Shown: one piece after another, positions 1-64,000 of the stretch
Numbering within the stretch: the first letter of the stretch is position 1
How the letters are laid out: each line of letters starts with the position of its first letter
Origin: Hyphomonadaceae bacterium
GTDB taxonomy: Bacteria > Pseudomonadota > Alphaproteobacteria > Caulobacterales > Aquidulcibacteraceae
Assembly: GCA_023384105.1 (NCBI GenBank)
Contig: JAHDXR010000006.1
Span: forward strand, 62,001-126,000
DNA length: 64,000 nt
Reading direction: 5' to 3'
The notes under the pieces: generated by a model
Told to the model about the DNA's origin: nothing
The model's database searches: none
What the model saw: only the letters and a program-made list of their open reading frames with translations
Translations under genes and position numbers: made by a program

Positions 1-250
1 GCTGATCGCCGCCTTCGCCGGCATCTCCGGCTCGACGGTGGTGGGCGATGGCGTCACCATGGGCGGGCGCGTCGGCGTGGCCGATCACCGCAACATCGGC
101 AAGGGCGCCACGCTTGCGGGCGGAGCGGCGGTGTTCCAAGACGTGCCGCCAGGCGAAGTCTGGAGCGGCTACCCGGCGAAACCGCTACGCAAATGGCTGC
201 GTGAAGCGGCATGGCTGAGCCGCAAAGCGGCGGGGACACGCGATGAATGA
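1..250 (+). CDS. lpxD: LpxD, 3' end only (UDP-3-O-acylglucosamine N-acyltransferase)
   Basis: C-terminal fragment of the trimeric acyltransferase that adds the N-linked hydroxyacyl chain to UDP-3-O-acylglucosamine in lipid A synthesis. The window opens inside the gene: the frame is open from base 2 to the TGA at 248-250, leaving about 82 codons. What remains is the end of the left-handed beta-helix built of hexapeptide repeats, including the family pattern IAG/ISGST followed by GGRVGVADH, and a short basic C-terminal tail. The last 8 bases overlap the fabZ start, so the two are probably translationally coupled. Identity rests on this motif plus the lpxD-fabZ-lpxA order, which is standard in proteobacteria. 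Confidence 0.9.
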   Translation, partial: LIAAFAGISGSTVVGDGVTMGGRVGVADHRNIGKGATLAGGAAVFQDVPPGEVWSGYPAKPLRKWLREAAWLSRKAAGTRDE

Positions 251-719
251 TCTGACCGAACAGAAAAACGCGGCAAGCAACGTGATCGAGATTCACGAAG
301 TCCTGCAGCGCCTGCCGCACCGCTATCCGTTCCTGCTGGTGGACCGGGCGGTCGAGTACGTTCCCAACAAGTCGATCCGCGGCATCAAGAACGTCACCAT
401 CAACGAGCCGTTCTTTCCGGGGCATTTCCCGGGCGCGCCCGTCATGCCGGGCGTTCTGCAGATCGAGGCCTTGGCGCAGACCGGCGCGCTGCTCATGTCC
501 AAGACGCTGGAAGCCGACATCACCAAGCACCTGATCCTGTTCATGTCGGTCGAGAACGCCCGGTTCAAGCGGCCGGTGATGCCGGGCGACGTGATGGAGA
601 TGCCGGTGGAAGTGCTGTTCCAGCGCCGCAACATCTTCAAGTTCCGCGGCCGCGTCGAAGTGAACGGCGAACTCGCCACCGATTGCGAGTTCGCGGCGAT
701 GAAGGCTGACCGTCCGTGA
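243..719 (+). CDS. fabZ: FabZ, 3-hydroxyacyl-ACP dehydratase
   Basis: 158-residue hot-dog-fold enzyme that dehydrates 3-hydroxyacyl-ACP in fatty acid elongation; it competes with LpxA/LpxD for the same hydroxyacyl-ACP pool, which explains its place inside the lipid A cluster. The sequence has the conserved HRYPFLLVDR stretch (residues 26-35) and the active-site region NEPFFPGHFPG...MPGVLQIEA with catalytic His61 and Glu75. Length is normal for the family. The ATG lies inside the lpxD end (8-base overlap) and the TGA overlaps the lpxA GTG start as GTGA, so it belongs to one operon with its neighbours. Confidence 0.97.
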   Translation: MNDLTEQKNAASNVIEIHEVLQRLPHRYPFLLVDRAVEYVPNKSIRGIKNVTINEPFFPGHFPGAPVMPGVLQIEALAQTGALLMSKTLEADITKHLILFMSVENARFKRPVMPGDVMEMPVEVLFQRRNIFKFRGRVEVNGELATDCEFAAMKADRP

Positions 720-1507
720 GCGCAAAGATCCATCCGACCGCCGTCGTCGATGACAGCATCGAACTCGGCGCAGGCGTTGAAATCGGGCCGGGCTGCGTCA
801 TCGGTCCGCATGTGAAGCTCGGCGACGGCACCAGGCTGATCGCTCACGTCTTCATCGAGAGCCATACCGAACTGGGCAGCAACAACACCGTATTCCCGTT
901 CGTGGGCCTCGGCGGCGCGCCGCAAGACCTCTCCTACAAGGGCGAGCCCACCAGGCTCGTCATCGGCGACAACAACGTCATCCGCGAGCACGCCACACTG
1001 CACCGTGGCACCGTGCGCGGCCGTTCCGTCACCACCATCGGCGACGACTGCCTGATCATGGGCAATTGCCACGTCGCGCACGACTGCAAGGTCGGCAACA
1101 ACGTCATCATGGCCCAGACCGCCACCATCGGCGGCCACGTCCAGGTCGGCGACTACGCCTTTCTCGGCGGCTTGAGCGGGGTCCACCAGCACGGCCGCGT
1201 CGGCCGCTACGCCTTCGTCGGCGCGAGCGCGCTGATGACGACGGACCTCATCCCGTTCGGCTCGGCCATCGGCAACCACGCCCATCTCGGCGGCCTCAAC
1301 GTCGTGGGCCTCAAGCGGCGCGGCTTCACCCGCGAACAAATCCACGATCTCCGCGCCGCCTATCGTCTGCTGTTTGCGGAAGAGGGCACGTTCCAGGAGC
1401 GCATCGAGGATTGCGTCGAAGCCTATGCCGGCAATCCGCACGTGATGGAGATCGTCGACTTCATCCGCGCCGACGCCGCGCGCCCGCTTTGCATGCCGCG
1501 GGATTGA
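716..1507 (+). CDS. lpxA: LpxA, UDP-N-acetylglucosamine O-acyltransferase
   Basis: First enzyme of lipid A synthesis: transfers a 3-hydroxyacyl chain from ACP to the 3-OH of UDP-GlcNAc in the cytoplasm. 263 residues, the usual length. The N-terminal two thirds are hexapeptide repeats of the left-handed beta-helix; the catalytic base is His122 in the NCHVAHDCKVG segment, and the family signature IGGHVQVGDYAFLGG follows. The C-terminal third is the helical domain. The start is a GTG at 716 overlapping the fabZ stop (GTGA). Three bases separate its stop from the next start. Confidence 0.97.
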   Translation: MSAKIHPTAVVDDSIELGAGVEIGPGCVIGPHVKLGDGTRLIAHVFIESHTELGSNNTVFPFVGLGGAPQDLSYKGEPTRLVIGDNNVIREHATLHRGTVRGRSVTTIGDDCLIMGNCHVAHDCKVGNNVIMAQTATIGGHVQVGDYAFLGGLSGVHQHGRVGRYAFVGASALMTTDLIPFGSAIGNHAHLGGLNVVGLKRRGFTREQIHDLRAAYRLLFAEEGTFQERIEDCVEAYAGNPHVMEIVDFIRADAARPLCMPRD

Positions 1508-1510
1508 GCG

Positions 1511-2368
1511 ATGGCGGCGTGGCGCAAGCTGGGCGTCATCGCCGGCGGCGGCGAGCTGCCGGTCGTGCTGGCCGAACATCTGGCGGCGACGCAGCGGCCC
1601 TATTTCATCGCCCGCATCGCGCCGATGGCCGACCCCGCATTGGACCGGCATCCCGGCGCCAGCCATGGTCTCGGCGCCATGGGCGCGCGCATGGATGCGA
1701 TGCGTCAGGCCGGTTGCGACACCGTCGTGCTGCTGGGCCAGGTCGCGCGGCCGGACCTCAAGACGCTCGAACTCGACGACGTCGCCCGCGGCATGCTGCC
1801 GGCGATCATCGCCGCCATGCCGAAGGGCGACGACGCGTTGCTGCGCGCGGTGCTGAACGAACATGAGCGCGCGGGCTTCAGCGTCGTCGGCGCCGACGAC
1901 GTGATGGCCGATCTGCTCGCGCCCGCCGGCGCCTGGGGCGCCCTCGCGCCCAACCCGGCGCAGCTCAAGGACATCGCCAAGGCGGCGAAGGTCGCGGCGA
2001 TGGCGGGTTCGTTCGACATCGGCCAGGGCGTCGTCGTGTGCGACGGCCTGGTGCTCGCGGTCGAAGCGCAGGAGGGCACAGACCTGATGCTGCGCCGGGT
2101 GGCCGAACTGCCGGAAACCATTCGCGGCGCGCCGGCGCGTCGGCGCGGCGTGCTGGTGAAGCGGCCGAAGCCGATCCAGGAGCGGCGCATCGATCTGCCC
2201 ACGATCGGCGTACGCACGATCGAAGGCGCCGCCGCCGCCGGCCTCGCCGGCGTAGCGGTCGAAGCCTGCGGCGCGCTCGCCGTGCGGCGCGACGACATCG
2301 TCGCCGCCGCCAATCGCGCGGGACTGTTCGTCTACGGTTTCAAGCCCGAAGAAGTGGGCGAAGCTTGA
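1511..2368 (+). CDS. lpxI: LpxI, UDP-2,3-diacylglucosamine pyrophosphatase
   Basis: 285-residue protein of the LpxI (DUF1009) family, which cleaves UDP-2,3-diacylglucosamine to lipid X plus UMP; alphaproteobacteria use it in place of LpxH. The N-terminus shows the family's IAGGGELPVVLAEH motif and the C-terminal part has the typical run ending in RRIDLPTIGVRTIEGAAAAGLAGVAVEAG-type sequence. Its position between lpxA and lpxB matches the pathway order. The ATG at 1511 follows the lpxA stop by 3 bases and its TGA overlaps the TTG start of lpxB, consistent with a single operon. Confidence 0.93.
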   Translation: MAAWRKLGVIAGGGELPVVLAEHLAATQRPYFIARIAPMADPALDRHPGASHGLGAMGARMDAMRQAGCDTVVLLGQVARPDLKTLELDDVARGMLPAIIAAMPKGDDALLRAVLNEHERAGFSVVGADDVMADLLAPAGAWGALAPNPAQLKDIAKAAKVAAMAGSFDIGQGVVVCDGLVLAVEAQEGTDLMLRRVAELPETIRGAPARRRGVLVKRPKPIQERRIDLPTIGVRTIEGAAAAGLAGVAVEACGALAVRRDDIVAAANRAGLFVYGFKPEEVGEA

Positions 2369-3525
2369 GCACGCGCGTCTTTCTCGTCGCTGCTGAAGCC
2401 TCCGGCGACGCGCTGGGCGCCGATCTCGCGCGCGTGCTGAAGGAGCGGGATCCGGACGTCCAGCTGGCCGGCGTCGGCGGGCCGCTGATGGCGGAGGAGG
2501 GCGTCGTCAGCCAGACCAGCATCTCCGGCTTGGCGGTGCTTGGTTTCGTCGATGGCCTGCTGGCCTATTCGCGCGTGAAGAAAGCGGCCGCCGCGACTGT
2601 CGAGGCGATCGTGCGGACCAGGCCCGACGTTGCGGTGCTGATCGATTCCTGGGGCTTTACGCTGCGCGTCGCGCAAGGCGTTCGCGCGGCCGCGCCCGAG
2701 ATCAAGCTGGTGAAGTATATCGGCCCGCAAGTGTGGGCGTCGCGGCCCGGACGCGCCAAGACGCTCGCCGCCGCCGTCGACCACCTGATCTGCATCCACG
2801 ATTTCGAGGTCCCGTTCTACGAACCCTACAAGCTGCCCTGCACCGTCTGCGGCCATCCCGCGCTCGGCCGGTTCAAGCCGGGCGACGGCGCGGCGTTCAA
2901 GGCGCGTCACGGCTTCAAGCCGAGCGACCGCATCGTCCTGGTTCTGCCCGGCAGCCGCGCCAGCGAAATCCGCCGCGTCGGGCCGACGCTTTGGCGCGCG
3001 GCGGAACTGCTCGACCGCGACCGCAACGACGTCCGGCTGGTGGTCGTGGCCGCCCAGTCCGTGCGCAGGGCTGTCGTCGAGCAGGCCCCGCCCGTGGCGC
3101 ATGTGGTGGACGAGCGCGAGAAGGAAGACGCTTTCGCCGCCGCCGCCGTGGCGCTCGCCGCCTCCGGCACGGTCACGACCGAGGTGGCGCTGCAGGGGAC
3201 GCCGCTGGTGATCGGCTACAAGCTGGGCTGGATCACCTGGGCGCTGGCGCGCGCATTTCTGTTCAAGGGCAAGTTCGCGACGCTGATGAACGTCGCCGCC
3301 GACGCCGAAGTCGCGCCGGAACTGATCCAGACCCGCTTCACGCCGGAGAATGTCGCAGCCGCCGCCGCGCCGCTGCTCGATGACGAGGCCGCGCGCGAAG
3401 AGCAGGTGCGCCGTCAGGACGAAGCCCTCGCGCTGATGGGACGCGGGGGCAGGCCGGCGGCGGAGATCGCCGCCGACGCTGTCCTCGGCGTCGTCGCTCA
3501 GCCGCGCGTGTTGAGCGGCGCGTAG
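2365..3525 (+). CDS. lpxB: LpxB, lipid A disaccharide synthase
   Basis: Family GT19 glycosyltransferase that joins lipid X and UDP-2,3-diacylglucosamine into the lipid A disaccharide at the inner membrane. The open frame extends far upstream, but homology begins at a TTG (2365) giving the classic N-terminus [14 protein letters not shown]; this TTG overlaps the lpxI stop as TTGA. That choice gives 386 residues, the family norm. Further signatures are [21 protein letters not shown] and the LPGSRASEI nucleotide-binding segment. The 3' end overlaps the convergent gltA by 28 bases, so the two mRNAs are complementary at their ends. Confidence 0.95.
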
Positions 3526-4805
3526 TCGCGGCGCGGCGCGCCGGTATAGACTTGGCGCGGACGGCCGATCTTCTGGCTGTCGTCCTCCATCATCTCGGTC
3601 CATTGCGCGATCCAGCCGACCGTGCGCGCGACCGCGAACAGCACCGTGAACATCGAGGTCGGGAAGCCCATCGCCCGCAGCGTGATGCCGGAATAGAAGT
3701 CGATGTTCGGATAGAGCTTGCGCTTGACGAAATACTCGTCGTTGAGCGCGATCTTCTCCAGCTCCATCGCCACCTTCAGCGTCGGATTGTCTTCGCCGCT
3801 GGTTTCCTTGAGCACGGCGTGGCAGAGCTTCATCATCGCCTTCGCGCGCGGGTCGTAGTTCTTGTAGACGCGGTGGCCGAAGCCCATCAGGCGCACTTCG
3901 GAATTCGGGTCCTTCACCTTGGCGATGAAATCCGGAATGTTGTCGACCGTGCCGATCCGTTCGAGCATGTCGAGCGCCGCTTCGTTGGCGCCGCCATGCG
4001 CAGGCCCCCAGAGGCAAGCGATGCCCGAAGAGATGCAGGCGAACGGATTGGCGCCGGACGAGCCCGCCAGCCGCACCGTCGAGGTCGAGGCGTTCTGCTC
4101 ATGGTCGGCGTGCAGGATCATGAACACGTCCATCGCCCGCGCCAGCACCGGATTGACCTTGTAATCCTCCGCCGGCACCGCAAAGCACATGCGCAGGAAG
4201 TTCGCCGCGTAGTTGAGTTCGTTGCGCGGGCTGATGAATGGCTGGCCCACCGAGTACTTGAACGCGCGCGCGGCGATGGTCGGCATCTTCGCGATCAGGC
4301 GGTGGCTCGCCACCAGGCGCTGGTGCGGATCGTTGATGTCGGTGGAGTCGTGGTAGAACGCCGCCAGCGCGCCGACCGTGCCGACCATGACCGCCATCGG
4401 GTGCGCGTCGCGGCGGAACCCCTCGAAGAAGCGGTCGAACTGCGAGTGCAGCATGGTGTGATAGGTGATGCTGCGGGTGAAGTCGGCGAGTTGCTTCTCG
4501 TTCGGCAATTCGCCGTGCAGCAGCAGGTAGCAGACCTCGATGAAGCTCGACTTTTCGGCCAGCTGATCGATCGGATAGCCGCGATAGAGCAGCGTGCCTT
4601 CGTCGCCGTCGATATAGGTGATCTGGCTTTCGCAGGCGCTCGTCGAGGTGAAGCCCGGATCGTAGGTGAAGACCTTGCCTTCGCCATAGAGCTTGCGGAT
4701 GTCGATGACGTCGGGGCCCACGCTGCCGCCGTACACGGGCAACTCGAGTTGCTTGCCGTCCACCGTGAGCGTGGCCGAGGGCTTCTTTATGAGTTTGCTT
4801 TCCAT
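3498..4805 (-). CDS. gltA: Citrate synthase
   Basis: Condenses acetyl-CoA and oxaloacetate at the entry of the TCA cycle. The open frame reaches 4832, but the ATG at 4805 is preceded by GAGGA with a 7-base spacer and gives 435 residues, normal for the hexameric bacterial type II enzyme. Catalytic residues are in place: His270 (GPAHGG), His311 ([14 protein letters not shown]) and Asp369 (PNIDFYSG). The Shine-Dalgarno sequence lies next to the gltX stop (10-base gap), so gltX-gltA form an operon. The 3' end overlaps lpxB on the other strand by 28 bases. Confidence 0.97.
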
Positions 4806-4815
4806 GCCGTCGTCC

Positions 4816-6204
4816 TCAAACTTGATCCGCAATCCGCGCGAGCGCTTCTTCGCGGCCTAACAATTCCAATGCGTGGCCCAGATCGGGCGCGGGCGTCCCA
4901 CCGGTGAGCGCCGCCCGAAGCCCCGGGCCGATTTGACCTAAACCAACGCCCTCGGCGGTAGCGAAAGCCTTAAGCGCGCGGCCTAGAGCAGCGTGCTCCC
5001 ACGCCGGTTCGGCGGCGAGCTTCTCGTACAGACGGCCGAGGCGTTGCCTGAAGTCGTTCTTCATCAAGGATTTGGCCGCTTCGTCAAGCGCGAGCGGCCG
5101 TTTCGCCAGGATGAAGCGGGATTGTTCCGCCAGCTCCACGATCGTCTTTGCCCGCTTTTTCAGCACCGGCATGGCGCGCTTCAGCGCTGCGCGCTGCGCC
5201 TCGCTCAAGGCCGCGGCGCCATGCTTCGCCAGATGCTCGCTCAGCAGGCCGGTCAGCCGTTCGTCGTCAGCGAGCGCCATGAAATGCGCGTTGACGGAGT
5301 CGAGTTTCTTGAAGTCGAGCCGCGCCGGCGCCTTGCCGATCTGGCTGATCTCGAACTGCGGCGCCGCTTCTTCCTTGGTGAGGATGTCGTCGTGGCCGGG
5401 GCTCCAGCCCAGCCGCATCAGGTACGCAGTCATCGCTTCGGGCAGATAGCCCATGTCGCGCCATTCATGCACGGCCTGCGCGCCGTGACGCTTGGAGAGC
5501 TTCTTGCCGTCTTCGCCGTGGATCAGCGGCACGTGCGCGAAATGCGGCGGCGTCCAGCCCATTGCTTGATAGATGACGATCTGCCGGGCGGCATTTGTCA
5601 GGTGATCATCGCCGCGGATCACGTGCGTCACGCTCATGTCGTGGTCGTCGACGACGACCGACAGCATGTAGGTGGGATTGGCGTCGGCGCGCAGCAAGAC
5701 GAGATCGTCGATGTCGCGCGCTTTGATGCGCACGTCGCCCTGGATCAGGTCGGCGTTCAGCACCTCGCCTTCATCCGGCGCCTTGAGCCGCACTGCGAAC
5801 GGCGCATCCGGCGAAGGCGGCGCCTTGCCGTCGCGATAGGGCGAACGGATTGCGCGGCCCTCGGCGTGCGCTTCGGCCCGCGCTGCGTCCTGCTCCGCGG
5901 CCGTCATGTAGCAGCGGAACGCTCCGCCGCGCTGGACCATTTCCGCGGCGGCTTCGCGATGGCGCGCCGCGCGGGCGTGCTGGTAGACGATCTCGCCGTC
6001 GTGCTGGAGGCCGAGCCAGCGCATCCCCTCGACGATGGCGTCGATCGCCTCCGGCGTGGAGCGGGTGCGGTCGGTGTCCTCGATCCGGAGCAGGAAGGTT
6101 CCGCCCGTCTTCCGGGCGTAGAGCCAGTTGAAAAGCGCCGTGCGCGCGCCCCCGATATGGAGGTAGCCTGTAGGCGAGGGGGCGAAACGGGTGACGACGC
6201 TCAT
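4816..6204 (-). CDS. gltX: Glutamyl-tRNA synthetase
   Basis: Class I aminoacyl-tRNA synthetase charging tRNA-Glu. The frame is open well upstream (to 6672) because of high GC, but homology starts at the ATG at 6204: [13 protein letters not shown], then the HIGH-type motif HIGG at residues 16-19, and the KMSKS-type motif KLSKR at 235-239. This gives 462 residues, the usual length. No strong Shine-Dalgarno is visible before this ATG. It is divergent from comEC with 79 bases between them. Alphaproteobacteria often carry two GltX paralogues, one of which charges tRNA-Gln; which one this is cannot be told from the sequence alone. Confidence 0.95.
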
Positions 6205-6283
6205 CGCGGGCGGGAGGACCTTCCAAAAGCGCGCGGGTGGTAGCACGCCCGCTGCGTTTTCTCCTAGCCGCGCCCTGGGCGAC

Positions 6284-8395
6284 ATGTTCGCGCTGCAGCG
6301 CGACCGTTGGATCCTCTGGCTGCCGGTCGCGATGATCGCCGGCGCCGCCGCCTGGATGCTGGCCCCGCGCGACCCGCCGGTCTGGCTCGGGGCGCTGTTG
6401 CTGGCCGCGGGCGCCGCCGCTGCGATCGCCATTACCGCCTGGCCGAGCGAACGCGCGGACGGTCTCGCCATGGCGCTTCGACGCGCGGCGGCTGGCGTCT
6501 GCGCCTTGTGCGCCGCCGCCGGCCTTGGCGCGGTCGCGGCCCAGGTGCGGACGGCTTCCGTGGCGCAACCGGCTTTCGCCGGCGCCGAAGCGCCTGTGAC
6601 GGTGGAAGGCTGGGTCGTCGCCAATGACGCGAGCGACAACGGACCCCGCCTCCGCCTGCTGGTTCGCAGCATATCCGGCGCAGCCGAGCCGCCGCGTTAC
6701 GTGCGCCTGTCTGTCAGCGAGGCGGGGCTGCTGACGCCGGGCCGCGCCGCGCGCTGCCGCGGCGTGCTCGGCCCGCCCGCGGGCCCGATGGCGCCGGGCG
6801 CCTACGACTTCGCCCGCCGCGCCTATTTCGAACGCCTCGGCGCCGCCGGCTTCGCCTTCGGCCGCTGCCGTCCGGCCGCGTTCGCGCCGCCGGACGGCTG
6901 GCTCGACCGCCAGCGTCTGCGCCTTGCGGCGATGCGCGCCGATCTCTCCGCCGCCATCTACGAAGCCGCGCCCGGCCGCGGCGGCGCCATCGCCGCCGCG
7001 CTCGTCACCGGCGACCGCAGCTCGATCGACGCGGCGACCAACGCCGCGCTGCGCGATTCCGGCCTGGGCCATCTGCTGTCCGTGTCCGGCATTCACATGG
7101 GCGTCGTCGGCGGACTGGTGTTTGCGATGCTGCTGTGGACGCTGTCGCTGATCGCGCCGGTGGCGTTGCGTTTCCCGGTCAAGAAGATCGCCGCGGCGGG
7201 CGCGCTGATCGTGCTCGCCGCCTATCTCGTCGTGTCCGGATCGAGCGTGCCGGCGCTGCGCTCGTTCGTGATGGCGTGCGTCGCGTTCGGCGCCATCCTG
7301 CTCGACCGGCCGGCGATCTCGATGCGCGGCCTTGCGCTGGCGGCGTTCATCGTCGTGCTGATCTTTCCCGAGTCGGTGCTTGAACCGGGCTTCCAGATGT
7401 CGTTCGCCGCGACCATGGCGCTGGTGGCGCTGTTCGAGATGATGAAGCGCGCGCCGCACGAGCCGGCTCTGCCGACGCCCGGCCCGGTCATCGGCCTGCT
7501 GCAGGCGACCACGCGCGGCATCGGCGGCGTGCTGCTGATCTCGTTCGTCGCCGGGCTCGCCACCGATCCGTTCGCCATCTATCATTTCCAGCGCTTTGCG
7601 CTTTATTCGCTGCCGGCGAACCTGATCGCGGCGCCCATCATGTCGTTCCTGGTCGCGCCGATGGCGGCCGCTGCGGCGATCCTCGCGCCGTTCGGCCTGG
7701 CCGATCCCGCGCTCGAACTGATGGCCAGCGCGCTCGATCTCATCGCCGCGGTCGGCCAGACCTTCGGCGAGCGCCCGGAGGCGGTGCGCGCCGTGCCGCG
7801 CCCGAGCGATGCGGCCTTCGTCGTCTGCGTCTTGGCGCTGCTGTGGGCGTGCCTCTGGCGCGGCGCGCTGCGCTGGCTCGCCGCGCCGGTCTTCGCCGCA
7901 AGCGTCGCGCTTTATCTTTCGATACCCTTGCCGGTGCTGGCGTTCGACGCGGACCTGCGCGCACTCTACGCGCGCGACGGCGAGCGCTGGACGCTGATCG
8001 CCGCGCGCGGGCGCTCGACCTATGCGCGCGATCAGCTGGGCGCGATGCTGGGCCTGTCGCCAAGCCAGATCGAGCGTCTGGCGTCGCCGGAGAGCTGCAG
8101 CGAAGCGCTCTGCCGCTGGAGCAGGGCGCGCGGCGACATCTTCTACGTTCGCGAACCAGGCGCCATCGAGCAGGCCTGCGCGTCGCGCGCCGTCGTCGTT
8201 TCACGCGCGCCGGCGCCGGATGGGTTCGCGCAGCGCTGCTCTCTCGATGCGCTGATCGATGCGGGAAATCTCGCCGCATTCGGCGGCGCGGCCGTCATTG
8301 AAACGCCGTTGGGTCCCCCGCGCATCGCCCGCGCGCGTCCGGCGCAGGTGCGCCGCCCATGGACGCCGCGCGCGCCGGCCTCCGATCAGGAATAG
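6284..8395 (+). CDS. comEC: ComEC/Rec2-family DNA uptake channel protein
   Basis: 703-residue polytopic inner-membrane protein of the ComEC/Rec2 family, which carries single-stranded DNA across the cytoplasmic membrane in competence. An N-terminal membrane-anchored OB-like (DUF4131) part is followed by the Competence domain with its signature [11 protein letters not shown]...[15 protein letters not shown] near residue 250 and about ten hydrophobic segments. The last 150 residues have no HxHxDH metal-binding motif, so the metallo-beta-lactamase domain of the Gram-positive protein appears to be replaced by a degenerate tail. The frame is open from 6191, but that region covers the gltX promoter; ATG 6284 is preferred. 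The 3' end overlaps lexA by 10 bases. Confidence 0.88.
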
Positions 8396-9060
8396 CGGCG
8401 GATCATCGCCACCAGCTTGCCCTGGATGCGCACGCGGTCCGGACCGAAAATGCGCGTCTCATAGGCCGGGTTGGCGGCTTCGAGCGCGATCGAGTTGCCG
8501 CGCTTGCGCAGGCGCTTCAGCGTCGCTTCCTCGTTGTCGATCAGCGCGACGACGATGTCGCCGCTGTCGGCGGCGTCGGTGCGTTTGATGATCACGACAT
8601 CGCCGTCGAGGATGCCGGCCTGGATCATCGAATCGCCTTTGACTTCGAGCGCGAAGTGATCGCCCGAGCCCAGCAGATCCTCCGGCGCGGAGACGCGCCC
8701 GACCTCATGCTGCAACGCCTCGATCGGCACGCCGGCGGCGATCTGGCCCAGGATCGGCACGCCATAGCCGCCGCTGGAGCGGCCCTCGGCCACCACGCTC
8801 GGCCGGAATGCGCCGCGGCCCCTCGGCGGAGCGGCCGGGGCTGCGCTGTCGGGCAGCTTCAGCACTTCCAGCGCCCGCGCCCGGTGCGGCAGGCGGCGCA
8901 GGAAGCCGCGCTCTTCCAGCGCCGTGATCAGCCGGTGAATGCCGGACTTGGAGGCCAGATCGAGCGCTTCCTTCATCTCGTCGAAGGAGGGCGAAACGCC
9001 CGTCTCCTTGATCCGCTCGTGGATGTAGAGCAGCAGTTCTTTTTGTTTCGCTGTCAGCAT
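8386..9060 (-). CDS. lexA: LexA, SOS repressor
   Basis: 224-residue transcriptional repressor of the SOS DNA-damage regulon. The N-terminal winged-helix DNA-binding domain covers about residues 1-65 ([17 protein letters not shown] at the start). The C-terminal S24 autoprotease domain has the cleavage site Ala109-Gly110, the nucleophile Ser144 (GDSMI) and the general base Lys182 (EATLKRL). A perfect alphaproteobacterial SOS box lies 31 bases upstream of the ATG and overlaps the predicted -10, so the gene is autoregulated. It is convergent with comEC (10-base overlap). Family and mechanism are certain; regulation is inferred from the box. Confidence 0.97.
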
Positions 9061-9090
9061 GACCTGGGACCAAATGGTGAACGATGCTGC

Positions 9091-9105
9091 GTTCTATATC
9101 CGTTC
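9091..9105 (-). promoter_or_regulatory. SOS box (LexA operator) of lexA
   Basis: GTTC at 9091-9094 and GTTC at 9102-9105 with a 7-base spacer: the direct-repeat LexA operator GTTC-N7-GTTC established for alphaproteobacteria. It overlaps the -10 element of the lexA promoter (9093-9098), so bound LexA would block its own transcription. Confidence 0.9.
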
Positions 9106-9120
9106 CGAGGTCCGGGTCAA
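9093..9120 (-). promoter_or_regulatory. lexA promoter
   Basis: Read on the minus strand: -35 TTGACC (9120-9115), 16-base spacer, -10 TATAGA (9098-9093). Both hexamers are close to the sigma-70 consensus and the -10 lies inside the SOS box. Confidence 0.75.
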
Positions 9121-9131
9121 GTCTAGTTGGG

Positions 9132-9911
9132 TTAACGGCCCAGTAGTGCTCGGGTCGCCGCCGCCACATCGTCTTGGCGCATCAGGCTCTCGCCCACGAG
9201 AAACGCGCGCGCGCCGTCCGCCTGAAGGCGGACGATGTCGGCGTGGGCGAAGACGCCCGACTCCGACACCAGCAGCCGGTCGGGCGGCGTGAGCTTCGCC
9301 AGCCGCGCCGTCGTCGCGAGATCGGTCTCGAACGTCGCCAGCGAACGGTTGTTCACGCCGATCAAGGCCGCGCCGAGCATGAGCGCCCGTTCAAGCTCGG
9401 CTTCGTCATGCACCTCGACCAGCGCATCCATGCCGAGCGCGCTCGCCGCCTGATGCAGTTCTGATGCAAGCGCGTCGTCGACCGCCGCCATGATGACCAG
9501 GATCGCATCGGCGCCGATGGCGCGGCTTTCCGCGATCTGCCAGGGATCGATCATGAAATCCTTGCGCAGCACCGGTAGCGGACAGGCCGCGCGCGCCGCG
9601 ACGAGATAGTCTTCCGCGCCCTGAAAGCTCGGCGCATCGGTCAACACCGAAAGACACGCCGCGCCGCCCTCGAGGTAAGCGAGCGCCAGCGACGGCGGAT
9701 CGAAGTCGGCGCGGATGAGGCCCTTCGACGGCGACGCCTTCTTGATCTCGGCGATCAGTGCGGGCGCTTCGGCGTTCAAGAGCGCGCGCTGAAAGCCGCG
9801 CGGCGCCGGTTGCGCGCGCGCCTGCGCATCGAGTGCGCTCCAAGGCGCCGCCGCCTTGCGCGCGGCGACTTCCTCGCGCTTGTAGCCGATGATCTTGGCC
9901 AGCACACTCAC
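9132..9911 (-). CDS. trpC: Indole-3-glycerol phosphate synthase
   Basis: 259-residue TIM-barrel enzyme closing the indole ring in tryptophan synthesis (CdRP to indole-3-glycerol phosphate). The sequence has the family signature [12 protein letters not shown] (from about residue 53), the [10 protein letters not shown] strand, the phosphate-binding end LVSESG and GESLM. The start is GTG at 9911, on the same strand as trpD but 70 bases downstream of its stop; this gap holds a strong hairpin (repeat E1), so expression may differ from that of trpGD. In many relatives moaC and moeA follow trpC before lexA; here they are absent from this spot. Confidence 0.95.
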
Positions 9912-9923
9912 CCCGCCGCGCTC

Positions 9924-9972
9924 CTCTTGGACCGCCGGCGTCCCCGCCGGCGAGACGCCCGCGGTCCAAGAG
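9924..9972. repeat. Repeat E, copy 1: hairpin between trpD and trpC
   Basis: Perfect 12-base arms CTCTTGGACCGC (9924-9935) and GCGGTCCAAGAG (9961-9972), then one C:C mismatch and six more pairs (GGCGTC 9937-9942 with GACGCC 9954-9959), leaving an 11-base loop. The minus-strand core starting GCCGGCGGGGACGCCGGCGG also occurs, one base shorter, at 44812-44834. No T tract follows, so this is a dispersed palindrome rather than a classical terminator. Confidence 0.85.
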
Positions 9973-9981
9973 TGAACAGGC

Positions 9982-10989
9982 TCACGGCGCGCTCCGCGAC
10001 ACGTCGATCAGCTTCTCCAGCGCTTCGCGCGCTGCGCCGCTGTCGATGCTGTGTTCGGCCATGGGCCAAGCCTCCGGAACGTCCTTGGCGCGCCCGGCCA
10101 CGACCAGCGCGCCGGCGGCGTTGAGGATCACCGCCTTGCGATGTCCGGGCCGGCCGCCGCCGCCGAGCAGCGCGCGCAGCTCTGCGGCGTTTTCCTCGGC
10201 CGTGCCGCCGCGAAGGTCGGGATCGACGTCCGCGGCCATTGTCGCCGTCACCCGCGTGATCGCGCCGCCGTCGAGGATGGCGACGGTGTTGGCGTCGGCG
10301 TGAGCGGCGGACAGCTCGTCCAATCCGCCTGCGCCGTGCACCGCCCACGCTTTCTCGGCGCCGAGCGCTTTCAGCGCGCCCGCGACGGGCTCCAGAAAAT
10401 CCGCGCTGAACACGCCGATCAGCTGGCGCTTCACGCCGGCCGGGTTGGAGAGCGGGCCGAGCAGGTTGAAGATCGTGCGCTGGCCCAGTTCGCGCCGCGC
10501 CTGCGCCACGTGGCGCATCGCCGGATGGTGGTTCTGCGCAAACAGAAACGCGACGCTTGCTTCGCGCAGGCAGCGCTCCAGCGTTGGCACGTCGCCGGTG
10601 AGCTTCACGTCCAGCGCCTCCAGCACGTCGGCCGCGCCGGACCTCGAACTCATCGCCCGGTTGCCGTGCTTGGCCACCGGCGCGCCGCAGCCCGCGACCA
10701 CGAACGCCACCGCGGTCGAGATGTTCAGCGTCTGCGCGCCGTCGCCGCCGGTGCCGCACACGTCGATCGCGTCCGCCGGCGCCGCCACCCGCAGCATGCG
10801 CGAGCGCAGCGCCCGCGCGCCGCCGGCGATCCAGGCCGGATCGCTCATGCGCGGAATGGTGAGCGCGAGGAAGCGCTTGATCTCGTCATGCGGCGCTCGC
10901 CCGTCCATGATCTCGGCGAACGCCGCGTCGATCTCGGCCACGTCGAGATCGCCCGTTTCCAGCTTCGCGTTCAACTCGGCGAGGCTCAT
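9982..10989 (-). CDS. trpD: Anthranilate phosphoribosyltransferase
   Basis: 335-residue enzyme transferring phosphoribosyl from PRPP to anthranilate, the second step of tryptophan synthesis. The PRPP-binding signature [17 protein letters not shown] is present with GTGGDG at residues 79-84, followed by [21 protein letters not shown]-type sequence that binds anthranilate. Length is normal for the family. Its ATG overlaps the trpG stop (ATGA), so the two are translationally coupled; trpC follows on the same strand after a 70-base hairpin-bearing gap. Confidence 0.96.
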
Positions 10990-11561
10990 CGCACGCCCGC
11001 CGCGCTCAGGAAGTTGCCGATGATGGCGTGGCCGTGTTCGGAGGCGATCGACTCGGGGTGGAACTGCACGCCGAACACGGGCCGGCTCTTGTGCGAGAGG
11101 CCCATCACTTCGCCGTCGGCGGTTTCCGCATCGATATTGAGCACGTCGGGAAACGTCTCGCGCTTCACCGCCAGCGAGTGATAGCGCGTCGCCTTGAACG
11201 GGGAGGGCAGGCCACGGAAGAGGCCGCCCTGCCGGTGCGTGACGTCCGAAACCTTGCCGTGCATGATCTCTCTCGCGCGCACCACCTCGCCGCCGAAGGC
11301 CTGTCCCATCGCCTGGTGGCCGAGGCAGACGCCGAGGATCGGCAGATCCGCCGGCGCACGCGCCAGGAAGTCGAGGCAGATGCCGGCTTCGTTCGGCGTG
11401 CAGGGTCCCGGCGAGAGGATCACCGCCTTGGGCTTGCGCTTCAGCACCGCTTCGACGCTCAGCGCATCGTTGCGGTGCACCTCCGTGGGCGCGCCGAAGT
11501 CTTCGACGTAATGGACGAGGTTGTAGACGAAGCTGTCGTAATTATCGATGACGAGGATCAT
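10986..11561 (-). CDS. trpG: Anthranilate synthase component II (glutamine amidotransferase)
   Basis: 191-residue class I glutamine amidotransferase that feeds ammonia to TrpE for anthranilate formation. The catalytic triad is visible: Cys79 in GVCLGHQ, His168 and Glu170 in FHPES. The N-terminus ILVIDNYDSFVYNLVHY is typical of TrpG/PabA, so a dual role in folate synthesis is possible. Overlaps trpD by 4 bases. Its partner trpE lies 0.7 kb upstream, separated by a toxin-antitoxin pair and a 155-base leader region, so trpGDC probably has its own promoter. Confidence 0.95.
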   Translation of the reverse strand: MILVIDNYDSFVYNLVHYVEDFGAPTEVHRNDALSVEAVLKRKPKAVILSPGPCTPNEAGICLDFLARAPADLPILGVCLGHQAMGQAFGGEVVRAREIMHGKVSDVTHRQGGLFRGLPSPFKATRYHSLAVKRETFPDVLNIDAETADGEVMGLSHKSRPVFGVQFHPESIASEHGHAIIGNFLSAAGVR

Positions 11562-11598
11562 GGAAGTCCGGCCTTGAGGCTCAAACGAACGAAGGGGG

Positions 11599-11649
11599 TC
11601 AGTCGCGTTCGTTCGCGCGCCATCGTGCGGAGAGAATCCGGATCGTCAT
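11599..11649 (-). promoter_or_regulatory. Possible trp leader peptide with adjacent hairpin
   Basis: In the leader of trpGDC a short ORF (ATG at 11649, TGA ending at 11599) would encode MTIRILSARWRANERD with one Trp codon. It overlaps an inverted repeat AACGAACG/CGTTCGTT on the minus strand (about 11580-11611) with a 13-base loop. The arrangement recalls an attenuator, but there is a single Trp codon, no T tract after the hairpin and no clear Shine-Dalgarno, so this is only a weak candidate. Confidence 0.25.
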
Positions 11650-11716
11650 TGCAGACGCACCTTAGCCGAAAATCCGCGGGTGCAAACAGGCTTCGCCTCA
11701 GACAAGCCATGCCGGA

Positions 11717-11994
11717 TCAGCGATCCTGAGCCGTGTGGTACACGGCGAGGATGTCGATCGTGTCGCCGTCCGCCCTGTAAACGATGACGTACGGCGCGTT
11801 GCGCACGGAAAGTTCACGCACGCCCGGCTCGATGCTCGGGCGGCCGATATCGCCCAATCGCTTCAGGCTTTCGGCGGCGGCGCGGATGCGTGCGACGGTT
11901 TTCCACGCTCCAGCTCCCTCAGCCAGTCGTGGTAGCGCCTGAGATAAGCCAGCGCGGGGGCGCGCCATCGCACCCGCCGCAAGGCCCGCGTCAT
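11717..11994 (-). pseudogene. RelE/ParE-family toxin, frameshifted
   Basis: Remains of a ParE-type toxin, the mRNA-interferase/gyrase-poison superfamily partner of the antitoxin just upstream. The ATG at 11994 overlaps the antitoxin stop (ATGA) and opens MTRALRRVRWRAPALAYLRRY...WLRELERGK. The family-typical second half, TVARIRAAAESLKRLGDIGRP...RELSVRNAPYVIVYRADGDTIDILAVYH, is in another frame and ends at 11717. Joining them needs one extra base (or a -1 slip) at the run of four A (minus strand; 11902-11899), restoring a 92-residue protein of normal size. Either an inactivating deletion, a sequencing error in a homopolymer, or a -1 frameshift site; an inactivated toxin is the simplest reading. 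Confidence 0.75.
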
Positions 11995-12212
11995 GCGGAG
12001 AGGCGTTTGAAGAATTCCTCGACCTCGGCGTCCGAGGCGAGCGGGCCGGGGTCAGCCAGCCGCCGACGCAGGTCGGCCGCCTGTTCGTCGTTTAACGACG
12101 TCTCGGGATGGAGATCGCCATGAAACAGCGTTTCGATGATCTCCGCGATCTCTTCGCGGCGCGGCGCCGGCAGCTTCTCAAGCGCGGCGGACACCCGTTC
12201 GAACTTGCCCAT
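11991..12212 (-). CDS. Antitoxin of a ParE-type toxin-antitoxin pair
   Basis: 73-residue protein, MGKFERVSAALEKLPAPRRE at the N-terminus and DAEVEEFFKRLSA at the C-terminus, the pattern of small antitoxins that precede RelE/ParE toxins; predicted to be mostly helical. The frame is open to 12227, but ATG 12212 has the Shine-Dalgarno GAGGACGG 5-7 bases upstream. The stop overlaps the toxin ATG by 4 bases, the standard TA arrangement. The pair sits between trpE and trpG, splitting the tryptophan genes. The exact antitoxin family is not recognised from sequence alone. Confidence 0.75.
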   Translation of the reverse strand: MGKFERVSAALEKLPAPRREEIAEIIETLFHGDLHPETSLNDEQAADLRRRLADPGPLASDAEVEEFFKRLSA

Positions 12213-12257
12213 CGTGACCGTCCTCAATGTTCAGGATAACGCCAACCGGGGGATGTT

Positions 12258-13802
12258 TCAAACGTATCGCCACGCCTCGGACGCCGCCCGGAACAGCGCC
12301 CGCGACTTGTGCAGCGTCTCCTGCAGTTCGAGTTCGGGATCGCTGTCGAGCACCACGCCACCGCCGGCCTGGGCGTAAAGCACGCCGTCTTTAACGATGG
12401 CGGTGCGCAGCGCGATGCAGGTGTCCATGTCGCCGCCGGCCCCGAAATAGCCGACGCCCCCGGCATAGACGCCGCGCTTGTGCTTCTCGACCTCGTTGAT
12501 GATCTCCATCGCCCGGATTTTCGGCGCGCCGGTGACGGTGCCGTGCGGGAAGCCCGCGAGCAGGGCGTCGAGCGCGCCGAGGCCCTCGGCGAGTTCGCCT
12601 TCGACGTTGGAGACGATGTGCATCACGTGGCTGTAGCGCTCGATGGTGAACGCCTCGGTGACGCGCACATGCTTCGAGCCGGCGCCGGCCGCCGCAGCGT
12701 TATTGCCGTCGTCGCCGCCGCGCCGGGCCACCCGGCCCAGATCGTTGCGGGCGAGGTCGACCAGCATCAGGTGCTCGGCCCGCTCCTTGGGATCGGCGAG
12801 CAAATCCTTCTCCAGCGCCTGGTCTTCCGCCGGCGTCGCCCCGCGCGGGCGGGTGCCGGCGATCGGACGGATGGTGATGGTCTCGCCGCGCTTGCGCACC
12901 AGGATTTCCGGGCTTGAGCCGACCACGGCGAAATCGGCGAAGTTGAGATAGTAGAGGAAGGGCGACGGGTTCATCCGCCGCAGCGACCGGTAGAGCGCAA
13001 ACGCCGGCGCCTCGAACGGCGCCGAGAAGCGCTGGCTCGGCACCACTTGGAAGATGTCGCCCGCCCGCGCGTAGTCCTGGCACGTGCGCACCAGCGCGCG
13101 GTATTCCTCCGGCGTCGTGTTCGACTGCGGCTCGACCGGCCCGCTCGGTTGCGCCGGCGCCTTTGCGCGCGGAACGGAGCGGTCCAGCAGCCGCGCCGCG
13201 CGCTCGAGCTGGATCACTGCCGCGTCGTAGGCCTGCGCCGCGCTTTGCCCGGAACGCTTGCGCGCCGGCGTCACCAGCGTGATCTCGCTGGTGACGTTGT
13301 CGAACACGGCGACGATAGTCGGCCGCAGCAGCAGCGCGTCGGGCGTGCCGATCGGGTCGGGCGCGTGCTCCGGCAGGCGCTCGATGAAGCGGATCATGTC
13401 GTAGCCGAGATAGCCGAACAGGCCCGCCGCCATCGGCGGCAGCGGCGCCGGCAGGTCGAGCGCCGAGCGGTCGAGCAGCTTGCGCAGGCTTTTCAGCGGC
13501 GCGTCCCGCTGCGGCCGGAAGGCGCTGTCGGCGAAGCCGCCGCGGCTGGTCTCGGCGCGGCCGTTCTTCACCCGCCAGACCAGGTCGGGCTTCAAGCCGA
13601 TGATCGAGAAGCGGCCGCGGAAATCGCCGCCCTGCACGCTTTCGAGCAGAAACGAGCCCGGCTTGTCGGCGCCGAACTTCAGCAGCGCGCCGACCGGCGT
13701 CTCCAGATCGCTGACCCGGCGAATCCAGACCACGCCGCCGCCGCGCTCGTAGGCGGCGGCGAACTCGTCACGCGGCGGCTGAACCTCACCCGTCGACGTC
13801 AT
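12258..13802 (-). CDS. trpE: Anthranilate synthase component I
   Basis: 514-residue chorismate-binding enzyme making anthranilate with ammonia from TrpG. The N-terminal domain carries the Trp feedback region (FLLESVQGG, residues 52-60); the catalytic domain shows IRPIAGTRPRG (311-320), ERAEHLMLVDLARND (340-353), ERYSHVMHIVS and GTVTGAPKIRAMEII. Odd: between GRVAR and VRVTEAF, where relatives have only a few residues, there is an Ala/Gly/Asn-rich insertion of about 18 residues (361-378; 12669-12722). The ATG overlaps the ppiD stop (ATGA), so trpE is translated from the ppiD message. Confidence 0.96.
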   Translation of the reverse strand: MTSTGEVQPPRDEFAAAYERGGGVVWIRRVSDLETPVGALLKFGADKPGSFLLESVQGGDFRGRFSIIGLKPDLVWRVKNGRAETSRGGFADSAFRPQRDAPLKSLRKLLDRSALDLPAPLPPMAAGLFGYLGYDMIRFIERLPEHAPDPIGTPDALLLRPTIVAVFDNVTSEITLVTPARKRSGQSAAQAYDAAVIQLERAARLLDRSVPRAKAPAQPSGPVEPQSNTTPEEYRALVRTCQDYARAGDIFQVVPSQRFSAPFEAPAFALYRSLRRMNPSPFLYYLNFADFAVVGSSPEILVRKRGETITIRPIAGTRPRGATPAEDQALEKDLLADPKERAEHLMLVDLARNDLGRVARRGGDDGNNAAAAGAGSKHVRVTEAFTIERYSHVMHIVSNVEGELAEGLGALDALLAGFPHGTVTGAPKIRAMEIINEVEKHKRGVYAGGVGYFGAGGDMDTCIALRTAIVKDGVLYAQAGGGVVLDSDPELELQETLHKSRALFRAASEAWRYV

Positions 13803-15703
13803 TGCGCCTCGTCGCCGGAGCGCGCCTGGAACGTGCGTTCGAGCAGGGCCGCGTTGCGGCGTACGCGGGCGTCGGCGACGATCTGATCCTGCAGCGCGTC
13901 GCCGAGACTGTCGGCGATATCCTGCTGGAACTGCGCCCGCGCCGCTTCGACCAGCTGCGGCGCCGTCGCCGGATCGGGGCGGTGGATGCTCTCGACCTGC
14001 GCGACCAGCGCGGCGGCGCCGTCCGCGCGCGTGTCGGAAACCACCGCGCCCTGCGCGGCGGCGAAGATCTGCGCCGGCAGGCCCCGCGCCGGAATCTGCG
14101 ACGCCGCCTGGCGGTTGACCGATTGCGAACTCACCCGAACGATGAAGCCGTTGGCGCGCGCCGCTTGCGCAAACGATTGGCCGCCTTCGACCGCGGCCGT
14201 CATGGCCGCCGCGCGGTCGCGCAAACGGCGGGCGACTTCGCGGGCCTGATAGATGCGGACGAGATCGTCGCGCACGTCGGCGAGCGGGCGAACGGTGGCG
14301 GGAATGACCCGGTCGACGGCGACGATCACGTCGGCGTTCTGCGCGGGAATGAAGTCGCTCGCTTCGCCTTCGGGCGTCTGGAACGCGGTCTGCAGCGCAT
14401 CCTCAAGCCCGGCGACCGCTTCGACCGGCTCGCCCTGCGGGTCGCGTCCGCCTTCCTCGACCGCGGGGACCGTGACCACGGGCAGGCCGGCCTGGCGCGC
14501 GGCTTCGACGATGCCGGCGCCGCCGGCGCGCGCTTCCTCGAACGCGCCGATGGCGGCGTTGAGCAGATCGGCGGCTTCGTCGTGGGCGATGGCGTCGCGA
14601 ATCTGCGTGCGAAGCTCCTGCAGGTTCGGTTCGACCGGCGGCGTGATCTGATCGACGCGGACCACGACCCAGGGCGTAAGCTGGCCTTGCACCGCGCGGG
14701 CGGCGCCGCGCTCCTGGCTGAACACGGCCGCGGCGATGCGCGCATCCGGGACCTCGTCGCGCGTCTGGTTCTCGCCGCGCCCGAGCTGCAGGCCAAGAGC
14801 GGCCGCAACGGCTTCCGGCGCCTCCCCGCGCGACAGCCGCGCGGCGGCGTCGTTCGCCTGCGCCTGGTTCTGCGCCGAGAGGCGCACATAGCTGCGCCGC
14901 TCGGGCTGCACCAGCGACGCGCGGCGTGCGTCGATTTCCTGCTCCAGGCGCTCTTCCGGCACGCTCACGCGCGCGGTGAAGTCTTCCGGCCGGGCGTAGA
15001 CCAGCGTGAGGGCGCGGAATTCCGGCACCCGCAGCTGCTCCTGCAGTTCTTCGTAGAGGGTCTGGATCTGTGCGTCGTTCGGGGACGGGATCTGTCCCGC
15101 CACGGACGCCGGCGCTTCCGCGATGCTGACGACGCGGGTCTCGGTTTCGTATGCGAAGGCGAGTTCGCCGAAGCTGGACGGCGCGCGCACGCCGGAAACA
15201 AGCGTGCCCATTAGCATGCGCGTCGACAGCTCGTCGCGGATTTCCGCTTCGAATTCGGGCCGGCGATAGCTCATCTGCTGCAGGAACTGCGCATAGGCGC
15301 CTTCGTCGAAGCTGCCGGTGATCGGGTTGATGACGCCGGGAATGTTGCGGATGTAGTCGGCGACCTGGGCGTCGCTGGCGTCGACGCCGCGTTTTTGCGC
15401 GTACGCGGCCAGCGCTTCGCGGGCGATCATCGATTCCAGCAGCCGCTGATGCAGGCCGGCCTGGATCGCCTCCTGCTGCGAGATGTTCTGCCCGTTGCGG
15501 CGCTGTTGCTGCAGCGTGAGCTGGAGTTCGCGCGTAAGCTCCGGCGGCGTGATCTCGCGCCCGGCGACGCTGACCAGCGCGTTCGAAGGCGCAAAACTGA
15601 GCCCGCCGCTCGGGATCAGGAACAGCACCGTCGCGGCGCCGATCAGCAGGATGATGATCGTGGCGACCGCGCCCCGCGTCAGTTTTCTAAATTGCAGCAG
15701 CAT
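13799..15703 (-). CDS. ppiD: PpiD/SurA-type periplasmic peptidyl-prolyl isomerase
   Basis: 634-residue membrane-anchored chaperone/parvulin of the PpiD family (SurA_N_3 plus PPIC-type rotamase domains) that assists folding of proteins emerging from the Sec translocon. The N-terminus MLLQFRKLTRGAVATIIILLIGAA has one transmembrane anchor at residues 12-31, followed by VSVAGREITPPELTREL, the SurA-like N-domain. The parvulin domain (about 250-370) is divergent, so isomerase activity may be weak. The frame is open upstream to 16546, but that overlaps tpiA antisense; ATG 15703 is chosen because it starts the anchor and follows a promoter at 15733-15761. Confidence 0.88.
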   Translation of the reverse strand: MLLQFRKLTRGAVATIIILLIGAATVLFLIPSGGLSFAPSNALVSVAGREITPPELTRELQLTLQQQRRNGQNISQQEAIQAGLHQRLLESMIAREALAAYAQKRGVDASDAQVADYIRNIPGVINPITGSFDEGAYAQFLQQMSYRRPEFEAEIRDELSTRMLMGTLVSGVRAPSSFGELAFAYETETRVVSIAEAPASVAGQIPSPNDAQIQTLYEELQEQLRVPEFRALTLVYARPEDFTARVSVPEERLEQEIDARRASLVQPERRSYVRLSAQNQAQANDAAARLSRGEAPEAVAAALGLQLGRGENQTRDEVPDARIAAAVFSQERGAARAVQGQLTPWVVVRVDQITPPVEPNLQELRTQIRDAIAHDEAADLLNAAIGAFEEARAGGAGIVEAARQAGLPVVTVPAVEEGGRDPQGEPVEAVAGLEDALQTAFQTPEGEASDFIPAQNADVIVAVDRVIPATVRPLADVRDDLVRIYQAREVARRLRDRAAAMTAAVEGGQSFAQAARANGFIVRVSSQSVNRQAASQIPARGLPAQIFAAAQGAVVSDTRADGAAALVAQVESIHRPDPATAPQLVEAARAQFQQDIADSLGDALQDQIVADARVRRNAALLERTFQARSGDEAQ

Positions 15704-15732
15704 GTCGCCGTCCGTTATGCGTGAGGCGGCGG

Positions 15733-15761
15733 ACAATAGGGGCGCCCCCCAGCCGGGGCAA
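15733..15761 (-). promoter_or_regulatory. Promoter of ppiD-trpE
   Basis: Minus strand: -35 TTGCCC (15761-15756), exactly 17 bases, -10 TATTGT (15738-15733), 30 bases upstream of the ppiD ATG. The same TTGCCC-N17-TAT pattern occurs before rpmF. Confidence 0.65.
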
Positions 15762-15802
15762 TCGCTACCGCTCGCTTGATCAGCAGCTCCGGGGGAGGAC
15801 GT

Positions 15803-16561
15803 ATGGCCGCGCGCAAACCGCTTATCGCTGGCAATTGGAAGATGTTCGGCCGGCAGGCGAGCCTCAGCGAAATCAAGGCGCTGTGGGAGAGCGTCGGGCG
15901 CGCGGCGGGCGGCGTCGACGCCCTGATCTGCCCGCCGGCCTGCTATATCGGCCAGGCGGCCTGGGCGGCAAAGGGAACCGGCGTGCTGATCGGCGCCCAG
16001 GATTGCAGCGCCGTCCAGGACGACAGCGCCCGCACCGGCGAGATCAGCGCCGCGATGCTGGCCGATGCGGGCGCCCGCTACGTCATCGTCGGCCATTCCG
16101 AGCGCCGCTCGCTGCACGGAGAGTCGAGCGAACTGGTCCGCCGCAAGGCGGAAGCCGCGCTGGCGGCGGGGCTGACGCCGATTGTCTGCGTGGGCGAAAC
16201 CGAGGCCGAACGGACCGCCGGCCGGGTGGCCGAAGTGGTCGGCGGCCAGGTCCGCGACAGCGTGCCGGACGGGAATGCCGGCGTCGTCGTCGCTTACGAG
16301 CCGGTTTGGGCGATCGGCGGCAGCAGCACCCCGACCGTGGCGGAAATCGCCGAGGTCCATGCCGTGGTCCGGGGAACCCTGGCCGAGCGGTTCGGCGATC
16401 GGGCGAACGCCACCCGTATCCTTTATGGCGGTTCCGTCGGCCCCAAGAACGCGGCCGAGATTTTCGCGGCGGAGGGGGTGGACGGGGCGCTGGTGGGACG
16501 CGCGAGCCTCAAGGCGGCGGATTTCGCCGCCATAATTCTGGGTCATCCAGCTGCGAAGTGA
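15803..16561 (+). CDS. tpiA: Triosephosphate isomerase
   Basis: Interconverts dihydroxyacetone phosphate and glyceraldehyde-3-phosphate. 252-residue TIM barrel with all active-site residues: Asn11 and Lys13 (GNWKM), His98 (GHSERR) and Glu166 (AYEPVWAIG), plus the phosphate-gripping loop and YGGSVGPKN. ATG 15803 follows a strong GGGGGAGGAC Shine-Dalgarno 2-3 bases after its end; an upstream TTG at 15776 is less likely. Divergent from ppiD; secG follows after 113 bases. Confidence 0.97.
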   Translation: MAARKPLIAGNWKMFGRQASLSEIKALWESVGRAAGGVDALICPPACYIGQAAWAAKGTGVLIGAQDCSAVQDDSARTGEISAAMLADAGARYVIVGHSERRSLHGESSELVRRKAEAALAAGLTPIVCVGETEAERTAGRVAEVVGGQVRDSVPDGNAGVVVAYEPVWAIGGSSTPTVAEIAEVHAVVRGTLAERFGDRANATRILYGGSVGPKNAAEIFAAEGVDGALVGRASLKAADFAAIILGHPAAK

Positions 16562-16674
16562 GGATGGCCAGCGCCGCTCTGGCGTTTAGACTGCGCCTCG
16601 GCTATTGAGCGCCCTTTCGCGCGCGCCCATGTGCAAGGCGCCGGCGCGGCGGCGTGTGGGAGACGGGCAGAGAC

Positions 16675-17418
16675 ATGGAAGTCGTCGTACTCAGCATTCA
16701 CCTGCTCGTCTGCATCTGCCTGATCGGCTTGGTTTTGTTGCAGCGCTCGGAAGGCGGCGCGCTCGGCATGGGCGGCGGCGGAGGCGGCGCGCTGATGAGC
16801 GGCCGCGGCGCGGCCGACGCCCTGGCGAAGATGACCCAGGTGGCGGGCGGCTTCTTTCTGGTGACCTCGCTGGGCCTGACCGTGCTGTCCGGCGCCGGCG
16901 CATCCACGGCGCCGGGGATCGATTTCAGCACGCCGGCGCGCACCGCTCCGGCCGCGACGCCGGCCCCGGCGACCACGGCCCCGGCCGAGCAGCCGCCGGC
17001 CGAGACCCGCCCGGATCCGACCCAGAGCAGTGCGCCGGCCACAACCCAGCTCGCCTCCGTCGTGTCGCCGCCGGAAGCGGCCGCGGCCACGCCGCCGCCG
17101 GCCGAGACCCGCGCCGCGCCGCTGAGCGGAACGCGCCCGGCCGCGCCCCCGCCGGCGACGACCCGCCAGGCCGCCGCGACCCCGGCTTCGGCGACGACAA
17201 CGCCGCCGCGCAGCGCTGCCGCCACGTCCCGTTCGGCGCCCGCAACGACCGCGCCGGCCCCGGCCGCCGCAGCCGACCGCCCGCTGCTGCTGCCCAACAC
17301 GTCGGGCGCGGTGAGCGGGATTACGCTCGATGACGAGGCGTCCGCGCCCGAATCGATTGAAATTGGCAACGGACTGGAAGCCGTCCGGCGCGATCAGCGC
17401 GCCGGCCCCGATCAATAA
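16675..17418 (+). CDS. secG: SecG translocase subunit with long low-complexity tail
   Basis: Small membrane subunit of the SecYEG protein export channel. Residues 1-80 are a standard SecG: two transmembrane helices (about 2-20 and 54-72) around QRSEGGALGMGGGGGG. After residue 80 comes a tail of about 165 residues made almost only of Ala, Pro and Thr with scattered Arg, ending in a short conserved-looking acidic segment (SGITLDDEASAPESIE). Usual SecG is 75-130 residues, so 247 is very long. The frame opens at 16654, but ATG 16675 begins the first helix. Lies between tpiA and pyrG, its usual place in alphaproteobacteria. Confidence 0.9.
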   Translation: MEVVVLSIHLLVCICLIGLVLLQRSEGGALGMGGGGGGALMSGRGAADALAKMTQVAGGFFLVTSLGLTVLSGAGASTAPGIDFSTPARTAPAATPAPATTAPAEQPPAETRPDPTQSSAPATTQLASVVSPPEAAAATPPPAETRAAPLSGTRPAAPPPATTRQAAATPASATTTPPRSAAATSRSAPATTAPAPAAAADRPLLLPNTSGAVSGITLDDEASAPESIEIGNGLEAVRRDQRAGPDQ

Positions 17419-17453
17419 GCGCGCATAAGGCGGGCTGGGGCGGACGCGGCTGA

Positions 17454-19100
<1,647 letters not shown>

Positions 19101-19193
19101 GGCCAATCGTGAATTGATATCCGACAAGCGCCGGTTAAGCTCGGCGCAAGTGTCGGCTTGGCTATCGCGCCGTCCGCGCGGGGAGGGGAAACC

Positions 19194-20969
19194 ATGCGGA
19201 AAATCTGGCTCGCAGGCGCTGTGGCTGCTTTCACTCTGATCGGAAACGCCGCCCCGTCCGCGCCCGCCGCCTCCACCGAATTGCTACGCGCGCAGATTTT
19301 CTCGGGCTTGTGCGGCGGGCGCGATTCCGGCGCGCTCTGGCGCGCGAGCCTGGCGCGCATGCTCGCCAGCGCGGAAGCCTATGCGCAGACCCTTCCGGCC
19401 GCGACCGATGCGCCGCCGCCGCTGATGGCGGGCCTCGGCGACGCGCACTTGCCGATCACGACCGCCCATCCGCTGGCGCAGCAATATTTCGACCACGGCC
19501 TGCGCTACACGCACGCCTTCAACCATGCCGAGGCGGTGCGCGCGTTCCGCCACGCGCAGCGTCTCGATCCGGCCTGCGCGATGTGCGCCTGGGGCGAGGC
19601 GTTCGCGCTCGGCCCCAACATCAACGCGCCGATGGAGGAGGGCGATCACGCGCCCGCCTACGCCGCCGCGCGGCGCGCGCACGAGCTGCGCGCGGGCGCT
19701 TCGCCCGCCGAACAGGCGCTGATCGAAGCGATCCAGGCGCGCTACGCCGCCGAACCGCCCGCGAACCGCGCGCCGCTCGACGCCGCCTTCGCCGAGTCCA
19801 TGGCCGCCGCCGCCGACCGTTTCCCGGACAACGACCTGATCCAGATTCTCGCCGCCGAAGCGGCGATGGACACCCAGCCCTGGGATTATTGGGAGACCGG
19901 CGGGCGCGACCCGAAAGGACGCATCGGCGACGCCCTCGCGCGTGTCGAAGCCGTGCTCGCGCGCAATCCCGCCAACGCGGGCGCCATCCACCTCTACATC
20001 CACCTGGTCGAAGCCTCCGCCGATCCGTGGCGTTCGGAGGCGGCCGCCCAGCGTCTCGCCCGCACCGCGCCGCAGGCGGGTCATCTCGTGCACATGCCGG
20101 CGCATATCTACTATCGCGTCGGCCGCTTCCGCGATTCCATCCGCGCCAACATCGATGCGATCGCCGCCGATGAAGCTTTCTTCCGCGCCGCCGAAGCCTC
20201 GCCGCTCTATCGCTACGGCTATTATTCCCACAACGTCCATTTCGTGCTGACCAGCGCGGCGATGGCCGGTGATGCGCGCACCGCGCTCACGTACGCCGAC
20301 AGGCTCGACGACGCGGTGCCGATGGACATGGCGCAGGCCGTGGTGCTGGCGCAGCCGGTGAAGGCCGCGCCCTGGTTCGCGCGCGCTCAGTTCGCCGATC
20401 CCGAGAGCGTCCTCGCAGCGCCCGCTCCGCCGGACGGCGTGAGCTACGTTTCCGGCGCATGGCGCTACGCGCGCGGCGCCGCGTTCGCGCGTCTCGGCCG
20501 CGCCGAAGACGTGCGCGCGGAGGCCGAAGCGCTGGGGCGGCTGATCGAGACCGGCGATTTCGCCGCCATGAACGCGGCCGCCATCCCGGCCGAAGCCGTG
20601 CTGGAGATCTACCGCCGCGTGCTGCTCGCCCGCGCGCACATGAGCGAGGGCGCCCATCCCGCCGCCATCGCCGAACTGCGCCGCGTCGTCGAACTGCAGC
20701 AGGAAATTCCCTACATGGAGCCGCCCTATCTTTACTACCCGCTGCGCCGCACGCTCGGCGCCGCCTATCTGCTCAACGGCCAGCCCGCGCTTGCGGAGAT
20801 GGAATTCCTGCAGACGCTGATCGAAAGTCCGAGCGACGCTTACGCCTATTGGGGCCTCGCCGAAGCGCGCCGCGCGCGCGGAGACCGCGCCGGCGCGGCC
20901 GCCGCCCGGCAGATGTTCAACGCCGCCTTCCTGGGCCAGCGCGGGCGCATGTCGGTCGCCGCGCTCTGA
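19194..20969 (+). CDS. Exported TPR-repeat protein, function unknown
   Basis: 591-residue protein with a signal peptide (MRKIWLAGAVAAFTLIGNAA, cleavage near residue 25-28) and multiple tetratricopeptide repeats, e.g. QQYFDHGLRYTHAFNHAEAV, RAFRHAQRLDPACAMCAWGEA, and a C-terminal set around YWGLAEARRARGD. Conserved family phrases include GPNINAPM and HLVHMPAHIYYRVGRF, whose His residues suggest metal binding (inference). The same architecture occurs in many uncharacterised periplasmic TPR proteins. ATG 19194 has GGGGAGGGGAAACC directly upstream; the longer frame from 19158 has no signal peptide. No function can be assigned. Confidence 0.8.
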   Translation: MRKIWLAGAVAAFTLIGNAAPSAPAASTELLRAQIFSGLCGGRDSGALWRASLARMLASAEAYAQTLPAATDAPPPLMAGLGDAHLPITTAHPLAQQYFDHGLRYTHAFNHAEAVRAFRHAQRLDPACAMCAWGEAFALGPNINAPMEEGDHAPAYAAARRAHELRAGASPAEQALIEAIQARYAAEPPANRAPLDAAFAESMAAAADRFPDNDLIQILAAEAAMDTQPWDYWETGGRDPKGRIGDALARVEAVLARNPANAGAIHLYIHLVEASADPWRSEAAAQRLARTAPQAGHLVHMPAHIYYRVGRFRDSIRANIDAIAADEAFFRAAEASPLYRYGYYSHNVHFVLTSAAMAGDARTALTYADRLDDAVPMDMAQAVVLAQPVKAAPWFARAQFADPESVLAAPAPPDGVSYVSGAWRYARGAAFARLGRAEDVRAEAEALGRLIETGDFAAMNAAAIPAEAVLEIYRRVLLARAHMSEGAHPAAIAELRRVVELQQEIPYMEPPYLYYPLRRTLGAAYLLNGQPALAEMEFLQTLIESPSDAYAYWGLAEARRARGDRAGAAAARQMFNAAFLGQRGRMSVAAL

Positions 20970-21074
20970 ATGACGAACGCCGCCCGCGTTGCGGCGAAGC
21001 AGCCGCGTCTCGTCTGAGGGGCGCTGCGTCGACTTCGCGGTTCATGCGTGCCACCTTCCGGCCGGAGGAGTCGG

Positions 21075-21656
21075 ATGGCGATTACGCTTGTGAGTTCGGC
21101 CGCGCCCGTCGCGCCGGCGACGGCGCCGAAGCCGCAGATGGATGACGCAAGCGGCGCGGCTGTCGCGCTGTTCGTCCTTATCGTGGTGATCGCCGCCTGG
21201 CTTGGCGTCCGCACGTTCGTGCGCGAACTCAGGGCGCGGAAGGCGTCGGCGGCGGTCGGCGGAAGCTTCGAAGGCTACGCGCTCGAAGTGCTGGTCAACG
21301 CCGCCAGGATCGACGGCCGAGTGAACCCGCAGGAGCGGCAGTCGATCGCAACGGCGATGGCGGAGCTGTCGCCGGGCCTGGATCCGCAGCGCGTCGAAGC
21401 CGCCTTCACCGAGGCGAAGCTCACCAAGGACGAGCTGATCGCCTACCTGGAGACCCGCTCGCGCGCTTTCTCCCGTGAACAGAAGGTGGCGCTGCTGAAG
21501 GCGCTGCTGGCGGTGTTCGTGGCCGACGGCCTGTTCGACGAGAGCGAGCACGCGGCCCTGGTCGACTATACCGCGGCCATCGGGTTCGACCGGCGAACCG
21601 CGCCCGAGCTGCTGCGGAAATTCTCCCGCGACTTTGTCCGGGGCAACATCACCTAG
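21075..21656 (+). CDS. Membrane-anchored TerB-like domain protein
   Basis: 193 residues: a short N-terminal segment, one transmembrane helix at about residues 27-47 (AAVALFVLIVVIAAWLGVRTF), then a cytoplasmic all-helical domain of about 130 residues resembling TerB/DjlA-N domains (two copies of the ALEVLVNAARIDGRVNPQE / ALLKALLAVFVADGLFDESE type, in which acidic residues bind metal). GGAGGAG precedes ATG 21075 by 4 bases. TerB-type domains occur in tellurite resistance and envelope stress proteins, but neighbouring ter genes are absent, so the role is unknown. Confidence 0.7.
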   Translation: MAITLVSSAAPVAPATAPKPQMDDASGAAVALFVLIVVIAAWLGVRTFVRELRARKASAAVGGSFEGYALEVLVNAARIDGRVNPQERQSIATAMAELSPGLDPQRVEAAFTEAKLTKDELIAYLETRSRAFSREQKVALLKALLAVFVADGLFDESEHAALVDYTAAIGFDRRTAPELLRKFSRDFVRGNIT

Positions 21657-21746
21657 GGCTGCATCCGATCGCGGGGGCGGGGGCATCCCTCAGCCAAGGG
21701 ATGAAGCGGCGGCGGCCGCCTGTCATGTCCGCTCGGAGGGAAGTCC

Positions 21747-22361
21747 ATGAATCGTCTGATCACGCCGGCGCTCGCCGCTCTGCTCATGGTGGGCGCCGCG
21801 GCCCACGCGGAGACCCGCAACCTGCGCGGGTTCGACTCGGTCGGCGCCTCGGATCAACTGCGCGTTGAGATCGTTGTCGGCGGCGACTATGCGGTCGAGG
21901 TCACCGGGGCCGACGCCGACCAGGTCCGCACCGAGGTCGAAGGCGGCACGCTGAAGATCCGTCAGCGCAACCGGCCCTGGTTCGGCAGCCGCCGTCTGGA
22001 CGCCACGGTGCGGGTGAGCATGCCGGAGCTTGACGGGCTGGCCGGCGCGCGCGGCGCCGAAATCAGGGCGAGCGGCGTGGACGCCGGCTCGTTCGACATC
22101 GCTGCGGCGATGGGCGCGGTCGTGCGGGTGGACGGCGCCTGCCGCGCGCTGGACGCCTCCGCCTCGATGGGCGGCGACATCCGCGCGGAAGGCTTGCAGT
22201 GCGAGACCGCGGACGTGTCCGCCTCCATGGGCGGAACCGCGCACGTGTTCGTAAGTCAAAGCTATGAAGGCGCCGCCTCGATGGGCGGAACGATCAACGT
22301 CTCCGGCGGCGGCGCAAGCCAAGGCCGCGCCACCGCCATGGGCGGCTCCATCAACGACTAA
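21747..22361 (+). CDS. Exported GIN-domain (DUF2807) protein
   Basis: 204 residues with a signal peptide (MNRLITPALAALLMVGAAAHA) and a beta-helical DUF2807 domain, the putative auto-transporter adhesin head (GIN) fold. The second half contains five regularly spaced (S/A)AxMGG(x)I/V repeats (about residues 115-204) typical of a stacked beta solenoid. A cggaggga Shine-Dalgarno lies 5-6 bases before the ATG. Predicted periplasmic or cell surface; function unknown. The preceding gap holds a small hairpin CATCCCT/AGGGATG at 21684-21703. Confidence 0.8.
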   Translation: MNRLITPALAALLMVGAAAHAETRNLRGFDSVGASDQLRVEIVVGGDYAVEVTGADADQVRTEVEGGTLKIRQRNRPWFGSRRLDATVRVSMPELDGLAGARGAEIRASGVDAGSFDIAAAMGAVVRVDGACRALDASASMGGDIRAEGLQCETADVSASMGGTAHVFVSQSYEGAASMGGTINVSGGGASQGRATAMGGSIND

Positions 22362-22441
22362 GAGTCGCGACGCCGTTTTGTCGGTCCTGTAAGCGAGTTG
22401 CGGCAGGGAACAGCGGCGCGCTCCCGGCGTTGGCGTGCGGC

Positions 22442-23341
22442 ATGGAGACTGTCGCCGCTTCCGATTCCCCGCCGCGCGCACGGCCGATTCCGGAGCAAGC
22501 GCGGGCGTTCGTGCTGTTCAACGAAGATGCGGGAAGCGTGGCGCCCGGCGACCGCGACAAGCTCGTCGCGGCGCTGGCGGCGGGCGGCGTCGCCCACCAT
22601 GCGATTGCGCCGGCAAAGCAGTGTTCGCGGCGGATGCTGGCGCGCGCGAAGAGCTTCGACGTCATCATCGTGCTCGGCGGCGACGGCACGGCGCGCGCGG
22701 CCGCGGCGCTTGCGCCGCCGGACGGGCCGCCGCTGATCCTGTTGCCGGGCGGGACGCTCAACATCCTGCCGCGCGCGCTTTATGGCGAGTTGGCGTGGCC
22801 GGAGGCTTTGGCCGCGGCGCTCGATCGCGGCGAGGTGAAGCGTCTGACCTGCGGACGCGCCAACGGCGAGGCGTTCTTTGTCGCGGCGCTGTTCGGCGCG
22901 CCGACGCTGATGGCCAAGGCGCGCGAAGCGATGCGCGAAGGGCGCCCGCTGACGGCGTGGCGGCGGTTCTGGTACGCGATGAATCGTTCGTTCGCGCGCG
23001 GCCTGCGCTCGCGGCCGGATCGCGAGGCGATGCGCCGGGCCGAGGCGGTGGGCGTGCTCTGCCCGGCGTTTTCAGGTGCCATAGAGGCCGATGCGCTCGA
23101 GTGGGTGCGGCTCGATGCGCGGCATGCGCTGGACTTGGCGCGCGTCAGCCTGCGCGCGCTGACCGCAGCGTGGCGCGAGGATGCGAGCGTCGAGATCGCG
23201 AACTGCCGGACGAGCGACATCGTCTCTCTGGGCGTGATCCCGACCACGCTCGACGGCGAGCCGCGCACCTTCTTCCATCGCGTGCGCGTGACTTACGAAC
23301 CGCACGGTCCGCGCGTGATCGCGCTGCCGCAGGAGCCGTAA
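22442..23341 (+). CDS. Diacylglycerol/lipid kinase family protein
   Basis: 299-residue protein of the DAGK catalytic-domain family (YegS/DgkB-like), which phosphorylates diacylglycerol or related lipids. The ATP-binding signature VLGGDGTARAAAAL is at about residues 75-88, followed by LLPGGTLNILPRAL, the second conserved block. The C-terminal half is the variable beta-sandwich domain. Start choice is uncertain: ATG 22442 has no good Shine-Dalgarno and the frame is open a little further to 22430. The stop is 5 bases before the phosphoesterase start, so the two are one transcription unit, perhaps acting together on lipid-linked phosphate. Confidence 0.8.
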   Translation: METVAASDSPPRARPIPEQARAFVLFNEDAGSVAPGDRDKLVAALAAGGVAHHAIAPAKQCSRRMLARAKSFDVIIVLGGDGTARAAAALAPPDGPPLILLPGGTLNILPRALYGELAWPEALAAALDRGEVKRLTCGRANGEAFFVAALFGAPTLMAKAREAMREGRPLTAWRRFWYAMNRSFARGLRSRPDREAMRRAEAVGVLCPAFSGAIEADALEWVRLDARHALDLARVSLRALTAAWREDASVEIANCRTSDIVSLGVIPTTLDGEPRTFFHRVRVTYEPHGPRVIALPQEP

Positions 23342-23346
23342 GCGCC

Positions 23347-24165
23347 GTGGAGCTGGTGCACCTGACCGACTTGCACTTCGGCTGCGAGGACAAGGCGGCG
23401 CTGACGGCGGTCGAGAAATTCGTCGATCAGCGCAAGCCCGACGCGGTGATCGTCACCGGCGACATTTCCAGGGACGGCCTGGCGTCCGAGCTGGAGAACG
23501 CCTGCGCGTGGATGCGCGCGCTGGCCGCGCCGGTGATGCTGACGCCGGGCAATCACGACGTGCCGTATTATGAGCCGCTGGGCCGCTTGCTCTATCCGTG
23601 GCGGCGCATCCGCCGGGCTCAGCATGGACTGATCGTCGACGCCTGGCACACCGAACACTGGTCGATCGCGCCGGTGAACACGGCGCGCGCCTGGCAGATC
23701 CGGCTGAACTGGGCGCAAGGGGAAATCTCGCGCGGGCAGACTGCGCTGGCGGCGGCGGAGCTGCAGAAGGCGGCGCCCGGCGCGCTCAGGATCGTCATCA
23801 CCCATCATCCGCTCGACTGGCCGAACGACGCCCCGATCAAGGGCGTGACGCGCGGCGGCGTGTCGGCGCTGCGCAAGCTCGCGGACGCGGGCGCGCAGCT
23901 GTTCCTGAGCGGGCATCTGCACTTTGCGTCGACGCGGCTGTTCGAGACCAAGGCGCTGTCGATCGTCAGCGGAACGCTGTCACAGCGCGTGCGGCACGAG
24001 CCCTGCGCGTTCACGGTGCTGCGCCGGCCGGCGCCGCACACGATCGAGGCGGAAGTCGTGCACATCGTACAGGGCGTTTGCGAGACCGCCAGCGTGCGCC
24101 AGTTCAGGCTCGGCGGCGGGGCGTCGCCGGGCGCGCCGGCGGAGCTGCATGCGCGGGTCGAGTGA
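23347..24165 (+). CDS. Calcineurin-like metallophosphoesterase
   Basis: 272-residue two-metal phosphoesterase of the Icc/CpdA type. All metal-binding motifs are visible: DLH (TDLHFG, residues 7-12), GDISRDG, GNHD, HHP and GHLH. Such proteins hydrolyse cyclic nucleotides or lipid-linked pyrophosphates (the LpxH fold also belongs here); the substrate cannot be read from sequence. The frame is open far upstream, but GTG 23347 begins the domain directly and follows the lipid kinase stop by 5 bases. Convergent with the DUF3775 gene. Confidence 0.85.
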   Translation: MELVHLTDLHFGCEDKAALTAVEKFVDQRKPDAVIVTGDISRDGLASELENACAWMRALAAPVMLTPGNHDVPYYEPLGRLLYPWRRIRRAQHGLIVDAWHTEHWSIAPVNTARAWQIRLNWAQGEISRGQTALAAAELQKAAPGALRIVITHHPLDWPNDAPIKGVTRGGVSALRKLADAGAQLFLSGHLHFASTRLFETKALSIVSGTLSQRVRHEPCAFTVLRRPAPHTIEAEVVHIVQGVCETASVRQFRLGGGASPGAPAELHARVE

Positions 24166-24168
24166 GCC

Positions 24169-24636
24169 CTAGCCGCCGCGGGTGTCGAGATCGGGATCGC
24201 CGAGGCCGGCGATCTCGTCGGCGGCGAGGCTGAGACCGAGCTTGTCGGCGCCGTCGGCGATGAAGTCGGCGAGCAGGGGAATGCCCATCAGATAGCGCGC
24301 GGTCGAGGTTTCGGCCCGGCTGCGCGCGGCGTCGACGGCCTCGCTCCAGTCCGCCGCCTCGTAGTCGCCGCGGCCGAGCCAGACGAGCGCGACGAGCTGG
24401 GCGCGGGCGTCGCTGTTGAGGCCGGCGATGGCCGCGCGCAGTTCGCGCTGGGCCGGATTGTCCGCTTCGTCTTCGAGCGCGTCGACGAACCGGTCGTCGA
24501 TGGAATCGGAGGCGTCGGTCGGATCGTCGGCGGCGACCAGCGCGTCGAACGCCCTGGCCTTCAGGACGATGAAGGCCAGGGTCTCGCGGTCGATGGCGAA
24601 GTCAGCCGGCGGCTCGAGGATTTCCCGTGTCGGCAT
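24169..24636 (-). CDS. DUF3775 protein
   Basis: 155-residue soluble acidic protein matching the DUF3775 family: RETLAFIVLKARAFDA near the N-terminus, an acidic middle (DASDSIDDRFVDALEDE), and the conserved LVALVWLGRGDYEAADW and TARYLMGIPLLADFI segments. No function is known for the family. ATG 24636 shares its A with the TGA stop of the CBS gene (TGATG), so it is the second gene of that operon. Rejecting the longer frame to 24813 avoids overlap with the CBS gene. Confidence 0.8.
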   Translation of the reverse strand: MPTREILEPPADFAIDRETLAFIVLKARAFDALVAADDPTDASDSIDDRFVDALEDEADNPAQRELRAAIAGLNSDARAQLVALVWLGRGDYEAADWSEAVDAARSRAETSTARYLMGIPLLADFIADGADKLGLSLAADEIAGLGDPDLDTRGG

Positions 24637-25073
24637 CAGGCGCGCGCTTCTATGGACTGGTTGTGGCGTCCGCCCCTGCGGGTGATCGCTTCGAGCGCTT
24701 CGCCGACCTCTTCGGCGTCGGCGCGGTCGGCGAGCGAGACGATGCCGACCAGGCGCTTGGCGGCGTTGACCACGGGCAGGCGGCGGATCTGAAGGTCTGA
24801 CATGTTCTCGCATACATCTTGGATGTCATCGTCCTCGCGGCAATAGAGAACTTCGTGGCTCATCACCTCGCCGACCGTGGCGTCGGCGGCTTTGCCGGAG
24901 GCGACGGCGCGAATGACGATGTCGCGGTCGGTGACCATGCCGGCCAGCCGGTCGCCGGAGGCGACGGGGATGGCGCCGATGTCGGCTTCGGCCATCAGCC
25001 GGGCGGCGTCGCGGATGCTGGCCTCCGGGCTGATGGTGCGGACGCCGGGCGTCATGAGGTCGCGGATTTTCAT
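24636..25073 (-). CDS. CBS-domain pair protein
   Basis: 145-residue protein made of two CBS motifs (about residues 6-60 and 70-125) that form one Bateman module, normally an adenine-nucleotide sensor: [20 protein letters not shown], then [14 protein letters not shown], and [18 protein letters not shown], then [11 protein letters not shown]. No catalytic domain is attached, so it may act on partner proteins or as a stand-alone sensor. GGGAG lies 8-9 bases before ATG 25073. Coupled to the DUF3775 gene downstream; divergent from rpmF. Confidence 0.85.
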
Positions 25074-25157
25074 GGGGCACACTCCCAAAACTGGCGCTCA
25101 ACCCCCGCCGCATGCCAAACGCGAGGACGGGGGCGCTGTTCCGGGCCGGTCCGAGGC

Positions 25158-25186
25158 TTGCCCTCCAAGCGCCTTTGGCCTATCAG
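25158..25186 (+). promoter_or_regulatory. Promoter of rpmF
   Basis: -35 TTGCCC at 25158-25163, 17-base spacer, -10 TATCAG at 25181-25186, 44 bases before the rpmF ATG. Same pattern as the ppiD promoter. Confidence 0.6.
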
Positions 25187-25229
25187 CCCCGCTTTCCCGC
25201 GGATCGCGGGGACCAGGAGTTTTCCGGCC

Positions 25230-25412
25230 ATGGCCGTTCCGAAGCGAAAAACCTCGCCCTCCCGCCGGGGCATGCGCCGGGCGCACGACAAGCTGCCCAA
25301 GAACACCTACGTCGAAGACGCGGAATCGGGCGAACTGCGCCGGCCGCACCATATCGACCTCAAGACCGGCCGCTATCGCGGCAAGCAAGTCTTGAAGCCG
25401 AAGGAAGACTGA
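25230..25412 (+). CDS. rpmF: 50S ribosomal protein L32
   Basis: 60-residue basic protein with the unmistakable L32 start [20 protein letters not shown] and the [15 protein letters not shown] segment. The zinc-binding Cys pair of some L32 proteins is absent, as is normal in alphaproteobacteria. AGGAG lies 11 bases before the ATG. Its own promoter is predicted at 25158-25186. eno follows after 129 bases, which hold a small hairpin AGGCGC/GCGCCT but no clear terminator. Confidence 0.97.
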
Positions 25413-25424
25413 GCGCTTTCCTGA

Positions 25425-26822
<1,398 letters not shown>

Positions 26823-26920
26823 CGCGCCTCGTCCGCATCGGAACGACCGAGCGCGCAGCATTTGCGATCCCGCTCCTGCAAGGGGAGGGGATAAGGCGTG
26901 GGCGTTTCGTGCGCGCGGAG

Positions 26921-27595
26921 TCAGCTTGAGTCGGCGCGCACGCAGTCGAAGACGCGCATGCCGACTTCGTTTTCGACGTATGGATCGGCGCGGCTGTGGC
27001 GCGGCGGACGCTGTACGGCGATGCGGTGCGCCGTGACCGGCGCGCTGCGCAGGCGGCGCGCGAGGCGCCGCGCGGCGTGCTCGGGCCGGTTCAGCACGCG
27101 CTCCAGCGCTTCAATGCGGCGGGCGATGCGCTGCGGCTCGGGCGTGCGCATGAAGCGGACCATGTTGAGCCGCTGCGCTTGCGCGGCGCGGGCGTTCTCG
27201 CGCCAGACTTCGCGCACCAGCACCGGCGGGCCGAGCACGCGGATGCGCGCGGGATGGCCGGGCGGGCGCGGCCAGAGGCGAAAGCTGTAGCCGCGCGCGC
27301 CCGCGCGCGGCCGCGGCGGCGGCTTGGGCGCGACGAGGTTGCGCAGCTCGACCCTATGCCGCAGCGCCGGCGGCCGTTCCGGGCGTGCGAGCGCCTTGGC
27401 TTCGATCAGCACCAGCTTGCGCACCAGGATCTCGAGCGTGCGCAGCCACGTCCGGGCAGCGTCGCGTTCGTCGTCCTCCAAATACCTGCGGCCCGCGAAC
27501 GCGGCCGCATCGCCGATGGCGCCGCGCATGCGCGCGAACAGGGTGCGCGCGGCGGTCCAGAGATGGGCGATGACGGAAGGGGAGGTGGATGACAT
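26921..27595 (-). CDS. Conserved hypothetical protein, Arg/Pro-rich
   Basis: 224 residues, not recognised. The N-terminal 70 residues look helical and conserved in style (LWTAARTLFARMRGAIGDAAAF...YLEDDERDAARTWLRTLEIL); the rest is basic and Pro/Arg-rich (PKPPPRPRAGARGYSFRLWP). No signal peptide or membrane segment. Chosen start ATG 27595: on the minus strand a TATACT hexamer lies only 6-7 bases upstream of it (27607-27602) with no Shine-Dalgarno, so the mRNA may be leaderless. The longer frame to 27733 runs into repeats. Convergent with eno, 98 bases apart. Confidence 0.55.
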   Translation of the reverse strand: MSSTSPSVIAHLWTAARTLFARMRGAIGDAAAFAGRRYLEDDERDAARTWLRTLEILVRKLVLIEAKALARPERPPALRHRVELRNLVAPKPPPRPRAGARGYSFRLWPRPPGHPARIRVLGPPVLVREVWRENARAAQAQRLNMVRFMRTPEPQRIARRIEALERVLNRPEHAARRLARRLRSAPVTAHRIAVQRPPRHSRADPYVENEVGMRVFDCVRADSS

Positions 27596-27701
27596 GGGCG
27601 CAGTATACGCCAGCTTCGACGGGGGTCGGATTGGGCGCGATCTATCCGCGTATGTGGGGCGGCGGCGCGTGCGCGAGCGGCCATTTGCGAAACCGCCCGT
27701 G

Positions 27702-27719
27702 CTCCCCCGACAGGGGGAG
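27702..27719. repeat. Repeat A hairpin, minimal copy
   Basis: CTCCCCC (27702-27708), loop GACA, GGGGGAG (27713-27719): the terminal hairpin of the composite family-A element, alone here. Confidence 0.6.
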
Positions 27720-27748
27720 GATGTGGCGGACACGCTCCCCGGACGCAG

Positions 27749-27820
27749 CCCCGGCGAAAGCCGGGGTGCGAGCCGGGGCCCAGGGGGTGACGCGCTGCGT
27801 TTGCCCCTGGGTCCCGGCTC
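27749..27820. repeat. Repeat D: nested palindromes
   Basis: A hairpin CCCCGGC-GAAA-GCCGGGG (27749-27766) with a GNRA loop is followed by a 17-base inverted repeat GAGCCGGGGCCCAGGGG (27770-27786) and its partner (27804-27820) differing at one position (G/T). No T tract. Resembles, but is distinct from, family B. Confidence 0.8.
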
Positions 27821-27916
27821 TCCGCGTCGTTACGGCCGGGAAGCGTGCGGGGGCGCCAGCGCTGCTCCTGTGCCGCCGGTCACATCGGGGTGGGGATCCT
27901 CCGGATAGGTTTCCTG

Positions 27917-28016
27917 CATCGCCTCACGCGATGAGAACGATCGTCGCCTGAGGGGACTCCTCCTATGAGCCGTCCAACTGGCGGCGCGGCCTTTCGGGTT
28001 CGCGCCGCTTTCTTTT
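27917..28016 (+). ncRNA. Candidate small RNA or leader transcript
   Basis: Contains a hairpin CATCGC-CTCAC-GCGATG (27917-27933), a Shine-Dalgarno-like and self-complementary GAGGGGACTCCTC, and ends in the intrinsic terminator at 27981-28016. A 20-codon ORF (27965-28027, MSRPTGGAAFRVRAAFFCAR) runs through the terminator. No annotated gene lies between this and the preceding repeats, so the terminator must serve a short transcript of its own. The family is not recognised. Confidence 0.35.
27981..28016 (+). terminator. Intrinsic terminator
   Basis: Stem GCGGCGCG (27981-27988) / CGCGCCGC (28001-28008), 12-base loop, followed at once by TTTCTTTT (28009-28016). It is the best rho-independent terminator in the window and points away from the adjacent genes. 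Confidence 0.75.
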
Positions 28017-28265
28017 GCGCGCGATGAGTCCGAACCGGGAACGGAGGTCGTTGCGCTATCGGAACGCGGCCGAGCACTGCAAATTTTTCCTAGCGCGCCG
28101 GACGCAAGGGGCTGGGGGCGAGCGGCTGGCGGCGCCCCAAGCGCTAGTGAAAATCCGCTAAGTCATTGATTTTACTACTGCAGAACACTTAAAGAACATT
28201 TTTGAGTCTTTACGATTCCTTTACCGGTTCGACTCAACGTGCCGCCGAATCGGGGTCGTTAACAC

Positions 28266-28559
28266 ATGGGCAAGCACGGTTCGGCGGCGCTCAGCGTGGG
28301 TCTGGGGGCGGCCATTCTCTATCTCGGCGCGCATGCGGTGACGGGCCATCAGGGCCTGCTCGCCTATGTCGATCTGCAGGCCGAGGAGCGCGCCCTGGAG
28401 CGGCGCGTGGCGAACCTCGACGCCGAGCAGGCGGCGCTGGAAGCGCGCGCGGCGCGGCTGCGGCCCGAGAGCCTCGACCTCGACTATCTCGACGAACGCG
28501 CGCGCATCACGCTGGCCGCCGGCGATCCGGACGAGATCGTGTTCGCGCTGGAGCGTTGA
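28266..28559 (+). CDS. ftsB: FtsB/DivIC-family septum formation initiator
   Basis: 97-residue bitopic membrane protein: a transmembrane helix at about residues 10-27 (SVGLGAAILYLGAHAVTG) followed by a coiled coil (DLQAEERALERRVANLDAEQAALEARAARL) and a short C-terminal segment containing LDYLDERAR, the pattern of FtsB/DivIC, a linker in the FtsQLB divisome complex. Location just upstream of pdhA is common in alphaproteobacteria. No good Shine-Dalgarno is seen; the upstream region is AT-rich and probably holds the promoter. Confidence 0.88.
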   Translation: MGKHGSAALSVGLGAAILYLGAHAVTGHQGLLAYVDLQAEERALERRVANLDAEQAALEARAARLRPESLDLDYLDERARITLAAGDPDEIVFALER

Positions 28560-28696
28560 GGCCTAACGTCTCGCTGCACTGCAGCAACGCAAAGCTTCCT
28601 GGCGAGTTGCGTCATTCCCGCATAAGAGAAGCCCGCGCCGGTTCGTGGACACCGGGCGCGCATGCGCGATTACGTGACGGCGGAGGACAAGCACTG

Positions 28697-29704
28697 ATGG
28701 CTCAAGCTGCGCACAAGGCCAACGGCAAGCACGCCGCCGAAGCGACCAAGGACGAACTGCTTCAATACTATCGCGACATGCTGCTGATCCGCCGCTTCGA
28801 GGAGCGCGCCGGCCAGCTCTACGGCATGGGCCTGATCGGCGGCTTCTGCCACCTCTATATCGGCCAGGAGGCGGTGGTCGTCGGCATGCAGGCGGCGCTG
28901 AAGGAGGGCGACCAGGTCATCACCGCCTATCGCGACCACGGCCACATGCTCGCCGCCGGCATGACCGCGAACGGCGTGATGGCCGAACTGACGGGACGCC
29001 GCGACGGCTACTCGAAGGGCAAGGGCGGCTCGATGCACATGTTCAGCATCGAGAAGGCGTTCTATGGCGGCCACGGCATCGTCGGCGCGCAGGTCTCGCT
29101 CGGCACCGGCATCGCCTTCGCCAACAAGTACCGCAAGGACGGCAAGGTCTGCCTCACCTATTTCGGCGACGGCGCGGCCAATCAGGGCCAGGTGTACGAG
29201 AGCTTCAACATGGCCAGCTTGTGGAAGCTGCCGGTCGTCTACATCGTCGAGAACAACCAGTACGCGATGGGCACGGCGATCCAGCGCTCGTCGTCGGAGA
29301 CGCATCTCTACAAGCGCGGCGTCTCGTTCAACATTCCCGGCGAAGAGGTGGACGGCATGGACGTCGTCGCCGTGCGCGAGGCCGGCCGGCGCGCGGTGGA
29401 GCGCGCGCGCGCGGGCGAGGGGCCGTACCTGCTGGAGATGAAGACCTACCGCTATCGCGGCCATTCCATGTCCGACCCTGCGAAGTACCGCACCAAGGAA
29501 GAGGTCGACGACATGAAGGCCAAGCACGACCCGATCGACCACGTGAAGAAGCTGATCGTGGACGCCGGCCACGCCGACGATGCGGCGCTGAAGGAGATCG
29601 ACCGCGAGATCCGCGCCGTCGTCAGCGAAAGCGCCGAGTTCGCGCAAGCGAGCCCGGAGCCGGATCCGGGCGAGCTGCTCACGGATGTTTATATCGATGC
29701 GTAA
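28697..29704 (+). CDS. pdhA: Pyruvate dehydrogenase E1 alpha subunit
   Basis: 335-residue thiamine-diphosphate enzyme subunit of the pyruvate dehydrogenase complex (pyruvate to acetyl group, decarboxylating). Shows the E1-alpha block LIRRFEERAGQLYGMG, the TPP motif GDGAANQGQVYESFN with the closing ENNQYAMGT, and the phosphorylation-loop-like YRYRGHSMSDPAKYR. The frame is open upstream to 28202, but ATG 28697 starts the domain and has GGAGGA upstream. Followed by repeat B1 and a MAPEG gene before its partner pdhB, so the complex genes are not tightly packed. Confidence 0.97.
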   Translation: MAQAAHKANGKHAAEATKDELLQYYRDMLLIRRFEERAGQLYGMGLIGGFCHLYIGQEAVVVGMQAALKEGDQVITAYRDHGHMLAAGMTANGVMAELTGRRDGYSKGKGGSMHMFSIEKAFYGGHGIVGAQVSLGTGIAFANKYRKDGKVCLTYFGDGAANQGQVYESFNMASLWKLPVVYIVENNQYAMGTAIQRSSSETHLYKRGVSFNIPGEEVDGMDVVAVREAGRRAVERARAGEGPYLLEMKTYRYRGHSMSDPAKYRTKEEVDDMKAKHDPIDHVKKLIVDAGHADDAALKEIDREIRAVVSESAEFAQASPEPDPGELLTDVYIDA

Positions 29705-29710
29705 CGCATC

Positions 29711-29812
29711 GAGTCATTCCGGGCGCGCGGAGCGCGATCCGGAACCCAGGGCCAACGAAGCGCCGCTCGCCCTGGGTTCCGGGTCTTCGCTTCGCTTCGC
29801 CCGGAATGACTC
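29711..29812. repeat. Repeat B, copy 1 (nested inverted repeat)
   Basis: Outer arms GAGTCATTCCGGGCG (29711-29725) and CGCCCGGAATGACTC (29798-29812), perfect over 15 bases; inner arms CCGGAACCCAGGGC (29739-29752) and GCCCTGGGTTCCGG (29769-29782), perfect over 14. Lies between pdhA and the MAPEG gene. Confidence 0.92.
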
Positions 29813-29835
29813 GCGGTATTGTCAGGGGGGAATAG

Positions 29836-30234
29836 ATGAGCGTTGAACTCACGTATCTTGCGTACACGATCGCGCTGTTCTTCGTCGTCGTGACGGCGCA
29901 GGCCTATATGGGCATCGCCAATAACGGCCCGATGGCGATGGCGGGCAGCCGCGACAACCTGAAGCCGCCGACGGCGATCCAGGCGCGGATGAAGCGCCTG
30001 ACCGACAATTTCCGCGAGAACCTCTGGTTCTTCGCGCCGCTGGTGCTGATCGCGGCCGTCGCCGACATCTCCAATCAATGGACGCTGCTGGGCGCGCAGC
30101 TCTTCTTTTGGGCGCGGCTCGGCCACGCCATCTGGTACGCGTTCGGCTGGCCGATCGTGCGCCCGCTGTTCTGGTTCGCGGGCGTGGTCGCCTGCGCGCT
30201 CATCTTCCTTGCTCTGTTCGGGATTCTCGCCTGA
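29836..30234 (+). CDS. MAPEG-family membrane protein
   Basis: 132 residues with four hydrophobic segments (about 4-25, 62-78, 82-100, 108-130) and the MAPEG pattern: [13 protein letters not shown], then [21 protein letters not shown] and [15 protein letters not shown]. The family includes glutathione S-transferase- and leukotriene-synthase-like enzymes; here no substrate can be assigned. Its TGA shares an A with the pdhB ATG (TGATG), so it is translated with pdhB although it has no known role in pyruvate oxidation. Confidence 0.85.
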
Positions 30235-31622
30235 TGACGCAAATCCTCATGCCCGCGCTCTCGCCGACGATGGAGGAGGGCAATCTGGCCAAGTGGCTGA
30301 TCAAGCCCGGCGACAGGATCGAGCCCGGCCAGGTGATCGCCGAGATCGAGACCGACAAGGCGACGATGGAAGTCGAAGCCGTGGACGAGGGCACGGTGAC
30401 GGAGCTGCTGGTCGAAGAGGGCGCGCAGGGCGTGAAGGTGAACACGCCGATCGCGGTGCTGGATGGGGAAGGCGGGGCGGCCGCGCCGACTCCTCCCCCG
30501 CCGGCGGGGGAGGTCCGAGCGAAGCGAGGGGAGGCGGACGTGCAGGCGCGCCCCCTCAGTCAGCCCGCTGCCCGGCCCGACAGCGCCCCCGCGCGCGGGG
30601 GAGCATCGATCGCCGAGCCCGAAGTCCCCGCCGGCGCGCAGATGGTGAAGATCACCGTGCGCGATGCGCTGCGCGATGCGATGGCCGAGGAGATGCGCCG
30701 CGATCCGGGCGTGTTCCTGATGGGCGAGGAGGTGGCGCAGTATCAGGGCGCGTACAAGGTCTCGCGCGGACTGTTGGACGAGTTCGGGCCCGAGCGCGTG
30801 GTGGACACCCCGATCACCGAGCACGGCTTCGCCGGCCTCGGCGTCGGCGCGGCGATGGCGGGCCTGAAGCCCATCGTCGAGTTCATGACCTGGAATTTCG
30901 CCATGCAGGCGATCGACCAGATCGTCAACTCGGCGGCGAAGACGCTCTACATGTCCGGCGGCCAGATCAAATCGAGCATCGTCTTCCGCGGCCCCAACGG
31001 CGCGGCCGCGCGCGTGGCCGCGCAGCACAGCCAGGACTATTCGTCGTGGTATTCGCACATTCCCGGCCTCATCGTGATCGCGCCCTACGATGCGGCGGAC
31101 GCCAAGGGCCTGCTCAAGGCCGCGATCCGCAATCCGAACCCGGTCGTCTTCCTCGAACATGAGATGCTCTACGGCGCCGAGTTCGAGATTCCGGACGTGC
31201 AGGACTGGATCGTCCCGATCGGCAAGGCGAAGGTCCGCCGCGAAGGCGGCGACGTCACCATCACCGCGCATTCGCGCATGGTGGGCCTCGCGCTCAAGGC
31301 CGCAGAACAGCTGGCCGAGCAGGGCGTCGACGCCGAAGTGATCGACCTGCGCACGCTGCGCCCGCTCGATACGGATACGATCGTCGACAGCGTGAAGAAG
31401 ACCAACCGCATCGTCACGGTGGAGGAGGGCTGGGGCCAGAACGGCGTCGGCGCCGAAGTGGCGGCGCGCGTGGTGGAGGCGGCGTTCGATTATCTCGACG
31501 CGCCGCCGGCGCGCGTGCATCAGGTCGACGCGCCGCTGGCGTACGCGGCGAACCTCGAAGCGCTTGCGCTGCCGAGCGTGGAGAAGATCGTCGATGCGGT
31601 GAAGGCGGCGACGTATCGATGA
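30234..31622 (+). CDS. pdhB: Pyruvate dehydrogenase E1 beta subunit with N-terminal lipoyl domain
   Basis: 462 residues. Residues 1-78 form a biotinyl/lipoyl domain with the lipoylated Lys42 in [15 protein letters not shown]; residues 137-462 are the E1-beta transketolase-like part ([50 protein letters not shown]). A lipoyl domain on E1-beta is characteristic of alphaproteobacteria. Odd: the linker at residues 87-124 is encoded by a copy of palindromic repeat A (30492-30604), giving Pro/Arg-rich sequence. The start overlaps the MAPEG stop. The lipoyl domain is nearly identical at DNA level to that of pdhC. Confidence 0.97.
30492..30604 (+). repeat. Repeat A inside the pdhB coding sequence
   Basis: First hairpin: perfect 22-base palindrome at 30492-30513 (CCTCCCCCGCC and its complement). 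Then an AGCGAAGCGAGGGGAGG spacer, CTCAGTCAGC at 30555-30564, CGACAGC, and a second palindrome CCCCCGCGCGCGGGGG at 30586-30601. Same order of parts as the copies at 32858 and (reversed) 40914. Read in frame it encodes [14 protein letters not shown] and following linker residues. Confidence 0.85.
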
Positions 31623-31676
31623 AGGCGCGGCTTCACACTCTGAGCGTTGAGATTGCGCGCAACCCCTCTCCAGCTT

Positions 31677-31701
31677 CCGCCCCGCAAGGGGGCGGGGGAG
31701 G
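31677..31701. repeat. Repeat A remnant supplying a ribosome binding site
   Basis: CCGCCCC (31677-31683), loop GCAA, then GGGGCGG (31689-31695) running into GGGGGAGG (31694-31701). The last eight bases act as Shine-Dalgarno 6 bases before the ATG at 31708. Confidence 0.6.
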
Positions 31702-31707
31702 TGCGTC

Positions 31708-32127
31708 ATGATCTATCGCGGCGCATGTCATTGCGGCGCGGTGAGCGCCGAGTATGAGACGGATGCGCCGGTGCGGCTGCGCCAGGACGGCTGCGGCTTT
31801 TGCCGCGCGCGCGGGGTGAAGTCGGCGTCCGATCCGGCGGGGCGCTTGAGGATCGGCAGCGCACGCGCGCTGATCCGCTATCGCTTCGGCCACAGGACGA
31901 CGGACTATCTGATCTGTCCCGCATGCGGGGCGTATGTCGCGACGATGATGGACGGACCGAACGGGCCGGTGGGCGTCGTCAACGTGGTGGGCCTGGATAT
32001 GCCCGACTTGCGCGACGCGCCGGCGACGCTGGCGAGCCTCGAGGGCGAGACGCCGGCGGAGCGGATCGCGCGGCGGCTGTCGCGCTGGACGCCGATGACG
32101 CTGACCGAGCCGGGAGCGCAGACATGA
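31708..32127 (+). CDS. GFA/CENP-V-family zinc protein
   Basis: 139 residues with the Cys pattern of the GFA (glutathione-dependent formaldehyde-activating enzyme-like) fold: CHCG (residues 8-11), a CGFC pair and CPACGAY, which together bind zinc. The family is broad and mostly without proven activity; the formaldehyde role is not established for most members. GGGGGAGG, part of a repeat, lies 6 bases upstream of the ATG. The stop overlaps the next gene (ATGA). It interrupts the pdhB-pdhC pair. Confidence 0.8.
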
Positions 32128-32597
32128 GCGAAGGCGAAGTGGTCGAGCAGCTGGTCGAGTTCATCAACATCCTGATGGTGGGCGTTTCGCTCATTTTCTC
32201 CATCGTCTCGGCCTATGTCGTGGCGCTCAATTATTTCATCGGTTCGACCAACTTCCTGGCACGGTTCGGCAGCTTCGCCTTCGTCACCCTGATCCTCGCC
32301 ATGCTGATGGTGGTGCTGATGGGCGCCGCCGCCACGCACGCGGGCCTGATCCAGCGCCTTGCCGAACTCGAAGCCGCCGGCCAGCTCACCGCCCCCGGCC
32401 GCGCCGTGCTGGCGAACGCGACGCCCGAATGGGCCGGCGCGCTCACCGGCCATCGCTACAGCATCGACGAGATCGTGCGCCTGTGCGTTTGGGGCGGCCT
32501 CGGCTTCACCTATCTCGCGCTCGCCTATCTCACCTTCCTGCACCGCTGGACGCCCGACGCGATCCCGGTTTCGATCGAACAAAGGCCACGCCAATGA
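32124..32597 (+). CDS. Small membrane protein, function unknown
   Basis: 157 residues with three or four hydrophobic segments: about 12-38 ([20 protein letters not shown]), 50-72 ([19 protein letters not shown]) and 122-140 ([19 protein letters not shown]). No recognisable domain. It overlaps the GFA gene by 4 bases at its start and pdhC by 4 bases at its end, so it is co-translated with pdhC; a structural or regulatory link to the complex is possible but unsupported. Confidence 0.65.
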
Positions 32598-33952
32598 CCG
32601 ACATCACCATGCCCGCGCTCTCGCCGACGATGGAGGAGGGCAATCTCGCCAAGTGGCACGTGAAGCCGGGCGACGCGATCGAGCCCGGCCAGGTGATCGC
32701 CGAGATCGAGACCGACAAGGCGACGATGGAGGTCGAGGCCGTCGACGAAGGCGTGATCGAGGCGCTGCTGGTCGAGGAAGGCGCGCAAGGGGTGAAGGTC
32801 AACACGCCGATCGCGCGGCTGAAGGGGGAAGGGGCGGGCGCATCAAGCAAAGCGCCAGCCTCCTCCTCGACGGAGGAGGCGCCGCGGAGCGGCGGTGGAG
32901 GTGAAGGCGCGCCGGCGAAGGAGAAGCCTCAAGAGGCTCAGCCGCAAGCGTCGCGGGCCTCACCTCCTCAGTCAGCGCTTCGCGCCGCCAGCTCCTCCAT
33001 CGAGGAGGAGCGCGCCCGCGTCTTCGCTTCGCCGCTGGCGCGGCGTCTTGCGGAGCAGGGCGGCATCGATCTTTCGGGGCTGCAGGGCTCCGGCCCGCAC
33101 GGGCGCATCGTCAAGCGCGACATCGAGGCGGCATTGAAGGAGCCGCGCCGCGAGGCGCCGCCGCAGCGCGCGGAGTCGCGCGAGATCGCGACGGGACGCG
33201 AAGCGCGCGGCGAAGCGCCTGCGCTGGCGCGGCGGTCGCTCGAACAGATGGGCGTCCGGCCGGGCAGCTACGATCTCGTGCCGCTCGACATGATGCGCAA
33301 GACCATCGCCAAGCGGATGACGGAGAGCTTCCGCGACGTGCCGCACTTTCCGCTGACGATCGACATCGAAATCGACGCGCTCCTCAAGGCGCGCGGCGAG
33401 ATCAACAAGCGCTTCGCCGACAACGGCGTGAAGATCTCGGTCAACGACATGTGCATCAAGGCGGCGGCGCTGGCGCTGAAGCTCGTGCCGGAAGCCAATG
33501 CAAGCTACACGCCCGACGGCGTCGCCATGCACCATCACGCCGACATCGGCGTCGCCGTGGCCATTCCGCACGGCCTGATCACGCCGATCGTGTGGCAAGC
33601 CGAGACCAAGGGCTTGGCGCAGATCAGCGCCGAGATGGCCGACCTCGCCCAGCGCGCGCGCGAACGCAAGCTGAAGCCGGAGGAATTCCAGGGCGGCACG
33701 TTCACGATCTCGAACATGGGCATGCTCGGCATCAAGAGCTTCGCCTCGATCATCAACGAGCCGCACGGCATGATCATGTCGATCGGCGCCGGCGAAAAGC
33801 GCCCGATCGTGAAGAACGACGTGCTCGCCATCGCCACGATGATGACCGTGACCGTGACCTGCGATCACCGCGTCGTCGACGGCGCGCTGGGCGCGGCGTT
33901 CCTCAAGGCGTTCCGGAGCTTCCTGGAAGATCCGATGGCGATGCTGCTCTAG
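32594..33952 (+). CDS. pdhC: Dihydrolipoamide acetyltransferase (E2 of pyruvate dehydrogenase)
   Basis: 452-residue core of the pyruvate dehydrogenase complex, passing the acetyl group from lipoamide to CoA. Lipoyl domain 1-78 with Lys42; peripheral subunit-binding domain about 143-181 ([16 protein letters not shown]...[13 protein letters not shown]); catalytic domain from about 225 with His425 and Asp429 in DHRVVDG. The linker before the binding domain (residues 89-140) is encoded by repeat A (32858-33011), in a different frame from the pdhB copy. The ATG overlaps the previous stop (ATGA). Confidence 0.97.
32858..33011 (+). repeat. Repeat A inside the pdhC coding sequence
   Basis: First hairpin GCCTCCTCC (32858-32866), loop TCGAC, GGAGGAGGC (32872-32880); then GGTGGAGGTG, CTCAGTCAGC at 32967-32976, and a second hairpin GCTCCTCC (32991-32998), loop ATCGA, GGAGGAGC (33004-33011). 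Same order as in pdhB, but CCTCC and CTCAGTCAGC are read one base out of phase relative to that copy. Confidence 0.82.
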
Positions 33953-34008
33953 AGTCGCCTTGACTCGGCGCGCCCGCGCACGCTCATTGTGCGGTGGGGG
34001 AGGGGCGC

Positions 34009-34449
34009 ATGGCGCGGATATCGACGCTGGTCGACCAGCTGCTGACGCAGGTGGGCGATCTTTGGTTCCTGGCGCTGATCGGTTCGTTCTTCGTCATGAT
34101 CTGCGAGGCGGCGAAGCCGAAGCCGGCGGACGGCGAGAGGCAAGCTGCGCCGCAGGGCCTTGCGCTGCTGGCGATGATCATGAGCCTGCTGACGCCGCTT
34201 CTGCTGTTCCTGCATGCGTTTGCGACGGGCAGCGGCGCGCTGATCGCCATCATGGCGGCGATCGGGACGGTGATTATCGGCTCGGCGATCATTGGCGGGT
34301 TGATCAAGACGGTGTCGCCGCAGGTGGGGCGCACGCTGAGCAGCGCAGCGCCCGTGCTGGCCGCGCCGGTGTTTGCGCTGACGGTCTATGTGACGTGGGC
34401 GAGCGTCGCCGATCTCGCCAACTTTGTCGTCGGCATGTTCGTGCGCTGA
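34009..34449 (+). CDS. Four-helix membrane protein, function unknown
   Basis: 146 residues with four predicted transmembrane segments (about 16-33, 50-70, 78-106 and 112-132), e.g. LWFLALIGSFFVMICEAA and GTVIIGSAIIGGLIKT. No domain recognised. GGGGGAGGGG lies 3 bases before ATG 34009. It follows pdhC after 56 bases and may be read from the pdh message. It is convergent with the response regulator gene, 4 bases apart. Confidence 0.6.
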   Translation: MARISTLVDQLLTQVGDLWFLALIGSFFVMICEAAKPKPADGERQAAPQGLALLAMIMSLLTPLLLFLHAFATGSGALIAIMAAIGTVIIGSAIIGGLIKTVSPQVGRTLSSAAPVLAAPVFALTVYVTWASVADLANFVVGMFVR

Positions 34450-34453
34450 GCCG

Positions 34454-35350
34454 TCAGGCCGCTTGCCCGGCCTGCTTCAGCTTCTTCGCCACCAGCACGC
34501 CGAGTTCGCGCGTGACGGCTTGACGGATGTCGATCTGGCAGTTGGGCAGTTCGGCGAGCTTGACGACGGCGTCGAGATGCGCCTGCACGACGCTGGGGTT
34601 CAGCGCGGCGGTGGCGCCGACGCCCTTGACGTAGCTGAACAGCGAAGCGCTGGCCGAGATCAGTTCCGGATCCTTGGTGTCGACGGCGACGGCGCTGAGC
34701 TGGCCGCAGGCGAGATTGATCTCGCGCAGCGCGTCCAGCGCGTCCTGCTTGATCGACTGCATCAGCACGCCGATGCGTTCGCAATAGGCGCGCGCGAGGC
34801 CTTTGCGGATCTTGAGTTCGGGCGCGTCGGCCTGCGCTTCGAGGCCGTCGAACAGGCGCCGTCGCGGGCCGGCATAGCCGGCGTCCGGCGCGCGCCGGCG
34901 CCGGCACGGGCCGATATAGCTCGGACTGTCGATGAACTCGCGGCGATGGAAGCGCACTTCCGCCACGCGTTCGAGCATGGCGCCGGTGGTGAACGGGCGG
35001 ATCAGGAATTCGTCGACGCCGGCGTTGCGGGCCTGTTCGATCTGGCGGGCGCTGCGCGGCGGGGCGACCATGATGACCGGCAGCTTGCGCGGGTGCTGGC
35101 CGAACTCGCCGTGGCGCAGGCGCCAGGAGAACTCGACGCCGCCGCCGCTTTCAAGGTCCCAGTCGACGATCAGAATGTCGAGCTGCAGGATGGCCAGCGT
35201 GGCGGCGCATTCGTCGGTGCTGGCGGCATGGTCGACGAGGGTGTGGCGCCCGCGAAGCGTCTCGGCCAGCAGCCGGCGCTGGAACACCTGGCCGTCGGCC
35301 ACGAGAATCCGGATGACGGCGCCGTCCGCCGCTTCGTCCGCAACGCTCAT
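34454..35350 (-). CDS. Orphan response regulator with unknown output domain
   Basis: 298 residues. Residues 12-130 form a receiver domain: acidic pocket Asp19, likely phosphoacceptor Asp63 (DILIVDWDLES), and the conserved Lys replaced by Arg118 (FLIRPF). A basic linker (CRRRRAPDAG, GPRRRLFDG) leads to a helical C-terminal domain of about 130 residues (IRKGLARAYCERIGVLMQSIKQ ... AVVKLAELPNCQIDIRQAVTRELG) without a known DNA-binding, HD, GGDEF or other output fold. No histidine kinase is nearby. The Arg substitution may change signalling. Similar architectures exist in stalked alphaproteobacteria, but no function is known to me. Confidence 0.75.
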   Translation of the reverse strand: MSVADEAADGAVIRILVADGQVFQRRLLAETLRGRHTLVDHAASTDECAATLAILQLDILIVDWDLESGGGVEFSWRLRHGEFGQHPRKLPVIMVAPPRSARQIEQARNAGVDEFLIRPFTTGAMLERVAEVRFHRREFIDSPSYIGPCRRRRAPDAGYAGPRRRLFDGLEAQADAPELKIRKGLARAYCERIGVLMQSIKQDALDALREINLACGQLSAVAVDTKDPELISASASLFSYVKGVGATAALNPSVVQAHLDAVVKLAELPNCQIDIRQAVTRELGVLVAKKLKQAGQAA

Positions 35351-35452
35351 CTCACCACCACGAAGCGGACGCTACAGCGGCAGGCTTAACAATTGTGGCA
35401 ACGAAGCGGACTATTCGGCGTAAACCGGGCGTGAATCGGTTAAGGGGCGTTG

Positions 35453-36097
35453 ATGGTTTCGCTGTTCCTGGCTTCGCTCGTCACCTTCTTCGTCGCCATC
35501 GACCCGGTGGCGATGGCGCCGATGTTCACCACCATGACCTCGCGCATGACGCCGGAATGGCGGCGCAGGATGGCGTGGAAGTCGGTGGCGATCGCGACCG
35601 GGATCCTGCTCGCTTTCGCGTTCGGCGGGGCGTGGCTGCTGGCGCAGATCCACGTGTCGATGGACGCTTTCCGCATCGCCGGCGGCCTGCTCCTGTTCCT
35701 GATCGCGGTCGACATGCTGTTCGAGAAGCGCTCCGAGCGGCGTGACGAACGGGCCGAGAAGGTGGCGCAGCACCAGGCCGAGCATCCCGAAAGCCAGGAC
35801 GACATCTCGGTGTTTCCCCTGGCGATCCCGCTGATCGCGGGGCCGGGGGCGATCGCCTCGATCATGCTGTTCTTCGCGCAGTACGAGGGGGCGCTGGAGC
35901 GGGCCGTGGTGCTCGCGGGCGCGGGCGCGAACCTGGCGCTCTGCCTGATCGCGTTCCTGGCGGCGGGGCCGATCGCGCGGGTGATGGGGCCCACCGTGGG
36001 CTCGATGCTGACGCGCGTATTCGGGATCCTGCTCGCGGCGCTGGCGGCGCAGTTCGTGGTCGACGGGATCAGGAACGCCTTCGGGATCGGCGCCTGA
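35453..36097 (+). CDS. MarC-family integral membrane protein
   Basis: 214 residues, six transmembrane segments, typical MarC/UPF0056 signatures: FLASLVTFFVAIDPVAMAPMF at the N-terminus and PLAIPLIAGPGAIASIMLF at the start of the second half (internal duplication). Despite the name, the family has no proven role in multidrug resistance. AAGGGG lies 6-7 bases before ATG 35453. The stop is followed by a 16-base perfect palindrome (repeat E2), then lpdA. Confidence 0.88.
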   Translation: MVSLFLASLVTFFVAIDPVAMAPMFTTMTSRMTPEWRRRMAWKSVAIATGILLAFAFGGAWLLAQIHVSMDAFRIAGGLLLFLIAVDMLFEKRSERRDERAEKVAQHQAEHPESQDDISVFPLAIPLIAGPGAIASIMLFFAQYEGALERAVVLAGAGANLALCLIAFLAAGPIARVMGPTVGSMLTRVFGILLAALAAQFVVDGIRNAFGIGA

Positions 36098-36100
36098 TAC

Positions 36101-36116
36101 GGACCGCCGGCGGTCC
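36101..36116. repeat. Repeat E, copy 2
   Basis: Perfect 16-base palindrome GGACCGCCGGCGGTCC between marC-like gene and lpdA; core shared with repeats at 9924 and 44812. Confidence 0.7.
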
Positions 36117-36181
36117 ATGGCTGCAACGCGGGCTCACGCCGTTGCGCTTCATTTTGCACGTGCGCCTGCTAGATAGATTCC

Positions 36182-37591
36182 ATGAGCACTTCCTTCGACG
36201 TCATCATCATCGGTTCGGGGCCGGGCGGGTACGTGACCGCGATCCGCGCGGCGCAATTGGGCATGAAGGCCGCCATTGTCGAGCGCGACAGGCTGGGCGG
36301 CGTCTGCCTCAACTGGGGCTGCATCCCGACCAAAGCGCTGCTGCGTTCGGCGGAGGTCTACCGCAACGCGCAGCACGCCAAGGATTTCGGGCTTTCGGTC
36401 GAGGGGCTGAAATTCGATCCCGAGGCGGTGGTGAAGCGCTCGCGCGGCGTGGCCGGACGGATGGAGAAGGGCGTCCAGTTCCTGATGAAGAAGAACAAGA
36501 TCGCCGTGATCGAAGGCGAGGCGCGGCTTGAGAAGGGAAATGCGGCGCCGAAGGCGATCGTGAAGGGCAAGGACGGCAAGGATGTTTCGTACGAGGCGAA
36601 GCACGTCATCCTCGCCACCGGCGCGCGGGCGCGTGAGATCCCGGCGGCGGGCCTCAAAGGCGACGGCAAGCGCATCTGGACCTATCGCGACGCGATGACG
36701 CCGCCGGAATGGCCCGAGTCGCTTCTGGTGTTCGGCTCGGGCGCGATCGGCATCGAGTTCGCGAGCTTCTATGCGGCCTTCGGCGTGAAGGTGACGGTGG
36801 TCGAGCTGCTCGACCGCGTGCTGCCGGTCGAGGACGAAGAGATTTCGGCGTTCGCGAAGAAGCGCTTCGAGAAGGAGGGGCTGAAAATCCTCACCTCCAC
36901 CGAAGCCAAGTCGCTGAAGGCGACGGCCAAGGGCGTGGAAGCCGTGGTTTCGTCGAAGGGGAAAGAAGAGACGCTCGCCGCTTCGCACGCGATCGTGGCC
37001 GTGGGCATCACCGGCAATGTCGAGAACCTTGGTCTCGAAGCGCTCGGCGTGAAGGTGGAGAAGGGGCACGTCGTCACCGACGGCCACGGCAAGACGAATG
37101 TGGCGGGGCTCTATGCGATCGGCGACGTGACGGGCGCGCCATGGCTTGCGCACAAGGCCTCGCACGAAGGGATCGTCTGCATCGAAGCCATCGCCGGGCT
37201 GAAGCCGCAGGCGATGATCAAGGAGCGCATTCCGGGCTGCACCTATTCGCATCCGCAGGTGGCGAGCGTGGGGCTCACCGAAGCGAAAGCGAAGGCGGCG
37301 GGGCGCGAGGTGCGCGTGGGGCGCTTTCCCTTCGTCGGCAACGGCAAGGCGATTGCGCTGGGCGAGGACCAGGGTCTGGTCAAAGTCGTGTTCGACGCCA
37401 AGAGCGGCGAACTCCTCGGCGCGCACATGGTCGGCGCCGAAGTGACGGAGCTGATCCAGGGCTACGTGATCGCGATGAATGCCGAAGTCACCGAGCACGA
37501 ACTGATGGAAACGGTGTTCCCGCATCCGACGCTGTCGGAGATGATGCACGAGGCGGTGCTGGATGCGTACGGGCGGGTGCTGCACGTGTAG
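36182..37591 (+). CDS. lpdA: Dihydrolipoyl dehydrogenase (E3)
   Basis: 469-residue flavoenzyme reoxidising dihydrolipoamide with NAD for the pyruvate dehydrogenase complex. FAD-binding GSGPGGY at residues 11-17; redox-active Cys42 and Cys47 in GGVCLNWGCIPT; NAD-binding GSGAIGIEFASFY; FAD-binding GLYAIGDVTG; catalytic His448-Glu453 in FPHPTLSEMMHEA. Full length. It lies 2.2 kb after pdhC, separated by three unrelated genes, so E3 is probably expressed from its own promoter. Repeat B2 begins 32 bases after its stop. Confidence 0.97.
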   Translation: MSTSFDVIIIGSGPGGYVTAIRAAQLGMKAAIVERDRLGGVCLNWGCIPTKALLRSAEVYRNAQHAKDFGLSVEGLKFDPEAVVKRSRGVAGRMEKGVQFLMKKNKIAVIEGEARLEKGNAAPKAIVKGKDGKDVSYEAKHVILATGARAREIPAAGLKGDGKRIWTYRDAMTPPEWPESLLVFGSGAIGIEFASFYAAFGVKVTVVELLDRVLPVEDEEISAFAKKRFEKEGLKILTSTEAKSLKATAKGVEAVVSSKGKEETLAASHAIVAVGITGNVENLGLEALGVKVEKGHVVTDGHGKTNVAGLYAIGDVTGAPWLAHKASHEGIVCIEAIAGLKPQAMIKERIPGCTYSHPQVASVGLTEAKAKAAGREVRVGRFPFVGNGKAIALGEDQGLVKVVFDAKSGELLGAHMVGAEVTELIQGYVIAMNAEVTEHELMETVFPHPTLSEMMHEAVLDAYGRVLHV

Positions 37592-37622
37592 CGCGCTTTT
37601 TGTGCGCCAGCGCAATTTAGAG

Positions 37623-37732
37623 AGTCATTCCGGGCGGAGGCGCGGCACGCGCCGTAGGCCCGGAACCCAGGGCGACCGGCGCATCGTTTGCCCTGGGTTC
37701 CGGGTCTCCGCTTCGCTTCGCCCGGAATGACT
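37623..37732. repeat. Repeat B, copy 2, upstream of the GIY-YIG gene
   Basis: Outer arms AGTCATTCCGGGCG (37623-37636) and CGCCCGGAATGACT (37719-37732); inner arms CCCGGAACCCAGGGC (37659-37673) and GCCCTGGGTTCCGGG (37690-37704). All pairs perfect. Confidence 0.92.
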
Positions 37733-37762
37733 TTCAGAGAGGCTAGCGTTATAAAACTCCGT

Positions 37763-38098
37763 ATGGCGCGCTTTGATCTCGTCGCCGTCTATCTTATGGC
37801 GAGCCAGCCCAACGGCACGCTCTATCTCGGCGTGACCAGCGATCTGCTTCAACGAGGCATCGATCATCGCGAAGGGCGCTATGAAGGCTTCGCAAAGAAA
37901 TATGGCTGCCGGACTCTGGTCTGGTGGGAGCAGTTCTACGACATCAATCAGGCCATTGCGCGCGAGAAGCAGATCAAAGGCTGGAAGCGCAAATGGAAGC
38001 TCGCGCTGATCGAGAAGGATAATCCGACTTGGCGCGATCTGTACGAGGATTTCCTGTTGCCGCCGCAGCATCGGTTGCGGGGCGATGTTGAGCTGTAG
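37763..38098 (+). CDS. GIY-YIG nuclease-family protein between two repeat B copies
   Basis: 111 residues, nearly all one GIY-YIG domain: the two signature strands AVYLMAS and GTLYLGVTSDL (residues about 8-28), the catalytic-region Arg in LLQRGIDHREG, the WWEQF segment with the metal-binding Glu, and AIAREKQIKGWKRKWKLALIE. This is the short stand-alone class related to the UvrC and homing-endonuclease nuclease domain; targets are unknown. ATG 37763 is chosen; the open frame extends back into repeat B2. GTTATAA lies just upstream, with no clear Shine-Dalgarno. A full repeat B ends 30 bases before it and a half copy starts 9 bases after its stop. Confidence 0.85.
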   Translation: MARFDLVAVYLMASQPNGTLYLGVTSDLLQRGIDHREGRYEGFAKKYGCRTLVWWEQFYDINQAIAREKQIKGWKRKWKLALIEKDNPTWRDLYEDFLLPPQHRLRGDVEL

Positions 38099-38106
38099 CG
38101 CGTGCG

Positions 38107-38147
38107 GCCCTGGGTTCCGGGTCGCGCTTCGCGCGTCCGGAATGACT
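38107..38147. repeat. Repeat B, copy 3 (right half only)
   Basis: GCCCTGGGTTCCGG (38107-38120) followed by the right outer arm ending TCCGGAATGACT (38136-38147). The left outer and inner arms are missing. Starts 9 bases after the GIY-YIG stop. Confidence 0.85.
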
Positions 38148-38154
38148 CTGGGGG

Positions 38155-39723
38155 TTATGCCGCCTTCGCTTCCGCGAAGCGTTCCGCCGCCAGGCGTTGC
38201 AGCACGACGTAGTCGGTCTTGCCGCTGCCGAGGACGGGGATTTCTTCGATCGGGACGATGCGCTTGGGCATGGCGAGTTCTGAAGCGCCGTTCGTCTTGC
38301 ACCAGGCTTGCAGCTCTTCAGCGGCCGCGTCCGGCTTGTCGGTGAACAGGATGATGCGTTCGCCCTTGCGCGAGTCGGGGAGGGCGACGGCGGCGTGCAG
38401 GTGCTCCGGCCAGATGTGCTGGGCGTAGCTTTCGACGGCGTTGAGCGACACCATCTCGCCGCCGACCTTGGCGAAGCGCTTCACCCGGCCGAGGATGGTG
38501 ATGTAGCCGTCGGCGTCGACGTCGACGACGTCGCCGGTGTCGTGCCAGCCTTGCGGCAGGAGATCGATGCCGAACGGCTTGGTCGGATCGAGATAGCCGC
38601 GCATCACGTTGGGGCCGCGCACATAGAGCTTCTGGCCGCCTTCGATGCCGGGCACGGCTTCGAGTCGCCATTCCATGCCGGGCATGAACTGGCCGACCGT
38701 GCCGTGCTTGTTGTTCGCCGGCGCGTTCACGGCGATGACCGGCGAGGCTTCGGTGGCGCCGTAGCCTTCCAGAATCTCGACGCCGAAACGGCGCTTGTAG
38801 ACGTCGCGCGTTTCCTCCTTCACCCGCTCGGCGCCGCAGACCATCAGCTCGATCGGCGAGAGATCGCCGTCCTGGGCGTTGCGCGCGTACTGCATCGCGA
38901 ACGTGTCGGTGGCGAGGAAGACGTTGGCGCCGGTGTCGCGCACCAGTTTCGGAATTTCCTTCACCTGCAGCGGCGAGGGGAACAGGAAGCACTTGTGGCC
39001 GGTGAGGATCGGCAGCATGGCGCCGCCGGTGAGGCCGAAGCAGTGGAACATCGGCAGCGGCGAGAAGAACGACCAGTTCGGATCGAACGGCACGTGCGCG
39101 TGCGCCTGCTCGACATTGGCGACGATGTTGGCGTGGGAGAGCACCGCGCCTTTCGGCGCGCCGTAGGAGCCGGAGGTGAACAGGATGACGCCGGTGTCGT
39201 CCGGGTTGCCCTTGGCGGCGAACACGCGCGGGAACGCGCCCTTGAGCAGAGCGACGAGCTTGTCGCCGAAATCGATCGTCTCGCGGACGTCTTCCAGATA
39301 GATCAGCCTGGCGAACTTGGAGAGTTCGGCCTCGATCGCTTCGAGCTTGGCGAGCTGGATGAAGCGCCGTGAGGTGAGGATCTTGCGGACGTTGGCGGCT
39401 TCGCAGGCCGAGCGCAGGTTCATCGCTCCGGCGGTGAAGTTCAGCATCGCCGGCGTGCGCCCGATGGCGTGCAGGGCGAAGAAGGTGACGACGCAGCCGA
39501 CGCCGGTCGGCAGCATCACGCCCGCCGTCTCGCGCTTCTTGATCAGCGTGTCGATCTTGCCGCCCAGGGCGAACGCGGCGCGCACGATGTCGTCGTACGT
39601 CAGCACCTTGCGTTCGTGATCTTCCAGGACCGGGGTCTTGCCGCCCTTGGTGTCGCGCGCCCGCAGCAGCGCTTCGAACAAGGTGACGCGCGTGCGCGCC
39701 AACTCGAACGGACGATTCGCCAT
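38155..39723 (-). CDS. Acyl-ACP/acyl-CoA synthetase-type AMP-binding enzyme
   Basis: 522-residue ANL-superfamily adenylating enzyme that activates fatty acids. Motifs: VILFTSGSYGAPKGAVLSH (P-loop-like A3, residues about 183-201), EGYGATEASPV (A5), WHDTGDVVDVDADGYITILGR (A7/A8) and the A10 Lys region GSGKTDYVVL. The sequence most resembles the synthetase half of Aas, which re-acylates lysophospholipids through acyl-ACP, rather than long-chain acyl-CoA ligases. The companion acyltransferase domain is not present. Divergent from lipA across 201 bases that contain a perfect 14-base dyad. Confidence 0.85.
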   Translation of the reverse strand: MANRPFELARTRVTLFEALLRARDTKGGKTPVLEDHERKVLTYDDIVRAAFALGGKIDTLIKKRETAGVMLPTGVGCVVTFFALHAIGRTPAMLNFTAGAMNLRSACEAANVRKILTSRRFIQLAKLEAIEAELSKFARLIYLEDVRETIDFGDKLVALLKGAFPRVFAAKGNPDDTGVILFTSGSYGAPKGAVLSHANIVANVEQAHAHVPFDPNWSFFSPLPMFHCFGLTGGAMLPILTGHKCFLFPSPLQVKEIPKLVRDTGANVFLATDTFAMQYARNAQDGDLSPIELMVCGAERVKEETRDVYKRRFGVEILEGYGATEASPVIAVNAPANNKHGTVGQFMPGMEWRLEAVPGIEGGQKLYVRGPNVMRGYLDPTKPFGIDLLPQGWHDTGDVVDVDADGYITILGRVKRFAKVGGEMVSLNAVESYAQHIWPEHLHAAVALPDSRKGERIILFTDKPDAAAEELQAWCKTNGASELAMPKRIVPIEEIPVLGSGKTDYVVLQRLAAERFAEAKAA

Positions 39724-39812
39724 GGACTCCTGCCTCCGAACTGACCCGCCCGCGCCCTGTCGGAAAAAGGCGCCCAGCCCGTGATTATTGTTTCACGGTT
39801 GTAACAGGAGAC

Positions 39813-39826
39813 TATCGGCGCCGATA
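39813..39826. promoter_or_regulatory. Dyad operator candidate between acyl-ACP synthetase and lipA
   Basis: Perfect palindrome TATCGGCGCCGATA, 90 bases upstream of the synthetase ATG and about 100 bases upstream of lipA, in an otherwise repeat-free divergent promoter region. Shape fits a dimeric repressor site; the regulator is unknown. Confidence 0.4.
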
Positions 39827-39924
39827 AAGTTGGGCAAGATGCCGCGCCTTAACCTGTTGTTGCTGCAGGGCTGGGCTGCCCGCCGGGCGTTGCGGCGGGG
39901 CGCGTGGAGGCTCATGTTCCGCCC

Positions 39925-40896
39925 ATGCCGACGCTGATCGATTTGCGCCAATCGGGGGAAGACGGCGGCGAAACTCGCCCGCGCCACCCCGAGAAGCAGC
40001 ACCGCCCGGACGCGCCCAGTCCGCGCAAGCCCGACTGGATTCGCGTGAAGGCGCCGACGAGTTCGGGCTACCACCAGACCAAGGAGCTGGTGCGCGATCT
40101 CAAGCTGCATACGGTGTGCGAGGAGGCCGGCTGCCCGAACATCGGCGAGTGCTGGAGCCAGAAGCACGCCACCTTCATGATCATGGGCGGCGTCTGCACG
40201 CGCGCCTGCAGCTTCTGCAACGTGTCCACCGGCAAGCCGCTGCCGCTCGATCCGGACGAACCGGAGAACGTGGCGCAGGCGACGGCGCGGATGGGGCTGC
40301 GCCACGTCGTTGTGACCTCAGTTGACCGCGACGATCTCGACGACGGCGGCGCCGATCATTTCGTGCGGACCATCGCCGCCATCCGCCGCGCGGCGCCGGA
40401 CACGACGATCGAGATCCTGACGCCGGACTTTCTGCGCAAGCCGGGCGCGGCCGAGCGCGTGATCGACGCCAAGCCGGACGTGTTCAACCACAATCTCGAA
40501 ACCGTGCCGCGGCTCTATCATTCCATCCGCCCGGGCGCGCGCTATTACCAGTCGCTGCGGCTGCTGGATTCGGTGAAGCAGCGCGATCCGACCCAGTTCA
40601 CGAAATCGGGGCTGATGGTGGGCCTGGGCGAAGCCAGGGACGAAGTGCTGCAGGTGATGGACGATCTGCGCGTCGCCGGCGTCGATTTCCTCACCATCGG
40701 CCAGTACCTGCAGCCGACGAAGAAGCACGCCGCGATCGAGCGCTTCTGGACGCCGGAGGAGTTCAAGGCGCTGGAGACGATCGCCTACGCCAAGGGCTTC
40801 CTGATGGTGTCGGCCTCGCCGCTGACGCGCTCGTCGCATCACGCCGGCGAGGATTTCGCGCGGCTCAAGGCGGCGCGGCTGGCGCAGGGCGGATGA
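39925..40896 (+). CDS. lipA: Lipoyl synthase
   Basis: 323-residue radical-SAM enzyme inserting two sulfurs into octanoyl-lipoyl domains, the cofactor used by PdhB, PdhC and other 2-oxoacid dehydrogenases. The auxiliary cluster Cys residues are 65, 70 and 76 ([12 protein letters not shown]) and the radical-SAM cluster Cys 91, 95 and 98 (CTRACSFC). Start uncertain: GTG 39904 is in frame with GGAGG after it, but ATG 39925 gives the family-like MPTLIDL N-terminus and is preferred. A repeat A element follows the stop. Confidence 0.96.
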
Positions 40897-40913
40897 TGAG
40901 CCGGGAAACGACT

Positions 40914-41053
40914 GCTTCCCCGTTCGCGGGGGAGCTGTCAGCGCGCGAAGGCGCGATGACCGAGGGGGCGAGCGCCGGCGGCTGGCGGACTTTCCCCCTC
41001 CGGCGCCCCCGGCTTTGCGCCGGGGCCTCCACCTCCCCCGCAAGCGGGGGAGG
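40914..41053 (-). repeat. Repeat A, full intergenic copy between lipA and the RatA-like gene
   Basis: Minus orientation relative to the pdh copies. Hairpin CCTCCCCCGC (41032-41041) / GCGGGGGAGG (41044-41053); an internal hairpin CCCCCGGC-TTT-GCGCCGGGG; GGTCATCGC and GCGCTGACAGC (minus strand); and a hairpin GCTTCCCCG (40914-40922), loop TTCG, CGGGGGAGC (40927-40935). Its end supplies the Shine-Dalgarno of the next gene. Confidence 0.88.
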
Positions 41054-41059
41054 AGCGTA

Positions 41060-41533
41060 GTGGCGCGCACGATCATCGAGGCGGAGCGCGTATTGCCTTA
41101 TGCGGCGGCCGATCTGTGCCGGCTTGTCGGCGACGTGCGCGAATATCCGAAGTTCATCCCGTTCCTGCAGAGCCTCTCCGTGGTGAAGGAGGCGCCGCGC
41201 CCGGAGGGCGGCTGGGAAGGCGTGGCGAGCGCGGTGGTCGGCTGGAAGGCGATCACGGAGCGCTTCTCGACCACGGTGCGCTGCGAGCCGGCGAAGGGGG
41301 AAGTGGACGTGGCGCTGGTGAGCGGGCCGCTGCATGCGCTCGACAATAGCTGGCGCTTCGAGCCGCGAGAGAACGGCGCGCGGGTGCGGTTCTGGATCTC
41401 GTACCAGTTCAAGAACCCGCTGCTGCAGGCGGCGGTGAGCGCCAACCGCGAGCGTCTGGCGCGAAAGATCATGAGCGCGTTCGAGAACGAAGCGCGCCGG
41501 AAACTGCCGCTAGTCCAGAACGCGCCGCGCTAG
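41060..41533 (+). CDS. RatA/COQ10-family START-domain protein
   Basis: 157-residue SRPBCC (START-like) protein of the RatA/Coq10 family: TIIEAERVLPYAAADLCRLV, then VGDVREYPKFIPFLQS, and LDNSWRFEP...VRFWISYQFKNPLLQAAV. In relatives it binds ubiquinone (Coq10 role), while the E. coli RatA toxin role is not general. The start is GTG 41060, 6 bases after GGGGGAGG contributed by repeat A. Its 3' end overlaps the convergent pncC gene by 24 bases. Follows lipA, its usual neighbour in alphaproteobacteria. Confidence 0.88.
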   Translation: MARTIIEAERVLPYAAADLCRLVGDVREYPKFIPFLQSLSVVKEAPRPEGGWEGVASAVVGWKAITERFSTTVRCEPAKGEVDVALVSGPLHALDNSWRFEPRENGARVRFWISYQFKNPLLQAAVSANRERLARKIMSAFENEARRKLPLVQNAPR

Positions 41534-42001
41534 CGCGAGCGCGGCGACCACGGTTTCGGCCTGCACGCGGCGGCGGCCGATGTCGCCGAAGCGGTGCTCT
41601 TCGTGCAGGCGCGGGCCGTTGCGGCGGCCGACGGCGATATGGACGAGGCCGACCGGTTTTTCGGCGCTGCCGCCGCCCGGACCGGCGATGCCGGTGGTGG
41701 CGATGGCGATCTCGGCGGGGCTGTGCTTCAGCGCGCCCTCGACCATGGCGAGCGCCACCTCCATGCTGACCGCGCCGCGCCGCTCGATCAGCTCGGCCGG
41801 CACGCCGAGCATCTCCACCTTCGCCGCGTTGGAGTAGGTGACGAAGCCGCGCTCGACCACGGCGGACGAGCCGGGCGTGGCGGTGAGCGCCGCCGCGATC
41901 AGCCCGCCGGTGCAGCTCTCGGCGGTGACGATTCGGAAACGGCGCTGCTTGGCCTGTTCGAACAGTCCTTGCGCATCGTGAACGAGGCGGTCGCCGGTCA
42001 T
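41510..42001 (-). CDS. pncC: CinA C-terminal (PncC-type) amidohydrolase
   Basis: 163 residues forming only the C-terminal domain of CinA, the nicotinamide-mononucleotide deamidase of NAD recycling. Signature segments: RIVTAESCTGGLIAAALT (residues about 22-39), VTYSNAAKVEMLGVP, and ATTGIAGPGGGSAEKPVGLVHIA. The N-terminal molybdopterin-binding-like domain of full CinA is absent, as usual for PncC. The frame is open upstream, but ATG 42001 begins the domain; its Shine-Dalgarno is poor. Convergent overlap with the RatA-like gene by 24 bases. Confidence 0.88.
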   Translation of the reverse strand: MTGDRLVHDAQGLFEQAKQRRFRIVTAESCTGGLIAAALTATPGSSAVVERGFVTYSNAAKVEMLGVPAELIERRGAVSMEVALAMVEGALKHSPAEIAIATTGIAGPGGGSAEKPVGLVHIAVGRRNGPRLHEEHRFGDIGRRRVQAETVVAALALARRVLD

Positions 42002-42088
42002 GGCGGAGATTGGACATCGCCCCGCCGCGATTGTCCATTCCCAGGAATCGGCGCGGCTGGCAGAAGCGGCCGGCCAAGGGGAGCCACC

Positions 42089-44791
42089 ATGGAATCCATC
42101 GCGCGCCGCGCCGCAGCGCCCGTCTTCGCGCTGGCGCTGTTTTCGAGCGCGGCGCTGATCTTCGTGCTGCAGCCGCTGTTCGCGCGGATGGTGACGCCGC
42201 TTCTGGGCGGCAGTCCGCAAGTCTGGAACACGTCGATGGCGTTTTTCCAGGCGGCGCTGCTGGCGGGCTATCTCTACGCGCACCTGTTGGCGCGGGTGAA
42301 GGACCTGCGCGTGCAGGCGCTGGCGCACGCGCTGGTGCTGGGGGCGGCGTGGTTCGTGCTGCCGGTGCAGGTGAGCGCGGCGCTGGGGCCGCCGGACGTG
42401 GAGCACCCGTCGCTGTGGCTGATCGGCGTGCTGGCGCTCTCGGTCGGCGCGCCGTTCGCGGCGGCGTCGGCGACCGCGCCGCTGCTGCAGGCCTGGTACG
42501 CGCGCACCGGCCGCGCCGACGCGCACGATCCGTATTACCTCTACGCGGCGAGCAATCTCGGCAGCTTCATCGGCCTGTTGGCCTATCCGGTGCTAATCGA
42601 ACCGCTGCTCGGGGCGCAGGCGCAGAGCCAGGCGTGGACGGCGGGCTACGTCGCCGTGCTGGCGCTGATCGTGCTATCGGCCGCGCTGGCGATTTCCGCG
42701 CATGGCGGCGCGCCGGCGCTCGCGACGCCGCCGCCGCCGGAATCTGCGCCGGCGGCCGCGCCGCTTGCGCTCACCACGCCGAGCTGGCGCGAGCGCGGCT
42801 ACTGGATGGCCGCGGCGGCCGTGCCCTCGGCGCTCTCGCTGGGCGTGACGCTGCACATCTCAACCGACGTCGCCTCGGCGCCGATGCTGTGGGTGGCGCC
42901 GCTGGCACTTTATCTGCTCACGTTCGTGATCGCGTTCGCCAAGGGCAGCGAAAAGATCGTTCGCGCGACGCTGCTGATGCATCCGCTGGCGCTCGCGCTG
43001 CTGCTCATGTCCTATTATGCGAGCGGCAACTGGATCGGCTCGGTTTCGGGCATCCTGATCGGCTTTTTCTTCAGCGCGCTGATCTGCCATCTGGCGCTGT
43101 CGCAGTCGCGCCCGGCGGCGGAGCGGCTGACGGAGTTCTATCTGTGCGTTTCGCTCGGCGGCGTGCTGGGCGGCGTCTTCGCGGCGCTGGTCGCGCCGGT
43201 CGTGTTCAACAACGTCTACGAATATCCGCTGGCGCTGGCGGCGGCGTGCCTGTTCCGGCCGCGCGCGCCGAGCGACATGCCGCGCCTGACCGACGCGACC
43301 TTCGCCGCCGCGATCGCCATGGGCGTGATGGGCGCGGCGATGGCGCTGATGCAGCTGCCGGACCACATCGCCGTCGTGTTCACCGCCGCGCTGGGCGCCG
43401 CCGCCGGCATGGTGGCCGCCGGCTGGGGCGACGAGAGCCGGCCCGCGCCGCTGCGCTACGGCTTCCTCGCCATCGCCGCGGTGCATGCGGGCCTGGTGAT
43501 CTGGTGCGGCTTCACCAGCGACGCGGTGTTCATAGGCAATGTGGTCGAGGGCCGCACGCAGATGACGATCGCCCAGCCCTGGGGCTATCTGCTGACGGGT
43601 TCGAGCCTGCTGATGCTGATGTTCGGCGTGCACGGGACGATCCAGCCGCGCCGCCGGGGAAGCGAGGTCGCCGACTACGCCTTCGGCGTCGTCATCCCGT
43701 CCGTGGTGCTGCTGCTTCTGCTGATGCTGCTACGCGAACAGCTCGACGACGAACTGCTGACGGCGGTCGGCATCGTCTTCTGCGGCGTGGCGATTTTCCT
43801 GAACCGCGGCCGCCCGGTCGTGCTGGCGGCGATCGTGCTGCTCTCGTTTGCGATGATCTTCGTGGACGACGCGCGCGGCGGCCGCATCATCACCCAGGAC
43901 CGCACCTTCTTCGGCGTGCTGCGGACGCGGATCTATGAGGTGCGGGGGTCGGACATTCCGCCGCTGCGCGTGCTGCTGCACGGCACGACGCTGCACGGCG
44001 CGCAGATCGACGCGCCCGATCTCTCGCGCCAGCCGCTGACCTACTACCACCCGCGCACCGCGCTCGGGGAGGCGATCATAGCGGGCCTCTCCATGCATGA
44101 GCGCTCGCGGCTGGCGCTGATCGGGCTGGGCACCGGCTCCACCGCCTGCCTGATGCGGCCGGAGGATGAACTGACGATTTTCGAGATCGACCCCGCCGTG
44201 GTGCGGCTCGCGGCCGAGCCCGGCGGCGATTTCACCTTCGTGCCGCAGTGCCAGCCCGACGCGCGCGTGGTGCTGGGCGACGCGCGGCTGCAGATCGCGC
44301 ATGAACCGGAGGGCGCGTTCGACGTGATCGTCGTCGACGCGTTCTCGTCGGACGCGATCCCTGCGCACCTGCTGACGCGCGAAGCGCTCGACCTCTATCT
44401 GTCGCGCGTCAGCGACAACGGCGTCGTCGTGCTGCATTTGTCGAACCGCAACCTGGCCATCGTCTCGGAGGCGGCGCGGGTGGCGCGCGATCTCGGCGCG
44501 CCGACGCTCTACCGGCTCAGCAATCAGTTCGAGCTGCCGGGGGTGGCGCTTTACGGCGGCTCGGCGGCGAGCGCGATGATCGTGGCGCGCGATCCGGCGA
44601 CGCTGGCGGCGCTGCCGCTGGTGAACGACGATTGGCGCGTGCTTACGGCGCCGCCCGGCCGCAGCTGGACCGACGACTACATCAATGTGCCGCGCGCCTT
44701 GTGGGATCAGCTGAGCGGCGCCGAGACCTGCTGGCTGTTCGACTATCTCGAACACTGCCGCCCGGACGAAGCGGCGGCGGAGACGCCTTAG
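42089..44791 (+). CDS. Fused MFS-type membrane domain and spermidine-synthase-like domain
   Basis: 900-residue two-part protein. Residues 1 to about 610 carry many transmembrane helices (ALALFSSAALIFVLQPLFARMV first; the signature TPLLGGSPQVWNTSMAFFQ is typical of the fused class). Residues about 640-880 form a SAM-binding Rossmann domain like spermidine synthase: TYYHPRTALGEAI, LIGLGTGSTACLMRP, FEIDPAVVRLA and VIVVDAFSSDAIPAHLLT. Whether it makes a polyamine or another aminopropyl-like transfer is unknown. AAGGGGAG lies 5-6 bases before ATG 42089. Convergent with ispDF. Confidence 0.85.
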   Translation: MESIARRAAAPVFALALFSSAALIFVLQPLFARMVTPLLGGSPQVWNTSMAFFQAALLAGYLYAHLLARVKDLRVQALAHALVLGAAWFVLPVQVSAALGPPDVEHPSLWLIGVLALSVGAPFAAASATAPLLQAWYARTGRADAHDPYYLYAASNLGSFIGLLAYPVLIEPLLGAQAQSQAWTAGYVAVLALIVLSAALAISAHGGAPALATPPPPESAPAAAPLALTTPSWRERGYWMAAAAVPSALSLGVTLHISTDVASAPMLWVAPLALYLLTFVIAFAKGSEKIVRATLLMHPLALALLLMSYYASGNWIGSVSGILIGFFFSALICHLALSQSRPAAERLTEFYLCVSLGGVLGGVFAALVAPVVFNNVYEYPLALAAACLFRPRAPSDMPRLTDATFAAAIAMGVMGAAMALMQLPDHIAVVFTAALGAAAGMVAAGWGDESRPAPLRYGFLAIAAVHAGLVIWCGFTSDAVFIGNVVEGRTQMTIAQPWGYLLTGSSLLMLMFGVHGTIQPRRRGSEVADYAFGVVIPSVVLLLLLMLLREQLDDELLTAVGIVFCGVAIFLNRGRPVVLAAIVLLSFAMIFVDDARGGRIITQDRTFFGVLRTRIYEVRGSDIPPLRVLLHGTTLHGAQIDAPDLSRQPLTYYHPRTALGEAIIAGLSMHERSRLALIGLGTGSTACLMRPEDELTIFEIDPAVVRLAAEPGGDFTFVPQCQPDARVVLGDARLQIAHEPEGAFDVIVVDAFSSDAIPAHLLTREALDLYLSRVSDNGVVVLHLSNRNLAIVSEAARVARDLGAPTLYRLSNQFELPGVALYGGSAASAMIVARDPATLAALPLVNDDWRVLTAPPGRSWTDDYINVPRALWDQLSGAETCWLFDYLEHCRPDEAAAETP

Positions 44792-44811
44792 CGCTGCGCG
44801 GAAACGTGCAT

Positions 44812-44834
44812 GCCGGCGGGACGCCGGCGGTCCA
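44812..44834. repeat. Repeat E, copy 3
   Basis: GCCGGCGGGACGCCGGCGGT followed by CCA, in the 56-base gap between convergent genes; the minus strand of 9928-9951 differs by one extra G. Confidence 0.7.
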
Positions 44835-44847
44835 TATTGGCGGCGTT

Positions 44848-45996
44848 TCAGGCGGGACGATCCAGCGTTGCGGTTGCATGCGCGGCGAGGCCTTCCTCCC
44901 GGCCCGTGAAACCCATGCGTTCGGTGGTGGTGGCCTTCACGCTCACGCGGTTGAGCGGCAGCGCGAGCGCCTCCGCCGTGCGCGCGCGCATAGCGTCGCG
45001 GTGCGCGCCGATCCGGGGCCGCTCGCACACCAGCGTCACGTCGACATGGAGGAGGCGCGCGCCGGCGGCTTCGACGCGCGCGAGCGCGTGCCGGAGGAAG
45101 CGCTCGGAGTCGGCGCCTTTCCATTGCGGATCGCTCGGCGGGAAGTGGGCGCCGATGTCGCCCTCGCACAGCGCGCCGAGGATGGCGTCGACCAGCGCGT
45201 GCCAGCCGGCGTCGGCGTCGGAGTGGCCGAGCAGGCCCTTGTCATGGGCGATGCGCACGCCGCATAGCGTGACGTGGCCGCCCGGGCCGAAACGGTGCGC
45301 GTCGACGCCATGGCCGACGCAAATGATGCGGCTGTCCGACATGAGCCGTTCGAGCATCGCGGCGTCCTCTGCGTAGGTGAACTTCATCAGGCGCGGATCG
45401 CCGGGCGCAAGGCGGGTCCGGCCGCCGGCGGCGCGGACGACGGCGAGGTCGTCGGTGAAGGCGGCGTCCGGCGCGGCGGCGGCGTAGGCCGCGCGCAGCA
45501 CGTCGGCGCGGAAGGCTTGCGGGGTCTGCACGCGCATCGCGCCGGCGCGGTCGAGTTCGGCGGCGACGGTTCCGTCCGGGGCGGCGCGCAGCAGCGTGTC
45601 CGCGACCGGCAGGGCAGGCGCGATGGCGGTTTCGCCGGCCTCGATGCGGGCGATCAGGCTTTGCGCCAGGGCCGGCGTCAGTCCGGGGCGGGCGGCGTCG
45701 TGGATCAGCACGATGTCGGCGTCTCCCGTCGCCGCGAGGCCGGCGCGGACCGAGGCGGTGCGGGTGGCGCCGCCGGGGACGATCTCGACGGAGAGGCCCG
45801 CCGTTGCGGCGCGGCAGAGCGCGTGGCGCTCGGGATTGGCCACGACGACGATCCTGTCCACGCCCGCGGCGGCGAAGGCGTGCGCCGACCAGGCCAGAAC
45901 CGGCCGGCCCAACAGTTGCTGATACTGCTTCGGAAGCTCCCCGCCGGCCCGCTCACCGCGCCCGGCGCCTACAATTATGGCAGCGGTACGCGTCAT
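44848..45996 (-). CDS. ispDF: IspDF bifunctional MEP-pathway enzyme
   Basis: 382 residues joining two steps of isoprenoid synthesis. Residues 1-220 are the cytidylyltransferase IspD (AAIIVGAGRGERAGGELPKQY, HDAARP, TPQAFRADVL, TDDLAVV); residues about 225-382 are the 2,4-cyclodiphosphate synthase IspF (GHGVDAHRFGPGG with metal ligands Asp and His, GLLGHSDADAGWHALVDAILGA, TTTERMGFTGREEGLAAHA). The fusion is common in alphaproteobacteria; IspE acts between the two and is not here. ATG 45996 begins the IspD motif; a longer frame exists but lacks homology. Confidence 0.95.
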   Translation of the reverse strand: MTRTAAIIVGAGRGERAGGELPKQYQQLLGRPVLAWSAHAFAAAGVDRIVVVANPERHALCRAATAGLSVEIVPGGATRTASVRAGLAATGDADIVLIHDAARPGLTPALAQSLIARIEAGETAIAPALPVADTLLRAAPDGTVAAELDRAGAMRVQTPQAFRADVLRAAYAAAAPDAAFTDDLAVVRAAGGRTRLAPGDPRLMKFTYAEDAAMLERLMSDSRIICVGHGVDAHRFGPGGHVTLCGVRIAHDKGLLGHSDADAGWHALVDAILGALCEGDIGAHFPPSDPQWKGADSERFLRHALARVEAAGARLLHVDVTLVCERPRIGAHRDAMRARTAEALALPLNRVSVKATTTERMGFTGREEGLAAHATATLDRPA

Positions 45997-46061
45997 GAGG
46001 CCAAATCTGCCGAGTTTTGTTGCATCGCAGCATGAAACCCTTGGCGCCTGCTTTTTAGGCG

Positions 46062-46090
46062 CCATAAGCTCGGTCCCGAAAGGGGCGCAA
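46062..46090 (-). promoter_or_regulatory. Possible promoter of ispDF
   Basis: Minus strand: TTGCGC (46090-46085), 17 bases, TTATGG (46067-46062). A 7-base inverted repeat GGCGCCT/AGGCGCC (46043-46063) follows in the 5' untranslated region. Confidence 0.35.
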
Positions 46091-46152
46091 GCCATGATCC
46101 GTTTGGATCAAATTCAAGCGTTTGTCTCGCCCGCGACCGAAGAGTTCGGGCG

Positions 46153-47229
46153 GTGACGGACCATCCCGTCCTCCGCCCCCGGACGGCGACGCCGGACGCG
46201 GAGCGCTGGCTGGAGGCGCTGCCGGCGCCGGTTCTGGGCATCGACGGCGGCGAACGGATCCGGTTCGTCAACGCCGCCGCCGCGGAGCTGCTGGCGGGCG
46301 TGGGCCGGGGCCTGCTGGGCCGGCGGCTCGACGAGATTTTCGGGCCGGACGCGCCGCTGATCGATCTGGCCCGCCGCGCGCTTGCGGGCGCGTCGGGGGT
46401 GACCGAGTCGGATGTCGCGCTGGTGGGGCCGGGCTTTGCGCTGGGCCGCGCCACGGTGGCGGCCGGGCCGGTGGGGGAGAACGGCTATATCGCGCTGGTG
46501 CTGACGCGCCCGCCGCGGGCGCGCGCCGCGCCGCCCGTTTCCGGCGCCTCGGCGGCGCGCACCCTGGCGCACGAGGTGCGCAATCCGCTGGCCGGCATCC
46601 GCGCGGCGGCGCAGCTGATCGCGCGCACGGACGATCCGGATTCGGCGGCGCTGGCCAAGCTGATCTGCGACGAGGTCGACCGCATCCGCCGCCTGACCGA
46701 CAAGATCGATCCGATGGCGGCGTTCGAGCCGCCGCGGTTCGAACTGTTCAATATCCACGAAGCGCTCGAGCGCGTGCGCAAGCTGGTGGGTTCGAGCGCG
46801 CCGGAGGTGATGATCCGCGAGCGTTACGACCCGAGCCTGCCGATGATCCGCGGCGACCTCGATCAGCTGATCCAGGCGTTCCTCAACATCGCCAAGAACG
46901 CGGCCGAAGCGGTGTCCGGCCAGCCGGACGGCGAGATCGCGTTCATCACCGCCTATCGCTCGGGCGTGAAGTTCCGGTCCTCGGCGATGGGCGCGGCGCG
47001 CGCGCAGCTCGAAGTGCAGGTCGTCGACAACGGGCCCGGACTGCATCCGGACGTGGCCGACCGTCTGTTCGAGGCGTTCGCGACCACCAAGCCCAACGGC
47101 ATGGGCCTCGGCCTCACCGTCGCCGCCGACATCATCGCGCGCCACGACGGACGCATCGAGGTCGAGAGCGCGCCCGGCCGCACCGCGTTCAAAATCCTTC
47201 TCCCCATCGATCCGGACGACAGCCCATGA
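46153..47229 (+). CDS. ntrB: NtrB nitrogen-regulation sensor kinase
   Basis: 358-residue soluble histidine kinase of the nitrogen two-component system, normally controlled by PII. N-terminal PAS-like domain about residues 18-120 ([19 protein letters not shown]); H-box with phosphorylated His140 ([18 protein letters not shown]); ATP-binding domain with the N-box IAKNAAEAV, and G-boxes DNGPGL and [13 protein letters not shown]. The start is GTG 46153 without a strong Shine-Dalgarno. It overlaps ntrC by 4 bases (ATGA). In many relatives dusB precedes ntrB; here ispDF does. Confidence 0.93.
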
Positions 47230-48605
47230 GCGCACGCATCCTGCTCGCAGACGACGATTCCTCGCTGCGCTTCGTGCTTTCGCAAGCGCTCGCCAAGGAA
47301 GGCTATGCGGTCAGGGCGACGGGCAACGTGGCGACGCTGTCGAAATGGGTGCGCGACGGCGAAGGCGATCTGGTCCTGAGCGACGTCTATATGGGCGACG
47401 AGTGCGTGTTCGACGCCATTCCGGGCATGCGCACGGCGCGCCCGAACCTGCCGGTGATCGTGATGAGCGCGCAGTCGACGGTGGCGACGGCGCTTTCGGC
47501 GTCGAGCGCGGGCGCGTTCGACTATGTGCCGAAGCCGTTCGATCTCGATGAGCTGATGGCGGTGGTGCGCCGCGCGCTCGAAGGCGGGCCGGACGCCAAG
47601 ACCCGCGCCCAGGCGACGAAAGCGGAGAAGGAAGAACGGCTGCCGCTGATCGGGCGTTCGCCGGCGATGCAGGAAGTGTACCGGGTGATGGCGCGCGTGG
47701 CCGGCACCGATCTCACCGTGCTGATCGAGGGCGAGAGCGGCGCCGGCAAGGAGCGCGTCGCGCGCGCCATTCATGACCATAGCCGGCGGGCCAATGGGCC
47801 GTATCTGACGCTCAGCCTCGCCGGCGCGGCCGCCGCGCAGATCGACCGCGACCTGTTCGCGCCCGACGGCAAGTTCGCCCAGGCGCAAGGCGGCACGCTG
47901 TTTCTGGAAGACGTGGACGAGCTGCCGAACGACGCGCAAACGCGCCTCGCGGGATTGCTGCACTCGGAAGATCCGAAAGAGCGGCCGAACGCGCGCCTGA
48001 TCGTCGCCGCGCAGCGCAGCCTCGCGGCGCTGGTGCGGCAGGGCGCATTCCGTCAGGACCTGTTCTATCGCTTGAACGTGGTTGCGATCCGATTGCCGCC
48101 GCTGCGCGAACGGCTCGAAGACGTCGGCGATCTGGCGCGCGCGTTCCTGGTCCGCGCCAAGCGCGAGGGCTTGCCTGAAAAGACCATCGACGCGGCCGCG
48201 ATCGAGCGGCTGAAGACGCACGCCTTTCCGGGCAATGTGCGCGAACTCGAAAACCTGCTGCGCCGCGCGGCGGCGCTGAGCCCGGCATCGGTGATCACGG
48301 CGCGCGAGATCGCCGACGAACTCGGCGCAGCGGCCACGGAAGAAGTCGTCGCCGAGAGCAGCGAGGGGTTCGAGACGGCGTTCACGCGCCGCATCGCCAG
48401 CGAATTCGCTGCAGCGAGCCCTGGCCTTCCGGCGGCGGGGCTTTATGACAGGGTGCTGGCCGAGGTGGAGCGTCCGCTCATCGTCCAGACGCTCCAGGCC
48501 ACACGCGGCAACCAGATCAGGGCGGCGGCAATTCTCGGCATAAACCGCAATACCTTGCGGAAGAAGATTCAAATCCTGGGCATCGCAACTGGCCGCGGCG
48601 ATTGA
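47226..48605 (+). CDS. ntrC: NtrC response regulator lacking the GAFTGA loop
   Basis: 459 residues: receiver domain with phosphoacceptor Asp53 and Lys103, AAA+ domain with Walker A GESGAGKE (169-176), and Fis-type helix-turn-helix at the C-terminus ([22 protein letters not shown]). The sigma-54 contact loop is missing: after LF at 210-211 the sequence goes [18 protein letters not shown] where relatives have GHEKGAFTGA plus about ten more residues. Walker B reads LFLED instead of LFLDE. Hence it probably does not activate sigma-54 promoters, but may regulate sigma-70 promoters as in Rhodobacter. Translationally coupled to ntrB. Confidence 0.93.
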
Positions 48606-48630
48606 CGACGCCGTGATATTGGTTCAACAC

Positions 48631-48654
48631 CTATGTTGCTCCAAGGCAACATAG
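48631..48654. promoter_or_regulatory. Inverted repeat in front of ntrY
   Basis: CTATGTTGC (48631-48639), spacer TCCAAG, GCAACATAG (48646-48654), perfect 9-base arms, ending 13 bases before the ntrY ATG. No T tract follows, so an operator is more likely than a terminator. The TTG...CAA character resembles sites described for NtrX (inference). Confidence 0.5.
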
Positions 48655-48667
48655 AGCCCCCCGAACT

Positions 48668-50893
48668 ATGCTGCACATCACGGCCAACGACCAAGCCGAT
48701 TCGGCCGTTCTGAGCGACCGTCCGCAGGGACGGAGCACGCTGGTTTTTCTGATCGGACTGGGGATTGCGGGCTTTCTCACCACGGCGGCGACGCTGGCGC
48801 TGCTGCTGGGGGAGGGCCTCGCCGGAGGCGGCAACGCCGTCATCCGCGGCCTGCTGATCGCCAGCATCGCGATCTCCGCGGTGCTCGCCGGCATTCTGCT
48901 GCATCGGCTGATGCGCGTTGCGCGCGCCTGGCGCTCCTCGGCGAGCGGCGCGCGGCTGCACATCCGGTTCGTGACGCTGTTCAGCCTCGCAGCGCTTGCG
49001 CCGGCAATCATCGTCGCGGCCTTCCTCGGCTTCATCTTCAGCCAGGGCGTCGAGCGCTGGTTCAGCCAGCGCGTCGAGACCACGATCGAGAACGCGGCCA
49101 ATGTCGGACGCGCCTATGTCGACCTCGCCTCCGGCGGCATCAGCGGCGAAGTCGAGGCGATGGCGGTCGACCTCAACCTGGCGCAACGCGGCCTGGTGGA
49201 GGATCGCGAACGCTATTTCGCGTTTCTCGAAGCGCAGACCGAGCGGCGCGAACTCACCTCCGCGCAAGTGATCGACTCGCAAGGGCGCGTGCTGGCGCGC
49301 GCGGGGCTTTCCTCGCCCCCCTTCACGCTGCCGAACCGCCAGGCCTTCGCCACCGCCGACGAAGGCGACATGGCGGTGACGTTCGATGACGAGAACGACC
49401 GCGTCGTCGCGCTCTACAAGCTGACCGCCTATCCCGACGCGTACCTGGCCGCGACGCGCAACGTCGAGCCGGGCCTGGTCTCGCAGCTGCGCAGCTTCCG
49501 GCAATCGGTCGAGGATTATCGCAATGCGCGCCAGCAGCAGGGGACGCTGCGCGGACTGTTCGGGCTCGCCTATTTCTCCACCGCGCTGATCGTGCTGCTG
49601 GCGGCGGGCTGGGTCGGGCTGACCAGCGCCTCGCGCGTGGCCGAGCCGATCGGGCGGCTGGTCGGCGCCGCGCGCCGCGTCGCCTCGGGCGACCTGAAGG
49701 CGCGCGTGGCGGTGGGCGAAGAGCGCGACGAAATCGACGCGCTGGCGACCGCCTTCAACAGCATGACCGCGCAGCTCGACGCGCAGCGGCGCGATCTCGT
49801 CGCGGCGCAGGAAGACGCCGAGAGCCGCAGCCGCTTTACCGAGACGGTGCTGGCGGGCGTCAGCGCCGGCGTCATCGGCCTCGATCGCGACGGCCGCATC
49901 ACCGCGTCCAACCGTTCGGCGGGCCAATTGCTGGGATACGGAGAAGAGCAGATCGTGGGCCGCCGGCTCGTGGACATCGCGCCCGAGTTCGCGGAGCTGC
50001 TGAACCAGCCCTCGCCCGCCGGCGAAACGCCGCCGCAGCGCGTCGACCTCGTGCGCGAAGGCGGCTCGGTGAATCTGAGCGTGCGCATGAGCCCCGACGC
50101 ACAGGGCGGCCTCGTGCTCACCTTCGACGACATGACCAAGCTGATCTCGGCGCAGCGCCAGGAAGCCTGGAAGGACGTCGCCCGCCGCATCGCCCACGAG
50201 ATCAAGAACCCGCTGACGCCGATCCAGCTCTCGGCGGAGCGCCTGCGCCGGAAATACGCGTCGGAGATTTCCTCCGACCCGGACACGTTCCTGAAGTGCA
50301 CCGACACGATCCTGCGCCAGGTTTCCGACATCGGCCGCATGGTCGACGAGTTCTCTTCGTTCGCGCGGATGCCGACGCCGCGGATGGCGTTCGCGGACAT
50401 GAGCGACGTCGCGCGCTCGACCGTGTTCGGCCAGCGCCTCGCCTTCGCCGACATGCGCATCGAGGTGGAGGGCGTCGACAAGCCGATCGGGCTCGTGGTG
50501 GACGAGCGGCTGATCGCGCAGGCGCTTCTGAACCTGATCAAAAACGCGGCGGAGAGCGTGCAGGCGCGGCGCGCGCGCGACGGCGAGCCGAAGGACGGCT
50601 TCGTGCTGCTGCGGCTGCGCGATCTGGATTTCGGCGTGCAGTTCGAGGTGATCGACAACGGGCTGGGCTTCCCGGAGAAGGATCGTCACCGCCTGATCGA
50701 GCCGTACGTCACCACGCGCACCAAGGGCGCGGGGCTCGGCCTCGCGATCGTGGCGCGCATCGTGGAAGACCACGGGGGGCTGATTGAGCTGGACGATGCG
50801 CCGGGCTCCGGCCCCGGCGCGGTCGTCCGTTTCGTACTTCCCAAGCGCGGCGAAGAGCCGGCCGCGGCGGACCAGGGCGCAGGAGCCTCATAG
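48668..50893 (+). CDS. ntrY: NtrY membrane sensor kinase
   Basis: 741-residue histidine kinase. Four transmembrane segments (about 24-46, 57-77, 100-124 and 296-317) frame a periplasmic/extracytoplasmic region between 125 and 295; then HAMP (SRVAEPIGRLVGAARRVASGDL), a PAS domain (AGVIGLDRDGRITASNRSAGQLLG), H-box His510 (RRIAHEIKNPLTPIQLSAERLRRKY), N-box LIKNAAESVQ, and G-boxes DNGLGFP and GAGLGLAIVARI. In relatives NtrY senses redox/nitrogen state and phosphorylates NtrX. An inverted repeat lies just upstream. 3 bases separate it from ntrX. Confidence 0.95.
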   Translation: MLHITANDQADSAVLSDRPQGRSTLVFLIGLGIAGFLTTAATLALLLGEGLAGGGNAVIRGLLIASIAISAVLAGILLHRLMRVARAWRSSASGARLHIRFVTLFSLAALAPAIIVAAFLGFIFSQGVERWFSQRVETTIENAANVGRAYVDLASGGISGEVEAMAVDLNLAQRGLVEDRERYFAFLEAQTERRELTSAQVIDSQGRVLARAGLSSPPFTLPNRQAFATADEGDMAVTFDDENDRVVALYKLTAYPDAYLAATRNVEPGLVSQLRSFRQSVEDYRNARQQQGTLRGLFGLAYFSTALIVLLAAGWVGLTSASRVAEPIGRLVGAARRVASGDLKARVAVGEERDEIDALATAFNSMTAQLDAQRRDLVAAQEDAESRSRFTETVLAGVSAGVIGLDRDGRITASNRSAGQLLGYGEEQIVGRRLVDIAPEFAELLNQPSPAGETPPQRVDLVREGGSVNLSVRMSPDAQGGLVLTFDDMTKLISAQRQEAWKDVARRIAHEIKNPLTPIQLSAERLRRKYASEISSDPDTFLKCTDTILRQVSDIGRMVDEFSSFARMPTPRMAFADMSDVARSTVFGQRLAFADMRIEVEGVDKPIGLVVDERLIAQALLNLIKNAAESVQARRARDGEPKDGFVLLRLRDLDFGVQFEVIDNGLGFPEKDRHRLIEPYVTTRTKGAGLGLAIVARIVEDHGGLIELDDAPGSGPGAVVRFVLPKRGEEPAAADQGAGAS

Positions 50894-50896
50894 CAC

Positions 50897-52291
50897 ATGG
50901 CGCAAGACATCCTCATCATCGACGACGAAGCGGACATCCGCGATCTCATCTCGGGCATCCTCGAAGACGACGGCCATCACGTGCGCGCCGCCCGCGACAG
51001 CGACGAGGCGCTGGACGCGTTCAAGCGGCGCAAGCCGTCGCTGGTGGTGCTGGACGTGTGGCTGCAGGGCAGCCGCGTCGACGGCCTCGAACTGCTCTCC
51101 ATGTTCAAGGAGATCGACCCCGACATGCCGGTGATCGTCATCTCCGGCCACGGCACGATCGAGACCGCGGTCGCCGCGATCCGCAAAGGCGCCTACGACT
51201 TCATCGAGAAGCCGTTCACGGCGGACCGCCTGCTGCTGGTGGTGCAGCGCGCGCTGGAGGCGACGCGGCTGAAGCGCGAGAACGCCGAGCTGAAAGCGCG
51301 TTCGGCCGCGAGCGATCTGCTAATCGGCTCCTCGCCGGTGATGGCGGCGCTGCGCAGCGCTATCGAGCGCGTGGCGCAGACCAATTCGCGCGTGCTGGTC
51401 AGCGGCCCCGCGGGCTCCGGCAAGGAGCTGGTCGCGCGCCTGCTGCATGAGCGCAGCGCGCGCGTGAACGGCCCGTTCGTGGCGATCAACGCCGCTTCGA
51501 TCGCGCCGGAGCGGATGGAGACGGAGATTTTCGGCGAGGAGGGGCCCGACGGGCGCCCGCGCAAGATCGGCGTGTTCGAACTGGCCCATGGCGGCACCCT
51601 CTTCCTCGACGAAGTCGGCGACATGCCGCCGGAGACGCAGTCGAAAATCCTGCGCGTGCTGGTGGATCAGCGCTTCAAGCGGCTCGGCGGCTCGACCGAC
51701 GTGCAGGTGAACGTGCGCGTGGTGTCGTCGAGCTCGCGCGATCTGAGCGGCGACATCGAGCAGGGCCGCTTCCGCCAGGACCTCTACCACCGCCTGGCCG
51801 TGGTGCCGCTGCGCGCGCCGAGCCTGGCCGAACGGCGCGAGGACATTCCCGAACTCGCGGGCTATTTCGTCGGCCGCTTGGCGGGCATGTCGGGCGTGCC
51901 GGCGCGCCAGATCGGCGAAGACGCGCTGGCGGCGCTGCAGGCGGCGGACTGGCCGGGCAACGTGCGCCAGCTGCGCAACGTGATCGAACGCATCCTGATC
52001 CTGGCGACGGGCGATCCCTCGACGCCGGTGACGGTCGACGCGCTGCCGCCGGAGGCGTGGCCGCAGGCAGGCTTCTCTAAGCATGACGGGCTGCAGGAAG
52101 TGATCGGACTGCCGCTGCGCGACGCGCGCGAGCGGTTCGAGCGCGAATACCTCAACGTGCAGATCACCCGCTTCGGCGGCAACATCTCGCGCACCGCCGC
52201 CTTCATCGGCATGGAGCGCTCGGCGCTGCACCGCAAGCTCAAGTCGCTCGGCGTCGAGGCGCCGGGCCGCGGCGGCGCCGAGGCCGAATGA
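50897..52291 (+). CDS. ntrX: NtrX response regulator
   Basis: 464 residues: receiver domain (Asp10/Asp11... acceptor Asp53 in VVLDVWLQG, Lys in FIEKPF), AAA+ domain with Walker A GPAGSGKE and Walker B LFLDEVGDM, and a C-terminal Fis-type helix-turn-helix (GGNISRTAAFIGMERSALHRKL). Like other alphaproteobacterial NtrX proteins it lacks GAFTGA: after EIFG the sequence is EEGPDGRPRKIGVFELAHGG. It therefore acts without sigma-54. ATG is 3 bases after the ntrY stop; its own stop overlaps the transaminase start (ATGA). Confidence 0.95.
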   Translation: MAQDILIIDDEADIRDLISGILEDDGHHVRAARDSDEALDAFKRRKPSLVVLDVWLQGSRVDGLELLSMFKEIDPDMPVIVISGHGTIETAVAAIRKGAYDFIEKPFTADRLLLVVQRALEATRLKRENAELKARSAASDLLIGSSPVMAALRSAIERVAQTNSRVLVSGPAGSGKELVARLLHERSARVNGPFVAINAASIAPERMETEIFGEEGPDGRPRKIGVFELAHGGTLFLDEVGDMPPETQSKILRVLVDQRFKRLGGSTDVQVNVRVVSSSSRDLSGDIEQGRFRQDLYHRLAVVPLRAPSLAERREDIPELAGYFVGRLAGMSGVPARQIGEDALAALQAADWPGNVRQLRNVIERILILATGDPSTPVTVDALPPEAWPQAGFSKHDGLQEVIGLPLRDARERFEREYLNVQITRFGGNISRTAAFIGMERSALHRKLKSLGVEAPGRGGAEAE

Positions 52292-53133
52292 GCCGCATCG
52301 CCTATGTGAACGGCGTCTATGCGCCGCTTCGCGCGCCGCTGATCTCGGTGATGGACCGCGGGCTGCAGCTGGCGGATTCGATCTACGAGGTCTGGGCCGT
52401 GCGCGGCGGACGCCTGTTCGACGCCGAGGCGCACATGGCCCGGCTCTGGCGCTCGCTCGACGAACTGCGCATCGCCCGGCCGATGGGCGAGGCCTCGCTG
52501 CGGGCGGTGATCCGCGAGACGATGCGGCGCAACCGCGTCACGGACGGCGTCGTCTATGCGCAGGTCAGCCGCGGCGCGGCGCCGCGCGATCATGTGTTTC
52601 CGCCCGCTTCGGTGCGCCCGACGCTGATCGTCACCGCCAAGGCCCTCGACCGGCGCGCGATCGCCGCGCGCGCCGAGGCGGGGATCGGCGTCGTCAGCGC
52701 CCCGGACACGCGCTGGGCGCGGCGCGACATCAAGACGACCAACCTGCTCCCCAACGTGCTGGCGCGGCAGGCGGCGAAAGAGGCGGGCGCGTTCGAGGCC
52801 TGGTTCGTCGACGGCGACGGATTTGTGACGGAAGGAACCTCCTCCACCGCCTGGATCGTCGATCGGAGCGGGACGCTGCGCACGCGGGCGCTGTCGCACG
52901 ATCTGCTGCACGGGGTGACGCGCGCGGCGCTGCTCAAGCTCGCCGCCGAGCGGCAACTGGCGGTGCGCGAGGCCCCGTTCACGATCGAGGAAGCCCAATC
53001 CGCGCGCGAAGCGTTCATCAGCGCGGCCAGCATTCCGGCCGTCGGCGTAGTGCAAATCGACGGGCAACCTGTCAGCGACGGCAAGGTTGGGCAAGTTACG
53101 CGCGCCCTGCGCGCCGCTTATTTGGGCGCCTGA
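52288..53133 (+). CDS. dat: D-amino-acid transaminase (class IV PLP enzyme)
   Basis: 281-residue fold-type IV aminotransferase; the PLP Lys is Lys149 in RRDIKTTNLLPNVLA, and EAWFVDGDGFVTEGTSSTAWIV holds the family signature with the Glu that binds PLP. The TNLLPN and RDIK motifs favour D-amino-acid transaminase, which supplies D-Glu/D-Ala for peptidoglycan, over branched-chain transaminase or aminodeoxychorismate lyase. Coupled to ntrX by a 4-base overlap; hfq follows after 106 bases with its own promoter. Confidence 0.85.
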   Translation: MSRIAYVNGVYAPLRAPLISVMDRGLQLADSIYEVWAVRGGRLFDAEAHMARLWRSLDELRIARPMGEASLRAVIRETMRRNRVTDGVVYAQVSRGAAPRDHVFPPASVRPTLIVTAKALDRRAIAARAEAGIGVVSAPDTRWARRDIKTTNLLPNVLARQAAKEAGAFEAWFVDGDGFVTEGTSSTAWIVDRSGTLRTRALSHDLLHGVTRAALLKLAAERQLAVREAPFTIEEAQSAREAFISAASIPAVGVVQIDGQPVSDGKVGQVTRALRAAYLGA

Positions 53134-53154
53134 GGCGACTTGCACCTGATTTTG

Positions 53155-53183
53155 TTGGCGCCGGTAGCGGCTGCCCCTATAGC
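53155..53183 (+). promoter_or_regulatory. Promoter of hfq-hflX
   Basis: -35 TTGGCG (53155-53160), 17-base spacer, -10 TATAGC (53178-53183), 57 bases before the hfq ATG. Confidence 0.65.
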
Positions 53184-53239
53184 ACTAGCCCACAGCCGCG
53201 CGACTTGACGCGGCGCCATAAAACTCATGGGGCTGAACC

Positions 53240-53491
53240 ATGGAGAAGAAACAGAACCTGCAGGACACGTTCCTCAACGCTGTCCGCAAGGCCAAGACGC
53301 CGCTTACGATTTTCCTGGTCAACGGCGTCAAACTGCAAGGCGTCGTCACCTGGTTCGACAATTTCTGCGTTTTGTTGCGCCGCGACGGCCAGGTGCAGCT
53401 GGTCTACAAGCACGCCATCTCCACCATCATGCCTGGCGCGCCCGTGCAGCTGTATGAGATCGATAAAGCGGCAGATGAAGCCGACGCCTGA
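53240..53491 (+). CDS. hfq: Hfq RNA chaperone
   Basis: 83-residue hexameric Sm-like protein that pairs small RNAs with mRNAs. Sm1 covers [35 protein letters not shown] and Sm2 contains the YKHAIST motif (Tyr-Lys-His of the proximal U-binding site). The C-terminal tail is short, as usual in alphaproteobacteria. ATG 53240 gives MEKKQNLQD; another ATG at 53227 is in the wrong frame. hflX starts inside its end (17-base overlap), a conserved pairing. Confidence 0.98.
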
Positions 53492-54836
53492 GACGCCTCA
53501 GAAGGATCTGAACCGAGCCATCGTGTTGCGCCCGCTCGCGAATGCGGACGAAAGCGTGCGCGATGGCGAGGCGCGGCTGCTGGAAGCTGTCGGACTGGCG
53601 CAGGCGCTGGGGCTCGAAGTTGCGAGCGCCGAGGCCGCGCCGCTCCGGCAGATTTCGCCGCGCAGCTATTTCGGTTCGGGCCGGGTCGAACGGCTGAAGC
53701 AGCAAAGCGAGGAGCTGGGCGCCGGCGTCGTCGTGGTCGACGGCGCGCTTTCGCCGGTGCAGCAGCGCAACCTGGAAACCGACATCGGCGCCAAGGTCAT
53801 CGACCGCACCGGTCTGATCCTCGAAATCTTCGGCCTCAGGGCGCGCACCAAGGAAGGCAAGCTGCAGGTCGAACTGGCGCGCCAGGGCTACGAGCGCTCG
53901 CGCCTGGTGCGCACCTGGACGCACCTGGAGCGCCAGCGCGGCGGCCTGGGCAAGACCGGCGGCCCCGGCGAAACCCAGATCGAACTCGACCGCCGCATCA
54001 TCGCCGACCGCATCATCCGGCTGAAGAAGGAGCTGGAAGACGTGCGCCGCACGCGCGGCCTGCAGCGGCGCGCGCGCACGCGTGCGGGGCTGCCGGCCGT
54101 GGTGCTGGTGGGCTATACCAACGCCGGCAAGTCGACGCTGTTCAACCGGCTGACGCGCGCGGGCGTGCTGGCCAGGGACATGCTGTTCGCGACGCTCGAT
54201 CCGACCGCGCGCCAGGTGAAGCTGCCGAGCGGGCGCGCCGTGGTCATGAGCGATACGGTGGGCTTCATCTCCGATCTGCCGCACGAACTGGTGGAGAGCT
54301 TCCGCGCCACGCTGGAGGCGGTGACGGAAGCCGATCTGCTCGTGCATGTGCGCGACATCGCCCATCCGCAGAGCGAGGAGCAGAAAGCCGACGTGCTCTC
54401 CGTGCTGGCGCAGCTGGAAAGCGACGCCGGGCAGCCGATGCCGCCGGTGCTGGAAGCCTGGAACAAGATCGATCTGCTCGACGACGCCACGCGCGCGGCG
54501 CGTCTGCGGCGCGCCGAAGCGGCGGCGGAGCGCAACGGGCAGGGCGCGCCTCCTCCCCCTGTCGCGATCTCGGCGGAGACGGGGGAGGGCATGGACGCCC
54601 TGCTCGCGGCGATCGACCGCGCGGCCTTCTCGGCGACGCGCGTCATCACCCTCACCTTGCCGCCGGACGATTCCGGGCGCGTGCGCGCGCAGATCGCGGC
54701 GGCCGGAAAAATCCTCGACGAAAGCACCGACGAGCACGGCCGCCACACGCTGCGCGCCGAGCTTCTGGTGGCGGACGCCGCGCGGTTCGCGCCGCCGGAG
54801 CCCCTGCCCGAAGAGTTGCGTCCGGCGGCGGAGTAG
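53475..54836 (+). CDS. hflX: HflX ribosome-splitting GTPase
   Basis: 453-residue GTPase that binds the 50S subunit and splits stalled or heat-damaged 70S ribosomes. N-terminal HflX domain ([40 protein letters not shown]) and a G domain with G1 [10 protein letters not shown]2 in [13 protein letters not shown]3 DTVGFI, G4 NKID and G5 AISAETGEG. The ATG lies inside hfq (17-base overlap) and has only a weak Shine-Dalgarno, so translation depends on hfq. A strong hairpin (54844-54889) follows the stop. Confidence 0.95.
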
Positions 54837-54843
54837 GGCGCCG

Positions 54844-54889
54844 CTTCCCGGCTCTTCGCTCCGCTTTCGCGGGGTCTTCGGCCGGGAGG
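54844..54889. repeat. Hairpin at the hflX/Mur-ligase convergent junction
   Basis: Arms CTTCCCGGC (54844-54852) and GCCGGGAGG (54881-54889) with one G-T pair, plus an inner CTCCGC-TTTC-GCGGGG stem. Lies between two convergent stops, so it may end both transcripts, although no T tract is present; possibly another repeat family. Confidence 0.55.
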
Positions 54890-54891
54890 CG

Positions 54892-56304
54892 TCAGCGCTG
54901 CAAGCGCTCCACCAGCTCCGCCGCGAATGTGCTCAGCGTGTCGTCGCGGGCGCCCATGACGACGATGCGGTCGCCGGGTTCGGCGAGTTCGATCAGCTTG
55001 TCGCCGCAGGCGCCGCGTTCGGCGAATGCGAGCGCCTGGCGCCCGTGCGCACGGACGCCGCGCACGATGTCTTCGCTGGCGACGCTGCGGTCGACGGTGC
55101 CGCCGAAATAGACGGGGTCCGGCATGATCAGCACGTCGTCGTCGGCCATGTGTTGCGCGAAGGTGTCGATGAATTCCTGACGCATGAGCTTCAGCGGTCC
55201 GAAGCCGTGCGGCTGGAACATGATCAGCAGGCGTCCGGGAAACGCGTGCAGCGCCGCCAGCGTGGCGGCGATCTTGTCGGGGTTGTGGGCGAAATCGTCG
55301 ATGACGGTGACGCCGCCCGCCGTACCGGCGACCTCCAGTCTCCGCTTCGTGCCGGAAAAACCCTTAAGCGCTTCGGCCGCTTCCTTCAGCGAAAGCCCGT
55401 AAGCGCGCGCAGCGGACAGCGCGGCGAGCGCGTTCGAGACGTTGTGCTCGCCGGGGACGGCCAGTTCGACGCTTGCAGTGGCGGGCGCATCCTTCTCCAG
55501 CACATCGAACGAGACGCCGTCGGGGGCGAGGCGAATGGCGCTGCAGTGGAGATCGGCGAGGCCCGAGCGGAGCGAATAGGTGCGCGTGCGCACTTTCGTC
55601 TTGAGCAGCAGCGCGGCGGTTTCCTCGTTGTCGAGATTGAGCACGGCGATCTCGGCCTTGTTGACGAAACCGCTGAACAGCGCGCGCAGCTCGTCCATGC
55701 TCTTATGGTCGAGCGCGATATTGTTGACGACGGCGACGGTCGGCCGGTAGCGGGCGATCGAGCCGTCGCTCTCGTCGACCTCGGCCACGAACGCGTCGCC
55801 CTTGCCCACAAGCGCGCTGGCGAACAGCGCATCGGGCGTGACGAAATTCTTCATCACGGCGCCGTTCATCACCGTGGGGTCGCGCCCGGCCCGGTGCAGA
55901 ATCCAGGCGATCATGGCCGTGGTGGTGGACTTGCCGCTGGTGCCGGCGACGCCGATGCGCGCCGGCGCGGCGTTGAACAGCTCCGCCAGCAGCTCCGGGC
56001 GCTTCATGTCGCGCGCGCCGAGGCGCTTGGCGGCGACGACGTCGCCCACCGTGTCTTCCACGGCGGCGGAGCGCACCAGGATTTGATCGGCGCCGGTGAG
56101 GCCCGAGCCGTCCTGCGGAAAAAGCTCGATGCCCTGGGCTTTCAGATAGTCGAATTTCGCGCCGAGGCGGCCCTGGTCGAGCGAGCGGTCGGAGCCGGCG
56201 ACCGTCGCGCCCTTGCCGCGCAGGATCAACGCCAGCGGCAGCATGCCCGAGCCGCCGACGCCGCTGAAGAAATAGGATTTCGCCGAATTGCTTTGATGAC
56301 TCAT
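54892..56304 (-). CDS. Mpl/MurC-type Mur ligase
   Basis: 470-residue ATP-dependent Mur ligase. N-terminal Rossmann part [20 protein letters not shown] (MurC/Mpl-like), ATP loop [10 protein letters not shown] at residues 121-130, central [10 protein letters not shown], and C-terminal [20 protein letters not shown]. It is either MurC or, more likely because a full cell-division mur cluster is absent here and an LD-carboxypeptidase gene adjoins, the recycling ligase Mpl that attaches tripeptide to UDP-MurNAc; the sequence alone does not settle it. Divergent from the carboxypeptidase gene, 55 bases apart. Confidence 0.8.
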
Positions 56305-56359
56305 CGGCCCCGGTTATGACGAGAAACGCCGCTCATCGGCAAGGACGCGAACGCAGCAC

Positions 56360-57202
56360 ATGGCCCCATCGATCCGCATCGGCGTCGTCGCGCCCGGCAC
56401 GCGCATCGAGCCGGCCCTGGCCGAACGGCTCAAGGCGTTCGCGGCGGACAGCTTCCTCGACCGCGCGCCGGACATCGTTGTCCATCCGCAATGCTTCCTG
56501 AGCGCCGGGCATTTCGCCGGCGACGACGAGGCGCGGCTGAAGGCGTTCGTGGAGTACGCCAACGATCCCTCGCTCGACGCGATCTGGTTCGCGCGCGGCG
56601 GCTATGGCGCGTGCCGGATCGCGGAGGCCGCGATCGCGCAGCTGAACGAGCACGCGCGCGGAAAGACCTATCTCGGCTACAGCGACGCCGGCGTGCTGCT
56701 GGCGGGGTTGTACAAGCACCGCATCGGCGCGGTGGCGCACGGGCCGATGCCGGTGGACCTGGCGCGGGCAGGGGGCGAGGCGGCGGTCAAGCGCGCCCTC
56801 GCCTGGCTGATCGAGCGCGCGCCCGAGAGCGTCGAACTCGGCGTGATGTTCGATGCGCGCACCGCGGCCTTCAACATCATGATCCTGCAGTCGATCCTCG
56901 GCACGCCGCTCGAGCCCGACTTGAGCGGCCACGTGCTGATGCTGGAAGAGGTGGGAGAGTACCTTTATCGCATCGACCGCGCCCTCTTCCACATCACCTC
57001 ATCGCCCAACATCCGCAGCGTGAAGGGGATCAAGCTGGGGCGCGTGAGCGACGCGCCGGAAAACGACAAGCCGTTCGGCGCGACGGAGGAAGAGATCGTG
57101 CGCTATTGGTGCGCGAAGGCGGGGATCGCGTATCTCGGGCGCGCGGATATCGGGCATGACGTGGAGAATAAGGTCGTGCCGTTCGGCAAACTACAGCGTT
57201 AA
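56360..57202 (+). CDS. LD-carboxypeptidase (S66 family)
   Basis: 280-residue serine peptidase of family S66 (LdcA/MccF type), which removes D-Ala from the murein tetrapeptide in recycling. Shows IGVVAPG near the N-terminus, ARGGYGACRI (79-87), the nucleophile Ser108 in GYSDAG, Glu in MLEEVGEYLYRIDR and the C-terminal His in DIGHDVENKVVPFG. Divergent from a Mur ligase, which would use the resulting tripeptide if it is Mpl. MccF relatives hydrolyse microcin C instead. Repeat B4 begins 9 bases after the stop. Confidence 0.85.
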   Translation: MAPSIRIGVVAPGTRIEPALAERLKAFAADSFLDRAPDIVVHPQCFLSAGHFAGDDEARLKAFVEYANDPSLDAIWFARGGYGACRIAEAAIAQLNEHARGKTYLGYSDAGVLLAGLYKHRIGAVAHGPMPVDLARAGGEAAVKRALAWLIERAPESVELGVMFDARTAAFNIMILQSILGTPLEPDLSGHVLMLEEVGEYLYRIDRALFHITSSPNIRSVKGIKLGRVSDAPENDKPFGATEEEIVRYWCAKAGIAYLGRADIGHDVENKVVPFGKLQR

Positions 57203-57210
57203 ACATTTCC

Positions 57211-57315
57211 GTCATTCCTGCCGGAGGCGCGTACGCGCCGTAGAGCCGGAACCCAGGGCTACGCGCACGTCGTTTGCCCTGGGTTCCGGATCGCGCTCCG
57301 CGCGTCCGGAATGAC
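57211..57315. repeat. Repeat B, copy 4
   Basis: Outer arms GTCATTCCTGCCGGA.../...TCCGGAATGAC (57211 and 57315 ends), inner arms CCGGAACCCAGGGC (57246-57259) and GCCCTGGGTTCCGG (57276-57289) perfect. Between the LD-carboxypeptidase and mazG stops. Confidence 0.9.
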
Positions 57316-57340
57316 TGGCTAACGAGCGTTGGCGCTTGCG

Positions 57341-58183
57341 CTACTTCCGCTCCGCTCGCTTGGCCTCCAGCCACATCGCTTCCATGTCGTCCAGCGGCTG
57401 CGGGCCGGTGCGGCCTTGCTCGGCCAGCGCGCGCTCGATGTACTGGAACCGCCGCGTGAACTTGGCGTTGGCGCGGCGGAGCGCTTCTTCGGGATCGACT
57501 TTGAGTTTGCGCGCGAGGTTGGCCATGACGAACAGGATGTCGCCCATCTCTTCGGTGAGCGCTTCATGATCCTCGCGCACGCGCGCGTCGTGCAACTCGG
57601 CCAGTTCTTCTTCAAGCTTCTCCAGCACCTCGTCGGGCGTCGGCCAGTCGAAATTGATGCGCGCGGCGCGCTTGGTGAGTTTCTCGGCGCGCATGAGGGC
57701 GGGGAGGGCCATGGCGACGTCGTCCAGCAGCGACGGCGCGCCCTTGGCGGCCCGCTTCTCGGCCTTCAGCGTTTCCCAGGCGAGCGTCTGCTGCTCGGCC
57801 GTGCGGCCGTCGCCGGCTTCGCTGAACACATGCGGATGGCGCTCGATCATCTTGTCCGCGAGCGCCTGGGCGACGTCGGCGAAATCGAACGCGCCGTGCT
57901 CTTCGGCCATGCGGGCGTGGAAGGCGACCTGGAACAGGAGGTCGCCCAGCTCCTCCTTGAGCGCGGGCATGTCCGCACGCTCGATCGCGTCGGCCACCTC
58001 GTAGGCTTCTTCGATCGTGTAGGGCGCGATGGTCGCGAAAGTCTGCTCGACGTCCCACGGACAGCCGCACTGCGGGTCGCGCAGCCGAGCCATCATATCA
58101 AGCACGGCCTGCGTCGCGGCGGCGTTGCGGGCGAGGGCTTCTTTGGTATTTTTCTCTATCTTATCAGTAGCTTGGTATACCAT
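57341..58183 (-). CDS. mazG: MazG nucleoside triphosphate pyrophosphohydrolase
   Basis: 280-residue tandem MazG protein hydrolysing NTPs and dNTPs to monophosphates. First domain: RLRDPQCGCPWDVEQTF, then EEAYEVADAIE and EELGDLLFQVAFHARM (metal ligands ExxE and ExxD); second domain: EKLEEELAELHDA and EEMGDILFVMANLAR. Start uncertain: ATG 58183 begins with an AT-rich, Lys-rich stretch of about 20 residues unlike the rest of the gene; GTG near residue 27 (AVLDMMARL) would give the usual length. No good Shine-Dalgarno at either. The AT-rich patch may be the promoter. Confidence 0.9.
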   Translation of the reverse strand: MVYQATDKIEKNTKEALARNAAATQAVLDMMARLRDPQCGCPWDVEQTFATIAPYTIEEAYEVADAIERADMPALKEELGDLLFQVAFHARMAEEHGAFDFADVAQALADKMIERHPHVFSEAGDGRTAEQQTLAWETLKAEKRAAKGAPSLLDDVAMALPALMRAEKLTKRAARINFDWPTPDEVLEKLEEELAELHDARVREDHEALTEEMGDILFVMANLARKLKVDPEEALRRANAKFTRRFQYIERALAEQGRTGPQPLDDMEAMWLEAKRAERK

Positions 58184-58240
58184 ACAAATCTCGCATAAGA
58201 TAGATTATGGGAAGCGATAGATTGACCGGCGAAGCTCGAC

Positions 58241-59056
58241 TCAGATTGGGCAGTCAGCGCTCCAGCCATCGTACGCGGGTTCGACGCCCGCCGGCAGCTT
58301 TGCTTTCAGCGTCGCGTAGTCGAGGTCGATGTGCATGTTGGTGAGCACGGCGTGCGCGGGCTTGAGGCGCGCGATCCATTCGAGCGCTCGCCCGAGGTGC
58401 GCGTGCGTCGGATGCGGCGTCTCGCGCAGCGCGTCGACGATCCAGAGCGCCAGACCTTCGAGCTGGGCGAAGCTTTGCTCGGGCATGCCGACCAGATCGT
58501 TTGAATAGGCCGCCGGCCCGGCGCGGAATCCCAGCGAGCGCGAGAAGCCGTGATCCTGATCGAGCGGCAGGATCTCAAGCTTGCCGCCCGGCCCGTCGAT
58601 CACGAGCGGCACGAGCGGCGAGATATCGCCCGCGTCGCGCACGATGGCCGGATAGCCGCCCTTCGACTCGAACGCGTAGCCGAACCGGCGCATGAAGGTG
58701 CGCTTGCACGGCTCGTCCATCCACACCGGAATCTGGCGGCGCTGCTTGATGGCGTAAGCGCGCACGTCGTCGAAGCCGTTGGTCTGGTCGGCATGGTCGT
58801 GGCTGATGACGATGGCGTCGAGATGCGCGGGCTTCGCTTCAGCGAGCTGCGTGCGCAGGTCCGGCGGCGTATCGATCAGCACCGTGGTCGCCTCGTTCGC
58901 GTCGCCCGGCGCCCCGCTCCATTTCTGCAGCAGCAGCCCGCAGCGCGTGCGCCGGTTCTTCGGCTCGTTCGGATCGCACGCGCCCCAGTCGCCGGTGGCG
59001 CGCGGCACGCCGCCGGAGGAGCCGCAGCCCAGGATGGTGACGCGCAGCGTGGGCAT
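58241..59056 (-). CDS. Metallo-beta-lactamase-fold hydrolase (PhnP-like)
   Basis: 271-residue MBL-fold protein of the cyclic-phosphodiesterase type: TILGCGSSGGVPRATGDWG at the N-terminus, the metal motif SHDHADQTNGFDDVR (His-x-His-x-Asp-x-x), and DQDHG, GMPEQSFAQLEG, LTNMHIDLDY in the second half. Related to PhnP, which opens 5-phosphoribosyl 1,2-cyclic phosphate, but no phn genes are near; in alphaproteobacteria it regularly follows tatD and its substrate is unknown. A family-A hairpin lies between it and tatD. Confidence 0.85.
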   Translation of the reverse strand: MPTLRVTILGCGSSGGVPRATGDWGACDPNEPKNRRTRCGLLLQKWSGAPGDANEATTVLIDTPPDLRTQLAEAKPAHLDAIVISHDHADQTNGFDDVRAYAIKQRRQIPVWMDEPCKRTFMRRFGYAFESKGGYPAIVRDAGDISPLVPLVIDGPGGKLEILPLDQDHGFSRSLGFRAGPAAYSNDLVGMPEQSFAQLEGLALWIVDALRETPHPTHAHLGRALEWIARLKPAHAVLTNMHIDLDYATLKAKLPAGVEPAYDGWSADCPI

Positions 59057-59085
59057 TACGCGCGCCCCCCGTCAGCATGCTGGCG

Positions 59086-59106
59086 CCTCCCCCATCGAGG
59101 GGGAGG
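59086..59106. repeat. Repeat A hairpin between tatD and the MBL gene
   Basis: CCTCCCCC (59086-59093), loop ATCGA, GGGGGAGG (59099-59106), preceded by GTCAGCATGCTGGC as in the second unit of repeat A. The loop matches that of the pdhC copy. Confidence 0.75.
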
Positions 59107-59126
59107 AGGGGCGACGGCGTTGCGGT

Positions 59127-59903
59127 TCATCGAACGACCTCGGGAAAGGCGCGGAAGAAGTTGTCGGCGAGCAGGGCGCTCCCCTCCTCCTCGCCGAGGC
59201 CCCTCAGCTTCAGCAGCGCCTGCTGCACGTAGGCGACGTGATGCGGTTCGCAGCGCTGGCCGCGGAACGGCACGGGCGTGAGATACGGGCAATCGGTCTC
59301 GACGATGATGCGGTCGAGCGGCGTCTCCAGCGCGACGGCGCGGACATCGTCGGCGTTCTTGAACGTGAGGATGCCGGAGAACGAGATGTAGGCGCCGAGC
59401 GCGAGCGCGCGGCGCGCCAGTTCGGCGCCGGAGGTGTAGCAGTGCATCAGGATGCGGAGAGGGCCCTTCCCCGCCTCCTCCTCCAGCAAGTCCGCCATCG
59501 CGCCGTCGGCCTCGCGGGTGTGGATGATGAGCGTCTTGCCCAGCGTGCGCGCCGCTTCGGCGTGAGCGCGGAACACCTGCACCTGATCCTCGAACGGACT
59601 GAACTTATAGTGCTGATCCAGGCCGGTCTCGCCGACGCCGACGACTTTCGGGTGCGCGCCGAGTTCGATCAGCTTCGCCGCGGTGAGATCGAGATGATCC
59701 TTGGCATGGTGCGGGTGGGCGCCCACGCTGGCGTAGATGTCGGCGTGGGCCTCGGCGATGGCGATGACGGCGGGAAAGTTCTCGATCCTGTCGCAGATGG
59801 TGATCATGCGCGCGACGCCGGCTTCGCGCGCGCGACGGATCACGGCGTCGCGGTCGGCGTCGTAGCTCGCATGGTGCAGGTTGACGTGGCTGTCGATCAG
59901 CAT
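59127..59903 (-). CDS. tatD: TatD-family metal-dependent deoxyribonuclease
   Basis: 258-residue TIM-barrel amidohydrolase-like 3'-5' exonuclease. Shows GAHPHHAKDH, VGVGETGLDQHY, IIHTREADG, LMHCYTSGAELA and IVETDCPYLTPVPFRG. The N-terminal metal motif, usually DSHxHLD, reads DSHVNLHH, so one of the two His ligands is Asn, as partly seen in E. coli TatD (GVNL). It follows holB on the same strand after a 100-base gap with a 14-base inverted repeat; metG, often between them in relatives, is absent here. Confidence 0.93.
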   Translation of the reverse strand: MLIDSHVNLHHASYDADRDAVIRRAREAGVARMITICDRIENFPAVIAIAEAHADIYASVGAHPHHAKDHLDLTAAKLIELGAHPKVVGVGETGLDQHYKFSPFEDQVQVFRAHAEAARTLGKTLIIHTREADGAMADLLEEEAGKGPLRILMHCYTSGAELARRALALGAYISFSGILTFKNADDVRAVALETPLDRIIVETDCPYLTPVPFRGQRCEPHHVAYVQQALLKLRGLGEEEGSALLADNFFRAFPEVVR

Positions 59904-59931
59904 GGCGGCGGCTCGCGCGACTGCCGGAAGT

Positions 59932-59982
59932 CGTCATCCTGGGGCGCGCGCAGCGCGAGCTTCGCTAAGCCCCAGGATGACG
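59932..59982. repeat. Repeat C: inverted repeat between holB and tatD
   Basis: CGTCATCCTGGGGC (59932-59945) and GCCCCAGGATGACG (59969-59982), perfect 14-base arms with a 23-base loop. No T tract. Confidence 0.85.
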
Positions 59983-60003
59983 GATGACGCCGTTGCTGCG
60001 TTC

Positions 60004-61002
60004 TCATCTGCGCACCGCGACCGCGCGATCAAGCACGCCCACCGCGCGCGCGAGCGCGTGGCGCGGGTCCATGTCGAGGCCTTCGGCTTCGGCGCGCAGC
60101 GTCTCCAGAGCTGACCAGGCCTCGGCCCAGGCTTCGCCGCCCTCTTCCACGCCGACCGCGCGCGTCCATTCGCCGGCGAGTTCGAGCACGGCGGCAAGCT
60201 TCTCGAACGGTTCGCCGCCCATCTTGTCGTAGAGCGCAGCCAGCATCGCGCCGGCTTCGCCGCGCCGCAGCGCCGCCTGCGCGCTGCGGACGTCGGCGAA
60301 CCTGGCGTCGACGCCCTGTGCGGCGTAGGCGATGGCGCGGCCGGGCCGGCCCTTGGCGAGCGCGACCAGCGCGTCGTCGCCCCCGCCGAGCGCGGCGCGG
60401 ACGATTGCGTCGGGTTGCGGGCGCAGCGCGAGGCGCCGGCAGCGCGAGCGGATGGTCGGCAGGATCGCGCCGGGCGCGTGGCAGACCAGCAAGAGCACCG
60501 AGCGCGCCGGCGGCTCTTCGAGCGTTTTCAGGATCGCGTTGGCGGCGTTGCGGTTGAGATCGTCGACCGCGTCGATGATGGCGACGCGCATGCCGCCTTC
60601 GGACGGCGCCAGCGAGAAGAAATGGCCGAGCTCGCGCGCATCGTCGACGGTGATCTCGCGCCGCGGCTTGCCGCGTTCGTTGAGGCCGCGCCGCAGCACG
60701 AAGAGATCGGGATGCGAAAGCGCGCCGACGCGCCGCGCGACCGTGTCTTGCGGATCGACGTCGAGCGGACGCGGGCCGATGCGCTCGGCGCCGAGCGCGG
60801 CGCGGGCGAAGCGGTAGGCGAGCGTGGCCTTGCCCAGCCCCTTGGCGCCGGCGAGCAGCCAGGCGTGATGCATGCGCCCGCTTTGCAGCGCATCGGACAA
60901 AGCTCGCTCTTCCTGCTCGTGGCCGAAGAACGAGAACGTCTCGCGCGGATGCGGCGCGTTCGGCTCGCGATCGGTTTCGGGGGCGGCTTTTTCCGCTTTC
61001 AC
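60004..61002 (-). CDS. holB: DNA polymerase III delta' subunit
   Basis: 332-residue AAA+-fold clamp-loader subunit. P-loop-like LAGAKGLGKATLAYRFARA (residues about 51-69), VDDARELGHFFSLAPSEG, the sensor/SRC region LKTLEEPPARSVLLLV and RSRCRRLALRP. The Cys4 zinc module of E. coli delta' is not seen, the region being shortened to HPDLFVLRRG, which is usual outside gammaproteobacteria. The start is GTG 61002, 7 bases after the tmk stop; no strong Shine-Dalgarno. Part of the rlpA-dac-tmk-holB unit. Confidence 0.92.
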   Translation of the reverse strand: MKAEKAAPETDREPNAPHPRETFSFFGHEQEERALSDALQSGRMHHAWLLAGAKGLGKATLAYRFARAALGAERIGPRPLDVDPQDTVARRVGALSHPDLFVLRRGLNERGKPRREITVDDARELGHFFSLAPSEGGMRVAIIDAVDDLNRNAANAILKTLEEPPARSVLLLVCHAPGAILPTIRSRCRRLALRPQPDAIVRAALGGGDDALVALAKGRPGRAIAYAAQGVDARFADVRSAQAALRRGEAGAMLAALYDKMGGEPFEKLAAVLELAGEWTRAVGVEEGGEAWAEAWSALETLRAEAEGLDMDPRHALARAVGVLDRAVAVRR

Positions 61003-61009
61003 GACGCGA

Positions 61010-61645
61010 TCATTTCAATCGCTCCGCGACGGCGCGGGTGGCTTGCGCGAGCACCTGCTCGGCGGACTGGCTTGCATCGATGACGACGCAGCGTTGCGGC
61101 TCGCGCTGGGCGATGGCGAGGAATTCGGCGCGCACGCGGGCGTGGAAAGCGGCGTCCTTCTTCTCGAAGCGGTCCTCGCCGACATGGCGTCCTTGCGAGC
61201 GGGCGAGGCCGGCGTCGGGCGCGAAATCGAGCACGAAGGTGAGATCGGGCGCGGGCGCTTCGATCAGGACGTTGAGCGTGTCGAGCGCGGCTGGAGCGAG
61301 TCCGCCGGCCGCAACCTGGTAGGCGCGCGTGGAGTCGTAATAGCGGTCGCAGATCACCCAGGCGCCGCGCGCCAGCGCGGGCCGGATCGTGTGGGTCAGG
61401 TGATTGCGGCGCGCGGCGGCGAACAGGAGCGCTTCCTCCATCGCGTCCCAGCGCCCGGCGTCGCCTTGCACCAGGAGCGCGCGGATGGCGTCGGCGCCGG
61501 GCGCGCCGCCCGGTTCGCGCGTCACCACTGCTTCGCGGCCGCCGGCGCGCAGCGCATCGGCGAGGCCGCGCGCAAGCGTCGACTTGCCGGCGCCTTCGCC
61601 GCCTTCGAGCGTAATGAAACGGCCGGACTTCGGCGTCGGGTTCAT
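61010..61645 (-). CDS. tmk: Thymidylate kinase
   Basis: 211-residue enzyme phosphorylating dTMP to dTDP. P-loop EGGEGAGKST at residues 14-23; TREPGGAPGAD, which contains the dTMP-binding Arg-Glu-Pro-Gly; CDRYYDSTRAYQ; and a lid segment with Arg residues SQGRHVGEDRFE. Normal length. It lies 7 bases from both its upstream (dac) and downstream (holB) neighbours, so all are one operon. Confidence 0.97.
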   Translation of the reverse strand: MNPTPKSGRFITLEGGEGAGKSTLARGLADALRAGGREAVVTREPGGAPGADAIRALLVQGDAGRWDAMEEALLFAAARRNHLTHTIRPALARGAWVICDRYYDSTRAYQVAAGGLAPAALDTLNVLIEAPAPDLTFVLDFAPDAGLARSQGRHVGEDRFEKKDAAFHARVRAEFLAIAQREPQRCVVIDASQSAEQVLAQATRAVAERLK

Positions 61646-61652
61646 GCCCCTA

Positions 61653-62795
61653 TCAAGGGCCGAACAGGGTCAGGCGCAAGCCTTCCCAGGCGCGGGAAAA
61701 CCAGTTGGCGCGGCCAATTCTGCGCCCCGCGGCCAGCGGAAATTCCTGGGTCTCGAAGCCCGGCCCTTCGACGACGAGGCGCGCCACGACATCGCCCTCG
61801 CGCAGCGGCGGGCGCAGCGGACCGTCATAGACGATGCGCGCGCTCAGCCCGGTCTGCACGCCGCGCGGGCCGCCGATGATGATGTCGCTCTGCGCCACCA
61901 GCGGCACGGCGCGACGCGAGCCGAGCCAGACCTGGGCCTCGCCGACCTGCTCGCCCGCGGCGGCCAGCCGGCTGATCGAGAAGTCGTGGAACGCCGCGCG
62001 CATAAGGCGCAGGCCCTCGCTGCGGCGCTCCGCCATGGTGCGCATGCCGTTGAACACGACGATACGGCGCTGACCGTTGAGCAGCGCCGAGCCGATCAGG
62101 CCGTAGCCGGAGGCGTCGGTGTGGCCGGTCTTGACGCCGTCCGCGCCGGTGAAGGCGCCGAGCAGCGGGTTGCGGTTCTGCTGAGTGCGCCGGTTGTAGG
62201 TGAAATCGCGCTCGGAATAGATTCGGTAGATTTCGGGATAGGCGTTGATCAGGTGGCGCGCGAGGCGCGCGAGATCGGCCGAGCTGATGACGTGATCGGG
62301 ATCGGGCAGGCCGGTGCTGTTGCGGAAGCGGGCGCTCTGCAGCCCCAGCGCCTGGGCGCGGCGGTTCATCTCCGAGACGAACGCTTCCTCGGAGCCGAAC
62401 ATGCCTTCGGCCAGCACGATGCATGCGTCGTTGGCGGAAACGATGATCGCGCCGCGCAGCAGATCGCGCACGCTGACGGTGGAGTTGATCTCCAGGAACA
62501 TGTGCGAGCCGTCGGACATGGCGCCGTGGCGCCAGGCGCGCTCGCTGACCGTGAACTGAGTGTCGAGCGTGATGCGGCCCGCTTCAAGCGCCTCGGCGAC
62601 GAGCAGCACCGTCATGATCTTCGACATCGACGCCGGCGGCATCGGCGTCTGGCAGTCGTTGCAGTAGAGGATGGCGCCGGAGGCGGCGTCCATGATGGCG
62701 ACATGCTGGGCCGGCGTGGTGAAAGCGCCCTGCTGCGCATGCGCGAGCGGCGCCGAAAGCAGCGCCGCGGCAAGGCTCAGTGCGGCAAGTCGCAA
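61653..62795 (-). CDS. D-alanyl-D-alanine carboxypeptidase (penicillin-binding protein 5/6 type)
   Basis: 380-residue secreted/periplasmic serine DD-carboxypeptidase trimming peptidoglycan pentapeptides. Signal peptide MRLAALSLAAALLSAPLAHA; catalytic SxxK Ser56-Lys59 (PASMSKIM), SxN as SAND, and KTG in DGVKTGHT; a C-terminal PBP5-type beta domain ends near residue 375. Start is a guess: TTG 62795 has GGTGGAG 6 bases upstream and begins the signal peptide; GTG 62807 and TTG 62864 are in frame. Sits between rlpA and tmk, both likely in the same operon. Confidence 0.93.
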   Translation of the reverse strand: MRLAALSLAAALLSAPLAHAQQGAFTTPAQHVAIMDAASGAILYCNDCQTPMPPASMSKIMTVLLVAEALEAGRITLDTQFTVSERAWRHGAMSDGSHMFLEINSTVSVRDLLRGAIIVSANDACIVLAEGMFGSEEAFVSEMNRRAQALGLQSARFRNSTGLPDPDHVISSADLARLARHLINAYPEIYRIYSERDFTYNRRTQQNRNPLLGAFTGADGVKTGHTDASGYGLIGSALLNGQRRIVVFNGMRTMAERRSEGLRLMRAAFHDFSISRLAAAGEQVGEAQVWLGSRRAVPLVAQSDIIIGGPRGVQTGLSARIVYDGPLRPPLREGDVVARLVVEGPGFETQEFPLAAGRRIGRANWFSRAWEGLRLTLFGP

Positions 62796-62876
62796 AATTT
62801 TCTCCACCGAATCGCGTGTCGTTCGCCCATCTTCAAACAAACCGGGTGGGCGGCTTTGCGTCAATAAACCGGCGGA

Positions 62877-63968
62877 TCAGCGCGCCGCGACGACAGACTC
62901 GGCAAAACCGAGCGCCGCCAGCTGCGCGCGCGCCGCTTCGGCCTGTTCGCGGCTGCCCCACGGGCCGACGCGCACACGGAACAATTCCGCGCCAGAGGCC
63001 GTGGTGCGCACGTCGACTTCGACGGGGCCGGCGGCGGCGGCCTGCTCGCGCACGCGATGAACGTTGCCGAGATCGGAAAACGCGCCGACCTGGACGACGA
63101 AGCCGCCAGCGGCCGGCGCCGCGCGGGGGACGAAGCGCTGCGGTTCGCCAAGCGGGGCGCCGAGCATCCGGCTCTCCCCTGCCGGGGCGTCTGCGTAGGC
63201 GGCGGAGGCGGGGAGGAGGGACATCGGCCCCTCTTCCGCCTCACGGCGCGCCTGGGGCGCTTGAGGCGCGGTCTGCGCGGCGTCGGCGGCGACGCGGCGG
63301 GGCGCCGGGCCGAGATAGCGGACGTGCACGCGCGCCTGCCCCTGCCGCTCGAAACCCAGCACTTCGGCGCTGCGGCGCGACAGGTCGATCAGGCGTTCGC
63401 CGACGAACGGGCCGCGGTCGTTCACGCGGACGATGATTTCACGGCCGTTCTCGAGATTGGTGACCTGGACCAGGCTCGGGATCGGCAGCGTCGGGTGCGC
63501 CGCCGTCAGGGCCTCCTGGTCGAACGCCTCGCCGCTGGCGGTGGCCTGGCCGTGGAAGGTCGGGCCGTACCAGGAGGCGATTCCGGTCTCGGAATAGCCC
63601 GGTTCGGGGGTAGGCACGTACCAGCGGCCGTTGGCCTCGTAAGGCGGCCCTACCCGCTCCTGCTCCAGCCAGCCCGGACGGGCGCTCGCCTGCTCGGCCG
63701 GCGGCGCGGGACGTTCCGCGGCGGCGGCGGCGCCGGCGCGATTGCGGCGGATGTCGATGGCCGCGCCCTGGGCGGCCGGCGCGACAGCGCCGTAGCCGTA
63801 GGAGTTGTCGCCGCCGCCGGCGAGGCCCGCGCCCACGGAGGCCATCTGCACCGCCTCGCCGTCGTTCTGGCCGGCATAGGTGATAGGCGCCTGGGCGTGG
63901 GCGGGCGCCCAAAGCGCCAGAGCGCCGAGGCCGATCAGGGCGAAGTGAGAGAGCTGACGGATGGTCAT
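62877..63968 (-). CDS. rlpA: RlpA-like septal-ring lytic transglycosylase with SPOR domain
   Basis: 363 residues: signal peptide (MTIRQLSHFALIGLGALALWAPAHA), a Gly/Ala-rich unstructured part to about residue 115, a double-psi beta-barrel at about 128-215 (GIASWYGPTFHGQATASGEAFD; RVNDRGPFVGERLIDLSRRSA), an Ala/Pro linker, and a C-terminal SPOR domain (about 288-363, GGFVVQVGAFSDLGNV) that binds denuded septal glycan. The lipobox Cys of classical RlpA is not visible at the signal cleavage site, so it may be soluble rather than a lipoprotein. 32 bases of upstream sequence remain in the window. Confidence 0.93.
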   Translation of the reverse strand: MTIRQLSHFALIGLGALALWAPAHAQAPITYAGQNDGEAVQMASVGAGLAGGGDNSYGYGAVAPAAQGAAIDIRRNRAGAAAAAERPAPPAEQASARPGWLEQERVGPPYEANGRWYVPTPEPGYSETGIASWYGPTFHGQATASGEAFDQEALTAAHPTLPIPSLVQVTNLENGREIIVRVNDRGPFVGERLIDLSRRSAEVLGFERQGQARVHVRYLGPAPRRVAADAAQTAPQAPQARREAEEGPMSLLPASAAYADAPAGESRMLGAPLGEPQRFVPRAAPAAGGFVVQVGAFSDLGNVHRVREQAAAAGPVEVDVRTTASGAELFRVRVGPWGSREQAEAARAQLAALGFAESVVAAR

Positions 63969-64000
63969 GCGCCCCTCTTAACCGCGACGCCGTTGAAGCC

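Follow-up and report, generated by a model that had tools for sequence, protein, structure and literature searches.

The window analysed here, a stretch of 64,000 nucleotides within a Hyphomonadaceae assembly of 3.67 Mb in 28 contigs, contains a small stand-alone GIY-YIG nuclease gene set among copies of a palindromic repeat, termed repeat B (Table 1). A complete copy of the repeat ends 31 bases before the ATG of the gene, and a right half-repeat begins 8 bases after its stop, bringing the content of the window to three complete dimers and one single arm. The preliminary description, made from the sequence alone, had placed a 111-codon GIY-YIG gene between a complete repeat B and the right half of a second copy, and had noted that the other two copies in the window have no nuclease; both statements held. 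A further solo dimer belongs to a second palindrome type, and resembles the palindrome lying 3' of L001, the other nuclease of the same genome.

Table 1. Nuclease gene and palindromic features of the window (positions counted from its first base)
Feature	Position	Strand	Evidence and remarks
Stand-alone GIY-YIG nuclease gene, 111 codons	37763..38098	+	ORF; PF01541; AlphaFold2 model; dN/dS
Complete repeat B 5' of the nuclease gene, CGTC-type REP dimer	37624..37731	.	Left arm from 37624, right arm to 37731; DNA fold z -8.3
Single right REP arm 3' of the nuclease gene	38107..38146	-	Fold z -2.65
Solo repeat B dimer without nuclease	29713..29810	.	Sequence, DNA fold, site comparison
Solo repeat B dimer without nuclease	57211..57315	.	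Sequence, DNA fold, site comparison
Solo dimer, second palindrome type	27734..27845	.	Right arm matches the GCTTCCCGG type; left arm variant GCTCCCCGG

The 111-residue product is a single-domain protein whose only Pfam match is PF01541 (GIY-YIG; E 4e-13). It meets the definition of the GIY-YIG superfamily, namely the GIY...YIG motifs with a conserved Arg and Glu, and the residues Y10, G18, Y21, G23, R31 and E68 are invariant in all 24 homologue rows. The invariant residues of GIY-YIG enzymes are known for their catalytic roles. An AlphaFold2 model (mean pLDDT 87) shows no extra DNA-binding domain within the 111 residues. By sequence, the best solved match is the UPF0213 protein 1zg2 (E 8e-8), which also comes first by fold in Foldseek, followed by Slx1 and UvrC entries, with a best E of 3e-3 and none below 1e-3. 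The window protein matches no NCBIfam family, and among the 24 homologues, five show weak similarity to TIGR01453 (group I intron endonuclease). Comparison with a single ortholog, that of genome G039, gives a dN/dS of 0.085 at a dS of 0.82, demonstrating purifying selection on the protein in this one pair. A sigma-70 promoter driving the gene was considered and rejected, with none detected between 37550 and 38250.

Repeat B consists of two arms arranged head to head: the first, GTCATTCC-hairpin-GGAACCCAGG, is separated by about 16 nt from its inverse. The signature GTCATTCC ... GGAA is present in all seven arms of the window, with A or C preceding GTC. Allowing up to one mismatch, CCGGAATGAC matches 17 times in the window against 5.3 expected, a number reached by 0 of 100 shuffles, and the pattern TTCCGGN{2,32}CCGGAATGAC matches 37 and 39 times on the two strands genome-wide, with no match for the reversed control. 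Folded as single strands of DNA, the three complete copies give z-scores of -8.3, -8.8 and -8.1. Also in the window is a direct repeat of 244 nt (30234-30477 and 32594-32837), its copies 86% identical and 2.36 kb apart.

These features resemble those of the CGTC-tagged REPs surveyed by Di Nocera et al. 2013 (PMC3733652) in five phyla, mostly in Alphaproteobacteria, with members that include dRS3 of Neisseria and RPE-4/RPE-6 of Rickettsia. Such REPs carry a CGTC tag, changed in many to TGTC or CCTC, a stem beginning with AT pairs and a CCA-like tail, and occur predominantly as head-to-head dimers; they "apparently lack a dedicated transposase", and that survey associates no enzyme with them. 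Repeat B, likewise alphaproteobacterial, meets the criteria of tag and AT-starting stem (GTCATTCC) and of CCA-like tail (GGAACCCAGG) and head-to-head dimer. It does not meet the criterion of stems of 8-9 bp and loops of 4-5 bases, its inner hairpins being longer, and it can be regarded as a variant CGTC REP because the same survey allows other loops in some species. Repeat B is thus a two-armed REP element of the CGTC-tagged superfamily, save for its longer hairpins and the A or C before GTC.

The association between nuclease and REPs extends well beyond this locus. A collection scan retrieved 24 homologue loci whose record titles name Alphaproteobacteria, Verrucomicrobia, Patescibacteria-type groups, Flavobacteriaceae and others; many of these have REP-like arms on one side or on both. 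We measured the inverted similarity between upstream and downstream flanks against other positions of the same locus, coding sequence included. In a first test, 16 of 25 loci (the 24 homologues and the window) gave p<0.05. A family profile scan then supplied 55 matches, 50 of them strong, of which 49 entered the flank and label analyses and all 50 a label-free clade test; one of the 49 had too short a flank, leaving 48 for the flank test. The 99th control percentile was exceeded by 27/48 family, 22/29 Patescibacteria and 23/29 Pseudomonadota loci, and every control by 13, 10 and 21 of them, respectively (5813, 1168 and 1145 controls); 21 of the 48 family loci failed. The Patescibacteria and Pseudomonadota loci are the best matches, at most 30 per scan, rather than a random draw, and in the former set 29 of 30 were kept (L122 was dropped as the same place as L052). 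Moreover, a general CGTC-REP pattern occurs 48 times within 250 bp of a family nuclease, at 22 of 50 loci, against 0.37 expected from genome-wide density; it is present in 17 of the 22 genomes from which the homologue loci come, and its reversed control matches in none of the 22. Plasmid homologues with nearby REP-like arms were seen in Neisseria gonorrhoeae, Sinorhizobium meliloti, Aeromonas, Sphingobium and Planktothrix, and for the homologue on a Rhizobium tumorigenes plasmid a REP-like arm was seen only about 200 bp downstream. Nuclease and REPs are therefore physically linked across phyla.

In two of the genome sets the arms also face the gene. Among Patescibacteria, the upstream arm points inward, tail first to the gene, at 20 of 29 loci (reversed at 3), and the downstream arm at 22 (again reversed at 3), with 0 of 57 control windows doing so; the arms stand at median distances of 27 and 10.5 bp from the nuclease domain, and therefore the gene fills the space between them. 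Pseudomonadota show 21 inward against 7 reversed upstream and 21 against 11 downstream, of 29 loci (controls 1/56 per arm). The 48 family loci, where the gene is often flanked by entire dimers, show no inward bias: 12 upstream arms point inward and 15 are reversed, with 11 of each downstream. Twenty of the 24 collection loci entered this analysis (L034, L037, L038 and L052 were left out), and L052 is in no orientation set because it was dropped here and L122 was dropped as the same place. The sets overlap, some loci being counted in two of them (L035/L066, L036/L064 and L050/L125).

Linkage to REPs is not a property of any GIY-YIG gene, a possibility we rejected on the basis of 40 further small GIY-YIG genes from the same family genomes, a subset of those present: 7 of the 40 passed the flank test, against 27/48 for the window type, and five of the seven (L218, L219, L221, L231 and L243, two of which look frameshifted) form one second subfamily. 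The flanks of this subfamily carry the common CTTCGACAAGCTCAG / CCTCATCCTGAGG palindromes, a different repeat family; among three plasmid relatives inspected, palindromes are present at the ends of L337 and L339 and not of L338. UvrC genes passed in 0 of 20 cases, a weak control because flanks were cut at domain ends and the downstream flank lies inside uvrC. As a side observation, L230 (G009:C8:78745-78954), a UPF0213-like gene, has the same long palindromic unit on both sides and is possibly a third pairing.

Pfam recognizes three GIY-YIG genes in the genome of the window. Two are UvrC and the window gene; the other, L001, is followed directly at its 3' end by a palindrome dimer of the second sequence type. 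The only Y1_Tnp (RAYT-like) gene of this genome, L194 (G000:C17:418767-418994), is bordered by a GGACCGCCGGCGCC-type palindrome, and both GTCATTCC and GGAATGAC are absent from the 3.2-kb L194 locus. A RAYT as the neighbour of repeat B in this genome was thus rejected, the single Y1_Tnp gene adjoining a different palindrome.

Clades of the family nuclease have distinct palindromes, such as GTCATTCCGG, GTCATCCTGG or CCTCG, CCCATCCCCGG, GCTTCCCGG, GTCATCCCGG and others, and REPs of two nuclease clades, the GTCATTCC and CCCATCCC types, occur in one genome. Labels relied on hand-chosen motifs (46 of 49 loci labelled), and the test was also repeated without labels. In the label-free form, REP flank similarity between genomes rises with nuclease similarity (rho 0.50, 1200 pairs). 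The signal persists (rho 0.46, 1168 pairs) after removal of 33 pairs sharing distant flanks, on which ground inheritance of whole sites was rejected as the source of the matching. Shuffling flanks among paralogues within the 14 genomes that have two or more nucleases never gave as high a value (0/2000, p=0.0005), and REP type therefore follows nuclease clade rather than genome. The genome of the window illustrates this pairing, its window gene lying with repeat B and L001 with the second palindrome type. Its third nuclease, L107 (G000:C2:63403-63525), is broken about 42 residues into the domain, and the break point is a CCCATTCCCGG REP dimer, the type of its own clade.

These results bear on the simplest alternative, that REPs and small selfish genes merely meet by chance in tolerant intergenic gaps. 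REPs and nuclease are indeed both intergenic and patchy, and the control positions of the flank test include coding sequence. However, the other small GIY-YIG genes, which this idea would treat alike, pass far less often than the window type, mostly through one subfamily with its own palindrome, and neither inward arms nor clade matching is predicted by it. We regard shared hot spots as all but excluded.

Nuclease and repeat are both patchily distributed. At E 1e-8 the nuclease profile hit 32 of the 60 family genomes (G055 only weakly), and at E 1e-10 it hit 143 of 239 Patescibacteria and 114 of 398 Pseudomonadota genomes, with a maximum of 10 matches in one 0.8-Mb Patescibacteria genome; the E 1e-10 scans admit weaker matches, possibly from other GIY-YIG subfamilies, as in the family. 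After subtraction of five weak or partial matches, nuclease number correlates with REP number over the 60 family genomes (rho 0.50), over the 45 that are at least 90% complete (rho 0.53) and over 20 genus genomes of the same completeness (rho 0.56), all without correction for phylogeny. Several of the 29 nuclease-free family genomes are REP-rich (G050 with 112 matches, G047 55, G045 44, G049 39 and G051 37), G047 and G051 being near-complete (99%, in 20 and 30 contigs). Such genomes may reflect loss of the enzyme with old repeats persisting, and they are equally compatible with repeats that do not need an enzyme. Some nuclease-bearing genomes, for example G006, G008 and G020, lack this one REP pattern and have other REP types at the nuclease.

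Empty sites and REARRANGEMENT were compared at the Sphingobium, Azospirillum, window and lpd/CoA-ligase sites. In Sphingobium plasmids the nuclease gene lies between fnrL and a response-regulator gene in seven records, and five records have the region without the gene; three of each were aligned, and the other two unoccupied records were inspected as sequence. In two of the five unoccupied records a single palindrome, combining the outer half of each arm, takes the position of the unit, and the other three have none; the direction of change is undetermined, and the solo palindrome could be the product of stem recombination or a site split by insertion. Between sufB and sufC, Azospirillum lipoferum 4B carries a dimer-gene-dimer unit; in three aligned relatives the sufB-sufC gap is 87 to 129 bp long and contains neither REP nor gene. 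At the window site 29713 the dimer is present in the window's own genome, G049 and G059 and absent from 14 of the 17 genomes compared. REPs and the nuclease unit are accordingly polymorphic for insertion. No target-site duplication is evident at the empty sites, whose flanks are too diverged to read one.

Orientation varies at some sites. At 57211, the dimer of G031 (locus L320) is inverted in place, scoring 170 inverted against 61 direct. At the lpd/CoA-ligase site (37592-38154) the gene is in the opposite orientation in the sister genome G039 (L171) with the order of REP arms unchanged; a single inversion was rejected as the cause, as the arm order mismatches its product. Of 22 locus pairs with shared flanks, 8 share both and 14 share one. 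The former include one flipped pair, that of the lpd/CoA-ligase site in G039, the other seven coming from two sites, and two of the latter are opposite, possibly through repeats.

Taken together, linkage, inward arms in two sets, clade matching, copy number, insertion polymorphism and selection support a unit of nuclease and REPs. Against it stand the absence of any observed cleavage or movement, the REP-rich genomes without nuclease, and the lack of inward bias in the family. On balance, and with moderate confidence, we favor a model in which the nuclease recognizes and cuts its cognate palindrome and thereby spreads both REP-gene-REP units and gene-less REPs, with cutting and movement inferred. 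REP-nuclease-REP, the gene together with its flanking palindromes, would then be a minimal mobile unit, with the small GIY-YIG enzyme putatively dedicated to its own family of CGTC-type REPs. The enzyme would recognize the cognate stem-loop, as hairpin or cruciform, and cut it; the break would be repaired by copying from another REP copy, which would spread gene-less dimers more often and the gene-bearing unit less often. The nuclease would thus do for CGTC REPs what RAYT supposedly does for GTAG REPs. Since the protein has hardly anything beyond its nuclease domain, movement would have to rest on cutting and host repair. That the palindrome is cut, that host repair does the copying and that solo REPs depend on the enzyme are all inferences. 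The model is consistent with the resemblance to Slx1 in fold, with the dimer inverted in place and with the solo-palindrome states, and none of these proves it.

The chief rival is a homing gene, in which the nuclease cuts solo palindromes and is copied in by break repair through arm homology, the REPs spreading otherwise and serving as mere landing sites. Free-standing GIY-YIG homing endonucleases are an established kind, the T4 Seg type among them. The occupied Sphingobium sites and the solo palindrome in two of five unoccupied relatives resemble filled and empty homing sites and are explained equally well by homing, REP-rich genomes without nuclease also speak for it, and clade matching is compatible with both views. 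However, the Azospirillum relatives lack gene and palindrome alike at the occupied site, and REP number tracks nuclease number, which is not required of landing sites alone; the copy-number correlation therefore favors cutting and spreading, and we consider homing unlikely.

A second rival is host service, whereby a cruciform-resolving enzyme acts in genome maintenance and the neighboring REPs regulate or terminate its own transcription. Purifying selection, the weak fold match to the branched-DNA nuclease Slx1, and the dimer inversion in G031 as a possible trace of cruciform processing speak for it. Yet patchy presence (barely half of the family genomes) and up to 10 matches in a Patescibacteria genome look mobile, as do the empty sites and the decayed copy, making this reading very unlikely.

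Returning to the cutting-and-spreading model, the preliminary description had likened the arrangement to RAYT/REP systems, with a GIY-YIG enzyme as a new feature. This likeness is supported, and the proposed role of the enzyme as mobilizer or maintainer is still inference. It had proposed that association in other genomes, nuclease numbers tracking palindrome numbers and empty sites in relatives would favor the link; the flank tests in three genome sets, the correlation over 60 genomes (phylogeny uncorrected) and the occupied and empty Sphingobium and Azospirillum plasmid sites all do so. It had also held that abundance of repeat B without the nuclease would count against the link, and this is partly met by several of the 29 nuclease-free genomes. 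That REP types match nuclease clades within genomes goes beyond what was claimed, and L001, with its palindrome of the second sequence type, is an addition.

A bolder reading is that stand-alone GIY-YIG nucleases are the enzymes of an unrecognized class of mobile element, at least two subfamilies having their own palindrome ends and each clade reading its own stem. On this view, CGTC-type REPs across many phyla, among them dRS3, derive from such elements but lack the gene, and they spread through copying that the nuclease provokes. We put this forward tentatively, as the evidence falls a little short of making it the better bet. A cognate nuclease inside a repeat pair makes testable which enzyme spreads CGTC REPs, and a palindrome-plus-enzyme unit would explain why genes annotated merely as 'GIY-YIG nuclease family protein' recur. 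It also raises the questions of how so small a protein, some 100 residues long, selects its stem-loop from the several types present in a genome, and whether such a unit arose independently of RAYT. No link between GIY-YIG and REPs was found in the open-access literature searched at title and abstract level (preprints and most subscription journals were outside the search), and 'GIY' is absent from passages of PMC6006769. We regard the arrangement as a variation on the known theme of REPs with an enzyme, here one unrelated to RAYT, an earlier report elsewhere not being excluded.

Among known systems, the nearest solved relatives of the nuclease are UPF0213 (BH0048, PDB 1zg2) and Slx1. UPF0213-like genes of the same genomes, unlike the window nuclease, are mostly without flanking REPs, and Slx1 is a larger protein that works with Slx4. 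Free-standing homing endonucleases of the Seg type are likewise small mobile GIY-YIG genes that occupy or leave a site; here, by contrast, no intron or host gene is interrupted, and the ends are palindromes that also exist as many gene-less copies. A further parallel to the CGTC-tagged REPs, which include dRS3, is that the Neisseria gonorrhoeae homologue of the window nuclease also lies among CGTCATTCCCG repeats. With regard to RAYT/REP systems (REPtrons, REPINs), the criterion of an enzyme gene flanked by dispersed REPs is met, whereas those of a Y1/HUH enzyme and a GTAG tag are not: the RAYT is a Y1/HUH tyrosine transposase and the enzyme here is a GIY-YIG nuclease, with a CGTC-type tag and cleavage only inferred. 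Both systems nonetheless share a small enzyme gene bordered by REPs of a dispersed family, many solo REPs that are largely inverted pairs, patchy presence, and distinct REP types matched to distinct enzymes.
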